DNA of 64,000 nt from positions 1 through 64,000 of the forward strand of contig JAGQGU010000005.1 of the NCBI GenBank assembly GCA_020432165.1, read 5' to 3'. A program made the position numbers and the translations under genes. This stretch comes from Thermomicrobiales bacterium. Lineage in GTDB: Bacteria > Chloroflexota > Chloroflexia > Thermomicrobiales > UBA6265. Positions 1 through 64,000 of the stretch are shown piece after piece. Position 1 is the stretch's first letter, and every line of letters begins with the position of its first letter. The notes under the pieces were generated by a model. The model did not search any database. It was not told the origin of the DNA and saw only the letters and a program-made list of their open reading frames with translations.

Positions 1-23
1 CACCTCAGAGTGCCAAACTTAAG

Positions 24-50
24 AAGAACCCGCCCAAACGGCGGGTTCTT
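24..50 (-). terminator. Terminator hairpin after the sigma factor gene
   Basis: An 11-bp perfect stem (24-34 with 40-50) closes a 5-base loop. On the minus strand it is followed by a moderately T-rich stretch. It lies just past the stop codon of the minus-strand sigma factor gene and may also serve a plus-strand gene entering from the left. Confidence 0.75.
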
Positions 51-67
51 CATAACACCACTGATGT

Positions 68-1549
68 CTACTCCCTGGTGGTGTCAGCGTCATCGGATTC
101 TGATCCAGTCATTTCTCCATCCAGGATCCGCGCGATATCGGCGGCAGCAATCTCGGGATCAACGGTAATCCCGGGGCGTCCCGTGTAGTCTTCGGCGACG
201 AAGAACGGCTGCGTCAGGTAGTCCCGCAGCAACCGAGACCGTCTATCTCCCGGTTGCGTTGAGAGCAACTGGTGCGCGCAAACCGCGACTGGGGAGATAT
301 CCACAGCATGCGAACGCGATACCAATGGATCGATTGCTGGATAGAATCCGTCCCGCCCCATTTCGTGTGACATTGCCACCACCGTATCGACCCGGTCGAG
401 GCTTGACGACAACGCCTCGGGAGAGGCATCGGCAACCGGGATCAACATAGAAGTAACCATCCCTTCAACGCGCATGTTGAGCTGGTGCGCCACGCCGAGT
501 TCGTCGGGGGAAGCAAGAAGGACGAGAATCGTCACTCGTTGCCCCGTTCGACCGAGCCTGGCCGCGAGTTCCTCCACAACAACCAACTTTCCCACGTTCA
601 TCGCGCCCACAAGTGCCACGACCCCACCCTGCACCAGGGGAGCGAAAAGATCTATCACCTTGATGCCTGTTGGAATCACAGCCGGTTGCGCAGCAACGCG
701 GCTCGCATTCACCAACTGGTCGATCGTATGTGCCGAGGCCAAAACCTCGGTCAGATGTCCCTGACTATGCACAGATGCGCCGCTCGGCACATTCGCACGA
801 CCTCCGCGCTCATCAATGGCAATAAGCCTCGCGACATCGTCGTCCAGGTATTGCGAGATGAATGCGGTGATCGCTCGATCGGCGTCGCCTATCTGGACAG
901 CGGTCAGCAAAGGTGGTCGGGATTCGTTGTCGATACGAGCGTCGATTATCAGCTCCCGTGCGCGGATAACGTTTCCGATGGTCTTCGAGAATTCCGGGGT
1001 ATCCAGGTGTTGTGTGCTCATTGGATAAGCTCCTTCCTGGCGCAGGATCGCCCGCGCCTCACGCAGCCGGTTGTTCACGGTACTGATAGAGAGGCCAAGA
1101 AATTCAGCGACTACCGCCTGAGGCTGATCACCGAGGTAATACAGTTGGGCAACCACACGCTGTCTCTCTGGCAGCCGCGCTATGTGGCCAAGAACGCGCT
1201 GAACCTCTCCCCGTACCTCCGCTTGCTGTTCGATATCGATCGCCGGATCAATCACGTCAATGTCTTCGAGCGATGTGCTCTGTTGGCGAGCATGAGCTCG
1301 CAACAAACGCAAGCACTCGAAACGAACGATCCCGCGAAGCCAACTACCGAATCGACCTGGATCGCGAAGAGATGCAAGGTTGCGCCAGGCCGTTATCAAC
1401 GCTTGCTGGGTAGCATCTTCTGCGAGCTGATAATCCCGCAACGTTGTGAGCGCGTATGCGAACGCCATCCCCTGATACCGCGTCACCAGATCAGTGAATG
1501 CGTCTACGTCTCCCTTGATCGATCGCTGAACCAGCGATTCAGTTGTCAT
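68..1549 (-). CDS. ECF-type sigma-70 factor fused to a degenerate F1-ATPase beta-like domain
   Basis: 493 aa. Residues about 5-85 are sigma region 2 and about 112-172 sigma region 4 (LGLSISTVNNRLREAR is the recognition helix), so it should recruit RNA polymerase. The rest follows ATP synthase subunit beta in order: a barrel-like part (189-262, SRPPLLTAVQI and ISQYLDDDVARLIAID), the entry TGIKVIDLFAPLVQGG (294-309), a P-loop-like GAMNVGKL (315-322), FYPAIDPLVSRS (402-413) and LTQPFFVAEDYTGRPG (445-460). The P-loop ends in Leu instead of Thr/Ser, and I see no GER-type catalytic Glu, Walker B or DELSEED segment, so ATP hydrolysis is unlikely. The start at 1549 is chosen because GGAGAGGAGGTG lies just before it; an ATG at 1585 is upstream of that site. 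No anti-sigma gene is adjacent. Homology is seen by eye; the role is inferred. Confidence 0.88.
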   Translation of the reverse strand: MTTESLVQRSIKGDVDAFTDLVTRYQGMAFAYALTTLRDYQLAEDATQQALITAWRNLASLRDPGRFGSWLRGIVRFECLRLLRAHARQQSTSLEDIDVIDPAIDIEQQAEVRGEVQRVLGHIARLPERQRVVAQLYYLGDQPQAVVAEFLGLSISTVNNRLREARAILRQEGAYPMSTQHLDTPEFSKTIGNVIRARELIIDARIDNESRPPLLTAVQIGDADRAITAFISQYLDDDVARLIAIDERGGRANVPSGASVHSQGHLTEVLASAHTIDQLVNASRVAAQPAVIPTGIKVIDLFAPLVQGGVVALVGAMNVGKLVVVEELAARLGRTGQRVTILVLLASPDELGVAHQLNMRVEGMVTSMLIPVADASPEALSSSLDRVDTVVAMSHEMGRDGFYPAIDPLVSRSHAVDISPVAVCAHQLLSTQPGDRRSRLLRDYLTQPFFVAEDYTGRPGITVDPEIAAADIARILDGEMTGSESDDADTTRE

Positions 1550-1710
1550 CGTTTGCACCTCCTCTCCACGCGATATGCGTGTCATAGATAAGTGCCATCG
1601 CGCTATAAACTCCTGTACCCAATACGCATCGCGGGCCCGAGTCGGACGGAGGATACAGGACGATCACTCGCTCTCGTGGTTGTTCACAAGGGGCGACGGG
1701 CGCAAACGCA

Positions 1711-1740
1711 AAACACCCCATCCTCACGGACGGGGTGTTT
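1711..1740 (-). terminator. Terminator after dnaK
   Basis: A 9-bp outer stem (AAACACCCC with GGGGTGTTT), one mismatch and a 3-bp inner stem form a hairpin about 30 bases beyond the dnaK stop codon. It ends the hrcA-grpE-dnaK transcript. Confidence 0.8.
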
Positions 1741-1771
1741 GCATCAGATATTAGGGGTAGGAGTCCGACGT

Positions 1772-3712
1772 CTAGTTCTTGTCGTCGTCGTTGACTTCGC
1801 GGAACTCACCCTCGAAGGTGCTATCGTCATCGGCAGCACCGGTATCGCCCATATCACTGGCATCGAAGCCACTCATGTCGGGACCACCAGCGGCCTGCTC
1901 AGCAGCCTGGTACATGGCGGTACCGGCAGCGGAGAGCGACTGCATCAATGCGTCGTGGGCTGGCTTGATGCGATCGATATTCTCGCGATCGTTCTCGAGC
2001 ACATCCTTGATGTCCGCAATCTTGGCCTGCAGATCACTCTTCAGGTCATCCGGAATCTTGTCGCCATTTTCCTCAACCAGCTTCTCCGCCTGGAACATCA
2101 TGCTCTCGGCTTCGTTGCGGGTATTGATCGCATCCTTGCGCTTGGCATCCTCAGCGGCGTGAATCTCCGCCTCCTTCACCATGCGATCGACTTCCTCGTC
2201 GCTGAGTCCGGAGCTACCAGTGATGGTGATCTTCTGCTCTTTGCTCGTAGCGGTGTCCTTGGCGGTGACGTTCAGGATACCGTTGGCATCAATATCGAAG
2301 GTCACCTCGATCTTCGGGATACCGCGCGGGGCCGGAGCAATACCGTCGAGGATAAAGCGGCCAAGGCTCTTGTTATCGTTCGCCATCGGACGCTCACCCT
2401 GCAGCACATTGATCTCCACCTGCGGCTGATTGTCGCTGGCGGTGGTGAACTGCTGGCTCTTGCGGGCCGGAATGGTAGTGTTGCGCTCGATCAGCGGCGT
2501 GGCCACGCCACCCAATGTCTCGATCGCGAGGGTGAGCGGGGTGACATCCAGAAGGAGGATATCCTTCACTTCACCGCCAAGCACACCGCCCTGGATGGCA
2601 GCACCGATCGCCACCACTTCGTCCGGATTGATGCCCTTGTGTGGCTCCTTGCCGAAGAAGTCCTGCACGGTCTTCTGGACCATCGGCATTCGGGTCTGAC
2701 CACCAACAAGCAGTGCCTCATCGACATCACTCTTGGCGAGACCGGCATCCTTCAGGGCATTCTCCATCGGACCCTTGGTGCGGTTGACCAGATCGCCAAC
2801 CAGGCTCTCCAACTTGGAGCGGGTCAGGGTGATGTTCAGGTGCTTCGGACCGCTAGCATCGGCCGTAATGAACGGCAGATTGACATCGGTCTGCATGGTG
2901 CTGCTGAGCTCGATCTTGGCCTTCTCCGCGGCTTCCTTCAGACGCTGCAGGGCCATGCGATCGTTGCGCAGATCGACGCCTTCGGTCTTCTTGAACTCGT
3001 CGGCCAACCAATTGATGATGACCTGATCGAAGTCATCACCACCAAGGTGGGTATCACCATTGGTCGCGAGCACCTGGAAGACACCATCGCTCAGATCGAG
3101 GATGGAGATATCGTAGGTACCACCACCGAGGTCATAGACGGCCACCTTCTCGTCCTTATCGGTCTTCTCCAGACCGTAGGCGAGTGCGGAAGCGGTCGGC
3201 TCGTTGATGATGCGCAGCACTTCAAGGCCAGCGATCTTGCCGGCATCCTTGGTGGCATCGCGCTGGGCGTTATCGAAGTAGGCCGGAACCGTGATGACTG
3301 CCTTGTCGACCGTCTCACCGAGGTAGGCCTCGGCATCGGTCTTCATTTTCTGCAGGATCATCGCGCTGATTTCCTGCGGGCTGTACCACTTGTCACCCAT
3401 CTTCACCTGCACATCGCCATTCGGGGCAGCCTGCAGGGCATAGGGCACCAGTTCCTTGTCCTTGGCGATAGCGGGATCGTTGAACTTGCGGCCAACGAAA
3501 CGCTTCACCGAGAAGATGGTGTTATCCGGATTGGTCACCGCCTGCCGACGGGCAAAGCGACCGACCAGGCGCTCGCCATTGTTGGTCAACGCGACCACCG
3601 ATGGGGTCAGGCGCTCACCTTCTGCGTTAGGAATAACGACTGGCTCACCACCCTCGATGGTGGCCATAACCGAGTTTGTTGTACCGAGGTCAATACCGAT
3701 TGTTCGTCCCAT
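1772..3712 (-). CDS. dnaK: Chaperone DnaK (Hsp70)
   Basis: ATP-driven cytosolic chaperone of 646 aa, normal for the family. The N-terminal ATPase domain starts with GIDLGTTNS and carries [26 protein letters not shown] and [14 protein letters not shown]. The substrate domain contains the usual [14 protein letters not shown], and the C-terminus is an acidic tail. I chose the second of two close ATG codons (3712): the first (3721) is only two bases from AGGAG, while this one gives an 11-base spacing and the classical [10 protein letters not shown] start. It is the third gene of hrcA-grpE-dnaK. dnaJ does not follow. Confidence 0.98.
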
Positions 3713-3766
3713 AGTTCTCATTTCTCCTTTTGTGGCTCACTGCCACACCAATACGTTTATGTGTAT

Positions 3767-4318
3767 TTACGCCTTGAAATCCGGATCGGCGTCACCGGTG
3801 CGGACCATTGCGGGTCGCAGCATGGTATCGCCCAGCTTGAAGCCCTTCTGATACACCTCGACGACAACTTCGCCACGTGAACCAGGATCGATCGAAACCG
3901 CTTCGTGAATGGCCGGATCAAATGCGGCACCGACACCCGGAACTTCCGTTACACCAGACTGATCGAGGATGTTGTGAAACTTACCCTGAATCATCTGGAT
4001 GCCCTTGAACCAGCTATCGTCGTGCTCGCTCTCCGGCACGGCTGCCATGGCTCTATCCCAATCATCAATGACGGAAAGGAACTTGCCGATAGTGCTAGCC
4101 GTAAAAACTTCGCCCAATCGCAGGCGTTCAGTATCAGTACGCTTGCGCAGATTGATAAACTCGGCGCGACTGCGCTGCAACTGATCGAGATAAAGATCGC
4201 GCTCGGCGGTAAGCCGCTCAATCTCACTCTCTTCGGAGGCCTCTTCTGCCTCAAGCTCCTCGTTATCTGGCTCGCTATCCGGCCAGGTGTCGTATTTCAT
4301 TTGATCGCTGTCTGTCAT
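3767..4318 (-). CDS. grpE: Nucleotide exchange factor GrpE
   Basis: 183 aa. It releases ADP from DnaK. It has an acidic N-terminus, a long coiled-coil helix (about residues 25-75, with AEFINLRKRTDTER) and a C-terminal beta domain with GVGAAFDPAIHEAV and VYQKGFKLGDTMLRPAMV, the family signature. A GGAG site precedes the ATG. It sits between hrcA and dnaK in one transcription unit. Confidence 0.97.
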   Translation of the reverse strand: MTDSDQMKYDTWPDSEPDNEELEAEEASEESEIERLTAERDLYLDQLQRSRAEFINLRKRTDTERLRLGEVFTASTIGKFLSVIDDWDRAMAAVPESEHDDSWFKGIQMIQGKFHNILDQSGVTEVPGVGAAFDPAIHEAVSIDPGSRGEVVVEVYQKGFKLGDTMLRPAMVRTGDADPDFKA

Positions 4319-4334
4319 ACATCTGCTCCATTAC

Positions 4335-4352
4335 ACCGGATCCGTATCCGGT
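4335..4352. repeat. Short hairpin between hrcA and grpE
   Basis: A 7-bp perfect inverted repeat (ACCGGAT with ATCCGGT, 4-base loop) lies in the 53-base hrcA-grpE gap. It has no T-run, so it is more likely a processing or stability element than a terminator. Confidence 0.45.
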
Positions 4353-4371
4353 AACTATTGCTTGCCTGCTC

Positions 4372-5418
4372 TCAGGCCGAATAGAGATCACTCATTAAGT
4401 CGCTCATGAGTCGCGCCATATAGCGCACACTCGGGATACTGTGCCAGTACCTCATCCGCGTTGGACCAAGGACGCCGAGGATACCGGTGACCTCGCCATC
4501 GATACCGTAGGTGGCGATGACAATGCCGAAGTTCCGCAACGCCTGGGCCGGATTCTCCTCGCCGATAAAGACCTGAACATCCTCGCCCGGTGTGAGTTGC
4601 GGCAGTAACTGCCCCAACAGCCCCGAGCCATGCATTAGCTCGACAACGAGCTGGCCCTCGGTGCCGGAAAACTCCGGCTGCATCAGGATCTTGTCGATAC
4701 CCGAATGGCGCACCGGTGTGTCCTGCAGACTATCCATCGTTCGTAGACCGCTCGCGATCTGTTCCAGCACAAAGCCAATAAGCCCACTGGATGCCTGCGC
4801 AAACGGGACGATCTCCGCCGAGGTGAGCCCGCGCAGCATACCAACCTGCTGATCCGCGATGCTGCTCAGGAGCGGTTGCTCGGCTTCCTCCGGGAGATGC
4901 AACATCATCTGGCGCACAGCACTCTCCTGGGTTACCAGGATCATGAGGGCGAGACGTGGCTGCAACGAGACCAGCTCGAAGTGTCGCAATCGCGGGATAT
5001 GGGTGCGTGGGGCAGTCACGATACTCGCCATGCCGGATGTGCTGCTGAGCACACTGGCGGCGAACTCGACCATGCTATCCAGCTGCGCCTCTACCTGTCG
5101 GAACTGATGACGAATCATCACCTGCTCGCTTTGAGCGAGCGCATGGTTCGGCATGAGGTTATGCACGTAGTAGCGATAACCGAGATCGGTGGGTACACGC
5201 CCACCACTGGTATGCGGCTGTGCCACATAGCCCATGTGCTCAAGCGCGACCATCTCGTTACGGATGGTGGCACTGGAGATGGGAGCACCAAAGCGCGCGG
5301 CCAGAGTGGCGCTGCCAACCGGCTTGCCGGAATCCACATACTCACGCACAAGCAACTGCAGCAACTGCTGTCGCCGCGCGGTCATGTCCTCTGGATTGTG
5401 CTGCGTCCGCGTATCCAA
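4372..5418 (-). CDS. hrcA: Heat-inducible transcription repressor HrcA
   Basis: Represses its own operon by binding CIRCE. The N-terminal winged helix is clear (LLQLLVREYVDSGKPVGSAT, then SATIRNEMVALEHMGYV and HTSGGRVPTDLGYRYYV), followed by the GAF-like and dimerisation parts ending in GPTRMRYWHSIPSVRYM. The longest frame opens at a GTG (5448) inside the CIRCE element and is rejected. TTG at 5418 has GGAG seven bases upstream and gives 348 aa; ATG at 5385 is the alternative. It is the first gene of hrcA-grpE-dnaK. Confidence 0.95.
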   Translation of the reverse strand: MDTRTQHNPEDMTARRQQLLQLLVREYVDSGKPVGSATLAARFGAPISSATIRNEMVALEHMGYVAQPHTSGGRVPTDLGYRYYVHNLMPNHALAQSEQVMIRHQFRQVEAQLDSMVEFAASVLSSTSGMASIVTAPRTHIPRLRHFELVSLQPRLALMILVTQESAVRQMMLHLPEEAEQPLLSSIADQQVGMLRGLTSAEIVPFAQASSGLIGFVLEQIASGLRTMDSLQDTPVRHSGIDKILMQPEFSGTEGQLVVELMHGSGLLGQLLPQLTPGEDVQVFIGEENPAQALRNFGIVIATYGIDGEVTGILGVLGPTRMRYWHSIPSVRYMARLMSDLMSDLYSA

Positions 5419-5435
5419 GACACTACTCCATCTCG

Positions 5436-5462
5436 TTAGCACTCTCACACCGAGACTGCTAA
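5436..5462. promoter_or_regulatory. CIRCE operator of the hrcA operon
   Basis: TTAGCACTC, nine bases, then GACTGCTAA, against the consensus TTAGCACTC-N9-GAGTGCTAA. Two adjacent bases of the right arm are swapped. It lies directly downstream of the hrcA promoter, where HrcA would block transcription. Confidence 0.93.
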
Positions 5463-5470
5463 CACCGAAA

Positions 5471-5500
5471 ATAGTACAAGGTTGATACGGACCTTGTCAA
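5471..5500 (-). promoter_or_regulatory. Sigma-A type promoter of hrcA-grpE-dnaK
   Basis: TTGACA (5495-5500), an 18-base spacer and TACTAT (5471-5476) on the minus strand. The predicted start, near 5464, places CIRCE at the beginning of the transcript. Confidence 0.85.
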
Positions 5501-5591
5501 GGTTGGAGGCCCTATCTATCTCGAATCCAACGTGGCGAGTATTATCAAATCCGTTGATGGCAAGGGTCAGTGAATCCGGGGAGGATGCGGG

Positions 5592-6533
5592 ATGGCAGGT
5601 TACGGAATCGAGCTCCATTGGCATCGCGCCCAGCCATTGGCGGGGATTACAGAACGGCTGGCGTTCATCGCTGCAGCGGGATTCACCCACACCGAGATTC
5701 CGGTCGGAGAGCTGGATGTTGTCATCAACGGCAAGCTGCATCCGATGCGATTGGCGGCCTTGCAAGAGGCAATAAAGGACAGCCCGATCCTATTTACTGT
5801 CCACGGGACTAAGATCGCGAGTAGTCGCGGTGGCAATCTGATGGATGTTTCCGACCCCCTGCAACTCCAGACCGTTATGGCCGATATCGATTTCGCCAGC
5901 GCCATCGGTGCAGAGGTTGTGGTTTATCACGCGGGCACCATGCGTTCACCGGGGCAATCTCCGGTGGCAGTTCGCCAGGCTATGGAGCACGAGCGCAAGA
6001 TGTTGCGGATTGTGGGCGACTATGCAGCAGAGCGTGGCGTTAGTATCGCGGTCGAGAATCGGGATCCGGTGAGCCGGTATCTGGATCGACATGTCTATGC
6101 CCTTCGTCTCGATCGATTGGCGGAACAGATCGAAGCGGTTGATCATCCGCATGTCAGTATCTGCTTCGATACGGGACATGCGTTTCTCTCGGCCACCTAC
6201 CTGGAATATGACTATCTGGAGGGAGTGCGGAGAATAGCGCCTCTGACGACGCACATCCACCTCTCCGACAACTTCGGGCAACCTTGTCTCGATCAGCATG
6301 CGGACGCCGGTGAGAACCTGGCCCAGGGTCTGGGAGATCTCCATCTGCCTCCAGGCTGGGGGGCCGTGCCCTTCGATGAGATCGCGAAAGTGCCGTTCCC
6401 ACGGTTACCGATTGCGATTGTGGAGACGCGAGAATCATTCCTGGAACATGCCAGTGAGATTGCTGCATCGGCCAGGGCGTTGACATCGTCATTCCGAAGC
6501 GTAGCCAGGAATCAGCCGAACGATCGGCGGTAA
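5592..6533 (+). CDS. Sugar phosphate isomerase/epimerase family TIM barrel
   Basis: 313 aa of the xylose-isomerase-like / AP-endonuclease-2 fold. Candidate metal or acid-base residues follow the family spacing: His71, His113, Glu155 (in AVENRDPVS), Asp193 and His196 (CFDTGHAF), His223 and Asp226 (HIHLSDN) and Glu278. The substrate cannot be read from sequence; these enzymes isomerise or epimerise keto-sugars or inositols. GGGAGG precedes the ATG. The last 15 residues are encoded inside a repeat with ends at 6487 and 6927, so the native C-terminus was probably replaced by the insertion. Confidence 0.88.
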   Translation: MAGYGIELHWHRAQPLAGITERLAFIAAAGFTHTEIPVGELDVVINGKLHPMRLAALQEAIKDSPILFTVHGTKIASSRGGNLMDVSDPLQLQTVMADIDFASAIGAEVVVYHAGTMRSPGQSPVAVRQAMEHERKMLRIVGDYAAERGVSIAVENRDPVSRYLDRHVYALRLDRLAEQIEAVDHPHVSICFDTGHAFLSATYLEYDYLEGVRRIAPLTTHIHLSDNFGQPCLDQHADAGENLAQGLGDLHLPPGWGAVPFDEIAKVPFPRLPIAIVETRESFLEHASEIAASARALTSSFRSVARNQPNDRR

Positions 6534-6927
6534 GGCCAACGGCGGGATACCGGTGGATGCGAAACCTGTCGACCACAAGGGCATCGGTACCGACAAATGC
6601 CCTTCAACTGGATATCGAAGACGAAAAGTACACCCGTCCCTCGCCAGCGACGATACGTCGCGGCGACCCTGCGATCTCGAGCGGAGCCGCAGGGGGGCGG
6701 GTTCCAGTGGCCGTCCAGCGCGCAATTCTGGCGCAGGTGGCGGAGTTGACCGCATTCGCCGGGTATAAAACCCGGCGCTACCAACCCGGGCAACTCGTGC
6801 AGCTTCGCTGCTACGAGGCCCGGATCTACCTTTCCGAAGCACCATCATTGTCGATTTTCTCGGAACGGATGGCATAAACCCCGGGGCTACGTGTAAGGGG
6901 CAGGCGTTGCTTGGGTTCGGAATGACG
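6487..6927. repeat. MITE-like element with 12-bp terminal inverted repeats
   Basis: CGTCATTCCGAA at 6487-6498 is exactly inverted at 6916-6927. The left end continues with GCGTAGCCAGGAATC, resembling a dispersed bacterial repeat beginning with GTCATTCCGA. The 441 bases hold smaller palindromes (CGCCGGGTATAAAACCCGGCG near 6758-6778, and the ATAAACCCCGGGGCTACG type near 6873-6890) and no convincing gene. It covers the gap 6534-6930; open frames within it look like chance. Confidence 0.6.
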
Positions 6928-6930
6928 TGG

Positions 6931-7608
6931 TTAATCCTTCTTGCGGAAGCGATCGAGAAAACTCTTCTTCTCGGGCTCGATAGCAGCATCGATGCGCATA
7001 CGCAGAGAGGCATTCATACGTTTGCGATCCGGTGTTTCCACGACCTGGAATCCCGGCGCGAGGATATTGATGGCTTCAATGATGCCAAGCCCACTGCGTA
7101 ATGCATCGTCCGTCACCATCCGCATCGTCGCGAGCAACGGATAGGGATCAACTTCTGCCTCGTGAATACGTTTGGCCCAACGTTCGAGACGCTCCTCAAT
7201 CATCTGATCCAGTTGCGGTATAAGATGCGGGGGAATCCAGGCGCCAGCCATAATACCGCCCTGGAGATCGAGACGAATGGGCATACGACCAGTAACGATG
7301 GGGTTGATGCCGTGATCGACAAAGACGCGAGCCGGCGGTCGCATAAACATGCCGACACCACGGTCGTACATCGCTTCCCATGGAGTGAGTCCGAAGCCCT
7401 CGGAATGGTAAGTAGGGTGAGCATCTGCCATCGCGAGCGCGAGTCCCGTACCGATTCGGGCAGCATCGGCTTCACTCATGTCCGCAGCGAGCAGCGTTGG
7501 CAGGTCATCCTGCCACCAACCCCACTGTGGCGCAGAACGTCTACGCAGCGCATCGATATAGGCGGCGGCGATCTCCGGATCGTAAAGATGAACGGTGATG
7601 AGCTGCAT
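6931..7608 (-). CDS. Conserved hypothetical protein
   Basis: 225 aa, not recognised. It is soluble, with no signal peptide or membrane segment. It has an aromatic stretch near the start (APQWGWWQDDLPTLL), a central VDHGINPIVTGRMPIRLDLQ and a basic C-terminus (KKSFLDRFRKKD). Codon use matches its neighbours. The ATG at 7608 is preferred over one at 7629 because AAAGGA lies six bases before it. It is divergent from the methyltransferase-like gene at 7674. Confidence 0.75.
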   Translation of the reverse strand: MQLITVHLYDPEIAAAYIDALRRRSAPQWGWWQDDLPTLLAADMSEADAARIGTGLALAMADAHPTYHSEGFGLTPWEAMYDRGVGMFMRPPARVFVDHGINPIVTGRMPIRLDLQGGIMAGAWIPPHLIPQLDQMIEERLERWAKRIHEAEVDPYPLLATMRMVTDDALRSGLGIIEAINILAPGFQVVETPDRKRMNASLRMRIDAAIEPEKKSFLDRFRKKD

Positions 7609-7673
7609 AAGATGTCCTTTCCACACCACCCATATCCTGCCACGAAATTGCGTGATACGTCATACTGAGCGGC

Positions 7674-8300
7674 ATGAATGTGCTTGTTGCCCACCTTGAG
7701 CTTTCCGAAGAGACCGATGGCAAAAGCCGGGAGCGATGCCCGGATGTTGTCTTTTCATGCGATGGCCTGGAGGTCGCACGCATGCGCACAGATATCGAAC
7801 GACCGCAACTACCATTCGAGTCCAACTCCGTTGATTGCGTTGATCTCTACGACGATGCGTTAAGCCGGGCCATCGATGAAGAGGCCTGGCTGGGAGAACT
7901 GACACGCATCCTCTCAGACAACGGTACGATCCGATTCACACTACCAATGAGTGGCGCATTAGCGTGGCTGGATGTAATGAATATGCATCGGTACGCCGTG
8001 GATATCGGCAAGCGCGGAACCCAACCAAACGCTGCCCGACCCACGGGCTGGAACCGACACTACTCCCGCTCCGATATTGTCAGCCTGTGCGAGGTTGCCG
8101 GATTGGTCGTTACCGATCTACGTAGTTCCAGTCATGTCCTCGATGAACTGCGTATGACAGCGGGTCTATTCGTGGATAACTGGCTGCGCGGCGATGAGAC
8201 TGCCGAGCAACGGTTGTTCCCGCGATTTGGACGACGCTCTCCAGATGCAAAGAGCGCACCCCTCGGAACGACATGGATTGTGACGGCAGAGAAAGCATAG
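7674..8300 (+). CDS. Methyltransferase-like protein lacking the SAM-binding glycine motif
   Basis: 208 aa. Residues 46-93 look like motifs II-IV of class I SAM methyltransferases (LPFESNSVDCVDLYDD, WLGELTRILSDNGTIRFTLP), and the region after NRHYSRSDIVSLCEVAGL fits the C-terminal part of the fold. The usual N-terminal E/DxGxGxG loop is absent, so SAM binding is doubtful. It may be an accessory or pseudo-enzyme. It is a single-gene unit closed by a strong terminator. Confidence 0.65.
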   Translation: MNVLVAHLELSEETDGKSRERCPDVVFSCDGLEVARMRTDIERPQLPFESNSVDCVDLYDDALSRAIDEEAWLGELTRILSDNGTIRFTLPMSGALAWLDVMNMHRYAVDIGKRGTQPNAARPTGWNRHYSRSDIVSLCEVAGLVVTDLRSSSHVLDELRMTAGLFVDNWLRGDETAEQRLFPRFGRRSPDAKSAPLGTTWIVTAEKA

Positions 8301-8330
8301 TCCCCGACGGATCTTTACGTCGGGGACTAT
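8297..8330 (+). terminator. Terminator after the methyltransferase-like gene
   Basis: A 13-bp perfect stem (8297-8309 with 8318-8330) and an 8-base loop overlap the stop codon. It is symmetric, so it could work from both sides, but the minus-strand aldolase gene begins farther right and is not terminated here. Confidence 0.8.
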
Positions 8331-8372
8331 AACATTCGCTGTGCTCGCGATGACGATGATTATCCCGGTCGC

Positions 8373-9770
8373 CTACCGTCGCAGGGCCTCCGGCGCGGGC
8401 ACGTAGACATCCACCGGCTTGACGTACCTGGTGATCAGATCAGCATTGCCAGCGACATTCAGCTCGCGCATGACCAGCTCAAAGCGCGGCTGTAGTTCGG
8501 CGTAGATGGCGGCCTTGGTCTCTTCCGGCAGGCTCCACATCTCTCGCTTGAAGGGACCAAAGCAGTTCTTGCGGGTCTTGTAGTTGAACTGGGCATCGGT
8601 CATGCCGGGCTTGCGCTCAGAAGCGTGTGCCTCAGTCAGGTGCGCATAGATGCTTTGACGGAGTTCGTCCGGGAAGTGAGCGCTATCCAGATACATGTTC
8701 TGATATGCAGTGGCGAGGTGAACCTCGACAGCATCGACCTCGGCGAACTTGCCGAAGGCTTCCTCCGGCAGCGTGCTCGCGCCATGCTGCACGGAACCAC
8801 CGATGCCCATCTCCTTGGCGGCAGCGCTGAGTTTGCCAAGGGTCTCGAAATCGACAGCGACCTCGGCGATGGAGCCATCCGGCAACACCACACCACCATG
8901 GCTGGTGCCGGTCTGCACGCTGACCTTGCTGATGCCATCGAGTCCGTCACCGTACTTATCCAGCTCCGCCCGATATTGCTCGTGAAAAGCGATGAGATCA
9001 TCAACGGTGCTATTGGACGTGCCGATCTCGCCGATCTCGGCACCTACCGATATGGTGATACCCTCCGGCTGATGCTCGCGGATCGCGGCGGTCAACTCGG
9101 CCGTGTGCTTACTGTTTGGCCACTGTTGCGCGCGCAGATCCGTAACGGAATAATCGACCAATGTGCTGCAATCGATATCGATATTGCCGTATCCGGCCGC
9201 GAGCGCCTTGATCGCGTGCTGGCGTACAGCCTCGATCTCGGCAGCGGGATCAGCCGCATACTTCTTCGGATTCGCCTGATAGTGGTCGCCCTGCACCATT
9301 ACCGGACCTTCATAGCCATACTTCACCGCGGCGGCGAAGATACTGCTGGCATACTCACTTGGGGTCTGATTGGTGTACCCGTTCTCGGACTTCGCCAGCT
9401 CAAAGAGCACCTGCTTCGTGCCAGTAGCATTGGCCGCGCGGAAGATGGTGCCCGCAAACTCAACCACATCGCCGCGTACATTGATAGCAGGCGTGGTGAT
9501 GTGGTGATACTCGCCTCGGGCCGAGGCCATATAGAGATCCTGGATCGAGGCCGGGTAGGCACCCATCGCAAAAGCAATCTTGCGGATGAGCCAACGCGCG
9601 GCATCCTGGACATCGCCACTGCCAAAGGAGCTGGTCCATGCCAACTGCTCGATCAGGTTGGTGCGCACAGCAGCGGTATCAAGCACCTCAACACCGTCAC
9701 CCTCGACGCGCACGATGCCATCCAATGCCGAGACCAGTGATGCAACGGATTCGTGGATTGTTCGGGACAT
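8373..9770 (-). CDS. Class II fructose-bisphosphate aldolase-like enzyme
   Basis: 465 aa zinc-dependent aldolase family. QGDHYQ (Asp162, His163) matches the catalytic Asp/zinc-binding His pair; GAEIGEIG, VQTGTSHGGVVLPDG and SVQHGASTLPEEAF match the phosphate- and metal-binding loops. It is about 100 residues longer than bacterial FbaA, with an extra N-terminal segment and a longer C-terminus, as in the larger subgroup of the family. It probably cleaves fructose 1,6-bisphosphate in glycolysis; tagatose bisphosphate is possible. GGAAAGG lies upstream of the ATG. Confidence 0.85.
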   Translation of the reverse strand: MSRTIHESVASLVSALDGIVRVEGDGVEVLDTAAVRTNLIEQLAWTSSFGSGDVQDAARWLIRKIAFAMGAYPASIQDLYMASARGEYHHITTPAINVRGDVVEFAGTIFRAANATGTKQVLFELAKSENGYTNQTPSEYASSIFAAAVKYGYEGPVMVQGDHYQANPKKYAADPAAEIEAVRQHAIKALAAGYGNIDIDCSTLVDYSVTDLRAQQWPNSKHTAELTAAIREHQPEGITISVGAEIGEIGTSNSTVDDLIAFHEQYRAELDKYGDGLDGISKVSVQTGTSHGGVVLPDGSIAEVAVDFETLGKLSAAAKEMGIGGSVQHGASTLPEEAFGKFAEVDAVEVHLATAYQNMYLDSAHFPDELRQSIYAHLTEAHASERKPGMTDAQFNYKTRKNCFGPFKREMWSLPEETKAAIYAELQPRFELVMRELNVAGNADLITRYVKPVDVYVPAPEALRR

Positions 9771-9899
9771 TTCTGCGAGACCTTTCCGCGGGCGACTTTG
9801 CCCGATGACATCGTGTGGCGACGCACGGAGAGCCGCCTCAATCTACCGATTTCATGGTAGCGTACTGGCATGTCAGAATCGTGTCAGGAAAAAGCAGAA

Positions 9900-9927
9900 C
9901 GCCCCGGATGCCGAAACATCCGAGGCG
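9900..9927 (-). terminator. Terminator after the cupredoxin gene
   Basis: An inverted repeat of about 11 bp (CGCC.CGGATG with CATCCGaGGCG) with a 6-base loop, followed on the minus strand by a CTTTTTCC stretch. It lies 35 bases past the stop of the cupredoxin gene. Confidence 0.75.
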
Positions 9928-9961
9928 ATATCATGCGATCTGTCGGGCGCTAGACCCGATG

Positions 9962-11917
9962 TTACTTGATTGTGATCGTGCCCTTCATACCGCTCTGCTT
10001 GTGGCCGGCAACGGTGCAGTAGTACTCGTACTGCTCGCCTGCCTGTACGGTATCCGGCACCACCACATTGGCGGATTCACCATTGAAGAGCAGTGGTGTC
10101 AGTGGCTCGTCACTCCAGGCATCAACAGCGGCGTCATGCTGCATGAAGCCCTCATTGACAAAGTGAATGGTGGCGCCAGCAGCAGCCTCGAAGTCTTTCG
10201 GCTCGAAGGCAAAGGTATCCAGCATCTTGACCTCAATGGCATCAGCAGGTGCCTCGGCAACCGTCTCCGGTGCGAGTGAGCTGCCCTGCGGCGTGGCCGC
10301 CGCGCCATCAGCCGCAACGATCGTGATCTTGCCGACCATCCCCTGCTTCTCAGCCTCGGAGAGATTGCTCTTGAACTCGATCACATCACCAACGTTGGCA
10401 TCTTCCGGCACTGTGAATGTGCCGGTATCGCCATCGGCAACGCTCTTGATCATCGGCTGCAGTGCATTGGCATCCCATTCCTCGCTGGAGAGCCCCATGA
10501 GCATACCGGTGTTGTTCTGGAAGGTAATCACACCGCCCGGGGCGATATCGAACTCGGCGGGATCGAATTGCCACTTGGTGCCAACAACGGTGACAGCCAT
10601 AACCGTGTTCTCGGCTGCCGGAGTTGCCTCGGCCGCAGCGGTGCCTTCGGCGGGAGCTTCTTCGGTCGCCGCATCGCCGGCTGGAGCTGCACTGCCTTCG
10701 ACAACCGTGAAGGTGCCGAACATGCCGCTCTGCTTGTGACCCGCCACGGTGCAGTAGTACTCCTGCGTGGAACCGATTTCGGCATCCGCAGGCACAGTGA
10801 ACTCGCCCTCATCACCAGAACTCAATAGTTCGGTACCAACTCCCCAGGCATCCACCACCATGTCATGCTGCATGAAGCCATCGTTGACGACCTTAATCGT
10901 CTGGCCCGGTGAGACATTCGCTTCCTTGGGATCGAACTTGAAGGTATCCAGCGCGTGAATGAGAAGTGGTTCGCCGGCAGCAGTCGTCTCGCCTGCTGGT
11001 GCTGCTTCAGTCTCTTCAGCTGTCGCTTCCTCGGCCGGAGCTTCCTCCGCCGGGGTTTCCTCTCCCGCTGGAGCGGCTGCTGCTACAACGGTGAACTTGC
11101 CAGTCATACCGGCTTCTTTATGACCGGCGACAGAACAATGGAACTCAGCGGTGGAGCCAACCTCAACATCATCCGGGATAGTGATTTCCTGAGAATCGCC
11201 GCCATTCAGCAGATCGGTCTTAATACCCCAATCGTCACAGACAAGGTCGTGCTGGAGCATACCCTCGTTGACGACCCTGACGGTCTGTCCTGGTGAAACC
11301 GAGACTTCGGCAGGATCGAACTTCAGGGTATCAAGAGTATGGACTTCAACCACACCAGCATCGGTGGCTGGTGGCTCCTCGGCGGGGGTTTCTTCCTGGG
11401 CGGGAGCGGCACTGGCTTCGACAACGGTGAACTTGCCAACCATGCCGGCTTCCTTGTGACCGGCGACGGAGCAGTGGAATTCAGCGGTGGAGCCGATCTC
11501 GGCATCCTCCGGAATAGTGAGATCCTGCGAATCGCCACCATTGAGAAGATCGGTCTCGATACCCCAATCGTCGCAGACCAGGTCGTGCTGGAGCATGCCC
11601 TCGTTGACAACCCGAATGGTCTGGCCCGGCGAAACCGAGACTTCGGCGGGATCAAACTTCAGGGTGTCGAGGGTGTGGATCTCAACGACATTGCTGGCTT
11701 CCGGACTGGTCGCATCGCCAGCGGAGCCGCTATCGGCTTCGGCACCAGGGGTCGCCGTCTTCGGCGCGATGGTGGGCGGTGCACCAGGTACATCCGGGAT
11801 CTGGGTGGGGTTAAGCTGCTCTTCGGTGAGCTGCTCATTTCCACAAGCGACCAGCAGAGCGCTGGTGGCGGCAACCGAGGTAACCGCCACAAAGCGACGG
11901 CGATTCAAAAGATTCAT
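9962..11917 (-). CDS. Exported lipoprotein with five tandem cupredoxin domains
   Basis: 651 aa. The start NRRRFVAVTSVAATSALLVAC has Tat-like arginines and a lipobox ending in Cys25. Five plastocyanin-like domains follow at about 77-167, 189-279, 317-407, 439-535 and 560-651, joined by Ala/Glu/Pro/Thr linkers. Copper ligands (His, Cys, His, Met) are visible in four: H111/C149/H154/M159, H223/C261/H266/M271, H351/C389/H394/M399 and H594/C634/H639/M644. The fourth domain has lost all of them. Domains 1 and 2 are about 90% identical, a recent duplication. It probably carries electrons or binds copper outside the membrane. GGAGG precedes the start. Confidence 0.9.
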   Translation of the reverse strand: MNLLNRRRFVAVTSVAATSALLVACGNEQLTEEQLNPTQIPDVPGAPPTIAPKTATPGAEADSGSAGDATSPEASNVVEIHTLDTLKFDPAEVSVSPGQTIRVVNEGMLQHDLVCDDWGIETDLLNGGDSQDLTIPEDAEIGSTAEFHCSVAGHKEAGMVGKFTVVEASAAPAQEETPAEEPPATDAGVVEVHTLDTLKFDPAEVSVSPGQTVRVVNEGMLQHDLVCDDWGIKTDLLNGGDSQEITIPDDVEVGSTAEFHCSVAGHKEAGMTGKFTVVAAAAPAGEETPAEEAPAEEATAEETEAAPAGETTAAGEPLLIHALDTFKFDPKEANVSPGQTIKVVNDGFMQHDMVVDAWGVGTELLSSGDEGEFTVPADAEIGSTQEYYCTVAGHKQSGMFGTFTVVEGSAAPAGDAATEEAPAEGTAAAEATPAAENTVMAVTVVGTKWQFDPAEFDIAPGGVITFQNNTGMLMGLSSEEWDANALQPMIKSVADGDTGTFTVPEDANVGDVIEFKSNLSEAEKQGMVGKITIVAADGAAATPQGSSLAPETVAEAPADAIEVKMLDTFAFEPKDFEAAAGATIHFVNEGFMQHDAAVDAWSDEPLTPLLFNGESANVVVPDTVQAGEQYEYYCTVAGHKQSGMKGTITIK

Positions 11918-12000
11918 ACCGAATTAGCCTCCAGGATGGATTCCAACAAACTGGCACACCAAGAGCACCCACACCCAGAATGCGCCCCAAAGCTGCCTGT

Positions 12001-12037
12001 ATTGTACCGTGATATCGGAAATGTGCAGCCCTGCACA
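12001..12037 (-). promoter_or_regulatory. Promoter with Crp/Fnr-like palindrome before the cupredoxin gene
   Basis: A minus-strand -10 box TACAAT (12001-12006) has no good -35 box. In its place is a perfect palindrome TGTGCAGCCCTGCACA (12022-12037), close to the Crp consensus TGTGA-N6-TCACA and centred roughly 36-41 bases from the likely start, the position used by activators that touch the -35 region. Confidence 0.5.
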
Positions 12038-12072
12038 AGTTTGTACGGGCTGGAGTGTTTTTCCTGACAAGT

Positions 12073-13017
12073 CTATGGCTCGATCATCTTGTCCAGGGTG
12101 ACAATTTCGTAGCCCTCGGCCTGATATTCGTCCACGATGCCAGGGAGCGCGAGCCAATCCTGCTCCTGCGTCACGTGGAAGAGAATGATCGCACCCGGTC
12201 CACCCCGGTCGGGATCGTCCGGGCTGCACCAATCCACGATCTCGTCGGCGGTCTGACCGTTCCAACCCAACGTATCGCAGGTCCACCAGAGCGTATAGTC
12301 GTAGCCCAGACTCTTTAGCAGAACCTGACCCTCGGGATCCCAATCGCCGTATGGCGGGCGCCAGAAGGGCTGCATGTTCCAGTCGGCAACTTCCAGCACA
12401 GCCTCCTCAGCACCCAGTACCTCGGCGGTGCGCTCTTCGTCCGTCAGCGGATCGAGACCGTTGGAGACACCAGTCCAGCTGGCGTGATCCTGGCTGTGAT
12501 TGAAAATCAGATGCCCTTCGTTGACCATCCGCAGAATCAGGTCCGGATTGTCGCGGGCAAAGGTGCCAGTGATACCAAAGTTTCCCTTGAGGCCATGTTC
12601 CTTGAGATAGTCGAGGATCTCCACGGTATAGCCCCGACCCTCGCCGCAATCGAAGCTGAGCGCAACATACTGCTTGTCGCTGGGACCGCGCTCCACGATG
12701 ATCGAAGCATCGGTGGTGTTCTCTGGCACGGTGAAGTCGCCGGGGCCAGAATCCGGTTCGGCAGTAGGTTCGGGTGTCGGTTCCGGGGTGGGGATTGCCG
12801 TTGGTGGAACGGTCGGCACCGCAGTGGGTGCCGATGTCGCTGTGGGTTCGAGGTTAACCACCAGTTCGGTGGTTGCGGTGGGTGTCACCATCGCAATATC
12901 CGGTGTCGGTGTCGCATCTCGAATCGCGGCGATCTGCCGACCGCCTGCTGTGGCGGCAATCACCAACGCGAAGAGGATGAGGATCCGCAATACCGAACTG
13001 GCCGTGCGTGGGGTCAT
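12073..13017 (-). CDS. Membrane-anchored polysaccharide deacetylase (NodB family)
   Basis: 314 aa. An N-terminal membrane segment (VLRILILFALVIAATAG) is followed by a Thr/Pro-rich spacer and a NodB domain with SFDCGEG (for TFDDG), NHSQDHAS (metal-binding His pair) and RPPYGDWD. It should remove N-acetyl groups from a cell-surface polysaccharide or peptidoglycan outside the membrane. One of the two acidic residues of motif 1 is Cys here. The start overlaps the previous stop (TAATG), indicating translational coupling to the SufT-like gene, so the ATG at 13071 is rejected. Confidence 0.9.
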   Translation of the reverse strand: MTPRTASSVLRILILFALVIAATAGGRQIAAIRDATPTPDIAMVTPTATTELVVNLEPTATSAPTAVPTVPPTAIPTPEPTPEPTAEPDSGPGDFTVPENTTDASIIVERGPSDKQYVALSFDCGEGRGYTVEILDYLKEHGLKGNFGITGTFARDNPDLILRMVNEGHLIFNHSQDHASWTGVSNGLDPLTDEERTAEVLGAEEAVLEVADWNMQPFWRPPYGDWDPEGQVLLKSLGYDYTLWWTCDTLGWNGQTADEIVDWCSPDDPDRGGPGAIILFHVTQEQDWLALPGIVDEYQAEGYEIVTLDKMIEP

Positions 13018-13325
13018 TACCAGATACCGAGCTCGTCTCGTGCTTCCTCGCTCATCATATCCGGACTCCATGCTGGACTCCAGACGAGCTTGACATCGGT
13101 CTCACCGATACCAGGAAGATCGCGCAGGGCATTATTCACTTCCTGCATGATCACCGGTCCCAGCGGGCAACCAAGCGATGTCAGCGTCATCGTGACAAGA
13201 ACATCGCCGTTCTCTTCAATATCACAGTCGTAGACGAGACCGAGATCGACAACGTTGATTCCGATTTCGGGATCGTAGACGTTCTTCAGCCCCTCGTAAA
13301 CATCATCTTTCGTGAATTCCGCCAC
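13017..13325 (-). CDS. SufT/MIP18-type iron-sulfur assembly protein
   Basis: 102 aa, the full length of the DUF59 (PaaD/MIP18) family. It shows VYDPEIGINVVDLGLVYD and the conserved Cys in TLTSLGCPLGPVI. The family helps mature iron-sulfur proteins; no suf genes are nearby. It is translated in tandem with the downstream deacetylase, an odd pairing that may be only positional. Confidence 0.9.
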   Translation of the reverse strand: MAEFTKDDVYEGLKNVYDPEIGINVVDLGLVYDCDIEENGDVLVTMTLTSLGCPLGPVIMQEVNNALRDLPGIGETDVKLVWSPAWSPDMMSEEARDELGIW

Positions 13326-13382
13326 CTGAAAACTCCTGATCGTGCGCAGTGCGAGTGCTCTACCGGTGTCAGTGTACCCGGT

Positions 13383-14150
13383 TCAGAGAACGATGAGGGA
13401 GAGTCCGCCCAGGAAAGGCACCGCCACAATCGCGAACTTGAGTAGCGCCCGCGGTGCCCGACGCGTGAACTTCGCTCCGACATACGATCCCGCCGTCATA
13501 CCGATGGTAACGCCGATCATGTGAACGAGCGAGAGATCACCGTGGCTGGCCAGGGCAAGGCTGCCACTGGCGCTAATGAAACAGAGCGCGAGCATGGTAG
13601 TGCCGACGGCCTGAATCAGGGGAAGCCGCATGACCGTCATCAAGGCGAGTTGGACAAAGGGAGCCATACCGACGCCGAAGAAAGCGGAGGCCATGCCGCC
13701 CAACGATCCGACCACACCACCAATCAGCGTCTGGCGCGTATCGATATGAAGATCATCACCCTCGTCGATCGTGCTCAGGCGGTGGCCGAACTGCATGCGC
13801 AACCAGACCAGCAATGCGAGAAAGAGCAGCGCTCCACCAGCCGCATACTCCAGGACGTCCTCGGGCACGTTCTGACTCCAGTCCGCCCCCAGAACAGCCC
13901 CAAGCACTCCGCCGATACCCAGAATCACACCCGGTTTGATGACAACGTTCCCCTCACGATAATGGGAAATCGCTCCGGAAACGGTGGTGAACACCATTGC
14001 CCCCAGGGCCGTGCCGACGGCAGTGTGAATGGGCAAATCGAATCCGAGGGTGAGGATACTCACCATAACACCAGCGCCACCGGCACCAATGAAACCGATG
14101 GTGACACCTACCGCAAAGAAGACAGCGATGAGGAGTATGAAGAGGTCTAT
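13383..14150 (-). CDS. TauE/SafE family membrane permease, apparent AUA start
   Basis: An anion exporter family of about 7-8 membrane helices. The first ATG (14066) would cut off the first helix: the reading frame continues upstream through LIDLFILLIAVFFAVG and the family motif GFIGAGGAG. No ATG, GTG or TTG exists between 14066 and the in-frame stop upstream. GGAAGAG (14157-14163) sits six bases before an ATA codon at 14150-14148, which overlaps the TAG stop of the preceding gene, a typical coupling layout. From there the protein is 255 aa, the usual size. It is probably co-transcribed with the small membrane protein before it. Confidence 0.85.
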   Translation of the reverse strand: MDLFILLIAVFFAVGVTIGFIGAGGAGVMVSILTLGFDLPIHTAVGTALGAMVFTTVSGAISHYREGNVVIKPGVILGIGGVLGAVLGADWSQNVPEDVLEYAAGGALLFLALLVWLRMQFGHRLSTIDEGDDLHIDTRQTLIGGVVGSLGGMASAFFGVGMAPFVQLALMTVMRLPLIQAVGTTMLALCFISASGSLALASHGDLSLVHMIGVTIGMTAGSYVGAKFTRRAPRALLKFAIVAVPFLGGLSLIVL

Positions 14151-14503
14151 GAGTTTCTCTTCCGTTCTGAATCGTCAAAATCAATCACGATCTCATCCGG
14201 ATCGTAAGGCTGCTGCACGGAGCCACCAAAGAGATCGTTCAAATCCTGCGACGTGCCCAGACTGCTCCAGGTGACGACCGTTGATTCCGTCTTGGGAATA
14301 CGGCGCACACGCCACCAGAAGTAGAGAGCCGCAGCAAAGATGAGCAGGAGCACGGTGACCACGCCGAAGCGCAGCACGGCACTAACCACACCGCTGAATG
14401 CCCAGCCAAGGAGGATCCCGAGCACGAGTCCGCCGACAAAGGCGATCTGAACGCCGCGAGGGATGAAGGAGCGTATGGAAGTGGGATTGGGTTCCTGGTT
14501 CAC
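14147..14503 (-). CDS. Small two-helix membrane protein
   Basis: 118 aa, not recognised. Two membrane helices (about 17-40 and 42-63) are followed by a charged cytoplasmic-type tail with acidic residues (DPDEIVIDFDDSERKR). It starts with GTG behind AAAGGAAGG. Its stop overlaps the proposed start of the TauE-type permease, so the two are likely translated together. Confidence 0.75.
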   Translation of the reverse strand: MNQEPNPTSIRSFIPRGVQIAFVGGLVLGILLGWAFSGVVSAVLRFGVVTVLLLIFAAALYFWWRVRRIPKTESTVVTWSSLGTSQDLNDLFGGSVQQPYDPDEIVIDFDDSERKRNS

Positions 14504-14631
14504 GATGAAGCCTTCCTTTACCCGGCGAGACCTTGCCGAATGCTATGACCAAGTATGCTGTATTGATTGCACTGGCGGACTGCATGCCATGAGGGAAACC
14601 GCACTCCAAACACTATTGAGAAGAGATAGCC

Positions 14632-15081
14632 ATGTCCGAAGAAATCGTTATCAGCACCTCGTTTGAGATTGTCGAACCGCTTTTCCTGCGACTCTCCGAG
14701 AAGCGCATCCTGGCCGCCGGTGGTGCTGTGACACAGGCGACCTTTGGGGTGAGTCCAGATGCGTTCGGCACCTACACGATGTCGATTGAAGTGCAGCCGG
14801 ACGATCTCGAAGCCGTGCAAGATGTTCTGGTAACAGAGTTCCCCGTGGAAACGATGATTCTGCATGGCGAGCTCCTGCGCATCTCCCATGAGGCAGGATC
14901 GGTTGCGACCAAGTTCGGTGATGTCGGCATTCGTGATCGTGTCTGGAAAGGTCGGGTCATCGGGATACTGCCGAGCCTGCCGGACTGTGCGATGTTGGCC
15001 AAGCGGTTTGGAGTTTCGGGTGTGATGGTTTGGCACGACGCCTTGCGACTCGGTGAGCCGCGCATCGGTCTCAAGCGATAA
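14632..15081 (+). CDS. Protein resembling the C-terminal domain of LarC (DUF111)
   Basis: 149 aa. Order and spacing recall the tail of LarC, which inserts nickel into the pincer cofactor: a ferredoxin-like first half (LSEKRILAAGGAVTQATF), ETMILHGELLRI in place of ETTTxGVR, and a final ILPSLPDCAMLAKRFGVS resembling PEYEDCxxLAxxxGV. The LarC N-terminal half is absent and no larA/larB is nearby. The relation is seen by eye and is tentative. Its last 11 bases overlap the convergent murJ gene. Confidence 0.75.
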   Translation: MSEEIVISTSFEIVEPLFLRLSEKRILAAGGAVTQATFGVSPDAFGTYTMSIEVQPDDLEAVQDVLVTEFPVETMILHGELLRISHEAGSVATKFGDVGIRDRVWKGRVIGILPSLPDCAMLAKRFGVSGVMVWHDALRLGEPRIGLKR

Positions 15082-16699
15082 GCGCCCGCATGCGGCTCGG
15101 TAACCGCGGTGTGATCATCCCCGCGATCTGCCTAACCACCGATGGCGTCAACATATTCACAAGCGGCAGGTAGGTGCAGACGAAGAGTGTTGCCGGTACG
15201 AGCACCAGAACGACCCGCCAACCAATATCAGGAATCGGCAATCCCTGTTCGCTGAGCCATTGCAGGTTGTACCAACCCAACCAGGCCACACCTGATGCCA
15301 GCAACGATGCCAGCGCGATCCTCGGCACCATGATGCGCAGTGGCAAGGGCGGATTCCAGCCGAACATCCGGCGCCCAAACCACCAAATGACGATGGTGTG
15401 AAAGATGAACTGTGCAGAGTTGGCGAAAACCAACCCCATCATTTCCCAGCGATTGACCACGGTGAAAGCAAAACCAAAATAGACAAGAACCGCCAGGATC
15501 CCGATGGTTACTGGAAGTTTCGTGTTCTGACGGGAGTAGAACGAGAAGATAAAGACCTGATCGTAAGCCGCCATGAGGGTACCGGGCAGATAGCCAATGA
15601 GCGCAATCGCAATCAGGTTCACACCAACGTCAGTTGTAGCCCCGTATCCGAAGAGTAGACGAGCGATCGGATCCGCCAGCGTTGCCAACGCGAAGGTGGC
15701 AGGGAAGATAAGCAAGGTCACCATCGTCAATGCCTGTCCCAGCGTATGACGAAAAGCCGCGTGATCGCTATTCTGAAAGTGACGGGCCAGTGTTGGTAGC
15801 GCTGCCAGTGAAATCGCCGCCGCCACAATACCCAGTGTCAACTGCACCAAAGTGGTGGCGTAGCGCATGGCCCCGATGGCATTCTCGCCAGCACCCCAGG
15901 CCAGGCCACGATCCACAATGACGGCGACGCTATTCAAAATCAATCCCAGAAAGACCGGGACATAGAGCGCGCCCATCTGCCGAAGCGCGGGATGTCGCCA
16001 ATCGAACGCGAGGGTTGGCAGGATGCCGTTGCGCACCAATGGGGGAATCTGGATAACGATGATCATGGCAGCACCGAGCACCGTGCCCCAGGCCATCGCC
16101 TCGACGCCCCAGCGGCTACCAAAAAGCGCTACAACCAGCACGATCGCGAGATTTCGGACCGCGGTGGAGAGCGCCGGGGCAGTCACCTTCTCGATCGCGT
16201 ACAGCATTGCTTGCAGCACCGTTGCCAGGCAAAGCAAAAGCGCTGCCGGCAGAACGATACGCACAAGTGTGACGGTCAGAGCCACCGTCTCCGGACTACG
16301 AGCAGCGTCGTCGCCGGATATCCAGATCAACGCATGCACCACGTTGGGCGCGAAGATCTCGGCCAACAACACCGCTGTGCCGACGACCACGGTGACACCC
16401 ACAATGAGGGTGCCACCAATCGTCTTGAGTTCGTGGCGTTTGCCCAAATGCTGAGCTGCCCACTGCGCCAGCACCGGGATCAACGCCGCCTGCAGAGCAC
16501 CGCTGGCCAGCAGGTCAAAGAGAAGCGTCTGCAGATTGTCGGCGACGGTGAAGGCAGCGATATCATCGCCAGTACCAAAAAGCCCCGCGGCAAGTTGCTC
16601 ACGCACCAAGCCGAGAACGCGACTAAGCACATTACCGAGCATGAGGATGAGCGCAGCAATGGCGATACCGCCGCTCCTGCGCGGTGCCGGTTCACTCAC
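15071..16699 (-). CDS. murJ: Lipid II flippase MurJ
   Basis: 542 aa with about 14 membrane helices, as expected for MurJ/MviN, which flips lipid II across the membrane for peptidoglycan synthesis. Recognisable parts are the N-terminal NVLSRVLGLVREQLAAGLFG and the conserved Pro/Gly-rich loops (ARHFQNSD, FSFYSRQNTKLP). Its ATG overlaps the stop of the zinc-finger membrane gene by 4 bases. It is the last gene of an envelope operon and ends in a convergent overlap. Confidence 0.95.
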   Translation of the reverse strand: MSEPAPRRSGGIAIAALILMLGNVLSRVLGLVREQLAAGLFGTGDDIAAFTVADNLQTLLFDLLASGALQAALIPVLAQWAAQHLGKRHELKTIGGTLIVGVTVVVGTAVLLAEIFAPNVVHALIWISGDDAARSPETVALTVTLVRIVLPAALLLCLATVLQAMLYAIEKVTAPALSTAVRNLAIVLVVALFGSRWGVEAMAWGTVLGAAMIIVIQIPPLVRNGILPTLAFDWRHPALRQMGALYVPVFLGLILNSVAVIVDRGLAWGAGENAIGAMRYATTLVQLTLGIVAAAISLAALPTLARHFQNSDHAAFRHTLGQALTMVTLLIFPATFALATLADPIARLLFGYGATTDVGVNLIAIALIGYLPGTLMAAYDQVFIFSFYSRQNTKLPVTIGILAVLVYFGFAFTVVNRWEMMGLVFANSAQFIFHTIVIWWFGRRMFGWNPPLPLRIMVPRIALASLLASGVAWLGWYNLQWLSEQGLPIPDIGWRVVLVLVPATLFVCTYLPLVNMLTPSVVRQIAGMITPRLPSRMRALIA

Positions 16700-17232
16700 C
16701 GGAAGCGCACCCAGGCGATGATGTAGGCAAGCGCGGCGAAGAGGAGATCGGGCATCAACTGCAACTGCAATCGGCGCATCGCAAAGTCGCTCATCGCGCT
16801 CACGCTTTCCCAGCTAATCTCATAGCGGTCAGCCAGAAGCACGCGACTGAGCACAAGGCCGATGGTGACCAGCACCATGCTGAGAATCTGCAGATCGCGG
16901 CCGCGCTTGTTATTTGTGGCCCAGGCGACTGTTTCGACAACACCAAATCCCAATGCCAATGAGAGATAGAACTGCCAGGCGGGGAAGAAGCGCCAAAGTA
17001 CGGCTACCAATACTGCGACGGCCAGTCCACCCAAAGCGGCCTTGAACAAGGCATCACTGGACGTGCGAATGGTGCCCATACTGCGCACACCAGCGCAGTC
17101 CGGACAGCGCAATCCGACCGGGGTCCGGACCGAACAGAGCGGACAAATCGGCTTGGCGCAACGTGTGCAGCGCAGACCAGTAAGGACATCGGGGTGATAC
17201 GAGCAGGGCACCTGCCCGGTGCTGAACTCCAT
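16696..17232 (-). CDS. B-box-type zinc-finger membrane protein
   Basis: 178 aa. The N-terminus has paired metal ligands CSYHPDVLTGLRCTRC, CPLC and CPDC, the pattern of B-box zinc fingers often placed before rhomboid-like or other membrane parts. Four hydrophobic segments follow. I see no rhomboid Ser/His catalytic pair. ATG at 17232 is preferred to TTG at 17238; the ribosome-binding site is weak. It lies between the WecB/TagA gene and murJ, suggesting an envelope role. Confidence 0.8.
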   Translation of the reverse strand: MEFSTGQVPCSYHPDVLTGLRCTRCAKPICPLCSVRTPVGLRCPDCAGVRSMGTIRTSSDALFKAALGGLAVAVLVAVLWRFFPAWQFYLSLALGFGVVETVAWATNNKRGRDLQILSMVLVTIGLVLSRVLLADRYEISWESVSAMSDFAMRRLQLQLMPDLLFAALAYIIAWVRFR

Positions 17233-17279
17233 GAACAAGAATCCGGAACGTTACCGACCGGTTCTCCGGTCACTGGCGG

Positions 17280-18056
17280 TTATTCTACGTTACCCCGCAG
17301 TTTGGTTCGGGCAAATTCCAGCATTGTCAGCAAGACGAACTGGGGCAAGACCAGCTGCCGACGCCATCGCCAGGGTTCTCGCACTAACCGGTAGAGCCAT
17401 TCAAGTCCGAATCTGCGGACGATTGCCGGTGCCCAGGGGGTGTTCCCGGAGAGATAATCGAAGGCGCCACCGATGCCCGCCACAATGAGCACCCCGGATT
17501 GATCCAGAGCGGCCAAATTCCGTTGAATCCAGTGAATCTGGGCGGGTGCGCCATAAGCTACCAACACAATGCGGGCACCACTGGCCACGATACGGTCGAT
17601 CGATTCAGCATCATGGATTGGCTGTGGTGTGCCACCATCCCATACGCCGGAAATCACAACTCCCGGAGCATGTTCTGCCAACTTCACTGCAGCTTGCGTG
17701 GCGATTCCTGGTCCGGCACCGAGCAGAAAAATACCCGCGCCGGAATCCGCCGAGAGCTCCGCCAGATCGGTCGTTAGCGTGACACCAGTGTAGCGTTCGA
17801 TGGCCACATTCGGATGCAGCAGCCGCATGGCGAGGGCAAGTCCGACGCCATCCACGGTGACGATAGCAGCCTCACCCAACGCCGCCGCGAAGGCTGGATC
17901 CCGGCGGGCAAACATCACGTATTCGGGATTGGCAGTGGCCATGTGCCACATATTCTGCGCGTGGCAAAGATGATCGGATAGAGAGGTCAGCAACTCAGTG
18001 TGGGTGCCAGGAGTGATCCTGACACCCAATACGGAAGGTTCGAGATTGGCGCTCAT
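17280..18056 (-). CDS. WecB/TagA/CpsF family glycosyltransferase
   Basis: 258 aa, full length for GT26. It shows TANPEYVMFARRD, TVDGVGLALAMRL, YTGVTLTTDL, LLGAGPGIA, GAPAQIHWI and GGAFDYLSGNTPWAP, the family blocks. Such enzymes add an N-acetylmannosamine-type sugar to a lipid carrier in wall teichoic acid, enterobacterial antigen or exopolysaccharide synthesis; the donor here is unknown. Its start overlaps the stop of the DUF2207 gene by 4 bases. Confidence 0.93.
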   Translation of the reverse strand: MSANLEPSVLGVRITPGTHTELLTSLSDHLCHAQNMWHMATANPEYVMFARRDPAFAAALGEAAIVTVDGVGLALAMRLLHPNVAIERYTGVTLTTDLAELSADSGAGIFLLGAGPGIATQAAVKLAEHAPGVVISGVWDGGTPQPIHDAESIDRIVASGARIVLVAYGAPAQIHWIQRNLAALDQSGVLIVAGIGGAFDYLSGNTPWAPAIVRRFGLEWLYRLVREPWRWRRQLVLPQFVLLTMLEFARTKLRGNVE

Positions 18057-20065
18057 CCGAAGCTGCTGCTTCCGCCGCCGCCACCTCCGCCTCCTCCGCC
18101 ACCGCCGGAGAAGCCACCACCGCCGCCTCCACCAAATCCACCACCACCGAAGCCACCGCCGTGGTTGTCGGAGCCGCTACTCATCATTTTGGCGGCCGTA
18201 CCGATCATACCGAGGAGACCGGCGGAAGCTCCGCCGAGTCCGCGCTGGGCACTATCGCTTCCGCCCTGCAGATCCGGCAGACCAAATCCACCACCGGACG
18301 ATGAACTGGTGTGCCCAGTATCCGTCCATGGGCTATTACCACCGCCATAGACCCAGGTACCACCGCCGCCACGACGTTCGTGCATGTGGCGTCCACCACG
18401 ATCGGTCACGATAACCACCGGACCACCACCGCCGAACCAGGTTGGTGTTTCAGCACCGGCTCGTTCGAACTTGGTAACCCAATCTTTCTCGATACCGAAG
18501 GCAACCGCGAAGGGCAGGTATCTTTCGAAGATCGACTTGCTCTCCTCGAGGTCAGCCTGATCTTCAATATCGTCCAGGTACCGCTTGAAAGCATTCCATT
18601 TGGCGGCAGCTTCGGCGCCTTCCATAGTCTTGCGCACCATGGCGACACTGATGCGCATGCCGAGGAAGAAGACAAGGGCCGATGCGCTGAACATGAACCA
18701 GAGCCAGCCGCTGGAACCACCGTATACGAAGTTCACCAATGCCCAGACCAAAATGGCGATGATTGGCGCAAAAATGCCCATCATGGTGTAACGGGAGCGT
18801 ACCTTGCTCGGAGACTTCTCAAAATAGTGATGCTCTACCAGCTCCTGATAGAAGCCTTCCTGAATCTCGCCAGCCTTGCTCACCATGCTGGCATTTGCCT
18901 TATGCATCGGCGTTGAGTCGCCAACCTCCAGCGTGTTGCCAAAAATGGCCTTCAGCAGCGTCGTTTCGTATGGCGCGATTTCCTTGCTGATATCCGTGAT
19001 AGCAATCTCGTAGCTGGTGCTGGCACCAAACCCGGCGAACCCCTCGGATTTCTCTTCATCGATGCGGATGACTCCACGCCGCCCCAGATCAACCAGGGTT
19101 GCCACCACATCGCGCGTGTCGGCGCGCTCGTCCACCAACGTGCCTGCCGCCCCGGGATGCAAATCGTCCGGGGGCTCGCTGATGATATCGGCAATCAGTC
19201 CAACCTTCGGATCACGGCCGGTGGTATACCAGCGCAGGAGTATGAACAGCGTGCCACCCACACCAAGAAGCAATCCAACGCCAAGATAGGCGGTGCCAGC
19301 GACGGCATCCTTCCCTTCCTGCTTTTCGGCGGCGGCACGCTCGGCATCGTCGGCTATCTGCCAGGCCGGCACCGTGGCGGATGCCATTGGCGGGAACTGC
19401 AATCCCACCTCAAACTCGCTATTCAGATTCGATTTCGTCCAGGTCCAGGTCTGACCATCTGTGGTCGCTGCGGCAGGAGACCAGACGGTATCGTCTACGC
19501 CCACATTGTCCGGCAGGGTGATGGTGACCGTGGCGTTGCGTACATCGGCGCTGTTGACGATGTCCGATGAAACGGCCATCCAGCGCAGTTGCTGATTTAC
19601 GGGTGTTTCGTCGGGGTAGTACCGAATCCCACCTTCGACATCGTATTCGAAGACGATGACACGATCTCCGCCTGAGCCCGTGGGTGTGAAGTAGTAGACG
19701 ATCTGGGTTTCGTTACTCTCCTCATCAACGTAGTAGGTGCCGGTTTCGCCCGTATTCCATCGAGATTTGGACAAAGGCTCCGGGGTCGCATTCGCGCTGT
19801 CGGCGATACTGACGGAGGTAACCGTTAGCCCTTCCATGCGGTCCGTCGGGATGGTGCGCGTGCCATTCTTGAAATTGCCGGTGAAATCGACCCATTGGGT
19901 CTCTACCACATGGAAGGAACCATCTTCATTGACGGTGATGTCAGTGTTGTATTCCTGCCAGTAAGCACTGCGAGATGATTGCGCATTGGCGCTGAATTGG
20001 TGACCCACCAAAGCGATAGTAAGTGCGATGAGCAGTACACCGAAGACGCCTATCCGAATTTTCAT
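18053..20065 (-). CDS. DUF2207 membrane protein with glycine-rich tail
   Basis: 670 aa. A signal peptide (IRIGVFGVLLIALTIALVG) is followed by an extracytoplasmic beta domain, a membrane helix (VGLLLGVGGTLFILLRW), a cytoplasmic winged-helix-like part, two further helices and a tail of almost pure Gly with Ser/Phe. This matches the DUF2207 (YciQ-like) family of unknown function. ATG at 20065 is chosen over 20140 because it begins the signal peptide and has GAGGTG upstream. It is the first gene of the operon DUF2207-wecB/tagA-zinc finger-murJ. Confidence 0.9.
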   Translation of the reverse strand: MKIRIGVFGVLLIALTIALVGHQFSANAQSSRSAYWQEYNTDITVNEDGSFHVVETQWVDFTGNFKNGTRTIPTDRMEGLTVTSVSIADSANATPEPLSKSRWNTGETGTYYVDEESNETQIVYYFTPTGSGGDRVIVFEYDVEGGIRYYPDETPVNQQLRWMAVSSDIVNSADVRNATVTITLPDNVGVDDTVWSPAAATTDGQTWTWTKSNLNSEFEVGLQFPPMASATVPAWQIADDAERAAAEKQEGKDAVAGTAYLGVGLLLGVGGTLFILLRWYTTGRDPKVGLIADIISEPPDDLHPGAAGTLVDERADTRDVVATLVDLGRRGVIRIDEEKSEGFAGFGASTSYEIAITDISKEIAPYETTLLKAIFGNTLEVGDSTPMHKANASMVSKAGEIQEGFYQELVEHHYFEKSPSKVRSRYTMMGIFAPIIAILVWALVNFVYGGSSGWLWFMFSASALVFFLGMRISVAMVRKTMEGAEAAAKWNAFKRYLDDIEDQADLEESKSIFERYLPFAVAFGIEKDWVTKFERAGAETPTWFGGGGPVVIVTDRGGRHMHERRGGGGTWVYGGGNSPWTDTGHTSSSSGGGFGLPDLQGGSDSAQRGLGGASAGLLGMIGTAAKMMSSGSDNHGGGFGGGGFGGGGGGGFSGGGGGGGGGGGGSSSFG

Positions 20066-20188
20066 GCAACACCTCGGAGCGTAGGAAACATCTGTACAAC
20101 TCCATTCTAACGCGACAACTACCCGGGACGTTCCCAACAAACCGGTTGATCGTATACTTAAGCGAAGACACGAACCGGAACGGAGCCC

Positions 20189-20653
20189 ATGTCACACACC
20201 CACGAATCCACCATCACACATTTAACCGAAACCGAGATTGAACAGCGGCTGAAGCAGCATGGCTATCGCCTGACTGGACCGCGAGGGGCGGTAGTCGAGG
20301 CGGTGCTTGGTCACACACGGCCGTTCACTGCCGAACAGCTGGTGGCGGAACTGGCAGACGGTCCGGAGGCGATTGGCCGAGCCACCGTCTATCGCACCCT
20401 TGAAGTACTCGCCAGCGTTGATGTGCTCACCCGCATCGTCTCTCCCGACGGGCATCCGAGCTATCTCTCGGGGGCGCCAGGACATCGCCATCACCTGCTC
20501 TGCGAGCTCTGCGGCACCACGGTCACCTTTACCGCTTGCCCGATGACAGACTTGATCGCGGAACTCGCCAGCGATACGCACTTCGAGATCAGAGATCACA
20601 CGCTGGAGGTCTTCGGCATCTGCCCGGCGTGTCAGCAGGCCGGGCGCGTCTAG
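20189..20653 (+). CDS. Fur-family metal-responsive repressor
   Basis: 154 aa. The winged helix (RLTGPRGAVVEAVLGHTRPFTAEQLV; GRATVYRTLEVLASVDVLTR) is followed by the metal-binding half with HRHHLLCELCGTT and CPACQQ, two CxxC pairs for structural zinc. The next genes encode a zinc/manganese ABC importer, so it is probably a Zur- or Mur-type regulator. A -10-like TATACT lies near 20153 upstream, with no clear -35 box. Confidence 0.93.
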   Translation: MSHTHESTITHLTETEIEQRLKQHGYRLTGPRGAVVEAVLGHTRPFTAEQLVAELADGPEAIGRATVYRTLEVLASVDVLTRIVSPDGHPSYLSGAPGHRHHLLCELCGTTVTFTACPMTDLIAELASDTHFEIRDHTLEVFGICPACQQAGRV

Positions 20654-20677
20654 TCGTCGCCTCACCTCCCAAGTTTA

Positions 20678-20706
20678 TTGACACCTGGTATCACTAGTGC
20701 TAGCCT
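20678..20706 (+). promoter_or_regulatory. Promoter of the metal ABC importer
   Basis: TTGACA (20678-20683), a 17-base spacer and TAGCCT (20701-20706). The spacer contains the self-complementary CACTAGTG, a possible repressor contact. It lies in the gap between the Fur-type gene and the ATPase gene. Confidence 0.6.
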
Positions 20707-20776
20707 TGTGTCCGCGTGAATCTGCGCCAAACCAACCGGTTCGCATGACGAACCACCACCTGAAGTTCCCGATTCA

Positions 20777-21523
20777 ATGGCCGATCTCCTCAACTGTTTC
20801 AACCTGACCGTGCATTACGACAATCGCTCGGCACTCCGCGATGTGAATCTGGGTATTCGCATCGGGGAAGTCACCGCGCTGCTGGGACCAAATGGTGCTG
20901 GCAAGAGCACACTTCTGAAGGTGCTGAGCGGGATGATCTCGCCAAGCCACGGACGCGCAACCTTCGAAGGAGAACCGCTCAACGGACCACACAGGGGTAT
21001 CACCTATGTGCCGCAGCGGTCAGATGTCGATTGGAAATTCCCCATATCCGTATTGGAATGTACGCTGCTCGGACTCTTGCAGGAGCGATCGCGCTGGCGT
21101 CCGTATAGCAAGCAGGATCGGGAAACCGCGCTGGCTGCGCTCCATAGCGTTGGTATGGATCATCTGGCGCATGCGCAAATCGATGCACTCAGTGGCGGAC
21201 AACAGCAACGCGTCTTTTTGGCACGAGCGTTGATGAGTGAAAGCAAGGCACTCCTTTTGGACGAACCCTTCACCGGCGTGGATGTGCCCACACAGGAAAT
21301 GCTGGTCCGCATCTTCGCCACCCTGAAGCTGCGGGGCACGGCGGTGGTTTACGCCACCCACGATCTCGCGCAGGCAGCACAAACCGCTGACCACGCGGTG
21401 CTGCTCAATGGCGAGGTCATGGCGGATGGCGCTCCCAAGGATGTCCTGACGGCGGACAACCTGATGCGGACCTTCGGTGGATCGCTGATCTCGATCGAAT
21501 CGCTGCAGGCGGTGGCGCTATGA
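20777..21523 (+). CDS. Metal ABC transporter ATP-binding protein (ZnuC/MntB type)
   Basis: 248 aa. Walker A GPNGAGKST, Q-loop YVPQRSDVDWKFPISV, signature LSGGQQQR, Walker B ALLLDEPF and a switch His in ATHD are all present. The QRSDVDW stretch is typical of zinc/manganese importer ATPases. It drives import through the permease encoded next, with which it overlaps by 4 bases. Confidence 0.95.
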   Translation: MADLLNCFNLTVHYDNRSALRDVNLGIRIGEVTALLGPNGAGKSTLLKVLSGMISPSHGRATFEGEPLNGPHRGITYVPQRSDVDWKFPISVLECTLLGLLQERSRWRPYSKQDRETALAALHSVGMDHLAHAQIDALSGGQQQRVFLARALMSESKALLLDEPFTGVDVPTQEMLVRIFATLKLRGTAVVYATHDLAQAAQTADHAVLLNGEVMADGAPKDVLTADNLMRTFGGSLISIESLQAVAL

Positions 21524-22428
21524 TCAGCTGGCTTACGGATCCGTGGCATTACACCTTTATGCAGCATGCCTTTCTGGCGATTCTGCTGGTTGGTGTCATC
21601 GGCGGAACGATTGGCGTTTTCGTCATCCTGCGTGGTCTCGCCTTTCTGGGAGACGCCCTAAGCCATGCGGTCTTTCCCGGGGTGGTGATCACCTTCATCC
21701 TCGGTGGCAATGTGGTGATCGGGGCACTTATTGCAGCAGTCATCATCTCACTGCTGATCGGGGCGATTAGCCAGAGCGAGCGCATCAAAAACGACACCGC
21801 TATCGGCGTCCTCTTCGCCGGTTCGTTCGCACTCGGTGTGGCACTCATGAGTCTGCAAACGGGCTATGTGCGAGACCTGAACTCATTCCTCTTCGGTTCT
21901 ATTCTCGGGGTGAGCCGAAGCGATCTCTGGCTGACCGGCGGTGTCGGCATCATCGCGCTGGGCACACTCTGGATTTTCCGACGCGAGATCACGCTGATTT
22001 CGTTCGATCGCGTCTTTGCCCGCAGTCTGGGGCTGAATCTTTGGCTCTTCGACCAACTCTTCCTGGTACTGCTGGCTCTCGCCATCGTGATTTCGTTGCA
22101 GATGGTTGGTAATGTGCTCGTGCTGGCCATGTTGGTCACACCGGCGGCTACGGCCCGATTACTTACGGACAATCTGCGCCGTATGATCGCCATCAGCAGC
22201 CTGATCGGTGCGTTATCCGGCCTGATCGGGTTGTACATCAGCTTCTATCGCGGGGTACCAAGTGGTGCCGCCGTGGTCCTGACAGCCACTGTCATCTTTG
22301 GTCTGGCCTTCATGTTGGCGCCTCGCACCGGTGTGATCATGACGCGTGTGCGTTATCGGATGCACCGCGCGCATCCGGAAGCCGATACCCACGTGATGCC
22401 GGATCAACCGGTGGGCGACAGGACGTAG
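21520..22428 (+). CDS. Metal ABC transporter permease (ZnuB/MntC type)
   Basis: 302 aa with about 8-9 helices, family ABC-3. Typical blocks are GTIGVFVILRGLAFLGDALSHAVFPG (DALSHA is diagnostic) and MVGNVLVLAMLVTPAATARLL. It forms the zinc or manganese channel. No substrate-binding lipoprotein gene is present in this cluster, so that subunit must be encoded elsewhere. A strong terminator follows. Confidence 0.95.
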   Translation: MISWLTDPWHYTFMQHAFLAILLVGVIGGTIGVFVILRGLAFLGDALSHAVFPGVVITFILGGNVVIGALIAAVIISLLIGAISQSERIKNDTAIGVLFAGSFALGVALMSLQTGYVRDLNSFLFGSILGVSRSDLWLTGGVGIIALGTLWIFRREITLISFDRVFARSLGLNLWLFDQLFLVLLALAIVISLQMVGNVLVLAMLVTPAATARLLTDNLRRMIAISSLIGALSGLIGLYISFYRGVPSGAAVVLTATVIFGLAFMLAPRTGVIMTRVRYRMHRAHPEADTHVMPDQPVGDRT

Positions 22429-22434
22429 AAACAA

Positions 22435-22471
22435 TAATCCCGCCACTGAGGCGTTCTCAGTGACGGGATTA
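22435..22471. terminator. Shared terminator between convergent genes
   Basis: TAATCCCG-x-CACTGAG pairs with CTCAGTG-x-CGGGATTA around a GCGTT loop: 15 bp with one mismatch. It lies between the plus-strand permease and the minus-strand L,D-transpeptidase and is close to symmetric. Confidence 0.85.
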
Positions 22472-22482
22472 CTTTGTTGCGA

Positions 22483-23265
22483 CTACCAGTGAATCTCGAT
22501 ACGCATATCCATCTGGGCAAAATCGAAGAGTTGATCGATATCACCAGGAGCGAGTGCGACACAGCCACCGGTGCGACCGCCACCGTTCGGCAGGATATTT
22601 CCGTCCGCATCCTTGGAATAGCTGTGGAAACCGTTGTAGCGCTCGGGATCGAAGGCGACCCAATCCGAGATATAGGCATCCGCAAAGGCGGTGTAGTGCA
22701 GCGATTGCTGGAATCCGTAGACGTAATAGGTACCAATCGCAGTGGCATAGAAGCCATAATCGCTTGAATCGAAGCCCAACGAGGCCCAAAAACTATTGAC
22801 CTCCTGATCGCCCACCATGAGGCGCACCAATCCGTTGGAGCGATCAACATCAATCCAGTGCTCGTCGGCATAGACAGCAGCACCGTCGTAGACGGGGGCT
22901 TCCTCACCACCACCGCCAACATCTCCGGCCGGAGCAGCATAGCCGTTCAACGACAGATAGTCCGCCCAGACCCAGCCATCCGTGCCGTAGTACCGAATCT
23001 GGTAAAGCCCTTCGTACGGACCAAAGAGCACGTCCACCGGCGTGCCTTCATCCATGTAAAGGATTGCTGAGAGATTGGAAGGATGCACGAACAATTCGGC
23101 ACCCTGAACGGTGATATAGCCAACCTGACCACCATCCGCAGATGCTGACCGCGCGGCAAAGCCAGCCGCCAACGCCAAGGATGTCGCGGTAATGCTGCTG
23201 ATGAAAGATCGACGAGTGGTCACAGAGCTGTGCGGCGTAGCCAACGCCGAGATGCGCGAACGCAT
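22483..23265 (-). CDS. Exported L,D-transpeptidase with SH3-like domain
   Basis: 260 aa. The N-terminus TTRRSFISSITATSLALAAG is a Tat-type signal. An SH3-like part (ITVQGAELFVHP ... GLYQIRYYGTDGWVWADYL) precedes a YkuD domain with EHWIDVDRSNGLVRLMVGD, a His in FHSYSKD and the catalytic Cys in RTGGCVALAPGD. The usual (S/T)HGCxR is altered to TGGCVA, so specificity may differ. It cross-links or anchors peptidoglycan outside the membrane. ATG at 23265 is chosen (AGGGGGG upstream, start of the Tat signal) over 23403. Confidence 0.88.
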   Translation of the reverse strand: MRSRISALATPHSSVTTRRSFISSITATSLALAAGFAARSASADGGQVGYITVQGAELFVHPSNLSAILYMDEGTPVDVLFGPYEGLYQIRYYGTDGWVWADYLSLNGYAAPAGDVGGGGEEAPVYDGAAVYADEHWIDVDRSNGLVRLMVGDQEVNSFWASLGFDSSDYGFYATAIGTYYVYGFQQSLHYTAFADAYISDWVAFDPERYNGFHSYSKDADGNILPNGGGRTGGCVALAPGDIDQLFDFAQMDMRIEIHW

Positions 23266-23343
23266 GATGAAATCCCCCCTGAGAGCAAAAACGCGCTCCC
23301 TTACCTTCGAAAGCGAATCGGTTCCCTTGTCCCGAAACGCGGC

Positions 23344-23360
23344 ACGTACATACTGTACGT
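23344..23360. promoter_or_regulatory. Palindromic operator candidate of the L,D-transpeptidase gene
   Basis: ACGTACA-TAC-TGTACGT is a perfect 7+3+7 palindrome. It begins a few bases downstream of the predicted transcription start of the minus-strand gene, where a repressor would block RNA polymerase. I do not recognise the regulator. Confidence 0.5.
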
Positions 23361-23374
23361 ACACTACAGGCAAC

Positions 23375-23403
23375 AGCATAAACAACAACCAGATCGATTG
23401 CAA
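23375..23403 (-). promoter_or_regulatory. Promoter of the L,D-transpeptidase gene
   Basis: TTGCAA (23398-23403), a 17-base spacer and TATGCT (23375-23380) on the minus strand, about 110 bases upstream of the start codon. Confidence 0.6.
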
Positions 23404-23529
23404 GCCCGATGTTCCGAAATGTCGACGCTACGTGCCGGGATGTCATATCAGGCGAGGAGGAGGGATTGCCTCACTTGTGACTGTTTGTCACAGAATCAGG
23501 CATCAGGGCACATTATCAGGCCCCACCTG

Positions 23530-23558
23530 TTGCTACTTGCCATACCGTGGCCTATACT
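23530..23558 (+). promoter_or_regulatory. Promoter of greA
   Basis: TTGCTA (23530-23535), a 17-base spacer and TATACT (23553-23558). A second TATACT lies at about 23610 without a clear -35 box. The leader from here to the greA start codon is about 140 bases. Confidence 0.6.
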
Positions 23559-23633
23559 CAGGTCATCGCCTTATGAGCCGGCTGGCATCGCCATCCGGTT
23601 TTATCTTTATACTGAGGCGCTTCCGGTGATGAC

Positions 23634-23655
23634 CCCGTTTTCAGCGGGGCTTTTG
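23634..23655 (+). terminator. greA: Terminator-like hairpin inside the greA leader
   Basis: CCCCGTT pairs with AGCGGGG around a 3-base loop, followed by CTTTTG. It lies between the greA promoter and the greA start, so it could end transcription early rather than close a preceding gene; no plus-strand gene precedes it. Confidence 0.55.
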
Positions 23656-23702
23656 CACATATGAGGCCGCGGCCACGGACCGCGCGTCGAAAGGACATCA
23701 TC

Positions 23703-24173
23703 ATGGCGCACGATCGCCTGGAGATCACCCGCGAGGGGATGGACAAGCTACAAGAAGAGCTTCGCGTGTTGCAGGACGAGCGCTTGAAGGATCTCTCCCA
23801 GCGCATTTCTGCCGCCAGCGAAGAGGGTGACGTCTCTGACAATAGTGAGTTCGAGGACCTTAAGGAAGAGTATTACTACGTGGAAGAGCGCATCCGCGAG
23901 GTAAAGAGCATCCTCTCCCGTGCCACGATCCTTGAAGAAGGATCGGCAGATGGCACCATTCGCCTTGGCAGCCGCATCACTGTCGCCGCCGATGATGACA
24001 ACAGCGAAGAGACCTGGCTACTGGTGAATGAAGAAGAATCATCCGCCATGGATGGCCGTATCTCCGATGAGTCCCCGGTTGGCCTGGCATTGCTCGGCAA
24101 AAAAGCGGGCGATTCGGTGACGATCACAACACCCGACGGCGACCTCACCTATGCGATTATCAACGTAAAATAG
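23703..24173 (+). CDS. greA: Transcription elongation factor GreA
   Basis: 156 aa, the normal length. The N-terminal coiled coil (LEITREGMDKLQEELRVLQD) carries the acidic tip ASEEGDVSDNSEFEDLKEEY, which reaches the RNA polymerase active site to stimulate cleavage of backtracked RNA. The C-terminal FKBP-like part has GRISDESPVGLALLGKKAGD. The start at 23703 has AAAGGA seven bases upstream; an earlier ATG at 23661 is rejected. It precedes lysS and is separated from it by a terminator. Confidence 0.96.
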   Translation: MAHDRLEITREGMDKLQEELRVLQDERLKDLSQRISAASEEGDVSDNSEFEDLKEEYYYVEERIREVKSILSRATILEEGSADGTIRLGSRITVAADDDNSEETWLLVNEEESSAMDGRISDESPVGLALLGKKAGDSVTITTPDGDLTYAIINVK

Positions 24174-24193
24174 CCTGAGTAGTCATCCACCTG

Positions 24194-24222
24194 AAAGCGG
24201 CGGGATGTACACCCGCCGCTTT
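24194..24222 (+). terminator. Terminator after greA
   Basis: AAAGCGGCGGG pairs perfectly with CCCGCCGCTTT around a 7-base loop, 20 bases after the greA stop. Confidence 0.85.
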
Positions 24223-24263
24223 GACGTTAACTCGTATCTGAACAATCACTATGGAGTACATAG

Positions 24264-25790
24264 ATGGAGCTATCCGATCTGCAAGAGATTCGTCGCGCCA
24301 AGGTCGACGAGTTCCGCAATCTTGGTATCGAGCCCTACCCCACCCGTACGTTCCGCTCCCACACGAATGTGGAGGCGCTGATCCAGTTCGAGCAAGACGA
24401 ACTGCAGGAACGGCTTGATGAGCGAGGGCATTCGACCGGTGATATCACCATCGTCGGCCGCATTGTCAGCTTTCGCCACATGGGTAAGTCGATCTTCGCA
24501 CACATTCGCGATGGCGAGGAGAGCATCCAACTCTATATCAAGAAGGATGTGATCGGCGATGAGACCTACCAACAGGTGCTGAAGCTCTACGATGTCGGTG
24601 ACTTCGTGCAAGCAACCGGTGAACTTTTCCGCACCCGCGCCGGTGAAATCTCGCTAAGTACCAGTAGCATCACCATCTTAAGCAAGGCACTGAACGCGCC
24701 CCCGGAGAAGTGGCATGGTCTGACCGATGTGGAGACACGCTATCGCCAGCGTTATGCCGACCTGCTTTCGAATGAGGAAACACGTCGCGTCTTTGCCACA
24801 CGGTCAAAGGTTGTGTCTGCAATTCGACGTTTCATGGATGATCATGGATTTATGGAAGTGGAGACGCCAGTTCTGCAACCACTCTATGGTGGTGCCGCTG
24901 CGCGACCGTTCACCACGCATCACAACACGCTGGATCAGACGTTCTATCTCCGCATCGCCGATGAACTCTATCTGAAGCGCTTGCTGGTTGGTGGATACGA
25001 AAAGGTCTATGAGATCGCCAAGGATTTCCGGAACGAAGGTATGGATCGCAACCATTCACCCGAGTTCACCATGATGGAGTGGTACGAGGCCTATAGCGAC
25101 TACGAAGACCAGATGGCCTATGTGGAGCAGTTAATCGCCTACGTGGTTCAGCAGGTCTACGGTGGCTCGACCTTCGAGTTCCAGGGACAAACCATTGATG
25201 TCACACCACCCTGGCCGCGACAGACGCTGCGCGATGCGATTCTGGAGAAGAGCGGCATCGATTACACCGCCTATCCGGATGCGGAGGAACTGATCCGCGT
25301 CGCGCGCGCAAAGGGTGCGGATCTCGAGACCGGCACAGTTTGGCCACGCGTGGTGGATGAGCTGCTGAAGCAATTCGTTCGCCCATACCTGATTCAGCCG
25401 CAGTTCCTTATCGATTACCCGGTGGAACTGAGCCCGCTGGCGAAGCGCAAGCTGGATGATCCCACTCATGTGGAGCGGTTCCAGCCCTATGTGGGTGGCG
25501 GCGAAATCGGGAACAGCTTCACCGAGCTCAACGATCCCATGGATCAGCTCGAGCGCTTCCTGGAACAAAAGAAGGATGCGGACGCGGGTGACGAGGAAGC
25601 CATGCCGATCGATGAGGACTTCATCAATGCGTTGATGTATGGCATGCCCCCGACCGGTGGCGTGGGTGTTGGTATCGATCGTCTGGTAATGCTACTCACC
25701 GATCAGCCAACGATTCGGGATGTCATCCTCTTCCCGGCCATGCGTCGCCTGCCGAACGAGAAGGCAGCAGTCAATGGAGATGAAGAGTAG
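24264..25790 (+). CDS. lysS: Lysyl-tRNA synthetase, class II
   Basis: 508 aa. It charges tRNA-Lys with lysine. The N-terminal OB-fold binds the anticodon (TIVGRIVSFRHMGKSIFAHI). The class II core has motif 1 near RRFMDDHGFMEVETP, motif 2 in FRNEGMDRNHSPEFT and motif 3 in GVGIDRLVMLL. Length and motif order are those of bacterial LysS. TGGAG lies upstream of the ATG. Confidence 0.97.
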   Translation: MELSDLQEIRRAKVDEFRNLGIEPYPTRTFRSHTNVEALIQFEQDELQERLDERGHSTGDITIVGRIVSFRHMGKSIFAHIRDGEESIQLYIKKDVIGDETYQQVLKLYDVGDFVQATGELFRTRAGEISLSTSSITILSKALNAPPEKWHGLTDVETRYRQRYADLLSNEETRRVFATRSKVVSAIRRFMDDHGFMEVETPVLQPLYGGAAARPFTTHHNTLDQTFYLRIADELYLKRLLVGGYEKVYEIAKDFRNEGMDRNHSPEFTMMEWYEAYSDYEDQMAYVEQLIAYVVQQVYGGSTFEFQGQTIDVTPPWPRQTLRDAILEKSGIDYTAYPDAEELIRVARAKGADLETGTVWPRVVDELLKQFVRPYLIQPQFLIDYPVELSPLAKRKLDDPTHVERFQPYVGGGEIGNSFTELNDPMDQLERFLEQKKDADAGDEEAMPIDEDFINALMYGMPPTGGVGVGIDRLVMLLTDQPTIRDVILFPAMRRLPNEKAAVNGDEE

Positions 25791-25849
25791 CGCTGACGAA
25801 CATATTCGCGCTATGCTGCAACCAGAGCCGGTTCGGCATGTGTTGAACA

Positions 25850-25914
25850 GGTAGCAGGGCAGTTTATCTGCCCTCATAAAGAGTCTCAAAGGGGAGACAA
25901 GCTCCCCTGCTACC
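25850..25914. repeat. REP/MITE-like element after lysS
   Basis: GGTAGCAGGG (25850-25859) is exactly inverted at 25905-25914 (CCCTGCTACC). Inside are two hairpins, AGGGCAG-TTTAT-CTGCCCT and AGGGGAG-ACAA-GCTCCCCT. It can double as a lysS terminator and belongs to a loose family of elements ending in GCTAC seen elsewhere in the window. Confidence 0.55.
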
Positions 25915-25983
25915 GAGACCTGGCATCATACCACACATGGAATCCGCTTCTGCATAGGCAGCGCTGAATTTGGGAGAGCAGAA

Positions 25984-26124
25984 ATGTCGGCCAAGAACAA
26001 ACTCGAGAACGAAACTGGTATCTACAAGCTGGGATTCAACCGCTGGTCCTTCGTCGGAATCGCCTTCCCGGTAGGATTCGTTGTGGTTGTCGGCGGTATC
26101 CTCGGATACCTCGTCAGCCGGTAA
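25984..26124 (+). CDS. Small single-helix membrane protein (46 aa)
   Basis: Starts MSAKNKLENETGIYKLGF; a hydrophobic helix (about residues 24-42, VGIAFPVGFVVVVGGILGY) ends in LVSR. GGGAGAG sits six bases before the ATG, and a strong terminator follows the stop by 15 bases, so this is a plausible stand-alone gene although very short. No family is recognised. Confidence 0.6.
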   Translation: MSAKNKLENETGIYKLGFNRWSFVGIAFPVGFVVVVGGILGYLVSR

Positions 26125-26138
26125 ACATCCCACAAGCG

Positions 26139-26176
26139 AAAGCCTCCTGCTCAGGTGATGAGCAGGAGGCTTTTTG
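26139..26176. terminator. Bidirectional terminator
   Basis: AAAGCCTCCTGCTCA pairs perfectly (15 bp) with TGAGCAGGAGGCTTT around GGTGA, followed by TT on the plus strand. It serves the small membrane gene and the convergent MOSC gene. Confidence 0.9.
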
Positions 26177-26178
26177 CG

Positions 26179-26820
26179 TTACTCGTTGGCGAAGGCGAGG
26201 TAGTTCTCCGGCAGGTAGTCGGCGGCCTGAAGCAGCTCGCGACGTCGATTTTTCTGCGTTGTCTTGATACGAAAGAGCGTCGCAATCGTCAGCTCATGGT
26301 CAGGACGGAAGACAACTTCAATCGGATCACCAGTGCGGATTTCGCCCGGCTGAACTACACGAAGATAGGGTCCGGGCTTCCCCTCGACGGTGAACTCCTT
26401 GATCCAGGTGGGACCAGTAAGTTCGCCCGCAAAGACCGAGCAGGGAATACGTGGGCAGGTTACCTGCAACACCACCTCATCGCCAATGCGCCATTCCTCA
26501 CCGACCAGGGCCTCGTTGCCATCGATACCGACGGTGGTCAGATTCTCGCCGAACTTTCCGTTCGGGATGGTAATGCCTTTCTTCTGTTCCCAGGCATCCA
26601 GATCCTCCCGCGCATAGATATAGACCGCGCGATCGGGACCGCCATGATTCCGGCCATCGGCAATCACATCGCCACCCAGTCCACTACCACCCCAACCGGG
26701 AGCGGTGATCTGCACAGCACCCTCTACCGGCTTCTTGCGAATAGCGGTGAACTCTTCATATCCATTCGGATTCGGACCGAGTTGACCAACATTGATGCTG
26801 ATGACCCGCGGCTGCTCCAT
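26179..26820 (-). CDS. MOSC domain protein
   Basis: 213 aa. MOSC proteins bind molybdenum cofactor or carry activated sulfur through a conserved Cys, here Cys127 in TCPRIPCSVFAG. Other family parts are GLGGDVIADGRNHGG and KFGENLTT. The extra C-terminal part (about 160-213) resembles the YiiM-type 3-alpha tail. It lies one base after the stop of the Gfo/Idh/MocA gene, so the two form an operon. moeA and the MoaD-MoaE fusion are 29-35 kb away. Confidence 0.92.
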   Translation of the reverse strand: MEQPRVISINVGQLGPNPNGYEEFTAIRKKPVEGAVQITAPGWGGSGLGGDVIADGRNHGGPDRAVYIYAREDLDAWEQKKGITIPNGKFGENLTTVGIDGNEALVGEEWRIGDEVVLQVTCPRIPCSVFAGELTGPTWIKEFTVEGKPGPYLRVVQPGEIRTGDPIEVVFRPDHELTIATLFRIKTTQKNRRRELLQAADYLPENYLAFANE

Positions 26821-26821
26821 C

Positions 26822-27829
26822 TCAGTGACCTTCGTTGAGCGAAACTGGTCGACGCTGGGCGGCGGAGACCTCGGCGGCGGCGGCCATACGAGTCAAATCC
26901 AGTCCCATCGCGACATTATCAGGATCCTGCTCACCGTTCTGAATGCGAGTTACCCAACGATCAAACGGAGTTGGCAGATCGGCAGGAAGTTCCCGTTGCA
27001 ACCAGTCGCTCTCGCCACGCACTTTGGTGCGCACACCGTGATCGAAATCGAAGAGCAATGAGCCATTGGCGCCGTGGATCTCGATCATCATGCCGATCTG
27101 ACCACCGAGGAACGAGGCTTCCGCCACACCCGTGAGACGGCCTGGGTAATTGCAGACGACCAGGGCCTGATCCTCGACCTCGTGTCCGCTGGTGCTCAGG
27201 TAGTTGGCGCTGATCGTCTCCGGCAAACCGCCTGCGAAGTGATTAACCAGGTAATAGGGGTGCGCTCCGAAATCGATCATGGCACCACCCATCGCCTGAC
27301 CGCGATCAAAGAATGTCTCGGGGAGCCACTGTGGGTTGCCATCACGTCGAATAGCGCCATCGTGGGAGACCCGGACACGGATATAGCTGGTCTCACCAAG
27401 CTTACCCGTCGCCAGGACGTTATCGATCGCCTGGGTATAGCCGGTGTAAAGCCGGGGCAACGATACTGTGAGGGTGATGCCCGCCTTGTCGGCGGCGACA
27501 GTAATCGCTTCGGCATCGCCGGTGGTTGCTGCGACGACCTTCTCGGTGAAGATGTGCTTACCCGCAGCGATCACCTGCGCCATCACTTCCGGATGCTGCG
27601 AGGTGGCCGTGGTGATAATGACACCATCCACCGAATCATCCGCAAGCAGATCCGCCAGACTTCCGACCGCCGGTACCTGCCAGCGTTCGGCGGCGGCGGC
27701 GGCGCGATTGGCATCGTCATCCCAAACAGCAACGAGCGTGGCATCCGGGTTATTGGCACAATCGCGGGCGTAGTCATTCGCATGCACATGCCAGGCACCA
27801 ACGAGCGCTATATTCAGATTTTGAGACAT
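26822..27829 (-). CDS. Gfo/Idh/MocA family oxidoreductase
   Basis: 335 aa. An N-terminal NAD(P) Rossmann fold (NIALVGAWHVHANDYARD) leads to the typical HIFTEKVVAATTGDAEAI (EK motif) and a C-terminal alpha/beta domain with GGAMIDFGAHPYYLVNHF. It oxidises or reduces a sugar, inositol or similar hydroxy compound; the substrate is unknown. GAAGGA precedes several close ATG codons; 27829 gives a spacing of 8. It is followed at once by the MOSC gene. Confidence 0.9.
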   Translation of the reverse strand: MSQNLNIALVGAWHVHANDYARDCANNPDATLVAVWDDDANRAAAAAERWQVPAVGSLADLLADDSVDGVIITTATSQHPEVMAQVIAAGKHIFTEKVVAATTGDAEAITVAADKAGITLTVSLPRLYTGYTQAIDNVLATGKLGETSYIRVRVSHDGAIRRDGNPQWLPETFFDRGQAMGGAMIDFGAHPYYLVNHFAGGLPETISANYLSTSGHEVEDQALVVCNYPGRLTGVAEASFLGGQIGMMIEIHGANGSLLFDFDHGVRTKVRGESDWLQRELPADLPTPFDRWVTRIQNGEQDPDNVAMGLDLTRMAAAAEVSAAQRRPVSLNEGH

Positions 27830-27848
27830 CATTGTCATCCTTCAAATA

Positions 27849-27887
27849 GAAACGGTGCCCGCTCCGCATTGGAACGTGCACCGTTTC
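27849..27887 (-). terminator. Terminator after acsA
   Basis: GAAACGGTGC (27849-27858) pairs perfectly with GCACCGTTTC (27878-27887) around a 19-base loop. It lies between the acsA stop and the Gfo/Idh/MocA gene. Confidence 0.6.
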
Positions 27888-27921
27888 AGTGTATGACCTT
27901 ACGCACGGATTGGGCAGAGGA

Positions 27922-29901
27922 TTATTCGTCCTGTGCAGCGCTCGTGGTGGCATCCTGAATCTGGTTCACCACATCCTGATTGGCCAGACTGGTGGTATCA
28001 CCAAGCGCGTGGCCGCTGGCGATATCGCGCAGCAAGCGACGCATGATCTTTCCGGAACGCGTCTTCGGCAGATCAGGCGTAAACATGATCCGCTTTGGTT
28101 TGGCGATCGGGCTGATCTTCTTGGCAACGTGATTACGCAGCTCCTGTCCGAAATCGCGCTCATCACCAGGATGCGCACGATTCTTGAGGGTGACGAAGGC
28201 GAAGATCGCCTCACCCGTGAGCTCGTCCGGCTGGCCAACCACGGCTGCTTCCGCCACGAGATCGTGGCTCACCAACGCCGATTCGATCTCGGCAGTGCTG
28301 AGGCGGTGCCCGGAGACGTTCATCACGTCATCCACGCGACCGAGCAGCCAGTAGTAGCCATCCTCGTCGCGCGCGGCACCATCGCCGGCGAAGTACATGT
28401 TGCCGAACTTGCCCCAATAGGTATCAATGTAGCGCTGATCATCGTTATAGAGCGTGCGCAGCATCGATGGCCATGGCTTCTTGATGACAAGGAAGCCGGC
28501 ATGCCCGAGCGGAACGGAGTTCCCCTGCTCGTCTACGACATCGGCCTCAATACCCGGGAGCGGGAAGGTGGCGGAACCGGGCTTGGTGGTGGTCAGTCCT
28601 GGTACCGGCGAGATCATGATGCCGCCGGTCTCTGTCTGCCACCAGGTGTCCACAATTGGGCAGTGTTCCTGACCAATGTGACGGTGGTACCACATCCATG
28701 CTTCCGGATTGATCGGCTCACCGACCGAGCCCAACAACCGCAAGCTGCTGAGATCGTGTTTATCGGCGTGCTGATGCCCCTCTTTCATGTGGGCACGGAT
28801 AGCCGTAGGAGCGCAGTAGAGAATGCTGACCTTATAGCGCTCGATGATATCCCACCAACGGTCCGGAGCAGGATACGTAGGTGTACCTTCGTACATCACG
28901 CTGGTGGCACCATTGGCCAGGGGGGCATAGCAGATGTAGCTGTGGCCAGTGACCCAACCGATATCGGCTGCGCACCAATAGACATCGTCATCCTTGATAT
29001 CAAAGACATTGCGGTGGGTATAGGTGGTGCCGACCAAATAGCCACCGGTGGTGTGAACAATGCCTTTCGGCTTGCCCGTGGTACCCGATGTATAGAGGAG
29101 ATAGAGCAGATCCTCACTATCCATCGGTTCGGCTTCGTGCTCGGTACTCTGGCGATCAACGACGTCGTTCCACCAGAAATCACGCCCTTCAACCCAGTCG
29201 ACATCCTGACCGGTGCGCTTGTAAACAAGGACTTTCTCGATGGTAGGAGCGCCCTTGACGGCCTCATCCACATTCACCTTCAAGCCACTGGGAGCACCGC
29301 GGCGGAAACCGCCATCGGCAGTGATGACGATCTCGGCAGTGGAATCGTTGATACGGTCACGCACGGCATCGGCACTGAATCCACCAAAGACAACGGTGTG
29401 AGGAGCACCAATACGGGCACAGGCCAACAACGAAACCACGAGTTCCGGAATCATCGGCATATAGATGACGACGCGATCGCCCTTCACCACATTTAGTTCA
29501 GTCAAGGCGTTGGCCAGTTGGCAGACCTGATCCTTCAGTTCCTGATAGGTAATGACACGCTGATCGCCTGGCTCACCCTCAAAATAGAAGGCGACCTTGT
29601 TGCCCTTGCCGGCCTCAATGTGACGATCCAGGCAGTTGTAGGCGACATTCAACTTGCCATTCACGAACCACTTCGCGTGGGGAGCATCACTCCAATCCAG
29701 TACCTGGTCCCACTTCTGGAACCAGTGGAGATGCTCTGCCTGCTCTGCCCAGAATGCCTCAGGATCGGCGGCGGCGCGATGATAAACGGCAGGATCGGCC
29801 ATGTTCGCCCTGGCTACGAAATCGGCAGGTGGTGCAAATTCCCGCTCTTCATACTTAACGACTTCAACGAAATCCTTGGAAACATCCTTGAGGTCAGACA
29901 T
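27922..29901 (-). CDS. acsA: Acetyl-CoA synthetase
   Basis: 659 aa. It makes acetyl-CoA from acetate, ATP and CoA through acetyl-AMP. It shows [15 protein letters not shown] (nucleotide loop), [14 protein letters not shown] (acetate/AMP site), [20 protein letters not shown] (hinge region) and [14 protein letters not shown], whose Lys is the usual regulatory acetylation site. The length is typical. GGGGA precedes the ATG. Confidence 0.97.
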
Positions 29902-30119
29902 TTGGACTTCCCCACCCCTTCTTCATATGCGCGTTAGCGGTGATCCGTGTGCATGTGTTTGGCATTGCATACAGTATCGTGGGCCAACAGTTGATATACG
30001 AGACAATACAACGAAGTCAGGATTTTGGCATCCCCACCCCGTCTTATGACCGGAGAAATTCTATACTGTTGCCGTACCCGGTGGGCGGGAGAACCATTGT
30101 TAACAGGAGTACCTTTCAG

Positions 30120-30485
30120 ATGTCGCCAACAGTGCATATGATCGTTGGATCCATCACCCTGATCCTCTTTCTCGTCAGCGCGGTGATGTACGCAATAGAG
30201 ATGCTACGGGGCAAAGCGATTGAATATCACCGACTGGTCAGTTTCGGTGCGGCCACTGCGTTGCTGTTGCAGTACGCACTCGGTTTCATGCTGTTGGGTG
30301 CTGGCAACAGTATCAAATGGACACATTACGTCTTCGCGCTTCTGGCCATTCTGCCGGTTGGTATGGAGCATGGCATGGCCGCCAAACAGCCAAACTTCCG
30401 CAAGAGGTCAATGATCGGATTGATCGCCAGTGTCATCGCGCTCGTGCTCGTATTTGGTGCCTACTACGTGGCCGAGGCTCGATAG
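30120..30485 (+). CDS. Small four-helix membrane protein
   Basis: 121 aa. Four hydrophobic helices with His residues near the membrane surface (VHMIVGSITLILFLVSAVMY; ALGFMLLGAGNSIKWTHYVF; PVGMEHGMAA). It recalls small cytochrome b561-like or DUF420-type proteins, but I cannot assign a family. ATG at 30120 is chosen over 29940 because AGGAG precedes it and the first helix starts there. The FAD oxidoreductase gene follows by 3 bases. Confidence 0.75.
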   Translation: MSPTVHMIVGSITLILFLVSAVMYAIEMLRGKAIEYHRLVSFGAATALLLQYALGFMLLGAGNSIKWTHYVFALLAILPVGMEHGMAAKQPNFRKRSMIGLIASVIALVLVFGAYYVAEAR

Positions 30486-30488
30486 ATC

Positions 30489-31766
30489 GTGACGATGGTT
30501 CCCGCCATTGATATCGCCATTGTTGGTGGCGGAGTTGCGGGAACCTCGCTGGCTATTGTGCTCCAACGGGCAGGGTTATCCACAGCGGTCATTGAACGGG
30601 AGGCGACCTTCCGTGATCGTGTTCGGGGTGAAGCCTGCCATCCCTGGGGAGTGCAGGAGCTTCACGATCTGGGGCTAACACCTTTCATTAACGAGATTGG
30701 TGGACTCGAACTCCCGAACTGGACCCGCTACCGTGACCGAGAGGTCGAGCTTGAGTTCGCCTGGAGCGACGCCTTCCCCGGCGCTTATCCAGAGATCGGC
30801 TTCAGTCATCCGGCTTTGCAGGAAGCACTGTGGCAAGGTGCCGCAGATGCCGGTGCACAGATCTATCGCCCTGCTACTGCCACGATTTCACACGAATATG
30901 GCGCATGGACACTCCAAATCCACCATGCGGAGCGTGATCTCGGACTAAAGGCCAGGTTCCTCGTTGCTGCCGACGGGAAGACATCTGCCACCAGACGCGT
31001 ATGGAACAGTCGCGGAATCACCGATCCGGTACATCACTGGTTCGGAGGCATGCTGGCCCAGGGTATCGATCTTCCTCAGGACTCATCCCATCAGGGGTAT
31101 CACGATGCCGGATTCAGCATGCTCTTCCCTCAAGGGAACGACAGCTGGCGCGTCTACTATGTTGGTCCAGACGATCCCACACAACGATTCTCCGGACCAG
31201 AGCGCGTCCAGACCTTTCTGGCTGCCTGCGAACCGTGCTTCCCTGAGGGAGCATTTACTTCTGCTACGGTAAAAGGTCCCCTCGCCTTCTTCCCCAATGC
31301 GCATGTATCAGCATCCCGAATCGCAGGTGAGATGGCAGTTGCTATCGGCGATGCGGCCGGTGCCCCCGATCCTTCCCAGGGACACGGTATGTCGCTACTG
31401 TGGCGAGATGTGCGGGTGCTGCGTGATCTGCTCCTGACGGAAGAATGGGGCAGCGTGCCCGCGATCTTCGCTATGAAACGCAGAGAATACGAGACTATTC
31501 TGCGCACGCACGCGGCCTGGGTTGCTCCACTCACGACGGAGACATCTCCGGAAGCCTTCGCCTTGCAGTCACAGGTCGAGCTGGCGCGGGAGGATGATCC
31601 GACTGCACTCGGCTACACGGCCATATTCGCGCTTGGGCCCGATTCTCAACCAACGGATGACGATGCCCGCTCCCGATTCTTTGGTGAACATAAGACTGAA
31701 AACCCGGTAAGAATTGTCACGCCTCTCGACAAAATCGTCGAAACTGTGCATGATTGTCACAATTGA
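30489..31766 (+). CDS. FAD-dependent oxidoreductase/monooxygenase
   Basis: 425 aa of the p-hydroxybenzoate hydroxylase / geranylgeranyl reductase fold. The FAD-binding start is AIVGGGVAGTSLAIVLQRAG; RGEACHPWGVQELHDLG follows, and the second FAD motif is AVAIGDAAGAPDPSQGHGMS. The substrate is unknown. The frame can begin at GTG 30489 or ATG 30495. It is in an operon with the four-helix protein just upstream. Confidence 0.88.
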   Translation: MTMVPAIDIAIVGGGVAGTSLAIVLQRAGLSTAVIEREATFRDRVRGEACHPWGVQELHDLGLTPFINEIGGLELPNWTRYRDREVELEFAWSDAFPGAYPEIGFSHPALQEALWQGAADAGAQIYRPATATISHEYGAWTLQIHHAERDLGLKARFLVAADGKTSATRRVWNSRGITDPVHHWFGGMLAQGIDLPQDSSHQGYHDAGFSMLFPQGNDSWRVYYVGPDDPTQRFSGPERVQTFLAACEPCFPEGAFTSATVKGPLAFFPNAHVSASRIAGEMAVAIGDAAGAPDPSQGHGMSLLWRDVRVLRDLLLTEEWGSVPAIFAMKRREYETILRTHAAWVAPLTTETSPEAFALQSQVELAREDDPTALGYTAIFALGPDSQPTDDDARSRFFGEHKTENPVRIVTPLDKIVETVHDCHN

Positions 31767-31943
31767 AAATCGCGTCCGTACATCTGGCGGCTCCGGTGTG
31801 ATTGGCTTAGGCTAAATCTAGCGTCCGTTTTCTGTGTGCCTACGTATACAGAATCAGGTTCACCTGGCTGGAGGATCCGGACGTCAACATACGCATTGCA
31901 CGCCAAAGGATCCGCCATAAAACATGCGGATTGAGGAGGAGAA

Positions 31944-32981
31944 ATGGCGTTTACCCGGTTGGTTCGATCTCTTTTTGCAACATTGATGACCCTCACTCTC
32001 GGACTCGGAATATTGGGAGCTGCCCCCGCCAGTGCTGCCAGCGTGGCCGCATGGATGACGGTTGCTACCAATCATCCTGCCGCCGCTTGTAACGTTGAAA
32101 CCAGCGTAGAGGTGCGTAGCGGCGGTAGCCCGATGGTTGGCGCTGAAGTCGAAATCATTCTCAGCGATGACAGCTCAGGTGCCGTTGTGGATAGCAGCGT
32201 CAGTACCACCAACGACTCCGGTATCGCCTGGCTCTCCTTCAATACAGGCTGGTCTGGTGCGGAGAAGACCTGGCTGGAAGTACGTGTGAACGGCTCATAT
32301 CTGGGCGGTCGCACGATCTGGGTTGATGGCAGCTCCTGCAGTGGTGCACCGAGCATCCTCGATCTCAGCGGTGATGCGCCGGTCGTAACCGACACCTGGA
32401 CGGCATCGTCCTCCTCTGCCAGCAGCAGTTCCAGCTCCTCCGGGAGCTTCCTTTCACCCGTGACCTATGCTCAGCAACGACCACTCAGCTGCGAATACGC
32501 CGCCGTGCAGATTTCGACAAGCATGATTGGCTATACCGTCACTGAGTACGAGATGGAAGATGTCACCCCACTCTCGGCCAATCCTCACTGGGGATACCGT
32601 GGCGATATCAACGGCAGTTGGGGCAACACCACCGACTACGGTATCTATGCCGAGGCGCTGATTCCTGGTCTAAACTACTACGGCTACGATGCCACCGCCT
32701 TCTATGGTGGAACCGACACATTGACCGATGCCATTGATGCTGGTTATCCAGTCATTGTGTGGTTGGGTATGCATGGCGACGACAGCATTCATGAAACTAC
32801 CGCTGACGGCACGACCTATCAGGTCACGGCCTACATGCACGTGATGGTGGTTTATGGATACGACGAGAGTGGTGTCTATCTCTCCGATCCCGGTAGTGGC
32901 GTTACTCGCTACTATGACTGGGGCACTTTCCTGTGGATGTGGGATGCTATCGATGAGATGGGTCTGATCGTCGGCGCATAA
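31944..32981 (+). CDS. Secreted C39-like cysteine peptidase
   Basis: 345 aa. The signal peptide ends at ASAAS, then comes a beta-sandwich-like domain (about 48-130), a Ser-rich linker (154-168) and a C39-like peptidase domain. Candidate catalytic residues are Gln178, Cys183 (AQQRPLSCEYAAVQI), His299 (YMHVMVVYGYD) and Asp315. It is not fused to an ABC transporter, so it is a free exported protease or amidase. GAGGAGGAG precedes the ATG. Confidence 0.85.
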   Translation: MAFTRLVRSLFATLMTLTLGLGILGAAPASAASVAAWMTVATNHPAAACNVETSVEVRSGGSPMVGAEVEIILSDDSSGAVVDSSVSTTNDSGIAWLSFNTGWSGAEKTWLEVRVNGSYLGGRTIWVDGSSCSGAPSILDLSGDAPVVTDTWTASSSSASSSSSSSGSFLSPVTYAQQRPLSCEYAAVQISTSMIGYTVTEYEMEDVTPLSANPHWGYRGDINGSWGNTTDYGIYAEALIPGLNYYGYDATAFYGGTDTLTDAIDAGYPVIVWLGMHGDDSIHETTADGTTYQVTAYMHVMVVYGYDESGVYLSDPGSGVTRYYDWGTFLWMWDAIDEMGLIVGA

Positions 32982-33006
32982 TCCTTCGAAGCAAGAGATA
33001 GGAGCG

Positions 33007-33032
33007 AAGGGAATCCTGCGGGATTCCCTTTT
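33007..33032 (+). terminator. Terminator after the C39-like peptidase gene
   Basis: AAGGGAATCC pairs with GGATTCCCTT around TGCG and is followed by TT, 26 bases after the stop. Confidence 0.85.
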
Positions 33033-33097
33033 GCGTCCCTTCACGCATCAGGGTCTCGATGCGACAATCACCCTGTCTTCACGAAAGGACTCATGCC

Positions 33098-34219
33098 ATG
33101 GCATACAGGACAGGTCTCGTCTACGACCCTATCTATCTCGACCACGATCCCGGTAGCTATCTGATCCGATACACCGATGACTTCCCCTTCGGCGAAGTCG
33201 AACCGCACCCCAGCGGACCGGTAGTTGCACGACGCACGCATAAACTGCTGCAAGCTCTGGGTTATCTGGATCACCTGACACCGATTCCGATGCGGACTGC
33301 CACGAATGCCGAGATCGAGTATGTGCACACACCCGAGATGCGTACACGCGTTGAGCGCATAAGTAAGCACGGAGGTGATGTCGGTATCGGCGCACCAATC
33401 GCAGCAGGTGGCGAACACATCGCCCGGTTGGCCGCAGGTGGGGCTATAGCAGCGGTTGATGCCGTGATGACCGGAGATGTCCGCAACGCGTTTGGGTTGA
33501 TTCGTCCTCCGGGGCATCACGCCACTCGCGAGCAAAGTCTCGGCTTCTGCGTCTACAACAACATCGCTATCGCCGCACGACATGCGCAGCGCGTCCATGG
33601 CCTCCAACGCATCGCGATTGTGGATTGGGATGTTCATCACGGAAATGGCACGCAGGATATCTTCTGGGATGATCCCGATGTCCTCTTCATCAGTCTGCAT
33701 CAGGACAATCTCTTCCCACTGAATTGGGGCAAGGTGGGCGATACGGGTGCTGACGGTGCCCAGGGTCGCACCGTGAATGTGCCACTGCCACCGGGATCAG
33801 GCAATGCTGCCTATCTGGCGGCGATGCAGGAGATCGTCCTCCCGATTCTGGAGGCATTTGCACCGGAACTGATCCTGATCTCGGCCGGTCAGGATGCAAG
33901 CGTGCAGGATCCTCTCGGTCGGATGACGGTAACGGTGCCAGCCTACCTCGCCATGACCCGCATGATCATGGATGTGGCCGAAAACGTCTGCGATAGTCGG
34001 TTGGTCGTACTGCAGGAGGGTGGTTACAGCAACTACTACGCACCATTCTGTGCCGCCGCAATCTTCCAGGGATTGATGGATGACCCACCGGAACCAGTGA
34101 TGGATCCGTATTCACCACGAAGTGAGGTGCAGCCGGGAGCAATCTCGGTCAGTGGCGATCAGCGGGCTGCAATCGACGCTGTCGTTTCCATGCAGCAGGA
34201 GTGGTGGCCGGTGGAGTGA
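33098..34219 (+). CDS. Histone deacetylase family protein (acetoin utilization type)
   Basis: 373 aa. The zinc-site blocks RPPGHHATREQSLGFCVYNN and VDWDVHHGNGTQDIFWDD and the late EGGYSNYYAP are those of class II deacetylases and AcuC/AphA-like enzymes. It removes acyl groups from lysine side chains or small amines; no acetoin genes are nearby. acsA, whose enzyme is commonly regulated by lysine acetylation, lies 3-5 kb away, so a link is possible but not shown. AAAGGA precedes the chosen ATG by 8. Confidence 0.92.
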   Translation: MAYRTGLVYDPIYLDHDPGSYLIRYTDDFPFGEVEPHPSGPVVARRTHKLLQALGYLDHLTPIPMRTATNAEIEYVHTPEMRTRVERISKHGGDVGIGAPIAAGGEHIARLAAGGAIAAVDAVMTGDVRNAFGLIRPPGHHATREQSLGFCVYNNIAIAARHAQRVHGLQRIAIVDWDVHHGNGTQDIFWDDPDVLFISLHQDNLFPLNWGKVGDTGADGAQGRTVNVPLPPGSGNAAYLAAMQEIVLPILEAFAPELILISAGQDASVQDPLGRMTVTVPAYLAMTRMIMDVAENVCDSRLVVLQEGGYSNYYAPFCAAAIFQGLMDDPPEPVMDPYSPRSEVQPGAISVSGDQRAAIDAVVSMQQEWWPVE

Positions 34220-34220
34220 T

Positions 34221-35291
34221 CTACAACCAGGCGATCCCAAGCTCAGAAGCAAGCTGCTGCAGTTCCTCGTAGACCGGCTGACGGATGGGAACGCCATGCT
34301 CCAGGTTGTAACGAGTGGCAGCCATTTCCGGATCGCCTGGCACGAGCACCGGTGCGTCCGGGTTCACTGGTTCCATCGCCTTGAGACTCAGGCACATATC
34401 GGTGAGCGCGTCCTTAAAGTCCTGGAGATCGCGAAAAGCATCGATATCGATCGCCATAAACATGTGACCACAACTGGCAGCATCACCATCGGCATGCTCG
34501 CGCACGATGCCACCGCTCCAACTGGTCGAGGCCAGCTGCGAGGTAAAAATCTCCACCATCATTCCCAATCCATACCCCTTGTGACCACCGCGGAGATAAT
34601 CGCCACCAAGCGGCGTGAGGCCAGCGTGCGCGAACGGATCGGTGACGTCCTGCCCTTCGGCATCGAGACTCCAGCCTGCCGGAATGGGGATGCCGAGGCG
34701 ACGGGCGACCTCCACCTTGCCGAGAGCGACCGTGCTGGTAGCCATATCCAGACAAAAGGGATCGCCGTTCGTGGGAGCTGTAAAGGCGATTGGGTTGGTA
34801 CCAAGAGCGTGGCGTTTGGCACCGAATGGCACCACGATAGGCGATGTGTTGGTCATGCACATGCCACACATATTGCGCTCCGTGGCCATAAGGGCATAAC
34901 GGGCTGCGATGCCATAATGACTGCTCTCCCGAATCGTACCGAGGCAAATACCGGTTTCGGATGCTTTGGCGATGACGCGTTCCATGGCGCGGGTCGCCAT
35001 GACCAACCCCAGACCATGATTGCCACTAAAGGCGATGGTCGAAGCACGCTCACGATCAACCGAGAGATCAGCAACAGGTTTGATGAGTCCTTGGCGAAAG
35101 CCCAGCACATAGAAGTTCATCCGCTGCACACCGTGCGTCTCGATACCGCGAAGGTCGGCGATAAGGAGGGAATCCGCAGCCGTGGTCGCATCAAAGGGAC
35201 GTAAACCCAGCGCCTCGAACATGCGCGCGATCAGCGCATGCAAATCGTCATAGGGCACGCGCGGTTCGTTGGTCCAATCGGTCAGCGCCAC
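34221..35291 (-). CDS. Ldh family (malate/L-lactate/ureidoglycolate-type) dehydrogenase
   Basis: 356 aa NAD(P)-dependent 2-hydroxyacid dehydrogenase with the YlbC/AllD/MdhA fold. Family blocks are DLRGIETHGVQRM, RESSHYGIAARYALMA, MTNTSPIVVPFGA, GTNPIAFTAPT and LGGDYLRGGHKGYGLGMMVEI. The substrate cannot be assigned. It starts with GTG behind GGAGAAGAG. It is convergent with the deacetylase gene, one base apart. Confidence 0.93.
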   Translation of the reverse strand: MALTDWTNEPRVPYDDLHALIARMFEALGLRPFDATTAADSLLIADLRGIETHGVQRMNFYVLGFRQGLIKPVADLSVDRERASTIAFSGNHGLGLVMATRAMERVIAKASETGICLGTIRESSHYGIAARYALMATERNMCGMCMTNTSPIVVPFGAKRHALGTNPIAFTAPTNGDPFCLDMATSTVALGKVEVARRLGIPIPAGWSLDAEGQDVTDPFAHAGLTPLGGDYLRGGHKGYGLGMMVEIFTSQLASTSWSGGIVREHADGDAASCGHMFMAIDIDAFRDLQDFKDALTDMCLSLKAMEPVNPDAPVLVPGDPEMAATRYNLEHGVPIRQPVYEELQQLASELGIAWL

Positions 35292-35346
35292 AACTCTTCT
35301 CCGGTGTCATATCATCCTCGTCAGCGTTTTCTATTGTCACCGACAA

Positions 35347-35376
35347 TTGACGAAAAGGCAGCAATGTGTCTACAAT
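35347..35376 (+). promoter_or_regulatory. Promoter of the small gene/mgtE region
   Basis: TTGACG (35347-35352), an 18-base spacer and TACAAT (35371-35376). The transcript would start near 35383, giving an untranslated leader of more than 200 bases before the next plausible start codon. Confidence 0.65.
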
Positions 35377-35382
35377 TCATCC

Positions 35383-35596
35383 ACACGGAGTTGTTTATCG
35401 ATTCTGTGCGTTGTTGTGCGGGTTGAGGTATCTCCCCGCCTGGTTCCATCAAAGGAGCTCTTTTGGACGCTGACAGTCCGAGTACCACGTACAATCGGAA
35501 CTCCCGGAGCTAACCCGGTCAGCGGCCAAATCCACGGCACGCCCCGGTTATCACCGGGGACCAATCGCAGGACGACTGCGAGAAGGGATGTGCCAT
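35383..35596 (+). ncRNA. Structured leader RNA candidate (riboswitch-like)
   Basis: No gene is visible here. CGCTGAC (about 35470-35476) is perfectly complementary to GTCAGCG (about 35518-35524). The enclosed 40 bases form a nested hairpin CCGA-GTAC-CAC-GTAC-AA-TCGG and a second CTCCCGGAG hairpin, followed by AGCTAACCC. Downstream lie CCCCGGT-TATC-ACCGGGG and then the ribosome-binding site of the small ORF. The nested, evenly spaced helices suggest a regulatory RNA. It does not convincingly match a class I know. Confidence 0.4.
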
Positions 35597-35797
35597 ATGC
35601 AGAAGGCAACCACGCCCAAGCGCTATTACATCGATCACACCACCGATGATCATCGGGTTGAGGTACGGGCAGTTTCATGTCCGTGGCCACAAAAACGCGT
35701 CGCACCCGCCGCCGAAGTACGCCAGCCGGTCACCGAAACCGAACGGCTCCTCACGGCTGGACGACTAATCCGCGGCGGATTCCTCCGCAAAAAGTAA
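35597..35797 (+). CDS. Small basic protein, hypothetical (66 aa)
   Basis: Reads MQKATTPKRYYIDHTTDD and ends RLIRGGFLRKK. AAGGG lies nine bases before the ATG. It follows the structured leader and precedes mgtE by 71 bases, with a hairpin in between. No family is recognised; it could be a leader-encoded protein or a chance frame. Confidence 0.4.
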   Translation: MQKATTPKRYYIDHTTDDHRVEVRAVSCPWPQKRVAPAAEVRQPVTETERLLTAGRLIRGGFLRKK

Positions 35798-35816
35798 GCG
35801 TATCTACGGCACTGTA

Positions 35817-35840
35817 GGACAGGTCGGTTTCCACCTGTCC
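35817..35840 (+). repeat. Hairpin between the small ORF and mgtE
   Basis: GGACAGGT pairs with ACCTGTCC, with a further GG/CC pair around TTT. There is no T-run after it, so it is not a clear terminator. Confidence 0.45.
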
Positions 35841-35868
35841 CCGTTGCCATGCGCCCAGGGAGGAACCG

Positions 35869-37266
35869 ATGTCAACTCAAGTGGACGACGAACTCGAATC
35901 TCGGTCGGAAGAGTTCGATCTGCTGGACGCCCTGAAATCAGCCATTGATGCGGGCGACGAAGATCGTGCCCGGCAGCTTGCCGGACGCATGCTCGATGAC
36001 GATGCCCTTGAGTTGCTGGAGGATCTGAACGGGCGTGAGCTGGCTCGCCTCTTCGTCTTCCTCGGCGAAGAATCCCTGGGTCAACTCCTCACCCGTCTCG
36101 ACCATCGGGATGCTGCCGCCATTCTTACACGTATGAGTGTCGCCCAGGCAGCCGATTTGCTCGAAGCGATCGATCCGGACGATGCTACCGATATCGTGCA
36201 GGTGCTGAACGAGAGCAATCCCGAATCTGTGGAAAGTATCCTCGTGGAGATGGAGTCGAGTGAGGCCGCCGAAATCCGCGAGTTGATGCCGTATGACGAG
36301 GACACTGCCGGCGGCTTAATGACACCGGAGTTTGTCGCTGTCTTCCCGGATTTACGAGCCGATGAAACGGTAACAGCGCTGCGGAAGGTAGCGGATGAGA
36401 TTTCCAATGTCCAGTATGTCTATGTGATTGATCGTGAGGAGCATCTATTAGGAGCGCTCTCGCTGCACAAGCTTGTGCTGAGCCAGCCTTATACTCAGGT
36501 CGCTGACCTCATGTCCACCGAGATCTGGAGCGTACGCGCCGACGAAGATCAGGAAGTTGTCGCGCGTATTGTGAGTGAGCGTGGCTTGCTGGCACTACCT
36601 GTTGTCGATGACGAAAACCACTTGATTGGTATCATCACCCACGACGACATCAGCGAAATCATCGAAGACGAGGCAACAGAGGACATGGAACGCCTCGGTG
36701 GTTCGAGTCCGCTGGATGTCCCTTATTTGCGCGCCTCGCCAGTACTGCTTTTCAAGAAACGTATCGTGTGGCTGCTGGTGCTCTTCTTCGCGCAATTCAT
36801 CACCGTCTCGATTCAGACACATTATCAGGATATTTTGGCGCAAGTCACACTACTCGCGGTCTTTATTCCCATTCTCATCGGTACCGGCGGTAATGTGGGT
36901 TCGCAAACAGTCTCAACACTCATTCGTGCGCTGGCGGTGGGAGAGATTCAGACACGGCATGTCTTCCGCATCATCGGGAAGGAAGCGCTCACGGGCGTGC
37001 TCCTGGGGGTGGTAATGGGTTGCCTCATGTTCGGTAGAGCGATGCTGGTTGGCGAGGAGGCAGATGTCAATCTTGCTGTGGTTGTCGGCCTGACTGTTCT
37101 GGTGTTGACCACCTGGGCGGCAACGGTGGGTTCGATTTTGCCGATCCTGTTGAGCAAGCTCCGCATGGATCCCGCCGTCGTTTCGGCACCGTTTATTAGC
37201 TCATTTGTCGATGGAACCGGGCTCATCATCTACTTCACATTAGCGCACCGCATTCTTGATCTGTAA
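35869..37266 (+). CDS. mgtE: Magnesium transporter MgtE
   Basis: 465 aa, the full length. The N-terminal superhelical magnesium-sensing domain is rich in Asp/Glu, followed by two CBS domains (YVYVIDREEHLLGALSLHKL; VVDDENHLIGIITHDDISEIIEDEA) and five membrane helices from about residue 300 with GTGGNVGSQT and SFVDGTGLIIYF. It is a magnesium-gated channel. GGGAGGA precedes the ATG. Confidence 0.97.
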   Translation: MSTQVDDELESRSEEFDLLDALKSAIDAGDEDRARQLAGRMLDDDALELLEDLNGRELARLFVFLGEESLGQLLTRLDHRDAAAILTRMSVAQAADLLEAIDPDDATDIVQVLNESNPESVESILVEMESSEAAEIRELMPYDEDTAGGLMTPEFVAVFPDLRADETVTALRKVADEISNVQYVYVIDREEHLLGALSLHKLVLSQPYTQVADLMSTEIWSVRADEDQEVVARIVSERGLLALPVVDDENHLIGIITHDDISEIIEDEATEDMERLGGSSPLDVPYLRASPVLLFKKRIVWLLVLFFAQFITVSIQTHYQDILAQVTLLAVFIPILIGTGGNVGSQTVSTLIRALAVGEIQTRHVFRIIGKEALTGVLLGVVMGCLMFGRAMLVGEEADVNLAVVVGLTVLVLTTWAATVGSILPILLSKLRMDPAVVSAPFISSFVDGTGLIIYFTLAHRILDL

Positions 37267-37313
37267 TGGCGTAAGATATTGGCAGGATTACGCGATCTGT
37301 ACCCGGAGCTGAT

Positions 37314-38078
37314 ATGCACCACATCCCGGATCTGAGCCGTCTTTTGCGACCAGAAGCCGTTACCCAGTTCGCTGTGTTTACTGGCATGGCGCTAGTCTCA
37401 CTCTGGACGACGCCACGAGAGATGAGCGGTGGTGATACCACGCTGGTGGTTATTGCCGCGATTGTGGCTGGTATTGCGCTGGCGGCGATCCGGGCAACCC
37501 AATCCGAAGATTCAGCAGATATTCGATTCAGTTGGCACGCTATCGCATTTGCAGGCGTCGTCTTGGCAACAGTACTGGCAATTGTAGTGCGACCGCTCGG
37601 AGGACTTGCTCTGCTGGTGGTGCTCGCCTTCCTCGTTTGGTTGCAGGCCAGAAGTTTGCGAGTATCGCGACTGGCCATGATCGCGATCGTACCCTGGTGG
37701 GTATGGATCGCTGCTGACGCCTGGTATTGGCAACTCCTGATGCTTGTGTTCATGCAAATTTTGGCGCTCGTCGCGACGGCGCAGCTGCACGATGCTGGAT
37801 TTTGGCCAGAGGATACCGAGCGCATCATGAGCGCGCGGGCTCACCGGTATGCCGGTTGGCTCGTAGTAGCGCTCGCGGGTGTCCTGGTGGTGAGCATCGG
37901 TTGGGTAGCGGATATCGGCAAGCCCTGGCTGGCTCTGGCGGGTGTAACACTGGCCGCTGCTATCCCTCTGGAAGCTGGATTCGGAGCGACACCGGGTGAA
38001 GGTGGCCGCCGTAGTTCCGCACTGGTCTACACCGCCTTTACCATCGCGAGTATTAGCTGGCTCATCGGTATTGCATGA
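37314..38078 (+). CDS. Polytopic membrane protein, hypothetical
   Basis: 254 aa with about 8 hydrophobic segments and short loops, not recognised. Its frame ends with a 4-base overlap (ATGA) into the cupin-like gene, so the two are co-translated. CGGAGC precedes the ATG. Confidence 0.7.
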   Translation: MHHIPDLSRLLRPEAVTQFAVFTGMALVSLWTTPREMSGGDTTLVVIAAIVAGIALAAIRATQSEDSADIRFSWHAIAFAGVVLATVLAIVVRPLGGLALLVVLAFLVWLQARSLRVSRLAMIAIVPWWVWIAADAWYWQLLMLVFMQILALVATAQLHDAGFWPEDTERIMSARAHRYAGWLVVALAGVLVVSIGWVADIGKPWLALAGVTLAAAIPLEAGFGATPGEGGRRSSALVYTAFTIASISWLIGIA

Positions 38079-38719
38079 AGTTCTATGCACCGATGCCGCG
38101 GGCTGTGCATGGCGAAGGACAGAGCGATCTCATCCGTCGCCTCTTCCGCAGTATTGCACTTTCAGGCACGCAACGAATTGATCTGATCACAACTACCAGA
38201 TTGCGCGTGGCAGTTGTGGAGTCGCCCGGTGCGACCATCGCCGAAGGTGACACGGTGGTGCACGTTCTTTGGCAAGCAGATGAGAGCCATGCATCGATCA
38301 CGATTGGGGGTGAGTCATTCTCAATTGCGCCCGGGGACACGGCGGCAATTCCCGCGGGGGATGAATGGCTGCTATCCCCTGAGCAGTTAGCGATTGTGGT
38401 AGTTCGGCGAACGCAGGAGCTAATCCTGCCAACGCCACCACATCACGGCATTGAGAGCTTTGTCAGCTACAACCGCGCCACCGCCTACAACTTGCCCGAG
38501 AATCAGACGATCACTCGCTGGAAGCTCACCGAGCCGCTCACGCTACCCGCATCCGACCAGGATGTGATTGCTATCAGCCTCTACAACACTATCGCCCTGC
38601 AACATCGATCTGAGGTGAATCTGATGCATCAGGGCGATGTGCGTGTGATCCGCGCTGGAGAGGGCGCGGTCACATTGGTACCGAACGGATTGACCTATGT
38701 GCTCCTCGTGAGGGCCTAG
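38075..38719 (+). CDS. Cupin-like protein
   Basis: 214 aa. Beta-strand-rich, with two cupin-like parts (HVLWQADESHASITIGGESFSIAPGDTAAIPAG near residues 64-96 and EVNLMHQGDVRVIRAGEGAVTLVPNG near the end). The usual metal-binding His/Glu set is incomplete, so a binding role is as likely as catalysis. It is coupled to the membrane protein before it. Confidence 0.6.
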   Translation: MKFYAPMPRAVHGEGQSDLIRRLFRSIALSGTQRIDLITTTRLRVAVVESPGATIAEGDTVVHVLWQADESHASITIGGESFSIAPGDTAAIPAGDEWLLSPEQLAIVVVRRTQELILPTPPHHGIESFVSYNRATAYNLPENQTITRWKLTEPLTLPASDQDVIAISLYNTIALQHRSEVNLMHQGDVRVIRAGEGAVTLVPNGLTYVLLVRA

Positions 38720-38743
38720 TCAAAATCGTGCCCGGAACTATCT

Positions 38744-38968
38744 CTACTCCCGTTCGTGACGACGGAGCCTGAACGCTCCTGCACCCAGTGCGAAGATCGC
38801 GAAGGCAGCAGCAGCCCAGACAATGTATACCGAAGTTTCTACCGCAGTATCTGTAATAGTCAGTCGGGAAGGAATCTTCGGTAGAGTTCTGGAAGGATAG
38901 AAGAAGCCGAAAGATAACGAAAAGGGCCGGCACTGGCATCGCCAGTCCGACCCATTCGCGCATGTCAC
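38744..38968 (-). pseudogene. Possible frameshifted two-helix membrane gene
   Basis: The minus strand holds a first helix in one frame (MREWVGLAMPVPALFVIFRL) and a second helix with a basic end in the next frame (SVYIVWAAAAFAIFALGAG, then AFRLRRHERE). Joined by one frame change near 38880-38905 they would make a protein of about 75 aa with two helices. It lies directly after the ABC-2 permease gene; a GTG overlaps that gene's stop. It may instead be non-coding. Confidence 0.25.
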
Positions 38969-39804
38969 TATCCGGCTCGTTTGAGCAAACCGGTTCGCTT
39001 TGCGTAAATCTCACCACGCTGGAAGAGGAAGAGGCCCAGCGGCGGAAAGATCGCGCCCATGATCAACAGCGGCCAGACGTTACTCCACTGGCTACTGAAG
39101 CTGGCCCCGTGTAGCAACGCTTCGCGGATACCATTCAGCGCGTAGTAGACCGGGCTGATATTGGCCAATGGCTGCATCCAGTTCGGGAGTACATCCACGC
39201 TGTAGTAGATACCGCTCACCAACAGCAGGACTGCAGTGAAGATACTGGTCACCTGCTGGCCCTTCTCCGGACTCAACAGCGGCATCACGGCTGCGACCAT
39301 ACCGAAGCCGACCAGCGAGACCGAGCAGATCGCCAGAATCGCAACGGCTGCGCCATAGTTCGCATTCTCCAGCGAGAGCTCGAAGAAGAGCGAGATCACA
39401 CCAAGCATAATCACCAGACGCACGATACCGTAGATGACGGCATAGATCCCCATGCCGATCAACTGCGTGGCACGGCTGGCTGGTGCCATGAAGGTGTACT
39501 CAATGGTGCCTTCCCAGCGCTCCCAACTCACCGTTTCCGAAAGCAGATCGAAGATCATGCTCAGGTAGCTCCAGAGCATTGAGCCGATCAGCAGGAAGGT
39601 GGTGGCGTAGACGGCATCGGTGCCACCAAAGCCAACACCGATGAATCCGATGGTAAGCGCGTTCATTACCGTGTAGACCAACCACACTACTTCCCAGAGG
39701 AAGTAGCGTTTGGTCAGGAAGTAGTTGCGCTGGGCGTATCCCCAGATCGCGATCAACTCCCGCTGCCATCCCGATTTGTTGAGATGATCGTGTGTTATCT
39801 CCAT
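38968..39804 (-). CDS. ABC-2 type transporter permease
   Basis: 278 aa with six membrane helices and the ABC-2 signature around FGMVAAVMPLLSPEKGQQVTSIF and YYSVDVLPNWMQPLANISPVYYALNGIREALL. It exports a drug, lipid or polymer together with the ATPase encoded just before it (adjacent stop and start codons). Confidence 0.92.
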   Translation of the reverse strand: MEITHDHLNKSGWQRELIAIWGYAQRNYFLTKRYFLWEVVWLVYTVMNALTIGFIGVGFGGTDAVYATTFLLIGSMLWSYLSMIFDLLSETVSWERWEGTIEYTFMAPASRATQLIGMGIYAVIYGIVRLVIMLGVISLFFELSLENANYGAAVAILAICSVSLVGFGMVAAVMPLLSPEKGQQVTSIFTAVLLLVSGIYYSVDVLPNWMQPLANISPVYYALNGIREALLHGASFSSQWSNVWPLLIMGAIFPPLGLFLFQRGEIYAKRTGLLKRAG

Positions 39805-40668
39805 TTACCCTACTCCTACCTCCACCAACTCTGGTGCAGGTTCCGCTACCGCGGCTTCATCGCCGCGTTCATCAGGTGCAAACTCGGCCTCATCCAGCGA
39901 GGTGCCGGTGGCGGCCATGAAGACATCTTCCAGATTCTCCGTGCCATACATCTGCTTCAGTTCGGCAGCCGTGCCGATGGCGATCAACTCACCATTGAGC
40001 AGAATGCCGATGCGATCGCAGAGCTCCTCCGCCTCGCCCATATCGTGGGTGCACAGCAGGATGCTGGAATCGTGTCCCTGTCGAATCTGATTGATCAGTT
40101 TCTGTACATCCTTCTTACTGCGCGGATCGAGACCGGTCGTCGGCTCGTCCAGCAGCATGAGCATTGGGCTGGTGAGCAGCGCGCGCGCCAGGGCGATCTT
40201 CTGCTGCATACCGCGGCTGAGATGCTCCATCGGCTCGCCGATGCGCTTCACATCGAAACCGATACCGGTGAGGATCTGGTTGATCCGCGGCTTGCTCTCG
40301 GCATCGCTGACACCGTAGAGCTTGGCACCGAAGAGCAGATTCTCCAGCGAGCTCAGCTTCTTGAAGAAGCTCGCTTCCACACTCACGCGATTCAGAAATC
40401 GCTGCACAGTACGTGGATGCTGCACGGCATCGATGCCGAAGACTTTCACTTCGCCAGCATCCGGCAGAGTCAGTGTGCTGATAACGCGCACCAACGTGCT
40501 CTTGCCCGATCCGTTCGGACCGAGGATGCCCACAACCTCACCACGATGAACGGTCAGCGAGACACCCTTCAGAGCGTAGGAGTATTCACCCCTCTTCTTC
40601 TTGAACTTCTTCTCGATATTGGTTAACTCCAGCGCATTCTCTTGCGGCCGGATTGATGTCGGTACCAT
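39805..40668 (-). CDS. ABC-2 transporter ATP-binding protein
   Basis: 287 aa. Walker A GPNGSGKST, signature LSRGMQQKIALARALL, Walker B MLMLLDEPTTGLD and the switch His in CTHDMGEAEELCD are present. Family DrrA/CcmA-type exporters. A C-terminal extension of about 50 residues is acidic and Ala/Pro-rich. GGGAG precedes the ATG. Expression is probably controlled by the attenuator-like leader at 40669-40951. Confidence 0.95.
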   Translation of the reverse strand: MVPTSIRPQENALELTNIEKKFKKKRGEYSYALKGVSLTVHRGEVVGILGPNGSGKSTLVRVISTLTLPDAGEVKVFGIDAVQHPRTVQRFLNRVSVEASFFKKLSSLENLLFGAKLYGVSDAESKPRINQILTGIGFDVKRIGEPMEHLSRGMQQKIALARALLTSPMLMLLDEPTTGLDPRSKKDVQKLINQIRQGHDSSILLCTHDMGEAEELCDRIGILLNGELIAIGTAAELKQMYGTENLEDVFMAATGTSLDEAEFAPDERGDEAAVAEPAPELVEVGVG

Positions 40669-40759
40669 CTCCTACTCCCTGTTGACTCCATTGTCAGCAA
40701 CACCTGCGCACGTTTCGGCAGTGTCACCTCTGCGGCCGTTACCTCCCTCGCAGGGCAAC

Positions 40760-40787
40760 AAAAAACCCCGACGATATTCGTCAGGGG
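40760..40787 (-). terminator. Intrinsic terminator inside the leader of the ABC-2 operon
   Basis: On the minus strand CCCC-T-GACGA pairs with TCGTC-GGGG around a short loop, followed by six T. It lies 92 bases before the ATPase start and about 165 bases after the predicted transcription start, so it is an internal (attenuator-type) terminator. Confidence 0.85.
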
Positions 40788-40818
40788 CCAGCGTGTGCAT
40801 TGCGTTGTGGTGGTTTCG

Positions 40819-40899
40819 CTATATCGCGACCTCCGCGCAATGGGCACACTGCTCCCCGACACCGCCACTAGCTGGCAAGCTACGTCGAAGGTTGCTCAT
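40819..40899 (-). CDS. Candidate leader peptide (26 aa) of the ABC-2 operon
   Basis: MSNLRRSLPASGGVGEQC followed by AHCAEVAI. A GAGAGGA site lies about ten bases before the ATG. The frame overlaps the sequence GTCGGGG (40854-40860) that can compete with the terminator stem. Size, place and overlap fit a regulatory leader peptide. Confidence 0.45.
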   Translation of the reverse strand: MSNLRRSLPASGGVGEQCAHCAEVAI

Positions 40900-40957
40900 G
40901 TGTGCACCATCCTCTCGATCGGCACGAAACCACGCGGTTCCCAACGGAACCTTCTGC

Positions 40958-40986
40958 AGAATATGCGTTCGGCAGGGTATTGTCAA
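40958..40986 (-). promoter_or_regulatory. Strong promoter of the ABC-2 operon leader
   Basis: TTGACA (40981-40986), a 17-base spacer and TATTCT (40958-40963). The -35 box overlaps the stop codon of the DUF1801 gene. The predicted start is near 40951, giving a leader of about 280 bases, the first part of which folds as GGTTCC-GTTG-GGAACC. Confidence 0.8.
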
Positions 40987-41414
40987 CACCCTGCGTGAGA
41001 TTCCTTCACACGACGGTATGAATCTGCGATCAGCTCACGAAGGATCGACTCATCGACATCGGCCAACTTCTTGATGTAGAGGCATGACTTGCCAACCTTG
41101 TAGGGTCCGAGTTTGGCGAGCTGCTCAGGATAGATACCCTCATAGCCACCGATCAGATAGATGACGGTTTGCGGCTTGCGCGGACTGAATCCGGCCGCAG
41201 GGGCATCGCCTTCCCGTCCGGATTCGTAGACGTAATGGTAGCTATCGAAGCCGATAATACTCGGTCCCCACATCACCGGTTCATGACCAGTGACCTCCCG
41301 AAAGATCTCGATCAGGTGCGCGGCCTCCTCGCGGCGAATCGGCGGCTCAACGGTTTCGATGAAGCCATAGGGACTGACAGGGGTTGGTCCTGTTTTGTTT
41401 TCGGATTTGGACAT
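40983..41414 (-). CDS. DUF1801 (YdhG-like) protein
   Basis: 143 aa. It shows the family core with MWGPSIIGFDSYHYVYESG, FSPRKPQTVIYLIGGY and KLGPYKVGKSCLYIKKLADVD. The family is small, soluble and of unknown biochemical role. Its 3' end contains the -35 box of the following ABC-2 leader promoter. Confidence 0.9.
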   Translation of the reverse strand: MSKSENKTGPTPVSPYGFIETVEPPIRREEAAHLIEIFREVTGHEPVMWGPSIIGFDSYHYVYESGREGDAPAAGFSPRKPQTVIYLIGGYEGIYPEQLAKLGPYKVGKSCLYIKKLADVDESILRELIADSYRRVKESHAGC

Positions 41415-41449
41415 TGCAGGCTGTTCCTCACATAACGGTAGTAGTGCCC

Positions 41450-41562
41450 CTCGTGGGCACTTCCAGGTCTGACGCCCATATACGCCGCCCAGAACCTAAC
41501 CCCAGATTATCAGGCTACGCTTCGTGGCCGCCCACAAGGGGCGACGCTACCGGATTCAGAAG
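41450..41562. repeat. REP-like dispersed repeat region
   Basis: Short inverted segments (GTGCCCCTCGTGGGCAC-type, and GGCTACGCTTCGTGGCCGCCCACAAGGGGCGACGCTACC in parts) with the GCTAC end pattern seen near 6780, 25910 and 63800. The last part runs into the 3' end of the deazaflavin-type gene, so its C-terminus (PVASPLVGGHEA) may be repeat-derived. Confidence 0.4.
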
Positions 41563-41961
41563 AAAGATTGGATATTCGTCGATACGTGCACCAATCTCTT
41601 CCCGAGTGCTGGATTTACCCAGATGCATGAAACTCTGCACCTGCCAGCCCCACCGCTGCAGATAGGCGTGCATCAGCGTGATCTTCAGCTCCCGGTCATG
41701 CACTTCGGTCAATCGCCAGGTCTGGCGATTGCGTCCACGATGCAGTGTCACCTCGCCAGCCGCACGCGCATTCTTCACCCAATTACCATCGCCCCGAGCC
41801 GAGACAAGATAGCGCTCACCCTGAAAATCCAACGGATTCACCGGGAAGGTGTGAGGTTGCCCCGATTTGCGGCCGATAACGGTGAGCATTTCTGCACCCT
41901 GCAGGTTGAGACCAAGCTTGCCGACGAGAAATCCGAAAATGATGTTGGTGAATCGTTCCAT
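41515..41961 (-). CDS. Deazaflavin-dependent nitroreductase-family protein
   Basis: 148 aa of the DUF385/Ddn split-barrel family. It shows GAEMLTVIGRKSGQPHTFPV, RYLVSARGDGNWVKNARAAGEVTLHRG and a C-terminal YPIFLL block. These proteins bind F420 or a flavin; the substrate is unknown. GGAGG precedes the ATG. Confidence 0.85.
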   Translation of the reverse strand: MERFTNIIFGFLVGKLGLNLQGAEMLTVIGRKSGQPHTFPVNPLDFQGERYLVSARGDGNWVKNARAAGEVTLHRGRNRQTWRLTEVHDRELKITLMHAYLQRWGWQVQSFMHLGKSSTREEIGARIDEYPIFLLNPVASPLVGGHEA

Positions 41962-42116
41962 AGAGGCCTCCAGTAACTGATTCTATTCTCGGATGGATCT
42001 GTCACCGAATCGTGTCGGGACTATGAAGGTTTTGCGTGATTCCGGGATAGGAGGAGGGAGAGACTTGACCCGCCACACTGGCGCATCACGGGGGATTGTT
42101 CGATGACTACGTTATC

Positions 42117-42692
42117 TCACAATTGGCGGGCGACGGATTTGGCGATGGTGGAGAGCGTTTCGCTGACACCAATCCCGCGTACAGCCATGGCAGGCACGAT
42201 CGGCCACGCGTGATCGTTCAACCCCGCTGCGACCTCACTTACCGGTATCGCATTCGGCAGATCAGTCTTGTTTACCTGCAGCACCAGCGGCTGGGTGGCG
42301 GCATCCTTGCCGTAATGCACCAGATGATCATGGAGTTCAGCCATGGACATCTCATTGGCCGCCTTCTGGTCAGGCGAAGCATCTGCCACGAAGACGATGC
42401 CATCGGCACCACCAAGAATCGCGCGCCGGGTACGCACGTAGTCGACCTGCCCCGGCACTGTGTAGAGATGGAAGCGAATCTGCCACCCCCCTACCTCAAT
42501 AGCTTGCACAGGCATGAAATCGAAGAAGAGTGTGCGCTCATCCACGGTGTCAATCGAACGCATCGGCCCCCTTGCCTCTTGCGGCAGGCGGCTATGCACA
42601 TTCAACAGATTGGTGGTCTTGCCACTCTGCGCTGGCCCGTAATAGACGATCTTGGCATCGATCCGGTGGTTGCGCACATCAATCGCGGCCAC
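42117..42692 (-). CDS. MglA-like small GTPase
   Basis: 191 aa. G1 is YYGPAQSGKTTNLL, G3 is LYTVPGQVDYVRTR, G4 is LQVNKTDLPNA. The PGQ signature (in place of the Ras-type AGQ) marks the MglA/Arf-like bacterial group, which controls polarity, motility or protein placement. No roadblock-type MglB partner gene is adjacent. It starts with GTG two bases after the purM stop. Confidence 0.9.
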   Translation of the reverse strand: MAAIDVRNHRIDAKIVYYGPAQSGKTTNLLNVHSRLPQEARGPMRSIDTVDERTLFFDFMPVQAIEVGGWQIRFHLYTVPGQVDYVRTRRAILGGADGIVFVADASPDQKAANEMSMAELHDHLVHYGKDAATQPLVLQVNKTDLPNAIPVSEVAAGLNDHAWPIVPAMAVRGIGVSETLSTIAKSVARQL

Positions 42693-42694
42693 GA

Positions 42695-43753
42695 CTAACT
42701 GTAGAGTCCTTGCACGGCGGGTGCGTCATCACTCTGGCGCGGCGCAATCTTGCCGATGATCACTGCATCGTCGATCTCATCCAGCACCGTCGCGGCATCA
42801 TCAGCGCGCACGACCAGCACGAAACCGATACCCATATTGAGGGCGTGGTAACGCTCACGTTCATCAATCAGCGCGCGGGCAACCATATCGTCAAAGATCG
42901 GCAGGCTTTGCCAGGTAGACGGATCAAGCACGGCGATGACACTCGACGGCAGCGTTCGCGGCAGATTATCGATAAGACCGCCACCGGTGATGTGCGCCAT
43001 ACCACGAACGAGCCCTCGCTCCAACAATGGCATGACGACCGGGAGATAGCTGCGATGTCCACGCACGAGCGCTTCTCCCAGCGTGTCATCGCTACCGGCA
43101 AGGGGCTGATTCAGAATCGGGAGATCGTGACCGGCTTCACCGGTAAGATCGTAGATCTTGCGCGCGAGTGAGTATCCGTTCGTGTGCAAGCCATCGCTGG
43201 GAATACCGATGACAATATCGCCAGGTTCAATCCGTGAACCATCAACAATGCGATCTTCGGTCACCGATCCCACGATGAATCCCGCCAGATCGTACTCGCC
43301 ATCGGCGTACATGTCCGGCATCTCGGCGGTCTCGCCTCCGAGCAGCGCCATCCCGTTTAGCTTGCAGGAATCGGCGATACCACCGACAACGCTCTCCACC
43401 ACATCGCCATCGAGCTTGCCAGTGGCGAAGTAATCGAGGAAGAAGAGCGGGGTCGCGCCAAGGGCGAGAATATCGTTGACGCAGTGGTTAACGATATCGC
43501 GGCCCATGCCAGCGTGAGCATCGCCACCGAGCACGAAAGCAAGTCGCAGCTTGGTGCCGACACCATCGGCGCTGGCAACGAGGATTTGATCGCCGTTGCT
43601 CTGCAATTTCCAGGTGCCACCAAAGTGACCGATGGGACCAGCACTGCTGCCGAGGGTGTGCGCAACACGATCTTTGACGCGATTGATCGCCTGCGTTTTG
43701 GCATCGATATCGACACCGGCATCGCGGTAGGTAATGCGCCTGGGTGCTTTCAT
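42695..43753 (-). CDS. purM: Phosphoribosylformylglycinamidine cyclo-ligase
   Basis: 352 aa. It makes AIR in purine synthesis from FGAM and ATP. It shows YRDAGVDIDAKTQAINRVKD, VASADGVGTKLRLAF, GATPLFFLDYFATGKLD, LLGGETAEMPDMY and MAHITGGGLIDNLPR. CAAGGA precedes the ATG. It is co-transcribed with the MglA-like gene. Confidence 0.97.
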   Translation of the reverse strand: MKAPRRITYRDAGVDIDAKTQAINRVKDRVAHTLGSSAGPIGHFGGTWKLQSNGDQILVASADGVGTKLRLAFVLGGDAHAGMGRDIVNHCVNDILALGATPLFFLDYFATGKLDGDVVESVVGGIADSCKLNGMALLGGETAEMPDMYADGEYDLAGFIVGSVTEDRIVDGSRIEPGDIVIGIPSDGLHTNGYSLARKIYDLTGEAGHDLPILNQPLAGSDDTLGEALVRGHRSYLPVVMPLLERGLVRGMAHITGGGLIDNLPRTLPSSVIAVLDPSTWQSLPIFDDMVARALIDERERYHALNMGIGFVLVVRADDAATVLDEIDDAVIIGKIAPRQSDDAPAVQGLYS

Positions 43754-43772
43754 GCTGGTCCTTGTGAATGAT

Positions 43773-43796
43773 GCGGGGAGAGAGTTCGCTCCCCGC
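43773..43796 (-). terminator. Hairpin between hflX and purM
   Basis: GCGGGGAG pairs perfectly with CTCCCCGC around an 8-base loop, with no T-run. It may end or stabilise the hflX transcript. Confidence 0.55.
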
Positions 43797-43872
43797 GCGC
43801 GTCTGTGTTGATCTCGTATTCAGTGAGCAATCATGCGATGCCTGGGTAGCGGGGCAGCACCTCACATATACG

Positions 43873-45204
43873 CTAGTCTACCGAATTTGCCGCTGAAACG
43901 CTGATAAAATCGGCGAAGCGTGCCAGCTCCCGATCCGGCAGAGAGCCGGTGAGCACCGTGCCTTCTTCCACGAAATCGCGATCGGTCACATGCCCCTGCG
44001 TGTGGAAGCGTTCGACCAAATCCGAGCGATGGTACGGAATCGTCACTACCACGGGATGGAAACCTTCCTCTCGCTCCAGCATCTTCTCGACGGTAGCGAG
44101 GAGTTCGGTGATGTTCAGTCCCCTGGCAGCACTAATAGCAACAGAGGGACCGTCGATACCAAGTTCCACCCTGGCATCGTCAAGCATGGCAACCTGCTCA
44201 TCGCTCAGCGCATCTATCTTGTTGAGCGCGTAGAGCATCGGGCGGTCATCGACCCCCAAATCCTCCAATGTACTGTTCACGGTGGCCACCTGCTCGGGCG
44301 CGTTCGGATGCGTGACATCCACGACATGCACCAGCAGTGTCGCTTCCGAAATCTCTTCCAGCGTCGCCCGGAAGGCAGCGATCAACTGCGTTGGCAGGTT
44401 GTTGATGAATCCCACCGTATCGGTGAGCAACACCTCGCGACCGCCGGGCAACGTGACCCGCCTCGTGGTGGGATCAAGCGTGGCAAAGAGCTTGTCTTCC
44501 GCCAGCACATCCGCACCAGTGATCTGGTTCAGCAACGTGCTTTTGCCAGCATTGGTGTACCCAACCAACGAGACGACCGCGATCGGTGCCTTCTTCCGAT
44601 TCTGGCGATAGCGCTCGCGATGGGCGTGCACATCGATCAGTTGATTCTTGAGAAAGCTGATGCGCTCGTTGGCAAGACGTCGGTCTGTTTCCAGCTGCGT
44701 TTCACCAGGACCACGGACACCAACGCCACCAATCGACTGGCGACTAAGGTGGCTCCACATACGGGTGAGGCGTGGCAAGCGATATTGCAGCTGGGCAAGC
44801 TCAACCTGCAGGCGACCCTCACGCGTCTGCGCGCGCCGAGCAAACACATCCAGAATCAAGGCGGTGCGATCAATGATCTTCAGTTCGAGTTCACGTTCCA
44901 GATTACGCTGCTGCGCAGGCGTGAGTTCGCCATCGACCATGATCAAGTTGTAGTCGAGCGAATCGCGCAGATCCTTGATCTCCTCCAGCTTACCCTTGCC
45001 GACGTAGGTGCCGGGGTGGGGGTGGCTCAGCTTTTGACTGATCGAGCCAACCACTTCCACGTCCACCGTCTCAGCAAGACTGGCGAGTTCTTCGAGCGAA
45101 TCCAGTGCGCTCCATGTTTGTGTTTGTGTCTCCACAGCCACGAGAAGTGCCCGCTCCCGTTCGGTCGCGGTTTCGTGGGTGTGACGTTCAATATCGAAAT
45201 GTAT
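43873..45204 (-). CDS. hflX: Ribosome-associated GTPase HflX, apparent AUA start
   Basis: 443 aa from the proposed start. It shows the HflX N-terminal domain (VEVVGSISQKLSHPHPGTYVGKGKLEE), the GxGGxGxRGPGE-type loop (SIGGVGVRGPGETQLE), and the G domain: GYTNAGKST, LFATLDPTTRR, DTVGFI and ALNKID. It rescues or splits stalled ribosomes. The longest frame starts at a GTG (45276) without a ribosome-binding site; no ATG, GTG or TTG follows within the N-terminal region. AAAGGAA (45211-45217) lies six bases before ATA at 45204-45202, which would begin the protein at IHFDIERH. Confidence 0.93.
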   Translation of the reverse strand: MHFDIERHTHETATERERALLVAVETQTQTWSALDSLEELASLAETVDVEVVGSISQKLSHPHPGTYVGKGKLEEIKDLRDSLDYNLIMVDGELTPAQQRNLERELELKIIDRTALILDVFARRAQTREGRLQVELAQLQYRLPRLTRMWSHLSRQSIGGVGVRGPGETQLETDRRLANERISFLKNQLIDVHAHRERYRQNRKKAPIAVVSLVGYTNAGKSTLLNQITGADVLAEDKLFATLDPTTRRVTLPGGREVLLTDTVGFINNLPTQLIAAFRATLEEISEATLLVHVVDVTHPNAPEQVATVNSTLEDLGVDDRPMLYALNKIDALSDEQVAMLDDARVELGIDGPSVAISAARGLNITELLATVEKMLEREEGFHPVVVTIPYHRSDLVERFHTQGHVTDRDFVEEGTVLTGSLPDRELARFADFISVSAANSVD

Positions 45205-45309
45205 GGTCGTTTCCTTTCGGCAGTGCGCCGATTGACATAGGTGATGTACGCACGGTGGTGCAACAATCGGCTGCACCGGAGGTCCAATATCCCAAAGCCT
45301 CTGATGCGA

Positions 45310-47091
45310 TTATGCGGCTGGTTCAATCCATGGGAAGTAGATCATGGCAATCCTCCAATCATGCGTAGACAATGCAATTCTACCATGCTGCACACTGTTG
45401 ATCGGAAAGGCGATGGTATCACGAATCTCATCGCCCTTGACACGCTCGGACTCCCAGGAGTCGACCGGAGCGATCTGCGTCATCACCAGATTCGCGCCAC
45501 TGGTTACCAGGCTGTAGCAATCAATACGAATCACGTATTCCTGATCAGCACGTTCATCCGCAAGAGGCTCGACCCGATAGGTGCTCCAGGCATGACCAGA
45601 TTCGTTGCCGGCTTCGGTATTGCCGGCGGAGTCCTTCCAGAGGCGGATATCGCTATGTTCCTCAAACTCCTGCAGATTGTGGAGCTCATCCAGCACACAC
45701 TGCACCGGCTCACCGTGATGATTGACCACGCTCTCGAGCGTAATCTGGCTCTGACCATTCTGCAGCTGCACCATGTCGTAGCCGGATTCGGTCATCTCGT
45801 CAGTGACCTGCCAGTCGGGATCCAATGTCGGCAACATCCAGCCGAATTGGGAGCTGAAGGTGTTGCCACGATCGGCCAATGGTGTGGCCGGTATTGGTGT
45901 CGCTTCCGGTAGCGTAAAGGTCTCACACACTGAACCGCTCTCCAGGCAGGAGAGTTGGGTGGACATCATCTGCTCGACGATGCTCGAGCTCGGCAGCGCG
46001 GAACCGACCACGCGCAGACCGATAACCACAATCACATCGCCCTGCTGCGCCACCTGAATGTATCCGGAATAAGCATCGCCGTTAATCGTGCCGTGAACAC
46101 TGAGCATGGCATCCGATTTCCAGGTGCCGGATTCACCACTGGTGATCAGGAAATACGGATCATCGAAGGCAGAGCCATCGCCGGTCACAATCGCATCCAA
46201 TGCAGCACCGGCTGTCGCTTCATCATCGTAGGAGGAGAGCCAGACAGAGGTGTAGGCAATACCTGTACCGCTCCCCCACGCCGTCAGCGAACTCCCATAC
46301 CAGGAACTCGTAAGCCCATCAGCAGTTGTCTGATCCTCGGTGCCAAGTTCGCCCAAAGCGGGTTGAATCTCGCCATCGCGCACACGATAGAGTCCGTGCA
46401 GACCAGTGCCATTGGCGTTGGCGAAATCGATCGACGAGGCAACCGTCAGCGCGGAGGTGGAGAGTCCGGGATCGCCCGCCGTCTGCAACTGTTGCAGGCG
46501 CGCGAGGGTAGCTTCAACGACAAGGTCGTGCTCGGTGGCGTCGGGTTCGCCAGTCGCATCCATAGAGATCACTTCGACAACGACATTGCCACTAGCCACG
46601 AGGGAGCGGATCATATCTCCGCCCTCACCGATCATCGTCACCGATATCGCACCATCGACAGATGAAGCGCGGGTTTCGACGTATTTCAGGTTGTCGTAAT
46701 TGCCCAGCATATCGACGAACGCCGTCGTATCAGTATCAGCATCAAGCTCATAGACGACTGTCTGGATGACCGCGAGGAACGCTCCGTTCTCATCGGCGCG
46801 ATCTACTGGCAGCACGAGATCGAGCACATAGGTGCGGTTGAGCGCTTCCACATCGGCAGAAACGCTCTCACGATCGAGTCCCCGGGCATCGGCAACAAAC
46901 CGCACAGCATCGCTCGCGTCCAGATAGGCGCCTGTCAGCACCTGATAGCCAAATTCCGGCAGCGCTTGTATAGGCAATGGCACATCGGCGAGATCGACTG
47001 GAGTGACTGATGTCTGCGCGACAACGCTCGGCCAGGAGAATCCAGCCGCAAACATACCCAGTAAGACGATCAGGTGAAGAACTCGACGCAT
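45310..47091 (-). CDS. Exported protein of unknown function
   Basis: 593 aa. The signal peptide is RRVLHLIVLLGMFAAGFSWP; the rest is largely beta-type without membrane helices. Three to four similar stretches (KYVETRASSVDGAISVTMIG; VSSIDFANANG-type; MLSVHGTINGDAYSGYIQVA) suggest repeated LpqN/lipoprotein-like folds, but I cannot assign a family. ATG at 47091 is chosen over 47154 (GAGGAG upstream). It follows lgt closely. Confidence 0.8.
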   Translation of the reverse strand: MRRVLHLIVLLGMFAAGFSWPSVVAQTSVTPVDLADVPLPIQALPEFGYQVLTGAYLDASDAVRFVADARGLDRESVSADVEALNRTYVLDLVLPVDRADENGAFLAVIQTVVYELDADTDTTAFVDMLGNYDNLKYVETRASSVDGAISVTMIGEGGDMIRSLVASGNVVVEVISMDATGEPDATEHDLVVEATLARLQQLQTAGDPGLSTSALTVASSIDFANANGTGLHGLYRVRDGEIQPALGELGTEDQTTADGLTSSWYGSSLTAWGSGTGIAYTSVWLSSYDDEATAGAALDAIVTGDGSAFDDPYFLITSGESGTWKSDAMLSVHGTINGDAYSGYIQVAQQGDVIVVIGLRVVGSALPSSSIVEQMMSTQLSCLESGSVCETFTLPEATPIPATPLADRGNTFSSQFGWMLPTLDPDWQVTDEMTESGYDMVQLQNGQSQITLESVVNHHGEPVQCVLDELHNLQEFEEHSDIRLWKDSAGNTEAGNESGHAWSTYRVEPLADERADQEYVIRIDCYSLVTSGANLVMTQIAPVDSWESERVKGDEIRDTIAFPINSVQHGRIALSTHDWRIAMIYFPWIEPAA

Positions 47092-47119
47092 GCACACTCT
47101 CCTCGTTGATATCACGGGA

Positions 47120-47911
47120 TCAAGTGTAGCGAAGTTGTCTGGAACGCCAAACAATCAGACCGACCCCGACAATGATCAACCCATAGCTCATCCAGTAGGC
47201 AGCCGGGAGAGGGCCGATGTAGAGGCTGTCAGTGCGCATACTCTCCAGGATCAGCCGGACGATGCCATACCCCACCAGGTAGATACCAACGGCCATACCC
47301 GGGCGGTACCAACGGAAGCGCTCCTGGTGCAGCACCAGCAAGGTGAGCATCGTACAAAAGATCAGACTGAAGAGGGATTCGTAGAGAAATGTCGGATGGA
47401 AGGTCGCGTACTGCTCATATCCTGCCGGACGACGAGAAGGATCGATCGTGACTGCCCAGGGAAGATCAGTGGGCGTACCGAATGCTTCCTGATTCGCCCA
47501 GTTCCCCCAACGACCAATCGCCTGCCCCAGCGGTACGGCAGGAATGATGACATCGAACCAACGCCAGACGGAAACATCATCCTTGCGCAACAACAGCCAG
47601 GCAGTCAGCGTACCCGCAATGATCGCGCCGTGAATGGTGAGACCACCGCCACGGACGTTGATCGCGCCCCAGAGGTCATCGCGAAATCGATCCCACTCCA
47701 GCAGCACGTAATAAAGCCGGGCACCGACAATCGCCGCGAGCACAACGATCGGAGCGACATCCAGCAAGCGATCAGGGTTTAACCCTTGTTGCTTCGCCAA
47801 CCAGCATGCCAACCAGACCGAGAGCACGATGCCACTGATAATGAAAAGGGCATACCAACGGACATCCAGCGGTCCGAGACTGAAGGCGATGGGATCACGG
47901 AGTGTGGGCAT
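47120..47911 (-). CDS. lgt: Prolipoprotein diacylglyceryl transferase
   Basis: 263 aa with seven membrane helices. It transfers diacylglycerol to the lipobox Cys of prolipoproteins. The signature GRWGNWANQEAFG is exact and ARLYYVLLEWDRF and GGLTIHGAI are also typical. ATG at 47911 (overlapping the kinase end by 17 bases) is chosen over 48040 because the first helix begins there and GGAA precedes it. It is in an operon with relA and the kinase. Confidence 0.96.
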   Translation of the reverse strand: MPTLRDPIAFSLGPLDVRWYALFIISGIVLSVWLACWLAKQQGLNPDRLLDVAPIVVLAAIVGARLYYVLLEWDRFRDDLWGAINVRGGGLTIHGAIIAGTLTAWLLLRKDDVSVWRWFDVIIPAVPLGQAIGRWGNWANQEAFGTPTDLPWAVTIDPSRRPAGYEQYATFHPTFLYESLFSLIFCTMLTLLVLHQERFRWYRPGMAVGIYLVGYGIVRLILESMRTDSLYIGPLPAAYWMSYGLIIVGVGLIVWRSRQLRYT

Positions 47912-48827
47912 CGAGAAATTCCAGCACCTGTGCGCGCGTCGGCAGGCCGTCCATCGCGCCAGGCAGGGTTGTGGCCAGCGCACCGCTCGCCATGGCGAAG
48001 CGGAGATCGTCACCATCCGCACCCTGCCAACCACGCGCAATCATGCGGCTGACGAAGGCACTGGTGAAGGCATCGCCCGCGCCTGTCGGCTCGACCGCAT
48101 CGACCGGGAAGACATCCTGCACGATACGCGTGTCACCAATGCGCAGCATCGCACCACGACTGCCATCGGTAATAACAACCACCGGAGGATCAAAGCGATC
48201 GAGCGCGTCAGCCGCTTCCGCCAAAGTAGTGCATCCCCAGAGATGTGCGGCATCATCCAGACTCAGCTTCACGACTGTGCTGGCAGCGAGGCCAACGGTG
48301 ACCAGCATACGCAGGTCGTCCATCGGGATCATGCCTGGACGGATATTGACGTCAAAAACCAACGGGATATCGCGAGCGGCAGCATTCTGCACAGCGGTTA
48401 CCACCGTATCCGCGCTCGGTTGCGCACAGAGAGAAACGGAACCGAAGACCACGGCCTCGATATCATCGATCTCGACGTCCTGCGCGCTCAGCAATCGATC
48501 GGCGTGGCGGTGAATGCGAAAGTGACCATCACCATCGGCGTCAGCCCAGGCCAGTGCAATCGTTGTCGGTTCATGCTCGGCAAACCGAACGCGAGAGACG
48601 TCGATACCTTCGCGTTCCAGGCGCGAATACAGGCGTTGGCCGAAAGGATCATCGCCGAGTACTGTGCGCATCTGCACCGGAACACCGAGTCGGGCCAAAC
48701 CAACCGCGACATTGGCTGGTGCACCGCCTTCGCGAATCGCCAACGAAGGGGAATCAAGGAGATCGCTGCCCTTCGGAGCGATGAGATCGATCAGGCATTC
48801 GCCGATGGTGACAACGGGCTTGCTCAT
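47895..48827 (-). CDS. PfkB family sugar kinase (fructokinase-like)
   Basis: 310 aa ribokinase fold. N-terminal VTIGECLIDLIAPKG and GGAPANVAVGLARLG bind the sugar; PTGAGDAFTSAFVSRM contains the catalytic Asp and anion hole. It is closest in style to bacterial fructokinases; ribose or deoxy-gluconate is possible. Its ATG overlaps the relA stop by 4 bases. Confidence 0.92.
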   Translation of the reverse strand: MSKPVVTIGECLIDLIAPKGSDLLDSPSLAIREGGAPANVAVGLARLGVPVQMRTVLGDDPFGQRLYSRLEREGIDVSRVRFAEHEPTTIALAWADADGDGHFRIHRHADRLLSAQDVEIDDIEAVVFGSVSLCAQPSADTVVTAVQNAAARDIPLVFDVNIRPGMIPMDDLRMLVTVGLAASTVVKLSLDDAAHLWGCTTLAEAADALDRFDPPVVVITDGSRGAMLRIGDTRIVQDVFPVDAVEPTGAGDAFTSAFVSRMIARGWQGADGDDLRFAMASGALATTLPGAMDGLPTRAQVLEFLDAHTP

Positions 48828-51127
48828 GCGGTGCGGATGGTAGTGGAACGATCGGCTTCGCGGCGAACGCCATTCACCTGCCGTAGCTGCTCCAGCTTGC
48901 TCAGCATCGTGGAAAGCTGATTCAGGTTTTCCACTTCCACAACCGCGCGGAAGGTAACCGTGCGGTCATCGTGCGTCTGCGTCGCCATGCTGAGGATATT
49001 CACGCGCTGATCGGCCAGAAGTGTTGAGATATCTTTCAACAATCCGACGCGATCCTCAGCATCGATAACGATGCTGACCGGATGGGTTTCGTTGACCTGG
49101 TTCCCCCAACTCACCGGCACCAATCGCTCGGGATCGGGAATGTGCGTCACATTTGGGCAGTCCTGCCGATGGTAGACCACCCCGCGCCCGCGAGTGATAT
49201 AGCCGATGATCGGCTCCGGTGGTAGCGGTTTACAGCAATTGGCGGGCATCGTGAGGATATTACCAGCACCCATCACCTCGACCCGTGCCGGTTTGCTCGG
49301 AGCACGATAGGTGGATGGTGGGGGTGAAACGTCCTTGATCGAGACATCGAGTCGGGACGTAATGCTGTGCGCACTAATGGCGCCATAGCCGATGGCAGCG
49401 TAGAAGTCCTCCAGCTTGGTATAGCGGGGATACTTTGCCATCACCTCGTCATGTTTGATATTGAGTGCGAGGCGCTGTAATTCCTTCTCCAGCGTCGCTT
49501 TGCCGCTGGCAATGTTCTCGTCACGCTCCTGGCGACGGAACCATTGACGAATCTTCTCCCGAGCCGAGGCGGTTTTTACATAGCCATTTTCCGCCTGGAG
49601 CCAGTCGCGCCGCGGACCTTTCACCGTTTTGCTGGTGCGAATCTCCACAATCTGGGCGTTGTTCAGCACGTATTTGAGATCGACCTGGATACCGTTAACG
49701 GTGGCGCCAACGGTATGATGACCGACTTCTGTATGAATGCGGTAGGCAAAGTCGATCGGCGTCGCTCCTCGGGGCAATTCGATAATATCGCCCGCCGGAG
49801 TGAAGCAATAGATCATGTCCTGGAAGACGTCGGACTTGAGACTCTCGACGAACTCCTCGGCATCGGCGACTTCGTCGCGCCAATCCATCAGCTGTCGCAG
49901 CCAGGTGATCTTGGATTCCAGCCGCTGGTCGCTCTTGGATCCTTCCTTGTAGCGCCAGTGGGCGGCGATACCGTATTCCGCGACGTGATGCATCTCCCAG
50001 GTGCGGATCTGGATCTCGACCGGATGTCCAGCCGGACCAATCACCGCCGTGTGGAGGCTTTGATACATGCTCTCCTTGGGGGTGGCAATGTAATCGTCAA
50101 TCTCGCCCGGAACCGGGTGCCACTTACCGTGCACCAATCCCAGAGCGGAGTAGCACTGGGTAACATCGTCGACGATGATGCGGATACCAATGACATCGTA
50201 GATCTCATCGAAGGCGCGATTCTTGCGATTCATCTTGCGATAGATGCTATAGATGTGCTTTTTGCGTCCGTAAAGTTCCGCACGAATACCGGCATCGCCG
50301 AGCAACTTCTTCAGATCATCGATGATCTGCTTGAGGGCAATCGCGCTATCGGCACCACGCCGATCCAGTTCTGACGTAATGTGCTCGTATTCAACGGGAT
50401 AGAGATACATAAAAGCCAAGTCCTCGAGTTCGGACTTGACTTGCCAGATACCCAGTCGATTGGCGAGCGGGGCATAAATCTCCATGGTCTGCTGCGCGAT
50501 ACGTACCTGTTTGTCCCGACGCATCGAGCCGAGGGTACGCATATTGTGCAGACGGTCAGCAAGTTTGATGAGCACGACTCCGATATCGTCGACCATGGCG
50601 AGGAACATCTTGCGCAGGCTCTCTGCCTGTTGTTCGCGCTCGCGATCCTGGCGGGTGGTGACATCCTCCGAGTCCGGCAACCATTGGATCTTGCCAAGTT
50701 TGGTAGTGCCATCAACCAACTGCGCGACACGCTCGCCAAAGAGTTCCTGGAGTTGTGCCAGCGTCACATCGGTATCTTCAACGACATCATGCAGCAGGCC
50801 CGCAGCCATGGTTTCGCCATCAAGCCGCATCTGGGCCAGGATATTGGCGACCTCAATCGGGTGAACGATATAGGGCTCGCCAGATTTGCGCATCACCCCG
50901 CTATGGGCACCGTAGGCCACCAAAAAGGCTCGCGCCACAATCACCAAATCGCCGGAGTGCTGATCCTCATTGATGGAATCACTCAGCTTCTGGAGAGAAT
51001 CCTGAACGGCCGGTTCGAAGTGATCGGGAGGCAGCACAACAAGAGGACTCTCATGCTCGCGCATCGCGGGATCACGAAAGCTCTGGATTGTCTCAATAAG
51101 GGTCGAATCCGAAATGGTTGGCGTCAT
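48824..51127 (-). CDS. relA: Bifunctional (p)ppGpp synthetase/hydrolase
   Basis: 767 aa, the typical long RSH length. The N-terminal HD hydrolase domain has HPIEVANILAQMRLD and LLHDVVEDTDVT; the synthetase domain has YDVIGIRIIVDD and YQSLHTAVIGPAGHPVEIQIRT. TGS (IYCFTPAGDIIELPRGATPIDFAYRIHTE), zinc-finger-like and C-terminal ACT (HPVSIVIDAEDRVGLLKDIS) domains follow. It makes and degrades the stringent-response alarmone. It heads the operon relA-pfkB-lgt, perhaps with the exported protein. Confidence 0.97.
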   Translation of the reverse strand: MTPTISDSTLIETIQSFRDPAMREHESPLVVLPPDHFEPAVQDSLQKLSDSINEDQHSGDLVIVARAFLVAYGAHSGVMRKSGEPYIVHPIEVANILAQMRLDGETMAAGLLHDVVEDTDVTLAQLQELFGERVAQLVDGTTKLGKIQWLPDSEDVTTRQDREREQQAESLRKMFLAMVDDIGVVLIKLADRLHNMRTLGSMRRDKQVRIAQQTMEIYAPLANRLGIWQVKSELEDLAFMYLYPVEYEHITSELDRRGADSAIALKQIIDDLKKLLGDAGIRAELYGRKKHIYSIYRKMNRKNRAFDEIYDVIGIRIIVDDVTQCYSALGLVHGKWHPVPGEIDDYIATPKESMYQSLHTAVIGPAGHPVEIQIRTWEMHHVAEYGIAAHWRYKEGSKSDQRLESKITWLRQLMDWRDEVADAEEFVESLKSDVFQDMIYCFTPAGDIIELPRGATPIDFAYRIHTEVGHHTVGATVNGIQVDLKYVLNNAQIVEIRTSKTVKGPRRDWLQAENGYVKTASAREKIRQWFRRQERDENIASGKATLEKELQRLALNIKHDEVMAKYPRYTKLEDFYAAIGYGAISAHSITSRLDVSIKDVSPPPSTYRAPSKPARVEVMGAGNILTMPANCCKPLPPEPIIGYITRGRGVVYHRQDCPNVTHIPDPERLVPVSWGNQVNETHPVSIVIDAEDRVGLLKDISTLLADQRVNILSMATQTHDDRTVTFRAVVEVENLNQLSTMLSKLEQLRQVNGVRREADRSTTIRTA

Positions 51128-51193
51128 TTACTCTCGTCTCACCAACACAGCCACACATGTTCCACCCCGAACAATCAGTGGCGGTAGGCGTTA

Positions 51194-51222
51194 AGTTTAG
51201 GGAGCATCGAGAGTCTCGTCAA
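51194..51222 (-). promoter_or_regulatory. Promoter of the relA operon
   Basis: TTGACG (51217-51222), a 17-base spacer and TAAACT (51194-51199), about 65 bases upstream of the relA start codon. Confidence 0.65.
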
Positions 51223-51237
51223 TGTTGACCGTACGTA

Positions 51238-52461
51238 CTAATCGACCGTTGGTGACGGGGTTTGAATAAAGGTGCCAGCAGCGTTCGCCGCGAAGAGCAA
51301 CATGCCGGCGGCGGCGGGGATAGTGGCCCACATCACGGTCTCCGGCTCAATGTGACCGTACATGCGCAATCCCATCAGCACGATGCCCGCAGCGCAACCA
51401 AGGGCGACCAAAAGGAGGTGCGGCGCAGTCAGCATCTTCCAACGAATCGTGGGGGATCCAGCGAGTTTCGGAATGTAGTAATACCCAAATCCGCTGATGA
51501 GCAATCCCGCGAAACCGAAGAGGTTCGCCATAACGTGAGCGGATCGGAGTCGTGGGCCAAGCGCAGGATCAAGCGCGAAGCTGACACCGAGCGAAACACC
51601 CACGATCATAAAGAGCAACGCCATGACGATACCGCTACGCATGGCAGGCTTGAGCTTCCAGGCCACCGGGATGACATTGATGGCCCAGCAGGCAAACGCG
51701 AGCGCCATCATGGGACCACCGATCATGAAGAGCCAATCGATATCCCAACCCAGTGCTATCGCCATCGCAGGCAACGCGATCAGGAAGCTGATGCGGTGGA
51801 TCCGAATGAGGCGAATGTATGGGAAATCGACACCACTCCAGCGAGCCAGGGTGTGATAGCTGGTACCAGAGGCCATGGCGAAGAAAAAGCCAACCAGCAT
51901 GAGATGCCCCCAGACCAGATCCCAACGCCCCTGCGCGGGTGTCCAGAAATCCAAGGCGATATCGAGACCAGTGGCGATGATAAGCACCATGCTGCTGATA
52001 CGGGTGAAGGGCACGGCAAGCTTATCGACTTGTCGCTGAGGCGGAACAGGAACACCCGCCGGAACTGGAGGTCGCGGACGTCCCGGTTGACTGAAGAGCA
52101 GCCGGATATTCACCATAAAGAGGACCGCGCCGATAAAGGCGAAAATGTGTCCGGAGACAATCATCGCCTCGTTGCGGAAACCATAGCCGAGGCAACTGAC
52201 TACGGCGCCGAGAATACCGAAGAATAGTTGCCGTGCGACCAGCTTTTCAGATTTCCATTGCCGACCTGAGTTTGTGGGCAGAGCGTTGATATTCACACCA
52301 TAGATCATGATGGTGATACCACCCAGTACAGCCAAATGCACCGCCGCCTGCCACCAGGCCGGATGCGTTTGGCTGTAACCGGCCAGGAACATGGCCATGC
52401 CCATGGCGGCGGGCGCGAAGGTGAAAGCAATACCAATAAGCGTACGCTGGAGGGAACTCAT
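51238..52461 (-). CDS. 12-helix membrane protein resembling heme-copper oxidase subunit I
   Basis: 407 aa, about 12 helices. AAVHLAVLGGITIMIYGV near the start and later His-bearing helices (GHLMLVGFFFAMASGTSYH, SAHVMANLFGFAGLL) recall the NorB/cbb3/NnrS-type fold, in which His residues bind heme. I cannot confirm the full ligand set. AAGGA precedes the ATG at 52461. It follows the four-helix protein and the stress protein in one operon. Confidence 0.8.
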   Translation of the reverse strand: MSSLQRTLIGIAFTFAPAAMGMAMFLAGYSQTHPAWWQAAVHLAVLGGITIMIYGVNINALPTNSGRQWKSEKLVARQLFFGILGAVVSCLGYGFRNEAMIVSGHIFAFIGAVLFMVNIRLLFSQPGRPRPPVPAGVPVPPQRQVDKLAVPFTRISSMVLIIATGLDIALDFWTPAQGRWDLVWGHLMLVGFFFAMASGTSYHTLARWSGVDFPYIRLIRIHRISFLIALPAMAIALGWDIDWLFMIGGPMMALAFACWAINVIPVAWKLKPAMRSGIVMALLFMIVGVSLGVSFALDPALGPRLRSAHVMANLFGFAGLLISGFGYYYIPKLAGSPTIRWKMLTAPHLLLVALGCAAGIVLMGLRMYGHIEPETVMWATIPAAAGMLLFAANAAGTFIQTPSPTVD

Positions 52462-52462
52462 G

Positions 52463-52918
52463 CTATGTCCTTGATTGCGGGATACCAAGCTTGTTCTTGC
52501 CGTAGATGCGTGGCCACATCTGACTCACGAGGATGACGATGGCGACGACCTGCAGCATCGAGGATGCCACCAGTAGCCAATCAATCCACCAGTAATCCTC
52601 ATTCATGCGAAAGAATGGCTCGGCGATAACACGGCAGGCGAGTCCAACATTCAGGCAAGCGAGAACGAAGAATGCCTTGTGTTCACCATAACCGAGCGGA
52701 AGTTCGGGCAGACGTTTCCGCGGCAGCAACCAGAAGGCGATGCCAATGACGAATTGCACGAACCAGCCAACAAAGAGGATGTGCCCATGGGTCGGCTGGA
52801 ACCATCCGCGCCATTGACCGGGGATCAGGTGATCCACCAACATCAACGCGCCAAATGTGATCCCCAAGATCATCCAGCAGAACGAGGTTTTGACGGCAAC
52901 AATACTGAATCGATCCAT
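52463..52918 (-). CDS. Four-helix membrane protein resembling helix I-IV of NorB/cbb3-type oxidases
   Basis: 151 aa. WFQPTHGHILFVGWFVQFVI, then GIAFWLLPRKRL, resembles helix II of NorB and CcoN, where a His binds the low-spin heme (His44 or His46 here). Only four helices are present, so it is not a complete oxidase subunit. Its ATG overlaps the stop of the stress-protein gene by one base. Confidence 0.78.
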   Translation of the reverse strand: MDRFSIVAVKTSFCWMILGITFGALMLVDHLIPGQWRGWFQPTHGHILFVGWFVQFVIGIAFWLLPRKRLPELPLGYGEHKAFFVLACLNVGLACRVIAEPFFRMNEDYWWIDWLLVASSMLQVVAIVILVSQMWPRIYGKNKLGIPQSRT

Positions 52919-53709
52919 CAGGCCATCTGCACCCCGTTGCGCAGCGGCTCGATCCAGCTACAGGCTGCATAGCCTTCCTGAATGGCAGATTGTCCCTGTG
53001 ATGCACGCATCACGATCATTGGGGCGGGAATCGCAACGAGAGTGCGCTGGGTAACGCTATCCGAATAGCGCAATCCGTGCCGCTTTGGTCCATGAGTACA
53101 CATCACCACCAGATCGGTAGGATCGATCATCGCCTGCAACGAAGCGTTAATTGGCCCGAAAACAATGGAGGAATCGACCTGGACACCATCGCGGCGGATA
53201 ATCTCCTCGCTCTGCTGCAGCGCCCAGTGCGATGTCTCGCGTAAATCCTCAATCAGGCTCCAGGCATCGGGATCATAGGTGTAGGCCGGAGGAATGACCC
53301 GAGAGGGATCAATAACCATCACGAACTGCACGGGAAGGTGGAGTCGACGTGCGATACGACTGGCAACAGGTATCGCCTGGCTGGCGGTAGTAGAGCCATC
53401 CAGAGGCACTACAATCCGCTGCAGTGGGTGATTGGGATTGGGCGTGTCACGCAGAACCAGCACGGGGATAGTCGAGGTCATAATGCTCTGGACCGTCGCC
53501 GAATTAGGTGTGAGTTGTCCGTTCTCATCGGCATGCATGACCAACACGATCAGATCGTGCTCCGCTTCAGGGTCGTCCATAAACATTGTTAGATTCGCGA
53601 GTTCGGAGGGTTGCACCAGAGCATCCGGAAGCATGGTTGCGCAGAAATCCTGCCCGATCTGCATGAGCTCGGGTCGCTCTGCGGCGAGATGAATGGTTGT
53701 AGTTGTCAC
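52918..53709 (-). CDS. Universal stress protein
   Basis: 263 aa. It has two UspA-like halves: a degenerate first half and a second with IVVPLDGSTTASQAIPVA and the ATP-loop-like DLVVMCTHGPKRHGLRYSDSVTQ (for GxxGxRG). GTG at 53709 is chosen because GAGGAG lies nine bases before it; ATG at 53751 has no site. It heads the operon with the two heme-copper-like membrane genes, suggesting a link to respiration or redox stress. Confidence 0.87.
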   Translation of the reverse strand: MTTTTIHLAAERPELMQIGQDFCATMLPDALVQPSELANLTMFMDDPEAEHDLIVLVMHADENGQLTPNSATVQSIMTSTIPVLVLRDTPNPNHPLQRIVVPLDGSTTASQAIPVASRIARRLHLPVQFVMVIDPSRVIPPAYTYDPDAWSLIEDLRETSHWALQQSEEIIRRDGVQVDSSIVFGPINASLQAMIDPTDLVVMCTHGPKRHGLRYSDSVTQRTLVAIPAPMIVMRASQGQSAIQEGYAACSWIEPLRNGVQMA

Positions 53710-53786
53710 GGTATTGCACTCCTCATACCGAAGCGCCAGTAGTCCTGCCATGATGGTAGCCCTTTGGGGCTAGAAGTGCATCAGGA

Positions 53787-53802
53787 AAATCCCGCGGGAT
53801 TT
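53787..53802. repeat. Perfect 16-base palindrome upstream of the stress protein gene
   Basis: AAATCCCGCGGGATTT is fully self-complementary. It lies about 80 bases upstream of the start codon in a 230-base gap that shows no other clear feature. Its role is unknown. Confidence 0.4.
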
Positions 53803-53941
53803 CAGAGGTGCTCCCCATCGATCCCCGCAACCATGTGTTGACACTCCTGCTAAAATAGAGGTGTGAAATGAGCTTCTCAGGTGGAAAATTCGTCGGTCCA
53901 CGCCATGCGAGATCCCGGATACCCGGCGACCGGGGAGAGGC

Positions 53942-54409
53942 TCATTCCATCCCTTCCTTATCTCCTATATGCCGTTTCCATCGCCGGATGTCCTGCATCC
54001 TGCGCGTCGTATAGACCGTTACAACGTTCCATCCCTGTCCACTATCAAGTGGGCTCAGTACGACTCGACCCCACCAATCGCCGTCACGTACGAGCACAAT
54101 CCAGTCACCCCCACGTCCCTCTCTGGGATCAGGGGCATAACCTTCCGCCGCGAGGAGATACTCAGACAGGTTGTTCAGAAATATTGCTGCGTATGGTCGG
54201 CTGGCGATATTCTCTTGCATCTTCCGATCCGGTACACGCAGGACAGGAGGTGCCCCGGTCACGTGCTGCATGTCTGGCGAAAGCACGACACGTAACCCCG
54301 GATTTTCCCATGGCATCACTGGCAGAACATCACTCCCCCAGACCCCATCGGAGCCACGGCGTACCGATAAGTTGATCGGGTGCGTCTCCCCAGGCTGCTT
54401 CGGCTGCAC
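53942..54409 (-). CDS. Hypothetical protein
   Basis: 155 aa, not recognised. It has a compact beta-rich C-terminal half (DWIVLVRDGDWWGRVVLSP, then GWNVVTVYTTRR) preceded by a helical stretch. This layout loosely recalls small nuclease-like toxin domains, but no catalytic pattern can be fixed. GTG start behind AGAAGG (spacing 8). No neighbour forms an obvious operon with it. Chance coding is possible, although the periodic hydrophobic pattern favours a real gene. Confidence 0.55.
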   Translation of the reverse strand: MQPKQPGETHPINLSVRRGSDGVWGSDVLPVMPWENPGLRVVLSPDMQHVTGAPPVLRVPDRKMQENIASRPYAAIFLNNLSEYLLAAEGYAPDPREGRGGDWIVLVRDGDWWGRVVLSPLDSGQGWNVVTVYTTRRMQDIRRWKRHIGDKEGME

Positions 54410-54534
54410 CCTCTTCGCCTTCTACTATCGCCCGCTACTGAAAAGATGACGTATCTCCACGATCCCCGCATGCAGATGCGAGTATCCCATGAGACCTTTC
54501 ATCTGCGATCCAAAACGATCAAACGAAGCACAAG

Positions 54535-54570
54535 GACGCCCGCAAGTGGCCGAAACCAGTTGCGGGCGTC
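54535..54570 (-). terminator. Terminator-like hairpin after the multicopper oxidase gene
   Basis: GACGCCCGCAA (54535-54545) pairs perfectly with TTGCGGGCGTC (54560-54570). It lies 20 bases past the oxidase stop. There is no T-run on the minus strand; the TTCCTT after it is on the plus side. Confidence 0.6.
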
Positions 54571-54589
54571 TTCCTTGGGGGGAGGAGAA

Positions 54590-55606
54590 CTATGCCTCGT
54601 TGATAATCAGGACGGTGACCATACCGAACATGCCATGATCGCTTTCGGCGTGGCTGAGGATATGGCAGTGGAACGCCCACAAACCAGGATCCTTGCACTC
54701 CACGATCGCATCAAAGCGCTGACCCGGTGCGATATTGATCGTGTCGCACATGTACGGGGTCGGCAGCATCCAGCCATCCTGCGCAATGATTGTCTGCGGC
54801 ATACCGTGAAGGTGCATCGGGTGGATCATGAGACCCTCGTTCATGTAGCGAACGAGCAAGCGATCACCGACATTGCAGACAATCGGCTGCGTGGCCGGGA
54901 AGCTCTTGCCATTGATGCTGTAACCACCGATCGGGCCATCGTTCAGCACGCAGATCCATTCGACATCGTGCTCGCGCACGGGATCGGGTGTCGCCTCTTC
55001 CACAATGAACGCACCGAGCAGTCCCATCGTGACCTGCTTCGCAGAATTGTGGTGGCTGTGATACATGTGGCTACCGGCGTTACCTTCCTGAATGGTGAAT
55101 TCATAGGTGAAGGTTTCGCCCGGCTTGATCGGCGGCTGAGTCACGTAGGGCACGCCATCCATGTTATTCGGCACGATCAAGCCATGCCAGTGCACGGCAG
55201 TGCTCTCCGGCAGGTTGTTGGTGACATTCACGCGCACGGTGTCGCCTTCGGTGACGCGGATCGCCGGACCCGGCACCACACCGTTGTAGGACCATGCCTC
55301 AACGGTCTTGTCGACATCAAACTCCCAATCGATGACATCGCACGAGATATCGAAGACCTTAACATCGCCATCGAGCGTAAACTCCAGGTCCTGGTTACCC
55401 AGGCCTTCGGTCTCCGCAGGGAAGGCCTTGACGCCTGCTTCGTGATAGGCGTCCATCTCATCGACACTGAGTTCCTGACCAGTAAGACCAGACGCCTTCA
55501 GGTCCATCTCCTTGGCAGCCCAGGGAGAAAGCGCAGCACCAAAGGCACCCGCGCCAACCAGGCCGGCCAGACCATTGAACTTCCGTCGCGAAACACTCTC
55601 CACCAT
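54590..55606 (-). CDS. Two-domain multicopper oxidase
   Basis: 338 aa with a Tat signal (SRRKFNGLAGLVGAGAFGAA). Copper motifs in order are HWHG, HSHHN, HPMHLHG and HCHILSHAESDHGM; the last provides type 1 ligands (Cys, His, Met) and the others a trinuclear site. All four motifs in two cupredoxin domains fit small laccase-like two-domain oxidases; the spacing also allows a nitrite-reductase-like relative. It works outside the membrane. GAGGAGGA precedes the ATG at 55606. Confidence 0.9.
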   Translation of the reverse strand: MVESVSRRKFNGLAGLVGAGAFGAALSPWAAKEMDLKASGLTGQELSVDEMDAYHEAGVKAFPAETEGLGNQDLEFTLDGDVKVFDISCDVIDWEFDVDKTVEAWSYNGVVPGPAIRVTEGDTVRVNVTNNLPESTAVHWHGLIVPNNMDGVPYVTQPPIKPGETFTYEFTIQEGNAGSHMYHSHHNSAKQVTMGLLGAFIVEEATPDPVREHDVEWICVLNDGPIGGYSINGKSFPATQPIVCNVGDRLLVRYMNEGLMIHPMHLHGMPQTIIAQDGWMLPTPYMCDTINIAPGQRFDAIVECKDPGLWAFHCHILSHAESDHGMFGMVTVLIINEA

Positions 55607-55778
55607 GTTGATCCTCCTCACAAACACCCACTACCGTTCGTTGGGTTGACTGATTGATGTCAGTATGCAGCCCGCGGCACTCCCAAGACGTAAGGATTTT
55701 TCCCAGTATCGCATTACAAATCCGCAACAGTCAGCGAGTATGCTGACGGTAGTCGTGAATCAATGCCAGGAGATGCTT

Positions 55779-57029
55779 GTGTCAGAGCAACAAGAAATCG
55801 ATAGAATGCGCACGCCGGAGGAAGCCCTCACCATTCTGCAGGCGCATACCAGGCGGGTGCCGACCGAGTTCGTGGGGCTGTCCTCAGCCCATGGTCGCAT
55901 TCTGGCGGAAGATATCATCGCCACTGAACCCTACCCCACCTTTCCTGCCAGCACGATGGATGGCTACGCGGTATTGGCTGCCGATGCCTCGCCATGGCGT
56001 GAAGTGCTCGGCACCCAGAATGCCGGCGAGACCACCGATCTGGAGGTTACCGAGGGCTACTGCCTGCGCATTATGACTGGTGCGCCCCTCCCCCCAGGTG
56101 CTGATGCCGTGGTTCCGGTAGAAGCGACAGAACTGGCGGACGATCATGTGGTGATTCATCAGGAAGATGTACGCGTGGGCCAGAATGTGCGGCCACAGGG
56201 CATCGATATCGCGGTGGGTCAGAAGCTCATCGGCGCTGGCACGCGGATCGGCGCGGCGGAGATCGGCTTGCTGGCGAGTATTGGTCGTACGTCGATTTCC
56301 GTTAGCCGCATGCCGCGCGTGAGTATTCTCAGCACCGGCGATGAGCTTGTCGAACCGGAAGAGACACCGGGGCCAGGGCAAATTCGCGACGCGAATCGCT
56401 TCACCCTCGCAGCAATGCTGGCCAGCGAGCCAGTGGAGATCAGCTGGACTGGCATCGCCCCGGATAACCGCGAAGCACTTGAAGCGCTTCTGCGCGAGAG
56501 GCTGGCAAGCGACGATATCGTTCTCACCTCGGGCGGTGTCAGCATGGGGGAGAAGGACTATATCAAGGCGATCCTTTTCGATGCCGAAGATATTCACATC
56601 CACTTCCGCCGCCTCTATATGAAGCCGGGCAAACCATTCACCTTTGCCCAATCCGAGACGGCGACCATCTTCGGACTACCCGGTAATCCTGTTTCGGCAA
56701 TGGCGACATTCGATGTCTTTGTGCGTCCGGTAATTCATCAGATGGTTGGTGCGCACCAGGTTGGTTTGCCCAACGTGATGGTGACGCTCACAGAAGAGGC
56801 ACTCCCTGCTGATCGGGTTGAGTACCAACGCGGAATTGTGTCCGTGACCGCTAGTGGAGAACTGGTAGCACACGCCAATGGCGATCAACGATCATCGCGC
56901 CTGGCTTCGTATATCAACGCAAATGCCTATCTCGTGATAGCTCCGCGAGAAATGCCGTATCTCGCCGGGGAATCGGTAGAAGCACTGCTGATATCACCTC
57001 CTGAGTTGACTCGGGATAACCATTCATGA
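55779..57029 (+). CDS. moeA: Molybdopterin molybdotransferase MoeA
   Basis: 416 aa. It inserts molybdate into molybdopterin-AMP. It shows TMDGYAVLAADA, TGAPLPPGADAVVPVE, ILSTGDELVEP, GGVSMGEKDYIK, MKPGKPFTFA and GLPGNPVSAMATFDVFV. GTG at 55779 follows AGGAG by six bases; upstream ATG codons (55665 and later) lack sites. The 4-base overlap with the ABC ATPase gene indicates an operon. Confidence 0.96.
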   Translation: MSEQQEIDRMRTPEEALTILQAHTRRVPTEFVGLSSAHGRILAEDIIATEPYPTFPASTMDGYAVLAADASPWREVLGTQNAGETTDLEVTEGYCLRIMTGAPLPPGADAVVPVEATELADDHVVIHQEDVRVGQNVRPQGIDIAVGQKLIGAGTRIGAAEIGLLASIGRTSISVSRMPRVSILSTGDELVEPEETPGPGQIRDANRFTLAAMLASEPVEISWTGIAPDNREALEALLRERLASDDIVLTSGGVSMGEKDYIKAILFDAEDIHIHFRRLYMKPGKPFTFAQSETATIFGLPGNPVSAMATFDVFVRPVIHQMVGAHQVGLPNVMVTLTEEALPADRVEYQRGIVSVTASGELVAHANGDQRSSRLASYINANAYLVIAPREMPYLAGESVEALLISPPELTRDNHS

Positions 57030-57931
57030 CCATTGCTGTCCGGTTCGATCACGTTACCAAGCGTTACGATGATGAGATCGCGCTTGATGATCTCTCGTTC
57101 ACCATCAATGCAGGTTCGATCTACGGTCTGGTTGGTCGCAACGGTGCTGGCAAGACAACCGCGATTCGGATTCTGCTTGGACTCGCCAAAGCAACCTCCG
57201 GGCAAGTTTCCCTGTTTGAAGGCGACCGTAGTCGACGTGTTGGGTATTTACCCGATGTACCTGCACTCTACGACTGGATGACGGGCGCGGAGTATTTGCG
57301 CATGATGGCAGGGCTGGCGAATGTGCCAATGGCAGAACAACAGCAGCGTATCCCGGCCCTGTTGGAGCTATCTCATCTGGGCGATGGGCACGATCGCATC
57401 GGCACCTATTCGCTCGGGATGCGGCAGCGACTCGGCCTCGCGCAAGCGTTGGTAGGCAATCCTGACCTGCTAATTCTGGATGAACCCACATCGGCGCTCG
57501 ATCCCCTGGGTCAACGGGAGACGCACGATCTGATCAGGAGCTTGCGCGGTAAAACGACTGTGATGATCTGCTCGCATTTCATGGATGATGTCGAGAGTAT
57601 CGCCGATACAATCGGTATTCTGGAAAACGGACAGCTCCTGGCAGAGGGTTCGATGGCGCAATTACGGGCTGGTGTCGATCTCTCGGAAACAATCGAAGTC
57701 GAACTCACTGATCGCATAGCAGAGGTTGAACACGCCCTGCTGCGTGAATCCTGGGTGTTGGCGGTCGACACACGAGGGAAGACTCTGCGCATTCACGCCA
57801 CCGATGATGAAATCGGCTGGAGACGCATCCCGATAATCGTCGGCGAGGAGCAAAGCGGCATCATCCATATGGATGCCCACGTGCCGAGTCTGGAAGACGT
57901 CTTCATTTCACTTGCAGGAGAAGAGGAATGA
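57026..57931 (+). CDS. ABC transporter ATP-binding protein
   Basis: 301 aa. Walker A GRNGAGKTT, signature YSLGMRQRLGLAQALV, Walker B LLILDEPTSALDPLG and switch His in CSHFMDDVESIAD are present. It has the style of ABC-2 exporter ATPases with a regulatory C-terminal domain. It overlaps moeA and the permease gene by 4 bases each; whether it serves molybdenum biology is not shown, and no molybdate permease signature is present. Confidence 0.93.
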   Translation: MTIAVRFDHVTKRYDDEIALDDLSFTINAGSIYGLVGRNGAGKTTAIRILLGLAKATSGQVSLFEGDRSRRVGYLPDVPALYDWMTGAEYLRMMAGLANVPMAEQQQRIPALLELSHLGDGHDRIGTYSLGMRQRLGLAQALVGNPDLLILDEPTSALDPLGQRETHDLIRSLRGKTTVMICSHFMDDVESIADTIGILENGQLLAEGSMAQLRAGVDLSETIEVELTDRIAEVEHALLRESWVLAVDTRGKTLRIHATDDEIGWRRIPIIVGEEQSGIIHMDAHVPSLEDVFISLAGEEE

Positions 57932-58692
57932 GTCCGCGGCGCGCCTTCCTGCAAAAGGAGATCATGGAATACCTCCGCACCTGGCGGATCTGGTTGCTGG
58001 TACTCCCGGTGCTGATCTTCGCAATTATCGGACCCGCCTTCTCCTACTTCACTGCAGACTTCACAGGCGAGGTCCTGGATATCGCTGATACGTACGAGGA
58101 AGAAACCATCACTCCCGACTGGTTCGCAGCGTATAGCCAATGGACCTACAGTCTGCGGCAGATTCTGCCAGTGCTGCTCGTCCTCATCGCCGGTAGCACT
58201 ATTGCGGGGGAATGCGCGACCGGCACTGCGATTCCGATTCTGGCGAGCGGACTCAGCCGACGTGATTTCGTCGTCCTGAAATTCGCAGTCGCTTCCGGTA
58301 TGGCGTGTGCGGTCATTGTTGCCGGTACGCTCACAATCCACCTTATCAGTCTCATGCTCTATCCGCAGGTACCGTGGCTTGCACCTGTCGCGGTCATCGG
58401 CGTGGCCTCATTATTGGCGATGTTACTCATAGCCATGGCGCTTTTCTTTTCCACCATCATGCCGGACGTTTTCGGCGCAGTGGGGTTGGAAATGTTCCTC
58501 TTTCTGGCATTGGCGGCGGCATCCCTCTGGGAACCTGCTCGACGCTATTCACCTGTGGGGCTGTTGACAAGCCTCTCGGATATCGTCAAATACAACGAGA
58601 TCAATGTGCTTGTTCCCGGTATCAGTGCGGTGGTGTGTACCATTTTGCTTGTGATGATGTCGGTCTCCGTATTTGAACGTCGGGAACTGTAG
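57928..58692 (+). CDS. ABC transporter permease (ABC-2 like)
   Basis: 254 aa with about six helices; the N-terminal FLQKEIMEYLRTWRIWLLVL is typical of exporter permeases of this type (ABC2_membrane). It pairs with the ATPase just before it. The export substrate is unknown. Confidence 0.87.
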   Translation: MSPRRAFLQKEIMEYLRTWRIWLLVLPVLIFAIIGPAFSYFTADFTGEVLDIADTYEEETITPDWFAAYSQWTYSLRQILPVLLVLIAGSTIAGECATGTAIPILASGLSRRDFVVLKFAVASGMACAVIVAGTLTIHLISLMLYPQVPWLAPVAVIGVASLLAMLLIAMALFFSTIMPDVFGAVGLEMFLFLALAAASLWEPARRYSPVGLLTSLSDIVKYNEINVLVPGISAVVCTILLVMMSVSVFERREL

Positions 58693-58704
58693 AAGGGAAA
58701 TCAG

Positions 58705-60735
58705 ATGGCCAAACACAAATCGGCAAAGAAGAGTGAGAAGATCACCCGACCCATTCCGAACTGGATTGATGCCGCCCCGAAGGCTCTCAGTGAGAAAGCA
58801 AGCAAAGACGGACGCGATATCACCATTGAGGATCTCTATGCCTGGGAGCTTCCCGGAAATCCCCAGGTTTCGCCAGATGGCAGCAAGATCGTTTACGAGG
58901 TACTCAGTATCGACAAGGAATCGGATGAGTATCGCAACACGCTTTGGCTGATCGATGGCGACAGTGCCCCACGCAAGCTCACCAGCGGCCAATGGCGCGA
59001 TGGTTGGGCGGCGTGGAGTCCCGATGGCAGCAAGATCGCCTTCACCTCGAATCGTGCCAAGGGATCGCAGATCTTTGTGCTTCCGATCGACGGAGGTGAG
59101 GCAACCCAGATCACCACAATCGAATCTGGTGTCGAGCAGTTTCTCTGGAGCCCGGATGGCAGCAAGTTCGCCTTCACCAGCAAGATCGCACCCGAGAAAA
59201 CCTCTGACAGCGATGTGAAGGTCATCACCTCCGCCTATTACAAGTTCGACGGTATGGGCTTTATCGATGGCAATCGCAGCCACATCTTCGTGGTCGATGC
59301 CAATGGCGGCGAAGCCGAGCAACTCACCAGCGGCGACTATAACCACTCCCAGATCGCCTTTGCCCCCAACGGCTACGAGATCGCGCTTGTCGCGAATCGG
59401 GAGGAGAATTGGGATATTCGTCGGGAACGCGATCTGTGGGTGATCGATATCCATAGCAAGCAGATGCGCAAACTGACCGATGGCAAGGGTCACTGGAACT
59501 CCCCGCTCTACTCACCGGATGGCAAGTGGCTGGCGTTTATGGGTAGTGATGATCCCTATCGCGAAGACGTGAACGACGGTCTCTTTATCATGCCCACCAG
59601 AGGTGGCGATACCCGTCGGCTCGGGAAGAAGCTCGATCGCGCGCTGGGCGATACCGGGATGAGTGGTCCGGCGGGAACGGGCGGTCGCTCGATTCAATGG
59701 ACCGGCGATGGATCCGCGATTGATGTGATCGTGAGCGACTGCGGCGATACGCATGTGGTCCGCTTCCCCAAGAGTGGTAAGCAACCAACCATGCTCACCC
59801 CGGCTGGTCGACACCTGAAATCGTTCGGTCACCGGGGAGATGATCTGGTCGTGGCGGCAGCGACACCGTATCGACCGGTCGAGCTCAGCCTCTTCACCAG
59901 CAAGGGCGAAAAACGGCTCACTCATCACAACGATGCCTGGGTAGAAGCGGTGTATATCCCGCAACCAGAGGAGTTCTGGTTCGAGAGCGATGGCGACACG
60001 GTGCAAGGCTGGCTGATTCGTCCCCGGGGCAATAGTGCCAAGAGCAAGAAGCTGGTGCCAGCTGTGCTGAATATCCACGGCGGACCACACGCGCAATTTA
60101 CCCCATCGTTCTTCCATGAGTTGCAGATGTTTGTCGCGCGCGGTTCGGCGCTGATCTTCATCAACCCACGCGGCAGCACCGGTCGAAGCAACGACTTCGG
60201 CAAGGCGGTCCAGGCCCGATGGGGATTCGCGGATATGCCCGATTTCATAGCGGCCGTTGATCATGCGCTGGAGATGGGCGGACTCGATCCGAAGAGACTG
60301 GGCGTGACCGGTGGCAGTTACGGTGGTTTCAGCACGAACTGGCTGCTCGGTCACACCGATCGCTTCAAGGCGGCGGTGACAGACCGCTCAATCAGCAATA
60401 TGGCCAGTATGTATGGTACGGACGATATCAGTCTGGTGGGCTTCGATAAGGAACTTGGAACACCGTGGGAGAATCCGATTGGATTCTGGGAAGCCTCTCC
60501 CCTCGCCTATGTGCAGAACGTGACCGCGCCCTGTCTGATCATCCACAGCGAAGAGGATTACCGCTGTCCCATGGAACAGGCGGAGCAATGGTTCATGGCG
60601 CTGAAGGCATTGGGGCGCACGGTGGAGTTTGTGCGTTTCCCGAACGAATCGCATGGCCTGGGCCGCAATGGCAAGCCGAAGCATCGTGTGGAACGCCTGC
60701 AGCGAACGCTCGATTGGTTTGAGAAGTATTTGTGA
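58705..60735 (+). CDS. S9 family (prolyl oligopeptidase-like) peptidase
   Basis: 676 aa. The N-terminal beta-propeller has repeated SPDGSKI/FTS strands (YAWELPGNPQVSPDGSKIVY; AWSPDGSKIAFTS). The C-terminal alpha/beta hydrolase has NIHGGPHAQFTP, the nucleophile GVTGGSYGGFST, Asp in HSEEDYRCP and His in FPNESHGLG. It belongs with acylaminoacyl or dipeptidyl peptidases. No signal peptide is seen, so it is probably cytosolic. AAGGG precedes the ATG. Confidence 0.95.
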   Translation: MAKHKSAKKSEKITRPIPNWIDAAPKALSEKASKDGRDITIEDLYAWELPGNPQVSPDGSKIVYEVLSIDKESDEYRNTLWLIDGDSAPRKLTSGQWRDGWAAWSPDGSKIAFTSNRAKGSQIFVLPIDGGEATQITTIESGVEQFLWSPDGSKFAFTSKIAPEKTSDSDVKVITSAYYKFDGMGFIDGNRSHIFVVDANGGEAEQLTSGDYNHSQIAFAPNGYEIALVANREENWDIRRERDLWVIDIHSKQMRKLTDGKGHWNSPLYSPDGKWLAFMGSDDPYREDVNDGLFIMPTRGGDTRRLGKKLDRALGDTGMSGPAGTGGRSIQWTGDGSAIDVIVSDCGDTHVVRFPKSGKQPTMLTPAGRHLKSFGHRGDDLVVAAATPYRPVELSLFTSKGEKRLTHHNDAWVEAVYIPQPEEFWFESDGDTVQGWLIRPRGNSAKSKKLVPAVLNIHGGPHAQFTPSFFHELQMFVARGSALIFINPRGSTGRSNDFGKAVQARWGFADMPDFIAAVDHALEMGGLDPKRLGVTGGSYGGFSTNWLLGHTDRFKAAVTDRSISNMASMYGTDDISLVGFDKELGTPWENPIGFWEASPLAYVQNVTAPCLIIHSEEDYRCPMEQAEQWFMALKALGRTVEFVRFPNESHGLGRNGKPKHRVERLQRTLDWFEKYL

Positions 60736-60738
60736 CCA

Positions 60739-60780
60739 TCGCGTATGCGCGGGGTGCCCGCGTATGAAACGCGGGCCTAC
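60739..60780. repeat. REP-like element before the MoaD-MoaE fusion gene
   Basis: GCGGGGTGCCCGCGTATGAAACGCGGGCCTAC shows the pattern of inverted G/C-rich arms ending in CTAC found elsewhere in the window. It directly abuts the start codon of the next gene and holds no ribosome-binding site. Confidence 0.45.
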
Positions 60781-61500
60781 ATGAGCACAACCATGCCAGA
60801 TACCATCACCGTCACCATGCTCTATTTCGCGATGTTCCGGGAACACATCGGTGCGCCCAGCGAGCAGCTCGTCATACCTGCTGGCACAACGGCAGGTGAG
60901 ATATTCGATACGGTCAGCAAGCGCTATCCAGCATTGGCACCCATGAAAGCTTCGACCCTGGTGATGGTGAACGAGGCGTACGCTGATGCGGATCAGTTAC
61001 TGCGAGATGGCGATGAGATCGCGCTGATCCCGCCAGTCAGCGGTGGAGATTCTCGCTTCATCTGCACCGAGGATGTGCTTGATCCGCGCCTGGTCGAAGC
61101 GATGGTAGTATCCGACGATGCCGGTGCACTGGTGACATTTGTCGGGAGTGTAAGGAACCATGCGCGGGGCCGGTCGGTGACCTCGCTCGAGTACGAAGCC
61201 TACCCGCCCGCAGCGACGAAGATGCTGTCCCAGGTGGGCACTGAGGTGCAGGAGCAGTGGCCAGGCGTCCGCATCGCCATCGCCCATCGCTTCGGACATC
61301 TCTATCCGGGCGATGCCAGTGTCGTCATCGCGTGTAGCAGCGTCCATCGCGATGAGGCCTATGCTGCGTCCGCCTGGGCGATCAGCCGCATAAAGGAGAT
61401 CGTGCCGATCTGGAAGAAGGAGCATTACGAAGATGGCTCCGCCTGGATCGGCAGCGAGCACGCGTATCAGATAGAGACAGGGCGGATCGTCGAAGACTAA
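60781..61500 (+). CDS. MoaD-MoaE fusion (molybdopterin synthase)
   Basis: 239 aa. Residues about 5-92 are MoaD, ending in the Gly-Gly PPVSGG that carries the thiocarboxylate sulfur in the free protein. After it comes MoaE with FVGSVRNHARGRSVTSLEYEAY, IAHRFGHLYPGDASV and PIWKKEHYEDGSAWIG. It adds dithiolene sulfur to cyclic pyranopterin monophosphate; such fusions are known (MoaX of mycobacteria), but there the fused Gly-Gly needs internal cleavage. The start at 60781 has no visible ribosome-binding site; ATG at 60745 and 60793 are alternatives. Confidence 0.92.
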   Translation: MSTTMPDTITVTMLYFAMFREHIGAPSEQLVIPAGTTAGEIFDTVSKRYPALAPMKASTLVMVNEAYADADQLLRDGDEIALIPPVSGGDSRFICTEDVLDPRLVEAMVVSDDAGALVTFVGSVRNHARGRSVTSLEYEAYPPAATKMLSQVGTEVQEQWPGVRIAIAHRFGHLYPGDASVVIACSSVHRDEAYAASAWAISRIKEIVPIWKKEHYEDGSAWIGSEHAYQIETGRIVED

Positions 61501-61516
61501 TCCGCCCTGCGGGTGA

Positions 61517-63049
61517 TTACGGAAGCGTAACCTCGTAGATACCGTATCGCGTCGCGTAGAAGAGTTGGCTGCCGGAAGTCTGCGCCCAATAGACATCGTC
61601 ATCTGTGATAACGAATCTTGTGCCAGTCTTGTCGTAACAACTTAGTGAGGTGGCCGCATAGCAAGCGTAATCGCCATTGTTGGCAACCACCATCGCCGGG
61701 AACTCGCCGACCGGAGCGTACTCCGTACGCAACCGCAATGATCCTTCAACGGTATCGATCCACACGAGGGAGAAGCTGACGGTACCACTACGGCCGAAGA
61801 GTCTCATCAGAAAATTGACTGATTGCCACTGGTTTGGCACAAAGGCCACGCTACTATCCTCTGCAGAAGCAATAACACCACTGGACCCATCCGTAACGAC
61901 CGAACTCAGTATCTCTCCGGTCATTGGCTCGATGAGCATCGTCACTGATTTGGTGCTATCTGGCCCATACCCCGTCCATACCGCAATCGTTCCCAAGCCT
62001 GATGATGCAACCTGGACACTGGCACCAAACTCCATATTCACGAACACGCCGGGATCGACTTTGTAGCGGGCCACTTCTTTACCAACATCAGATGTCAGAA
62101 CCAGCACATCGCCACCGACGCCTATAACCACCACATGACCATCGTATGAGGAAAGGGAGACGGCCTTGTCACCATTGCTCGCCCCGGAGAACTGGACACT
62201 TTCCTGCCACATCTCGGACCCATTCACGGCATCAATGGCGATAACAGTCTGCCAGTTCGCCAGATAAATCACGCCATCGGCAATGATTGGTGATGCCCAA
62301 TACATATTGTCGCCATAGCTAAACGTCAGTGGGGGTAGATCATACTCCCATTGCACCACACCGGTGCGAGGATCAAGCGCCAACAGCGAGACGCCATCGG
62401 TCGTTTCACTATCCGATGCCTCTTCTTGCGCCATTGCTCCTTCCCCATCCACCGATTGCTGGTTTTCATCCTCTTTCAACAGGTAGATGAAGTGATCGTC
62501 ACTGAAAATCGAGTAACCAAACCAGCCAGGATGCGTCCACAACAGATCGCCCGAATCAGCATCGAGAGCATAGAGCTGCGTTGCGGTGTACTCATCCTCT
62601 CCGGGAAGCATGGAACTACTGCCCACGATCACACCATCCGCGACGGCGTAGGTGCCATACATATCGGAGGTTCGCACAATCAATCGCGGAGTTAGGGACA
62701 CATCCGCGCCGGGGGTAACACTGGAGTTCAGCGGCAGTACCACCTCCGGTGGACCACCGTATTGCCCAGACAACTCACGTTCAGAGACCAGCCAGATACC
62801 TGAGAATGAGATGGAGATGATTGCCAGCACGGCCGCAGCGATCATTAGCGGATGTTGGCGCCGTCGCGGTGGGGGGACGGTTGCTTCACTCTTCGGAGGA
62901 GAGGCAAGCAATTGCTGGGGCGGTTGAGCGGCAGGTACCTCGACCCGTAACCGCTTCTGCAATTGCGCCGTGAATACGGTACCAGGTTCGATCTCGCGAT
63001 CGAAAGATCCATTGAACTGGCGGAAATCGGAATCATGGCTGGACATCAT
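61517..63049 (-). CDS. Anti-sigma-like membrane protein with PQQ-type beta-propeller
   Basis: 510 aa. About 65 cytoplasmic residues, one membrane helix (HPLMIAAAVLAIISISFSGIW), then an exported propeller with WTHPGWFG and YALDADSGDLLWTH-type and LALDPRTGVVQWEYDL-type repeats, as in PQQ-binding or BamB-like domains. No zinc HxxxCxxC anti-sigma motif is seen, but the start overlaps the ECF sigma stop by 4 bases, so it is most likely its membrane partner. Confidence 0.82.
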   Translation of the reverse strand: MMSSHDSDFRQFNGSFDREIEPGTVFTAQLQKRLRVEVPAAQPPQQLLASPPKSEATVPPPRRRQHPLMIAAAVLAIISISFSGIWLVSERELSGQYGGPPEVVLPLNSSVTPGADVSLTPRLIVRTSDMYGTYAVADGVIVGSSSMLPGEDEYTATQLYALDADSGDLLWTHPGWFGYSIFSDDHFIYLLKEDENQQSVDGEGAMAQEEASDSETTDGVSLLALDPRTGVVQWEYDLPPLTFSYGDNMYWASPIIADGVIYLANWQTVIAIDAVNGSEMWQESVQFSGASNGDKAVSLSSYDGHVVVIGVGGDVLVLTSDVGKEVARYKVDPGVFVNMEFGASVQVASSGLGTIAVWTGYGPDSTKSVTMLIEPMTGEILSSVVTDGSSGVIASAEDSSVAFVPNQWQSVNFLMRLFGRSGTVSFSLVWIDTVEGSLRLRTEYAPVGEFPAMVVANNGDYACYAATSLSCYDKTGTRFVITDDDVYWAQTSGSQLFYATRYGIYEVTLP

Positions 63050-63624
63050 CGTATATCTCCATTGCGAGCGATCCAGGCAGAGCGGAAGGCATTGCGCGCC
63101 CGCGCGAGGAGTGAATCGGCGGCGGAACGGGAGAGGAAGAGCGCGACGGCGATTTCATCGATCTCGCAGCCGTCGAAGTAGCGCAACACAATCGCCGCGC
63201 GATGACGGGGATTCATTTCCGCCAATACCGCTATCACTTCATCACGGATCGGTAACGACTCCAGATCGAGATCGGGCAAGCCAGGCTGTTCGCCGATATC
63301 GTCATCCGCCACCTGGAAACCCAGGGCATTGCGTTCGCGATCTTGTCGGCGGTAGTAATCAATTAGCTTGTTCCGCGCGATGGCGAAGAGCCAGCGGATC
63401 AGATCGTCACCACCAACCGGGGTGCTGGCGGAGCGGACAGCGGAAAGCATTGTCTCCTGTGTCAGGTCCTCCGCGACACTGAAACTACCGACACGGGGAT
63501 AGAAGTAGCCATAGATGCGCGGAATCGCATCGGCCAGTGCAGCAGGCGAGACGGTATTTGATTGCTGCGGTTTTGCCACTGACTCGTCGGCGGTCATGCT
63601 CATCCCGGGTAAAGCGATATCCAT
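63046..63624 (-). CDS. ECF-type RNA polymerase sigma factor
   Basis: 192 aa. Region 2 (IYGYFYPRVGSFSVAEDLTQETML, then DDLIRWLFAIARNKLIDYYRR) and region 4 (RHRAAIVLRYFDGCEIDEIAVAL, SRSAADSLLARARNAFR) are separated by a short linker. GAGGAG precedes the ATG at 63624. It is coupled to the membrane protein encoded next and probably held inactive by it. Confidence 0.94.
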   Translation of the reverse strand: MDIALPGMSMTADESVAKPQQSNTVSPAALADAIPRIYGYFYPRVGSFSVAEDLTQETMLSAVRSASTPVGGDDLIRWLFAIARNKLIDYYRRQDRERNALGFQVADDDIGEQPGLPDLDLESLPIRDEVIAVLAEMNPRHRAAIVLRYFDGCEIDEIAVALFLSRSAADSLLARARNAFRSAWIARNGDIR

Positions 63625-63700
63625 CGGCGTTCTCCTCAGTATGAAGAACGCGCAGGTGGTGGGTTTCTGTCGGTTGGGAGTGAATCGACGCGAGGCAATC

Positions 63701-63806
63701 CACGTAGGGGCCGATCCCGTAGGGTATCGGCCCGGTGAGACACATATCGGCGTGGCCGCCGATGCGGGTGGATACCTTCGCTACGCTCAGGATCCACCCC
63801 TACGTG
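63701..63806. repeat. MITE-like element with 10-bp terminal inverted repeats
   Basis: CACGTAGGGG (63701-63710) is exactly inverted at 63797-63806. Inside are palindromes such as GGCCGATCCCGTAGGGTATCGGCC. It lies between the ECF sigma gene and the ABC-F gene and shares the GTAGGGG/CCCCTAC ends of other repeats in the window. Confidence 0.6.
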
Positions 63807-63813
63807 AGAAAGG

Positions 63814-64000
63814 TTACCGGCGTTTCCTCACAGGTTCAGGCGCGGCAGCGGGATGGCGGAAGCCGAGGGTAAGCGGTGTGCCCTTCTCCGGATTGGCGAT
63901 GGCATAGGTGTACCCACCCGGGTATTCGCGGACCACGCCATCCTCAATGGCCAAAATGCGGTTGCAGACGCGGTCCATGAAGTAGCGATCATGCGAAATC
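63814..64000 (-). CDS. ABC-F family ATPase, C-terminal end (partial)
   Basis: The gene enters from beyond the right edge. The visible 61 codons read ISHDRYFMDRVCNRILAIED and end in HPAAAPEPVRKRR. SHDRYFMDRV is the switch motif of the second ATPase domain of ABC-F proteins (EttA/Uup type), which act on ribosomes. The rest, including the first domain, is outside the window. Confidence 0.85.
   Translation of the reverse strand, partial: ISHDRYFMDRVCNRILAIEDGVVREYPGGYTYAIANPEKGTPLTLGFRHPAAAPEPVRKRR

Follow-up and report, generated by a model that had tools for sequence, protein, structure and literature searches.

A recurrent ECF sigma factor with an F1-beta-derived C-terminal extension

Is an open reading frame that begins as a sigma factor and continues as a relative of the ATP synthase beta subunit a single working protein, and what might its second half do for the first? 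The question is raised by a gene at one end of a 64,000-nucleotide stretch of contig JAGQGU010000005.1 (here called the window) from a Thermomicrobiales bacterium. The gene had been placed at 68-1549 from the letters alone, and these limits proved right: it lies on the minus strand, with an ATG at 1549 and a stop codon at 68-70, and forms an open frame of 493 residues (68..1549, stop codon included). The ATG at 1549 was preferred over another at 1585 because of the Shine-Dalgarno-like sequence GAGGAGGTG at 1556-1564. The host genome comprises 3.2 Mb in 105 contigs, and the window starts at base 1 of one of them (C99), which puts the gene at the extreme contig end. That position favors an artifact, in which a sigma gene and atpD were joined by assembly or sequencing; however, the stop codon and a terminator-like hairpin on its 3' side (23..51, minus strand; 12 pairs and a T-rich tail) both lie within the contig, the genuine AtpD of the same genome is encoded on a separate contig (C51), and homologues of the same build show the same joint in 12 other genomes. 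We give this explanation practically no credence, since the relatives already refute it. Because the domain order is shared with those 12 genomes, coincidence and a faulty assembly are both excluded, including the join within the frame of which the sequence-only reading had warned.

The N-terminal portion is an ECF-type sigma factor, as had been read from the sequence. Sigma-70 region 2 (residues 21-88; 1286..1489, minus strand) was identified with Pfam PF04542 at 51.2 bits, and its model superimposes on region 2 of sigmaE (Z 15.6, rmsd 1.5). Region 4 (residues 123-170; 1040..1183, minus strand) was matched by PF08281 and PF04545, with Sigma70_r4_2 covering residues 123-167 at 36 bits. Both Pfam matches are above cut-off and are spaced about 35 residues apart, and the fused protein scores 85 bits with NCBIfam TIGR02937, against a cut-off of 42.9. 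Pfam and TIGR02937 thus give the ECF layout, regions 2 and 4 only, with no region 1 or 3, followed in frame by the part derived from F1 beta.

That part, of about 310 residues with the barrel included, runs collinear with the F1 beta subunit apart from internal deletions, so the long AtpD-like stretch claimed earlier behind the sigma domains is real. The fusion protein scores 31.9 bits with Pfam ATP-synt_ab (cut-off, 29.5). The NCBIfam atpD model, TIGR01039, matches it in four stretches (5.4e-22), although at 78.2 bits against a cut-off of 462.85, which excludes it from the full-length AtpD proteins. Comparison of a profile built from 12 C-terminal parts of the family with one of AtpD aligned 332 columns at E 1.9e-86 and a probability of 100, supplying the F1-family match on which the earlier claim had been made to depend, and a sequence search of the PDB returned collinear pieces of F1 beta: the barrel, the P-loop, the part up to YPAVDP, and the SQPF.VAE.FTGRPG part. 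All the motifs cited before, TGIKVIDLFAPLVQGG, GAMNVGKL, FYPAIDPLVSRS, and LTQPFFVAEDYTGRPG, were found. With the profile match and the barrel fold match both pointing to common descent with AtpD, the extension is derived from F1 beta, and the fusion protein is not itself an AtpD member. Descent from a V-type or flagellar ATPase was considered and rejected; the best matches, in NCBIfam and the PDB, were to AtpD.

The extension opens with an F1-type N-terminal beta-barrel (residues 188-270; 740..988, minus strand), defined by a high-confidence AlphaFold model that matches the F1 alpha and beta barrels with Z of about 12 and rmsd of 1.8 to 2.1; relatives of the fusion protein score above cut-off with Pfam ATP-synt_ab_N. 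A degenerate nucleotide-binding domain follows (residues 287-415; 305..691, minus strand), delimited by Pfam PF00006, the AtpD profile comparison, and alignments. It contains the P-loop remnant GAMNVGKL (residues 315-322; 584..607, minus strand), in which the Lys is retained and the Thr replaced by Leu, and Tyr403 (341..343, minus strand), which lines up with Tyr345 of F1 beta, a residue that stacks on adenine. In the C-terminal part, which includes LTQPFFVAEDYTGRPG (residues 438-480; 110..238, minus strand), Phe449, Ala452, and Tyr455 align with Phe418, Ala421, and Phe424. Compared with AtpD, the alignments show the loss of about 30 residues between the barrel and the P-loop, of about 90 residues carrying GER and Walker B, and of the DELSEED segment. 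The window copy has diverged strongly and is missing the final C-terminal helix of its relatives. AlphaFold modeling placed sigma region 2 and the F1-type barrel confidently and left residues 271-493, with the nucleotide-binding-like part, unsettled. Since both runs, one with full AtpD rows as input and the other with split AtpD rows, were poor past the barrel, we make no claim of fold for these residues.

The same sigma/pseudo-beta build occurs in at least 13 genomes, including that of the window. The search for this domain order in the phylum, suggested by the sequence-only reading, found it in 10 others: one of the same genus (G002), three of the same family (G009, G010, and G025), two of the same order (G038 and G043), two of the same class (G068 and G077), and two elsewhere in the phylum (G181 and G441). 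At least two more belong to an alphaproteobacterial order, namely, Rhodospirillales bacterium URHD0017 (G504, locus L069), among the matches listed in the genome-contig scan, and G551, whose fusion protein is 81% identical to that of G504. Three copies are damaged, with the 5' end cut in G010, the 3' end cut in G043, and a frame break near the P-loop in G068. The spread is patchy; the fusion was found in 9 of the 158 genomes of the window's class, and apart from G002 the gene is missing from the other genomes of the window's genus. No relative was found on viral contigs, no plasmid record covered 80% or more of the query in a tblastn search (the best rows were AtpD-like or sigma only), and PADLOC gave no anti-phage defense match for the fusion protein. 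One further genome (G172) carries a 184-residue C-terminal remnant of a pseudo-beta with no sigma domain (L210, G172:C91:8695-9171, minus strand), probably a decayed copy.

Both halves are under purifying selection in the single close pair available for comparison, G504 and G551, which excludes the window copy: dN/dS is 0.24 for the sigma part and 0.26 for the extension. In a tree built from the beta parts, a branch with SH-aLRT 93 sets 12 fused copies to one side, and two pseudo-betas encoded as separate genes pair with a support of 98; the window copy is the most diverged row, and the deeper branching is unreliable because of long branches.

The two separate pseudo-betas represent a second arrangement. 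In G261 (L205:7899-10243), the gene for an ankyrin-repeat ECF sigma factor is followed directly by a separate gene for a pseudo-beta of 374 residues, with which it shares 4 nt; in G445 (L208:4541-6954), a separate pseudo-beta gene follows an ankyrin ECF sigma gene after 65 nt. Both separate proteins have the GER Glu and the Walker B Asp and lack the barrel. A search of 47 genomes of the class concerned at E of 1e-60 or lower gave two matches only, one of which was the query itself, and both adjoin an ankyrin sigma gene. This arrangement as adjacent genes supports the view that sigma and pseudo-beta are functionally linked, and its presence in two genomes suggests that the pseudo-beta can also act on the sigma factor in trans. 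The sigma parts of the two-gene pairs form a subclade apart from the fused ones, and both fall among ECF factors whose C-terminal domains vary. Sister ECF sigmas (L043, L044, L045, and L047) carry ankyrin repeats, a nucleotidyltransferase, or a GNAT match just below cut-off. The site behind region 4 therefore accepts many modules, and the clade seems to be collecting regulatory ones.

Catalytic residues have been lost from the pseudo-betas. None of the 14 (12 fused, 2 separate) has an intact GK[ST] P-loop, and the GER and Walker B segments are absent from all 12 alignable fused copies; the AtpD combination of GK[ST], GER Glu, and Walker B Asp is thus not intact in the alignments. The missing P-loop Thr, GER Glu, and DELSEED part had been recognized beforehand, and the loss of the whole Walker B segment can now be added. 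The separate pseudo-betas retain Glu188 and Asp256 and have lost Arg189, whereas in the alignment the fused copies have none of the three. From the P-loop helix to the YPAIDP strand the exact register is uncertain, in that the conserved Glu350 may be the counterpart of the GER Glu or of the Glu in AtpD AGSEVS.

The adenine pocket has fared differently. Tyr345, Phe418, and Phe424 of F1 beta sandwich or line the adenine (PMC5608556). Across the 14 pseudo-betas, the Tyr345 position is Y, F, or W (H in one), that of Phe418 is F, L, or M, and that of Phe424 is F, W, or Y. The Ala421 position, which we take to belong to the adenine pocket of F1, is always A. The window copy has Tyr403, Phe449, Tyr455, and Ala452 at the equivalent sites. 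Retention of the pocket positions together with loss of the catalytic residues suggests, from the alignments, that the pseudo-beta binds an adenine nucleotide without hydrolyzing it. The P-loop Lys is lost in G504 and G551 and the Mg-binding Thr in most copies, changes that would weaken nucleotide binding, and the pocket residues may have been preserved for folding.

Control of ECF groups by C-terminal extensions is known, and none of the extensions named for these groups is F1-like (PMC8999054). In ECF41 (SigJ type), too, regions 2 and 4 precede a C-terminal domain with an enzyme fold, which is thought to gate the sigma factor (PMC8999054); that extension is a small SnoaL-like domain, in contrast to the degenerate F1 beta with barrel described here. 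ECF42 (TPR) and ECF238/CorE (metal binding) likewise place ECF control and a C-terminal extension in one protein (PMC8999054), although the TPR or Cys-rich extensions are unrelated to F1. Pfam found no SnoaL, TPR, WD40, or Cys-rich extension of the kinds present in ECF41, ECF42, ECF57, ECF238, and others in the fusion protein, whose only extension match was ATP-synt_ab. AtpD itself shares collinear barrel, P-loop, YPAIDP, and QPFFVAE regions with the extension, which differs in having lost GER, Walker B, DELSEED, and the P-loop Thr and in sitting behind a sigma factor. The Mycoplasma MMOB1670 (gliding) and MSC_0618 families are also diverged F1 beta relatives outside the standard ATP synthase, and their models surface in the NCBIfam scan of the fusion protein with scores far below cut-off; unlike the fusion protein, they are full-length ATPase-type subunits with no link to transcription. 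No description of a sigma factor of this build was found in the literature searched, and to that extent the novelty claimed by the sequence-only reading holds. The protein is a real, recurrent type of ECF sigma factor, undescribed as far as we found, and groups with the ECF factors that have C-terminal extensions. We know of no sigma factor with an F1-derived domain, and to our knowledge F1 beta is not a transcription regulator.

An ECF-like two-box element, GTACAGG-N14-TGGCAC (1592..1618, minus strand), lies upstream of the window gene. The same motif with invariant spacing precedes all 10 of the fused genes of the phylum that have upstream sequence, two of them with mismatches. The pattern ATAMAGM-N14-YGGCAC was spotted by eye in eight upstream regions; G002 and G000 show one or two deviating letters, and exact matches also precede the G068 and G441 copies, which had not been used in motif finding. 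In about 74 Mb from 20 genomes, the exact pattern was counted 20 times, and 8 of these occurrences precede a fused gene; by our arithmetic, this frequency puts a chance match in a 200-nt upstream region, on one strand, at the order of 1e-5. The alphaproteobacterial copies have a similar CCAAAGG-N14-CGGTAC upstream, and the two-gene pairs have GTAACC-N14-TGGGAC (found by eye). ECF-type promoters consist of two short boxes and often serve autoregulation; a conserved motif of fixed spacing ahead of the fused genes suggests that the sigma factor acts on its own gene at this predicted promoter.

By analogy with ECF groups having C-terminal extensions (PMC8999054), we propose that the pseudo-beta gates the sigma factor. 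The domain would bind an adenine nucleotide or related ligand without hydrolysis; binding would shift its packing on sigma regions 2 and 4; the altered packing would free or block the sigma factor for RNA polymerase; and the active sigma would direct transcription of its own gene and of a small regulon. That sigma activity is set by the F1-beta-derived extension, with predicted adenine nucleotide binding and no hydrolysis, is a reading that we are almost as ready to credit as to doubt. The further step, a built-in sensor taken from ATP synthase by which the adenylate state, bound directly by the sigma factor, sets the genes at which RNA polymerase starts, is offered tentatively, as possible rather than probable. 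The sequence-only reading had suggested such a link between energy state and gene expression, and pocket retention combined with loss of the hydrolysis residues would fit it. The extension might instead be a ligand-free autoinhibitory or anti-sigma-like module, relieved by proteolysis or by a partner, its beta ancestry incidental. Some ECF groups operate in this way (PMC8999054), the P-loop drifts between copies, and the sister sigmas bear unrelated C-terminal domains; yet fused and separate versions alike have lost catalysis and kept the pocket positions, and we regard this explanation as rather unlikely. Nor do we think it likely that the pseudo-beta senses proteins, binding a partner of F1 beta (free alpha or an assembly factor) and reporting surplus or failed ATP synthase assembly to the sigma factor. 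The crown barrel makes ring contacts in F1; it survives in 11 of the 12 fused copies that can be aligned and is modeled better than the rest of the extension, and the sister sigma factors carry ankyrin repeats, which are protein-binding modules. Against this, neither G441 nor the two separate pseudo-betas have the barrel, and the DELSEED part is gone.

A useless or decaying read-through fusion is suggested chiefly for the window's copy, by its place as the most diverged row of the tree, by the absence of the gene from other genomes of the genus, and by the C-terminal remnant standing alone in G172. We consider decay very unlikely, however, as the build recurs in at least 13 genomes from several families, the extension is under purifying selection in the one pair compared, the predicted promoter is conserved, and the 493-residue frame is open. 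Its recurrence in a dozen other genomes makes a built-in sensor likelier than an accident. If the gating reading holds, the sigma/pseudo-beta pair, fused or neighboring, would show a core bioenergetic enzyme turned into a signaling part, and one protein with one predicted promoter would offer a simple system for adenylate control of transcription initiation.

A conserved gene neighborhood around the fusion genes was sought and none was seen; the neighbors vary between genomes. In the window, a minus-strand row of hrcA, grpE, and dnaK, named from their translations, lies just upstream of the fusion gene (1772-5448). Membership in a dnaK operon was rejected: a hairpin after dnaK (1705..1745, minus strand; -28.7 kcal/mol, z -7.2) and the gene's own promoter lie between, and no such neighborhood occurs elsewhere. 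An extended promoter pattern allowing two mismatches gave matches not clearly above a reversed control, so no regulon was drawn. The promoter pattern has two matches in the window's genome, the gene's own promoter and one that is not promoter-like. Only one match resembles that of a target gene: in G068, ATAAAGA-N14-TGGCAC precedes a gene for a DUF2382 protein (L172:683-1527), a candidate target in a single case.
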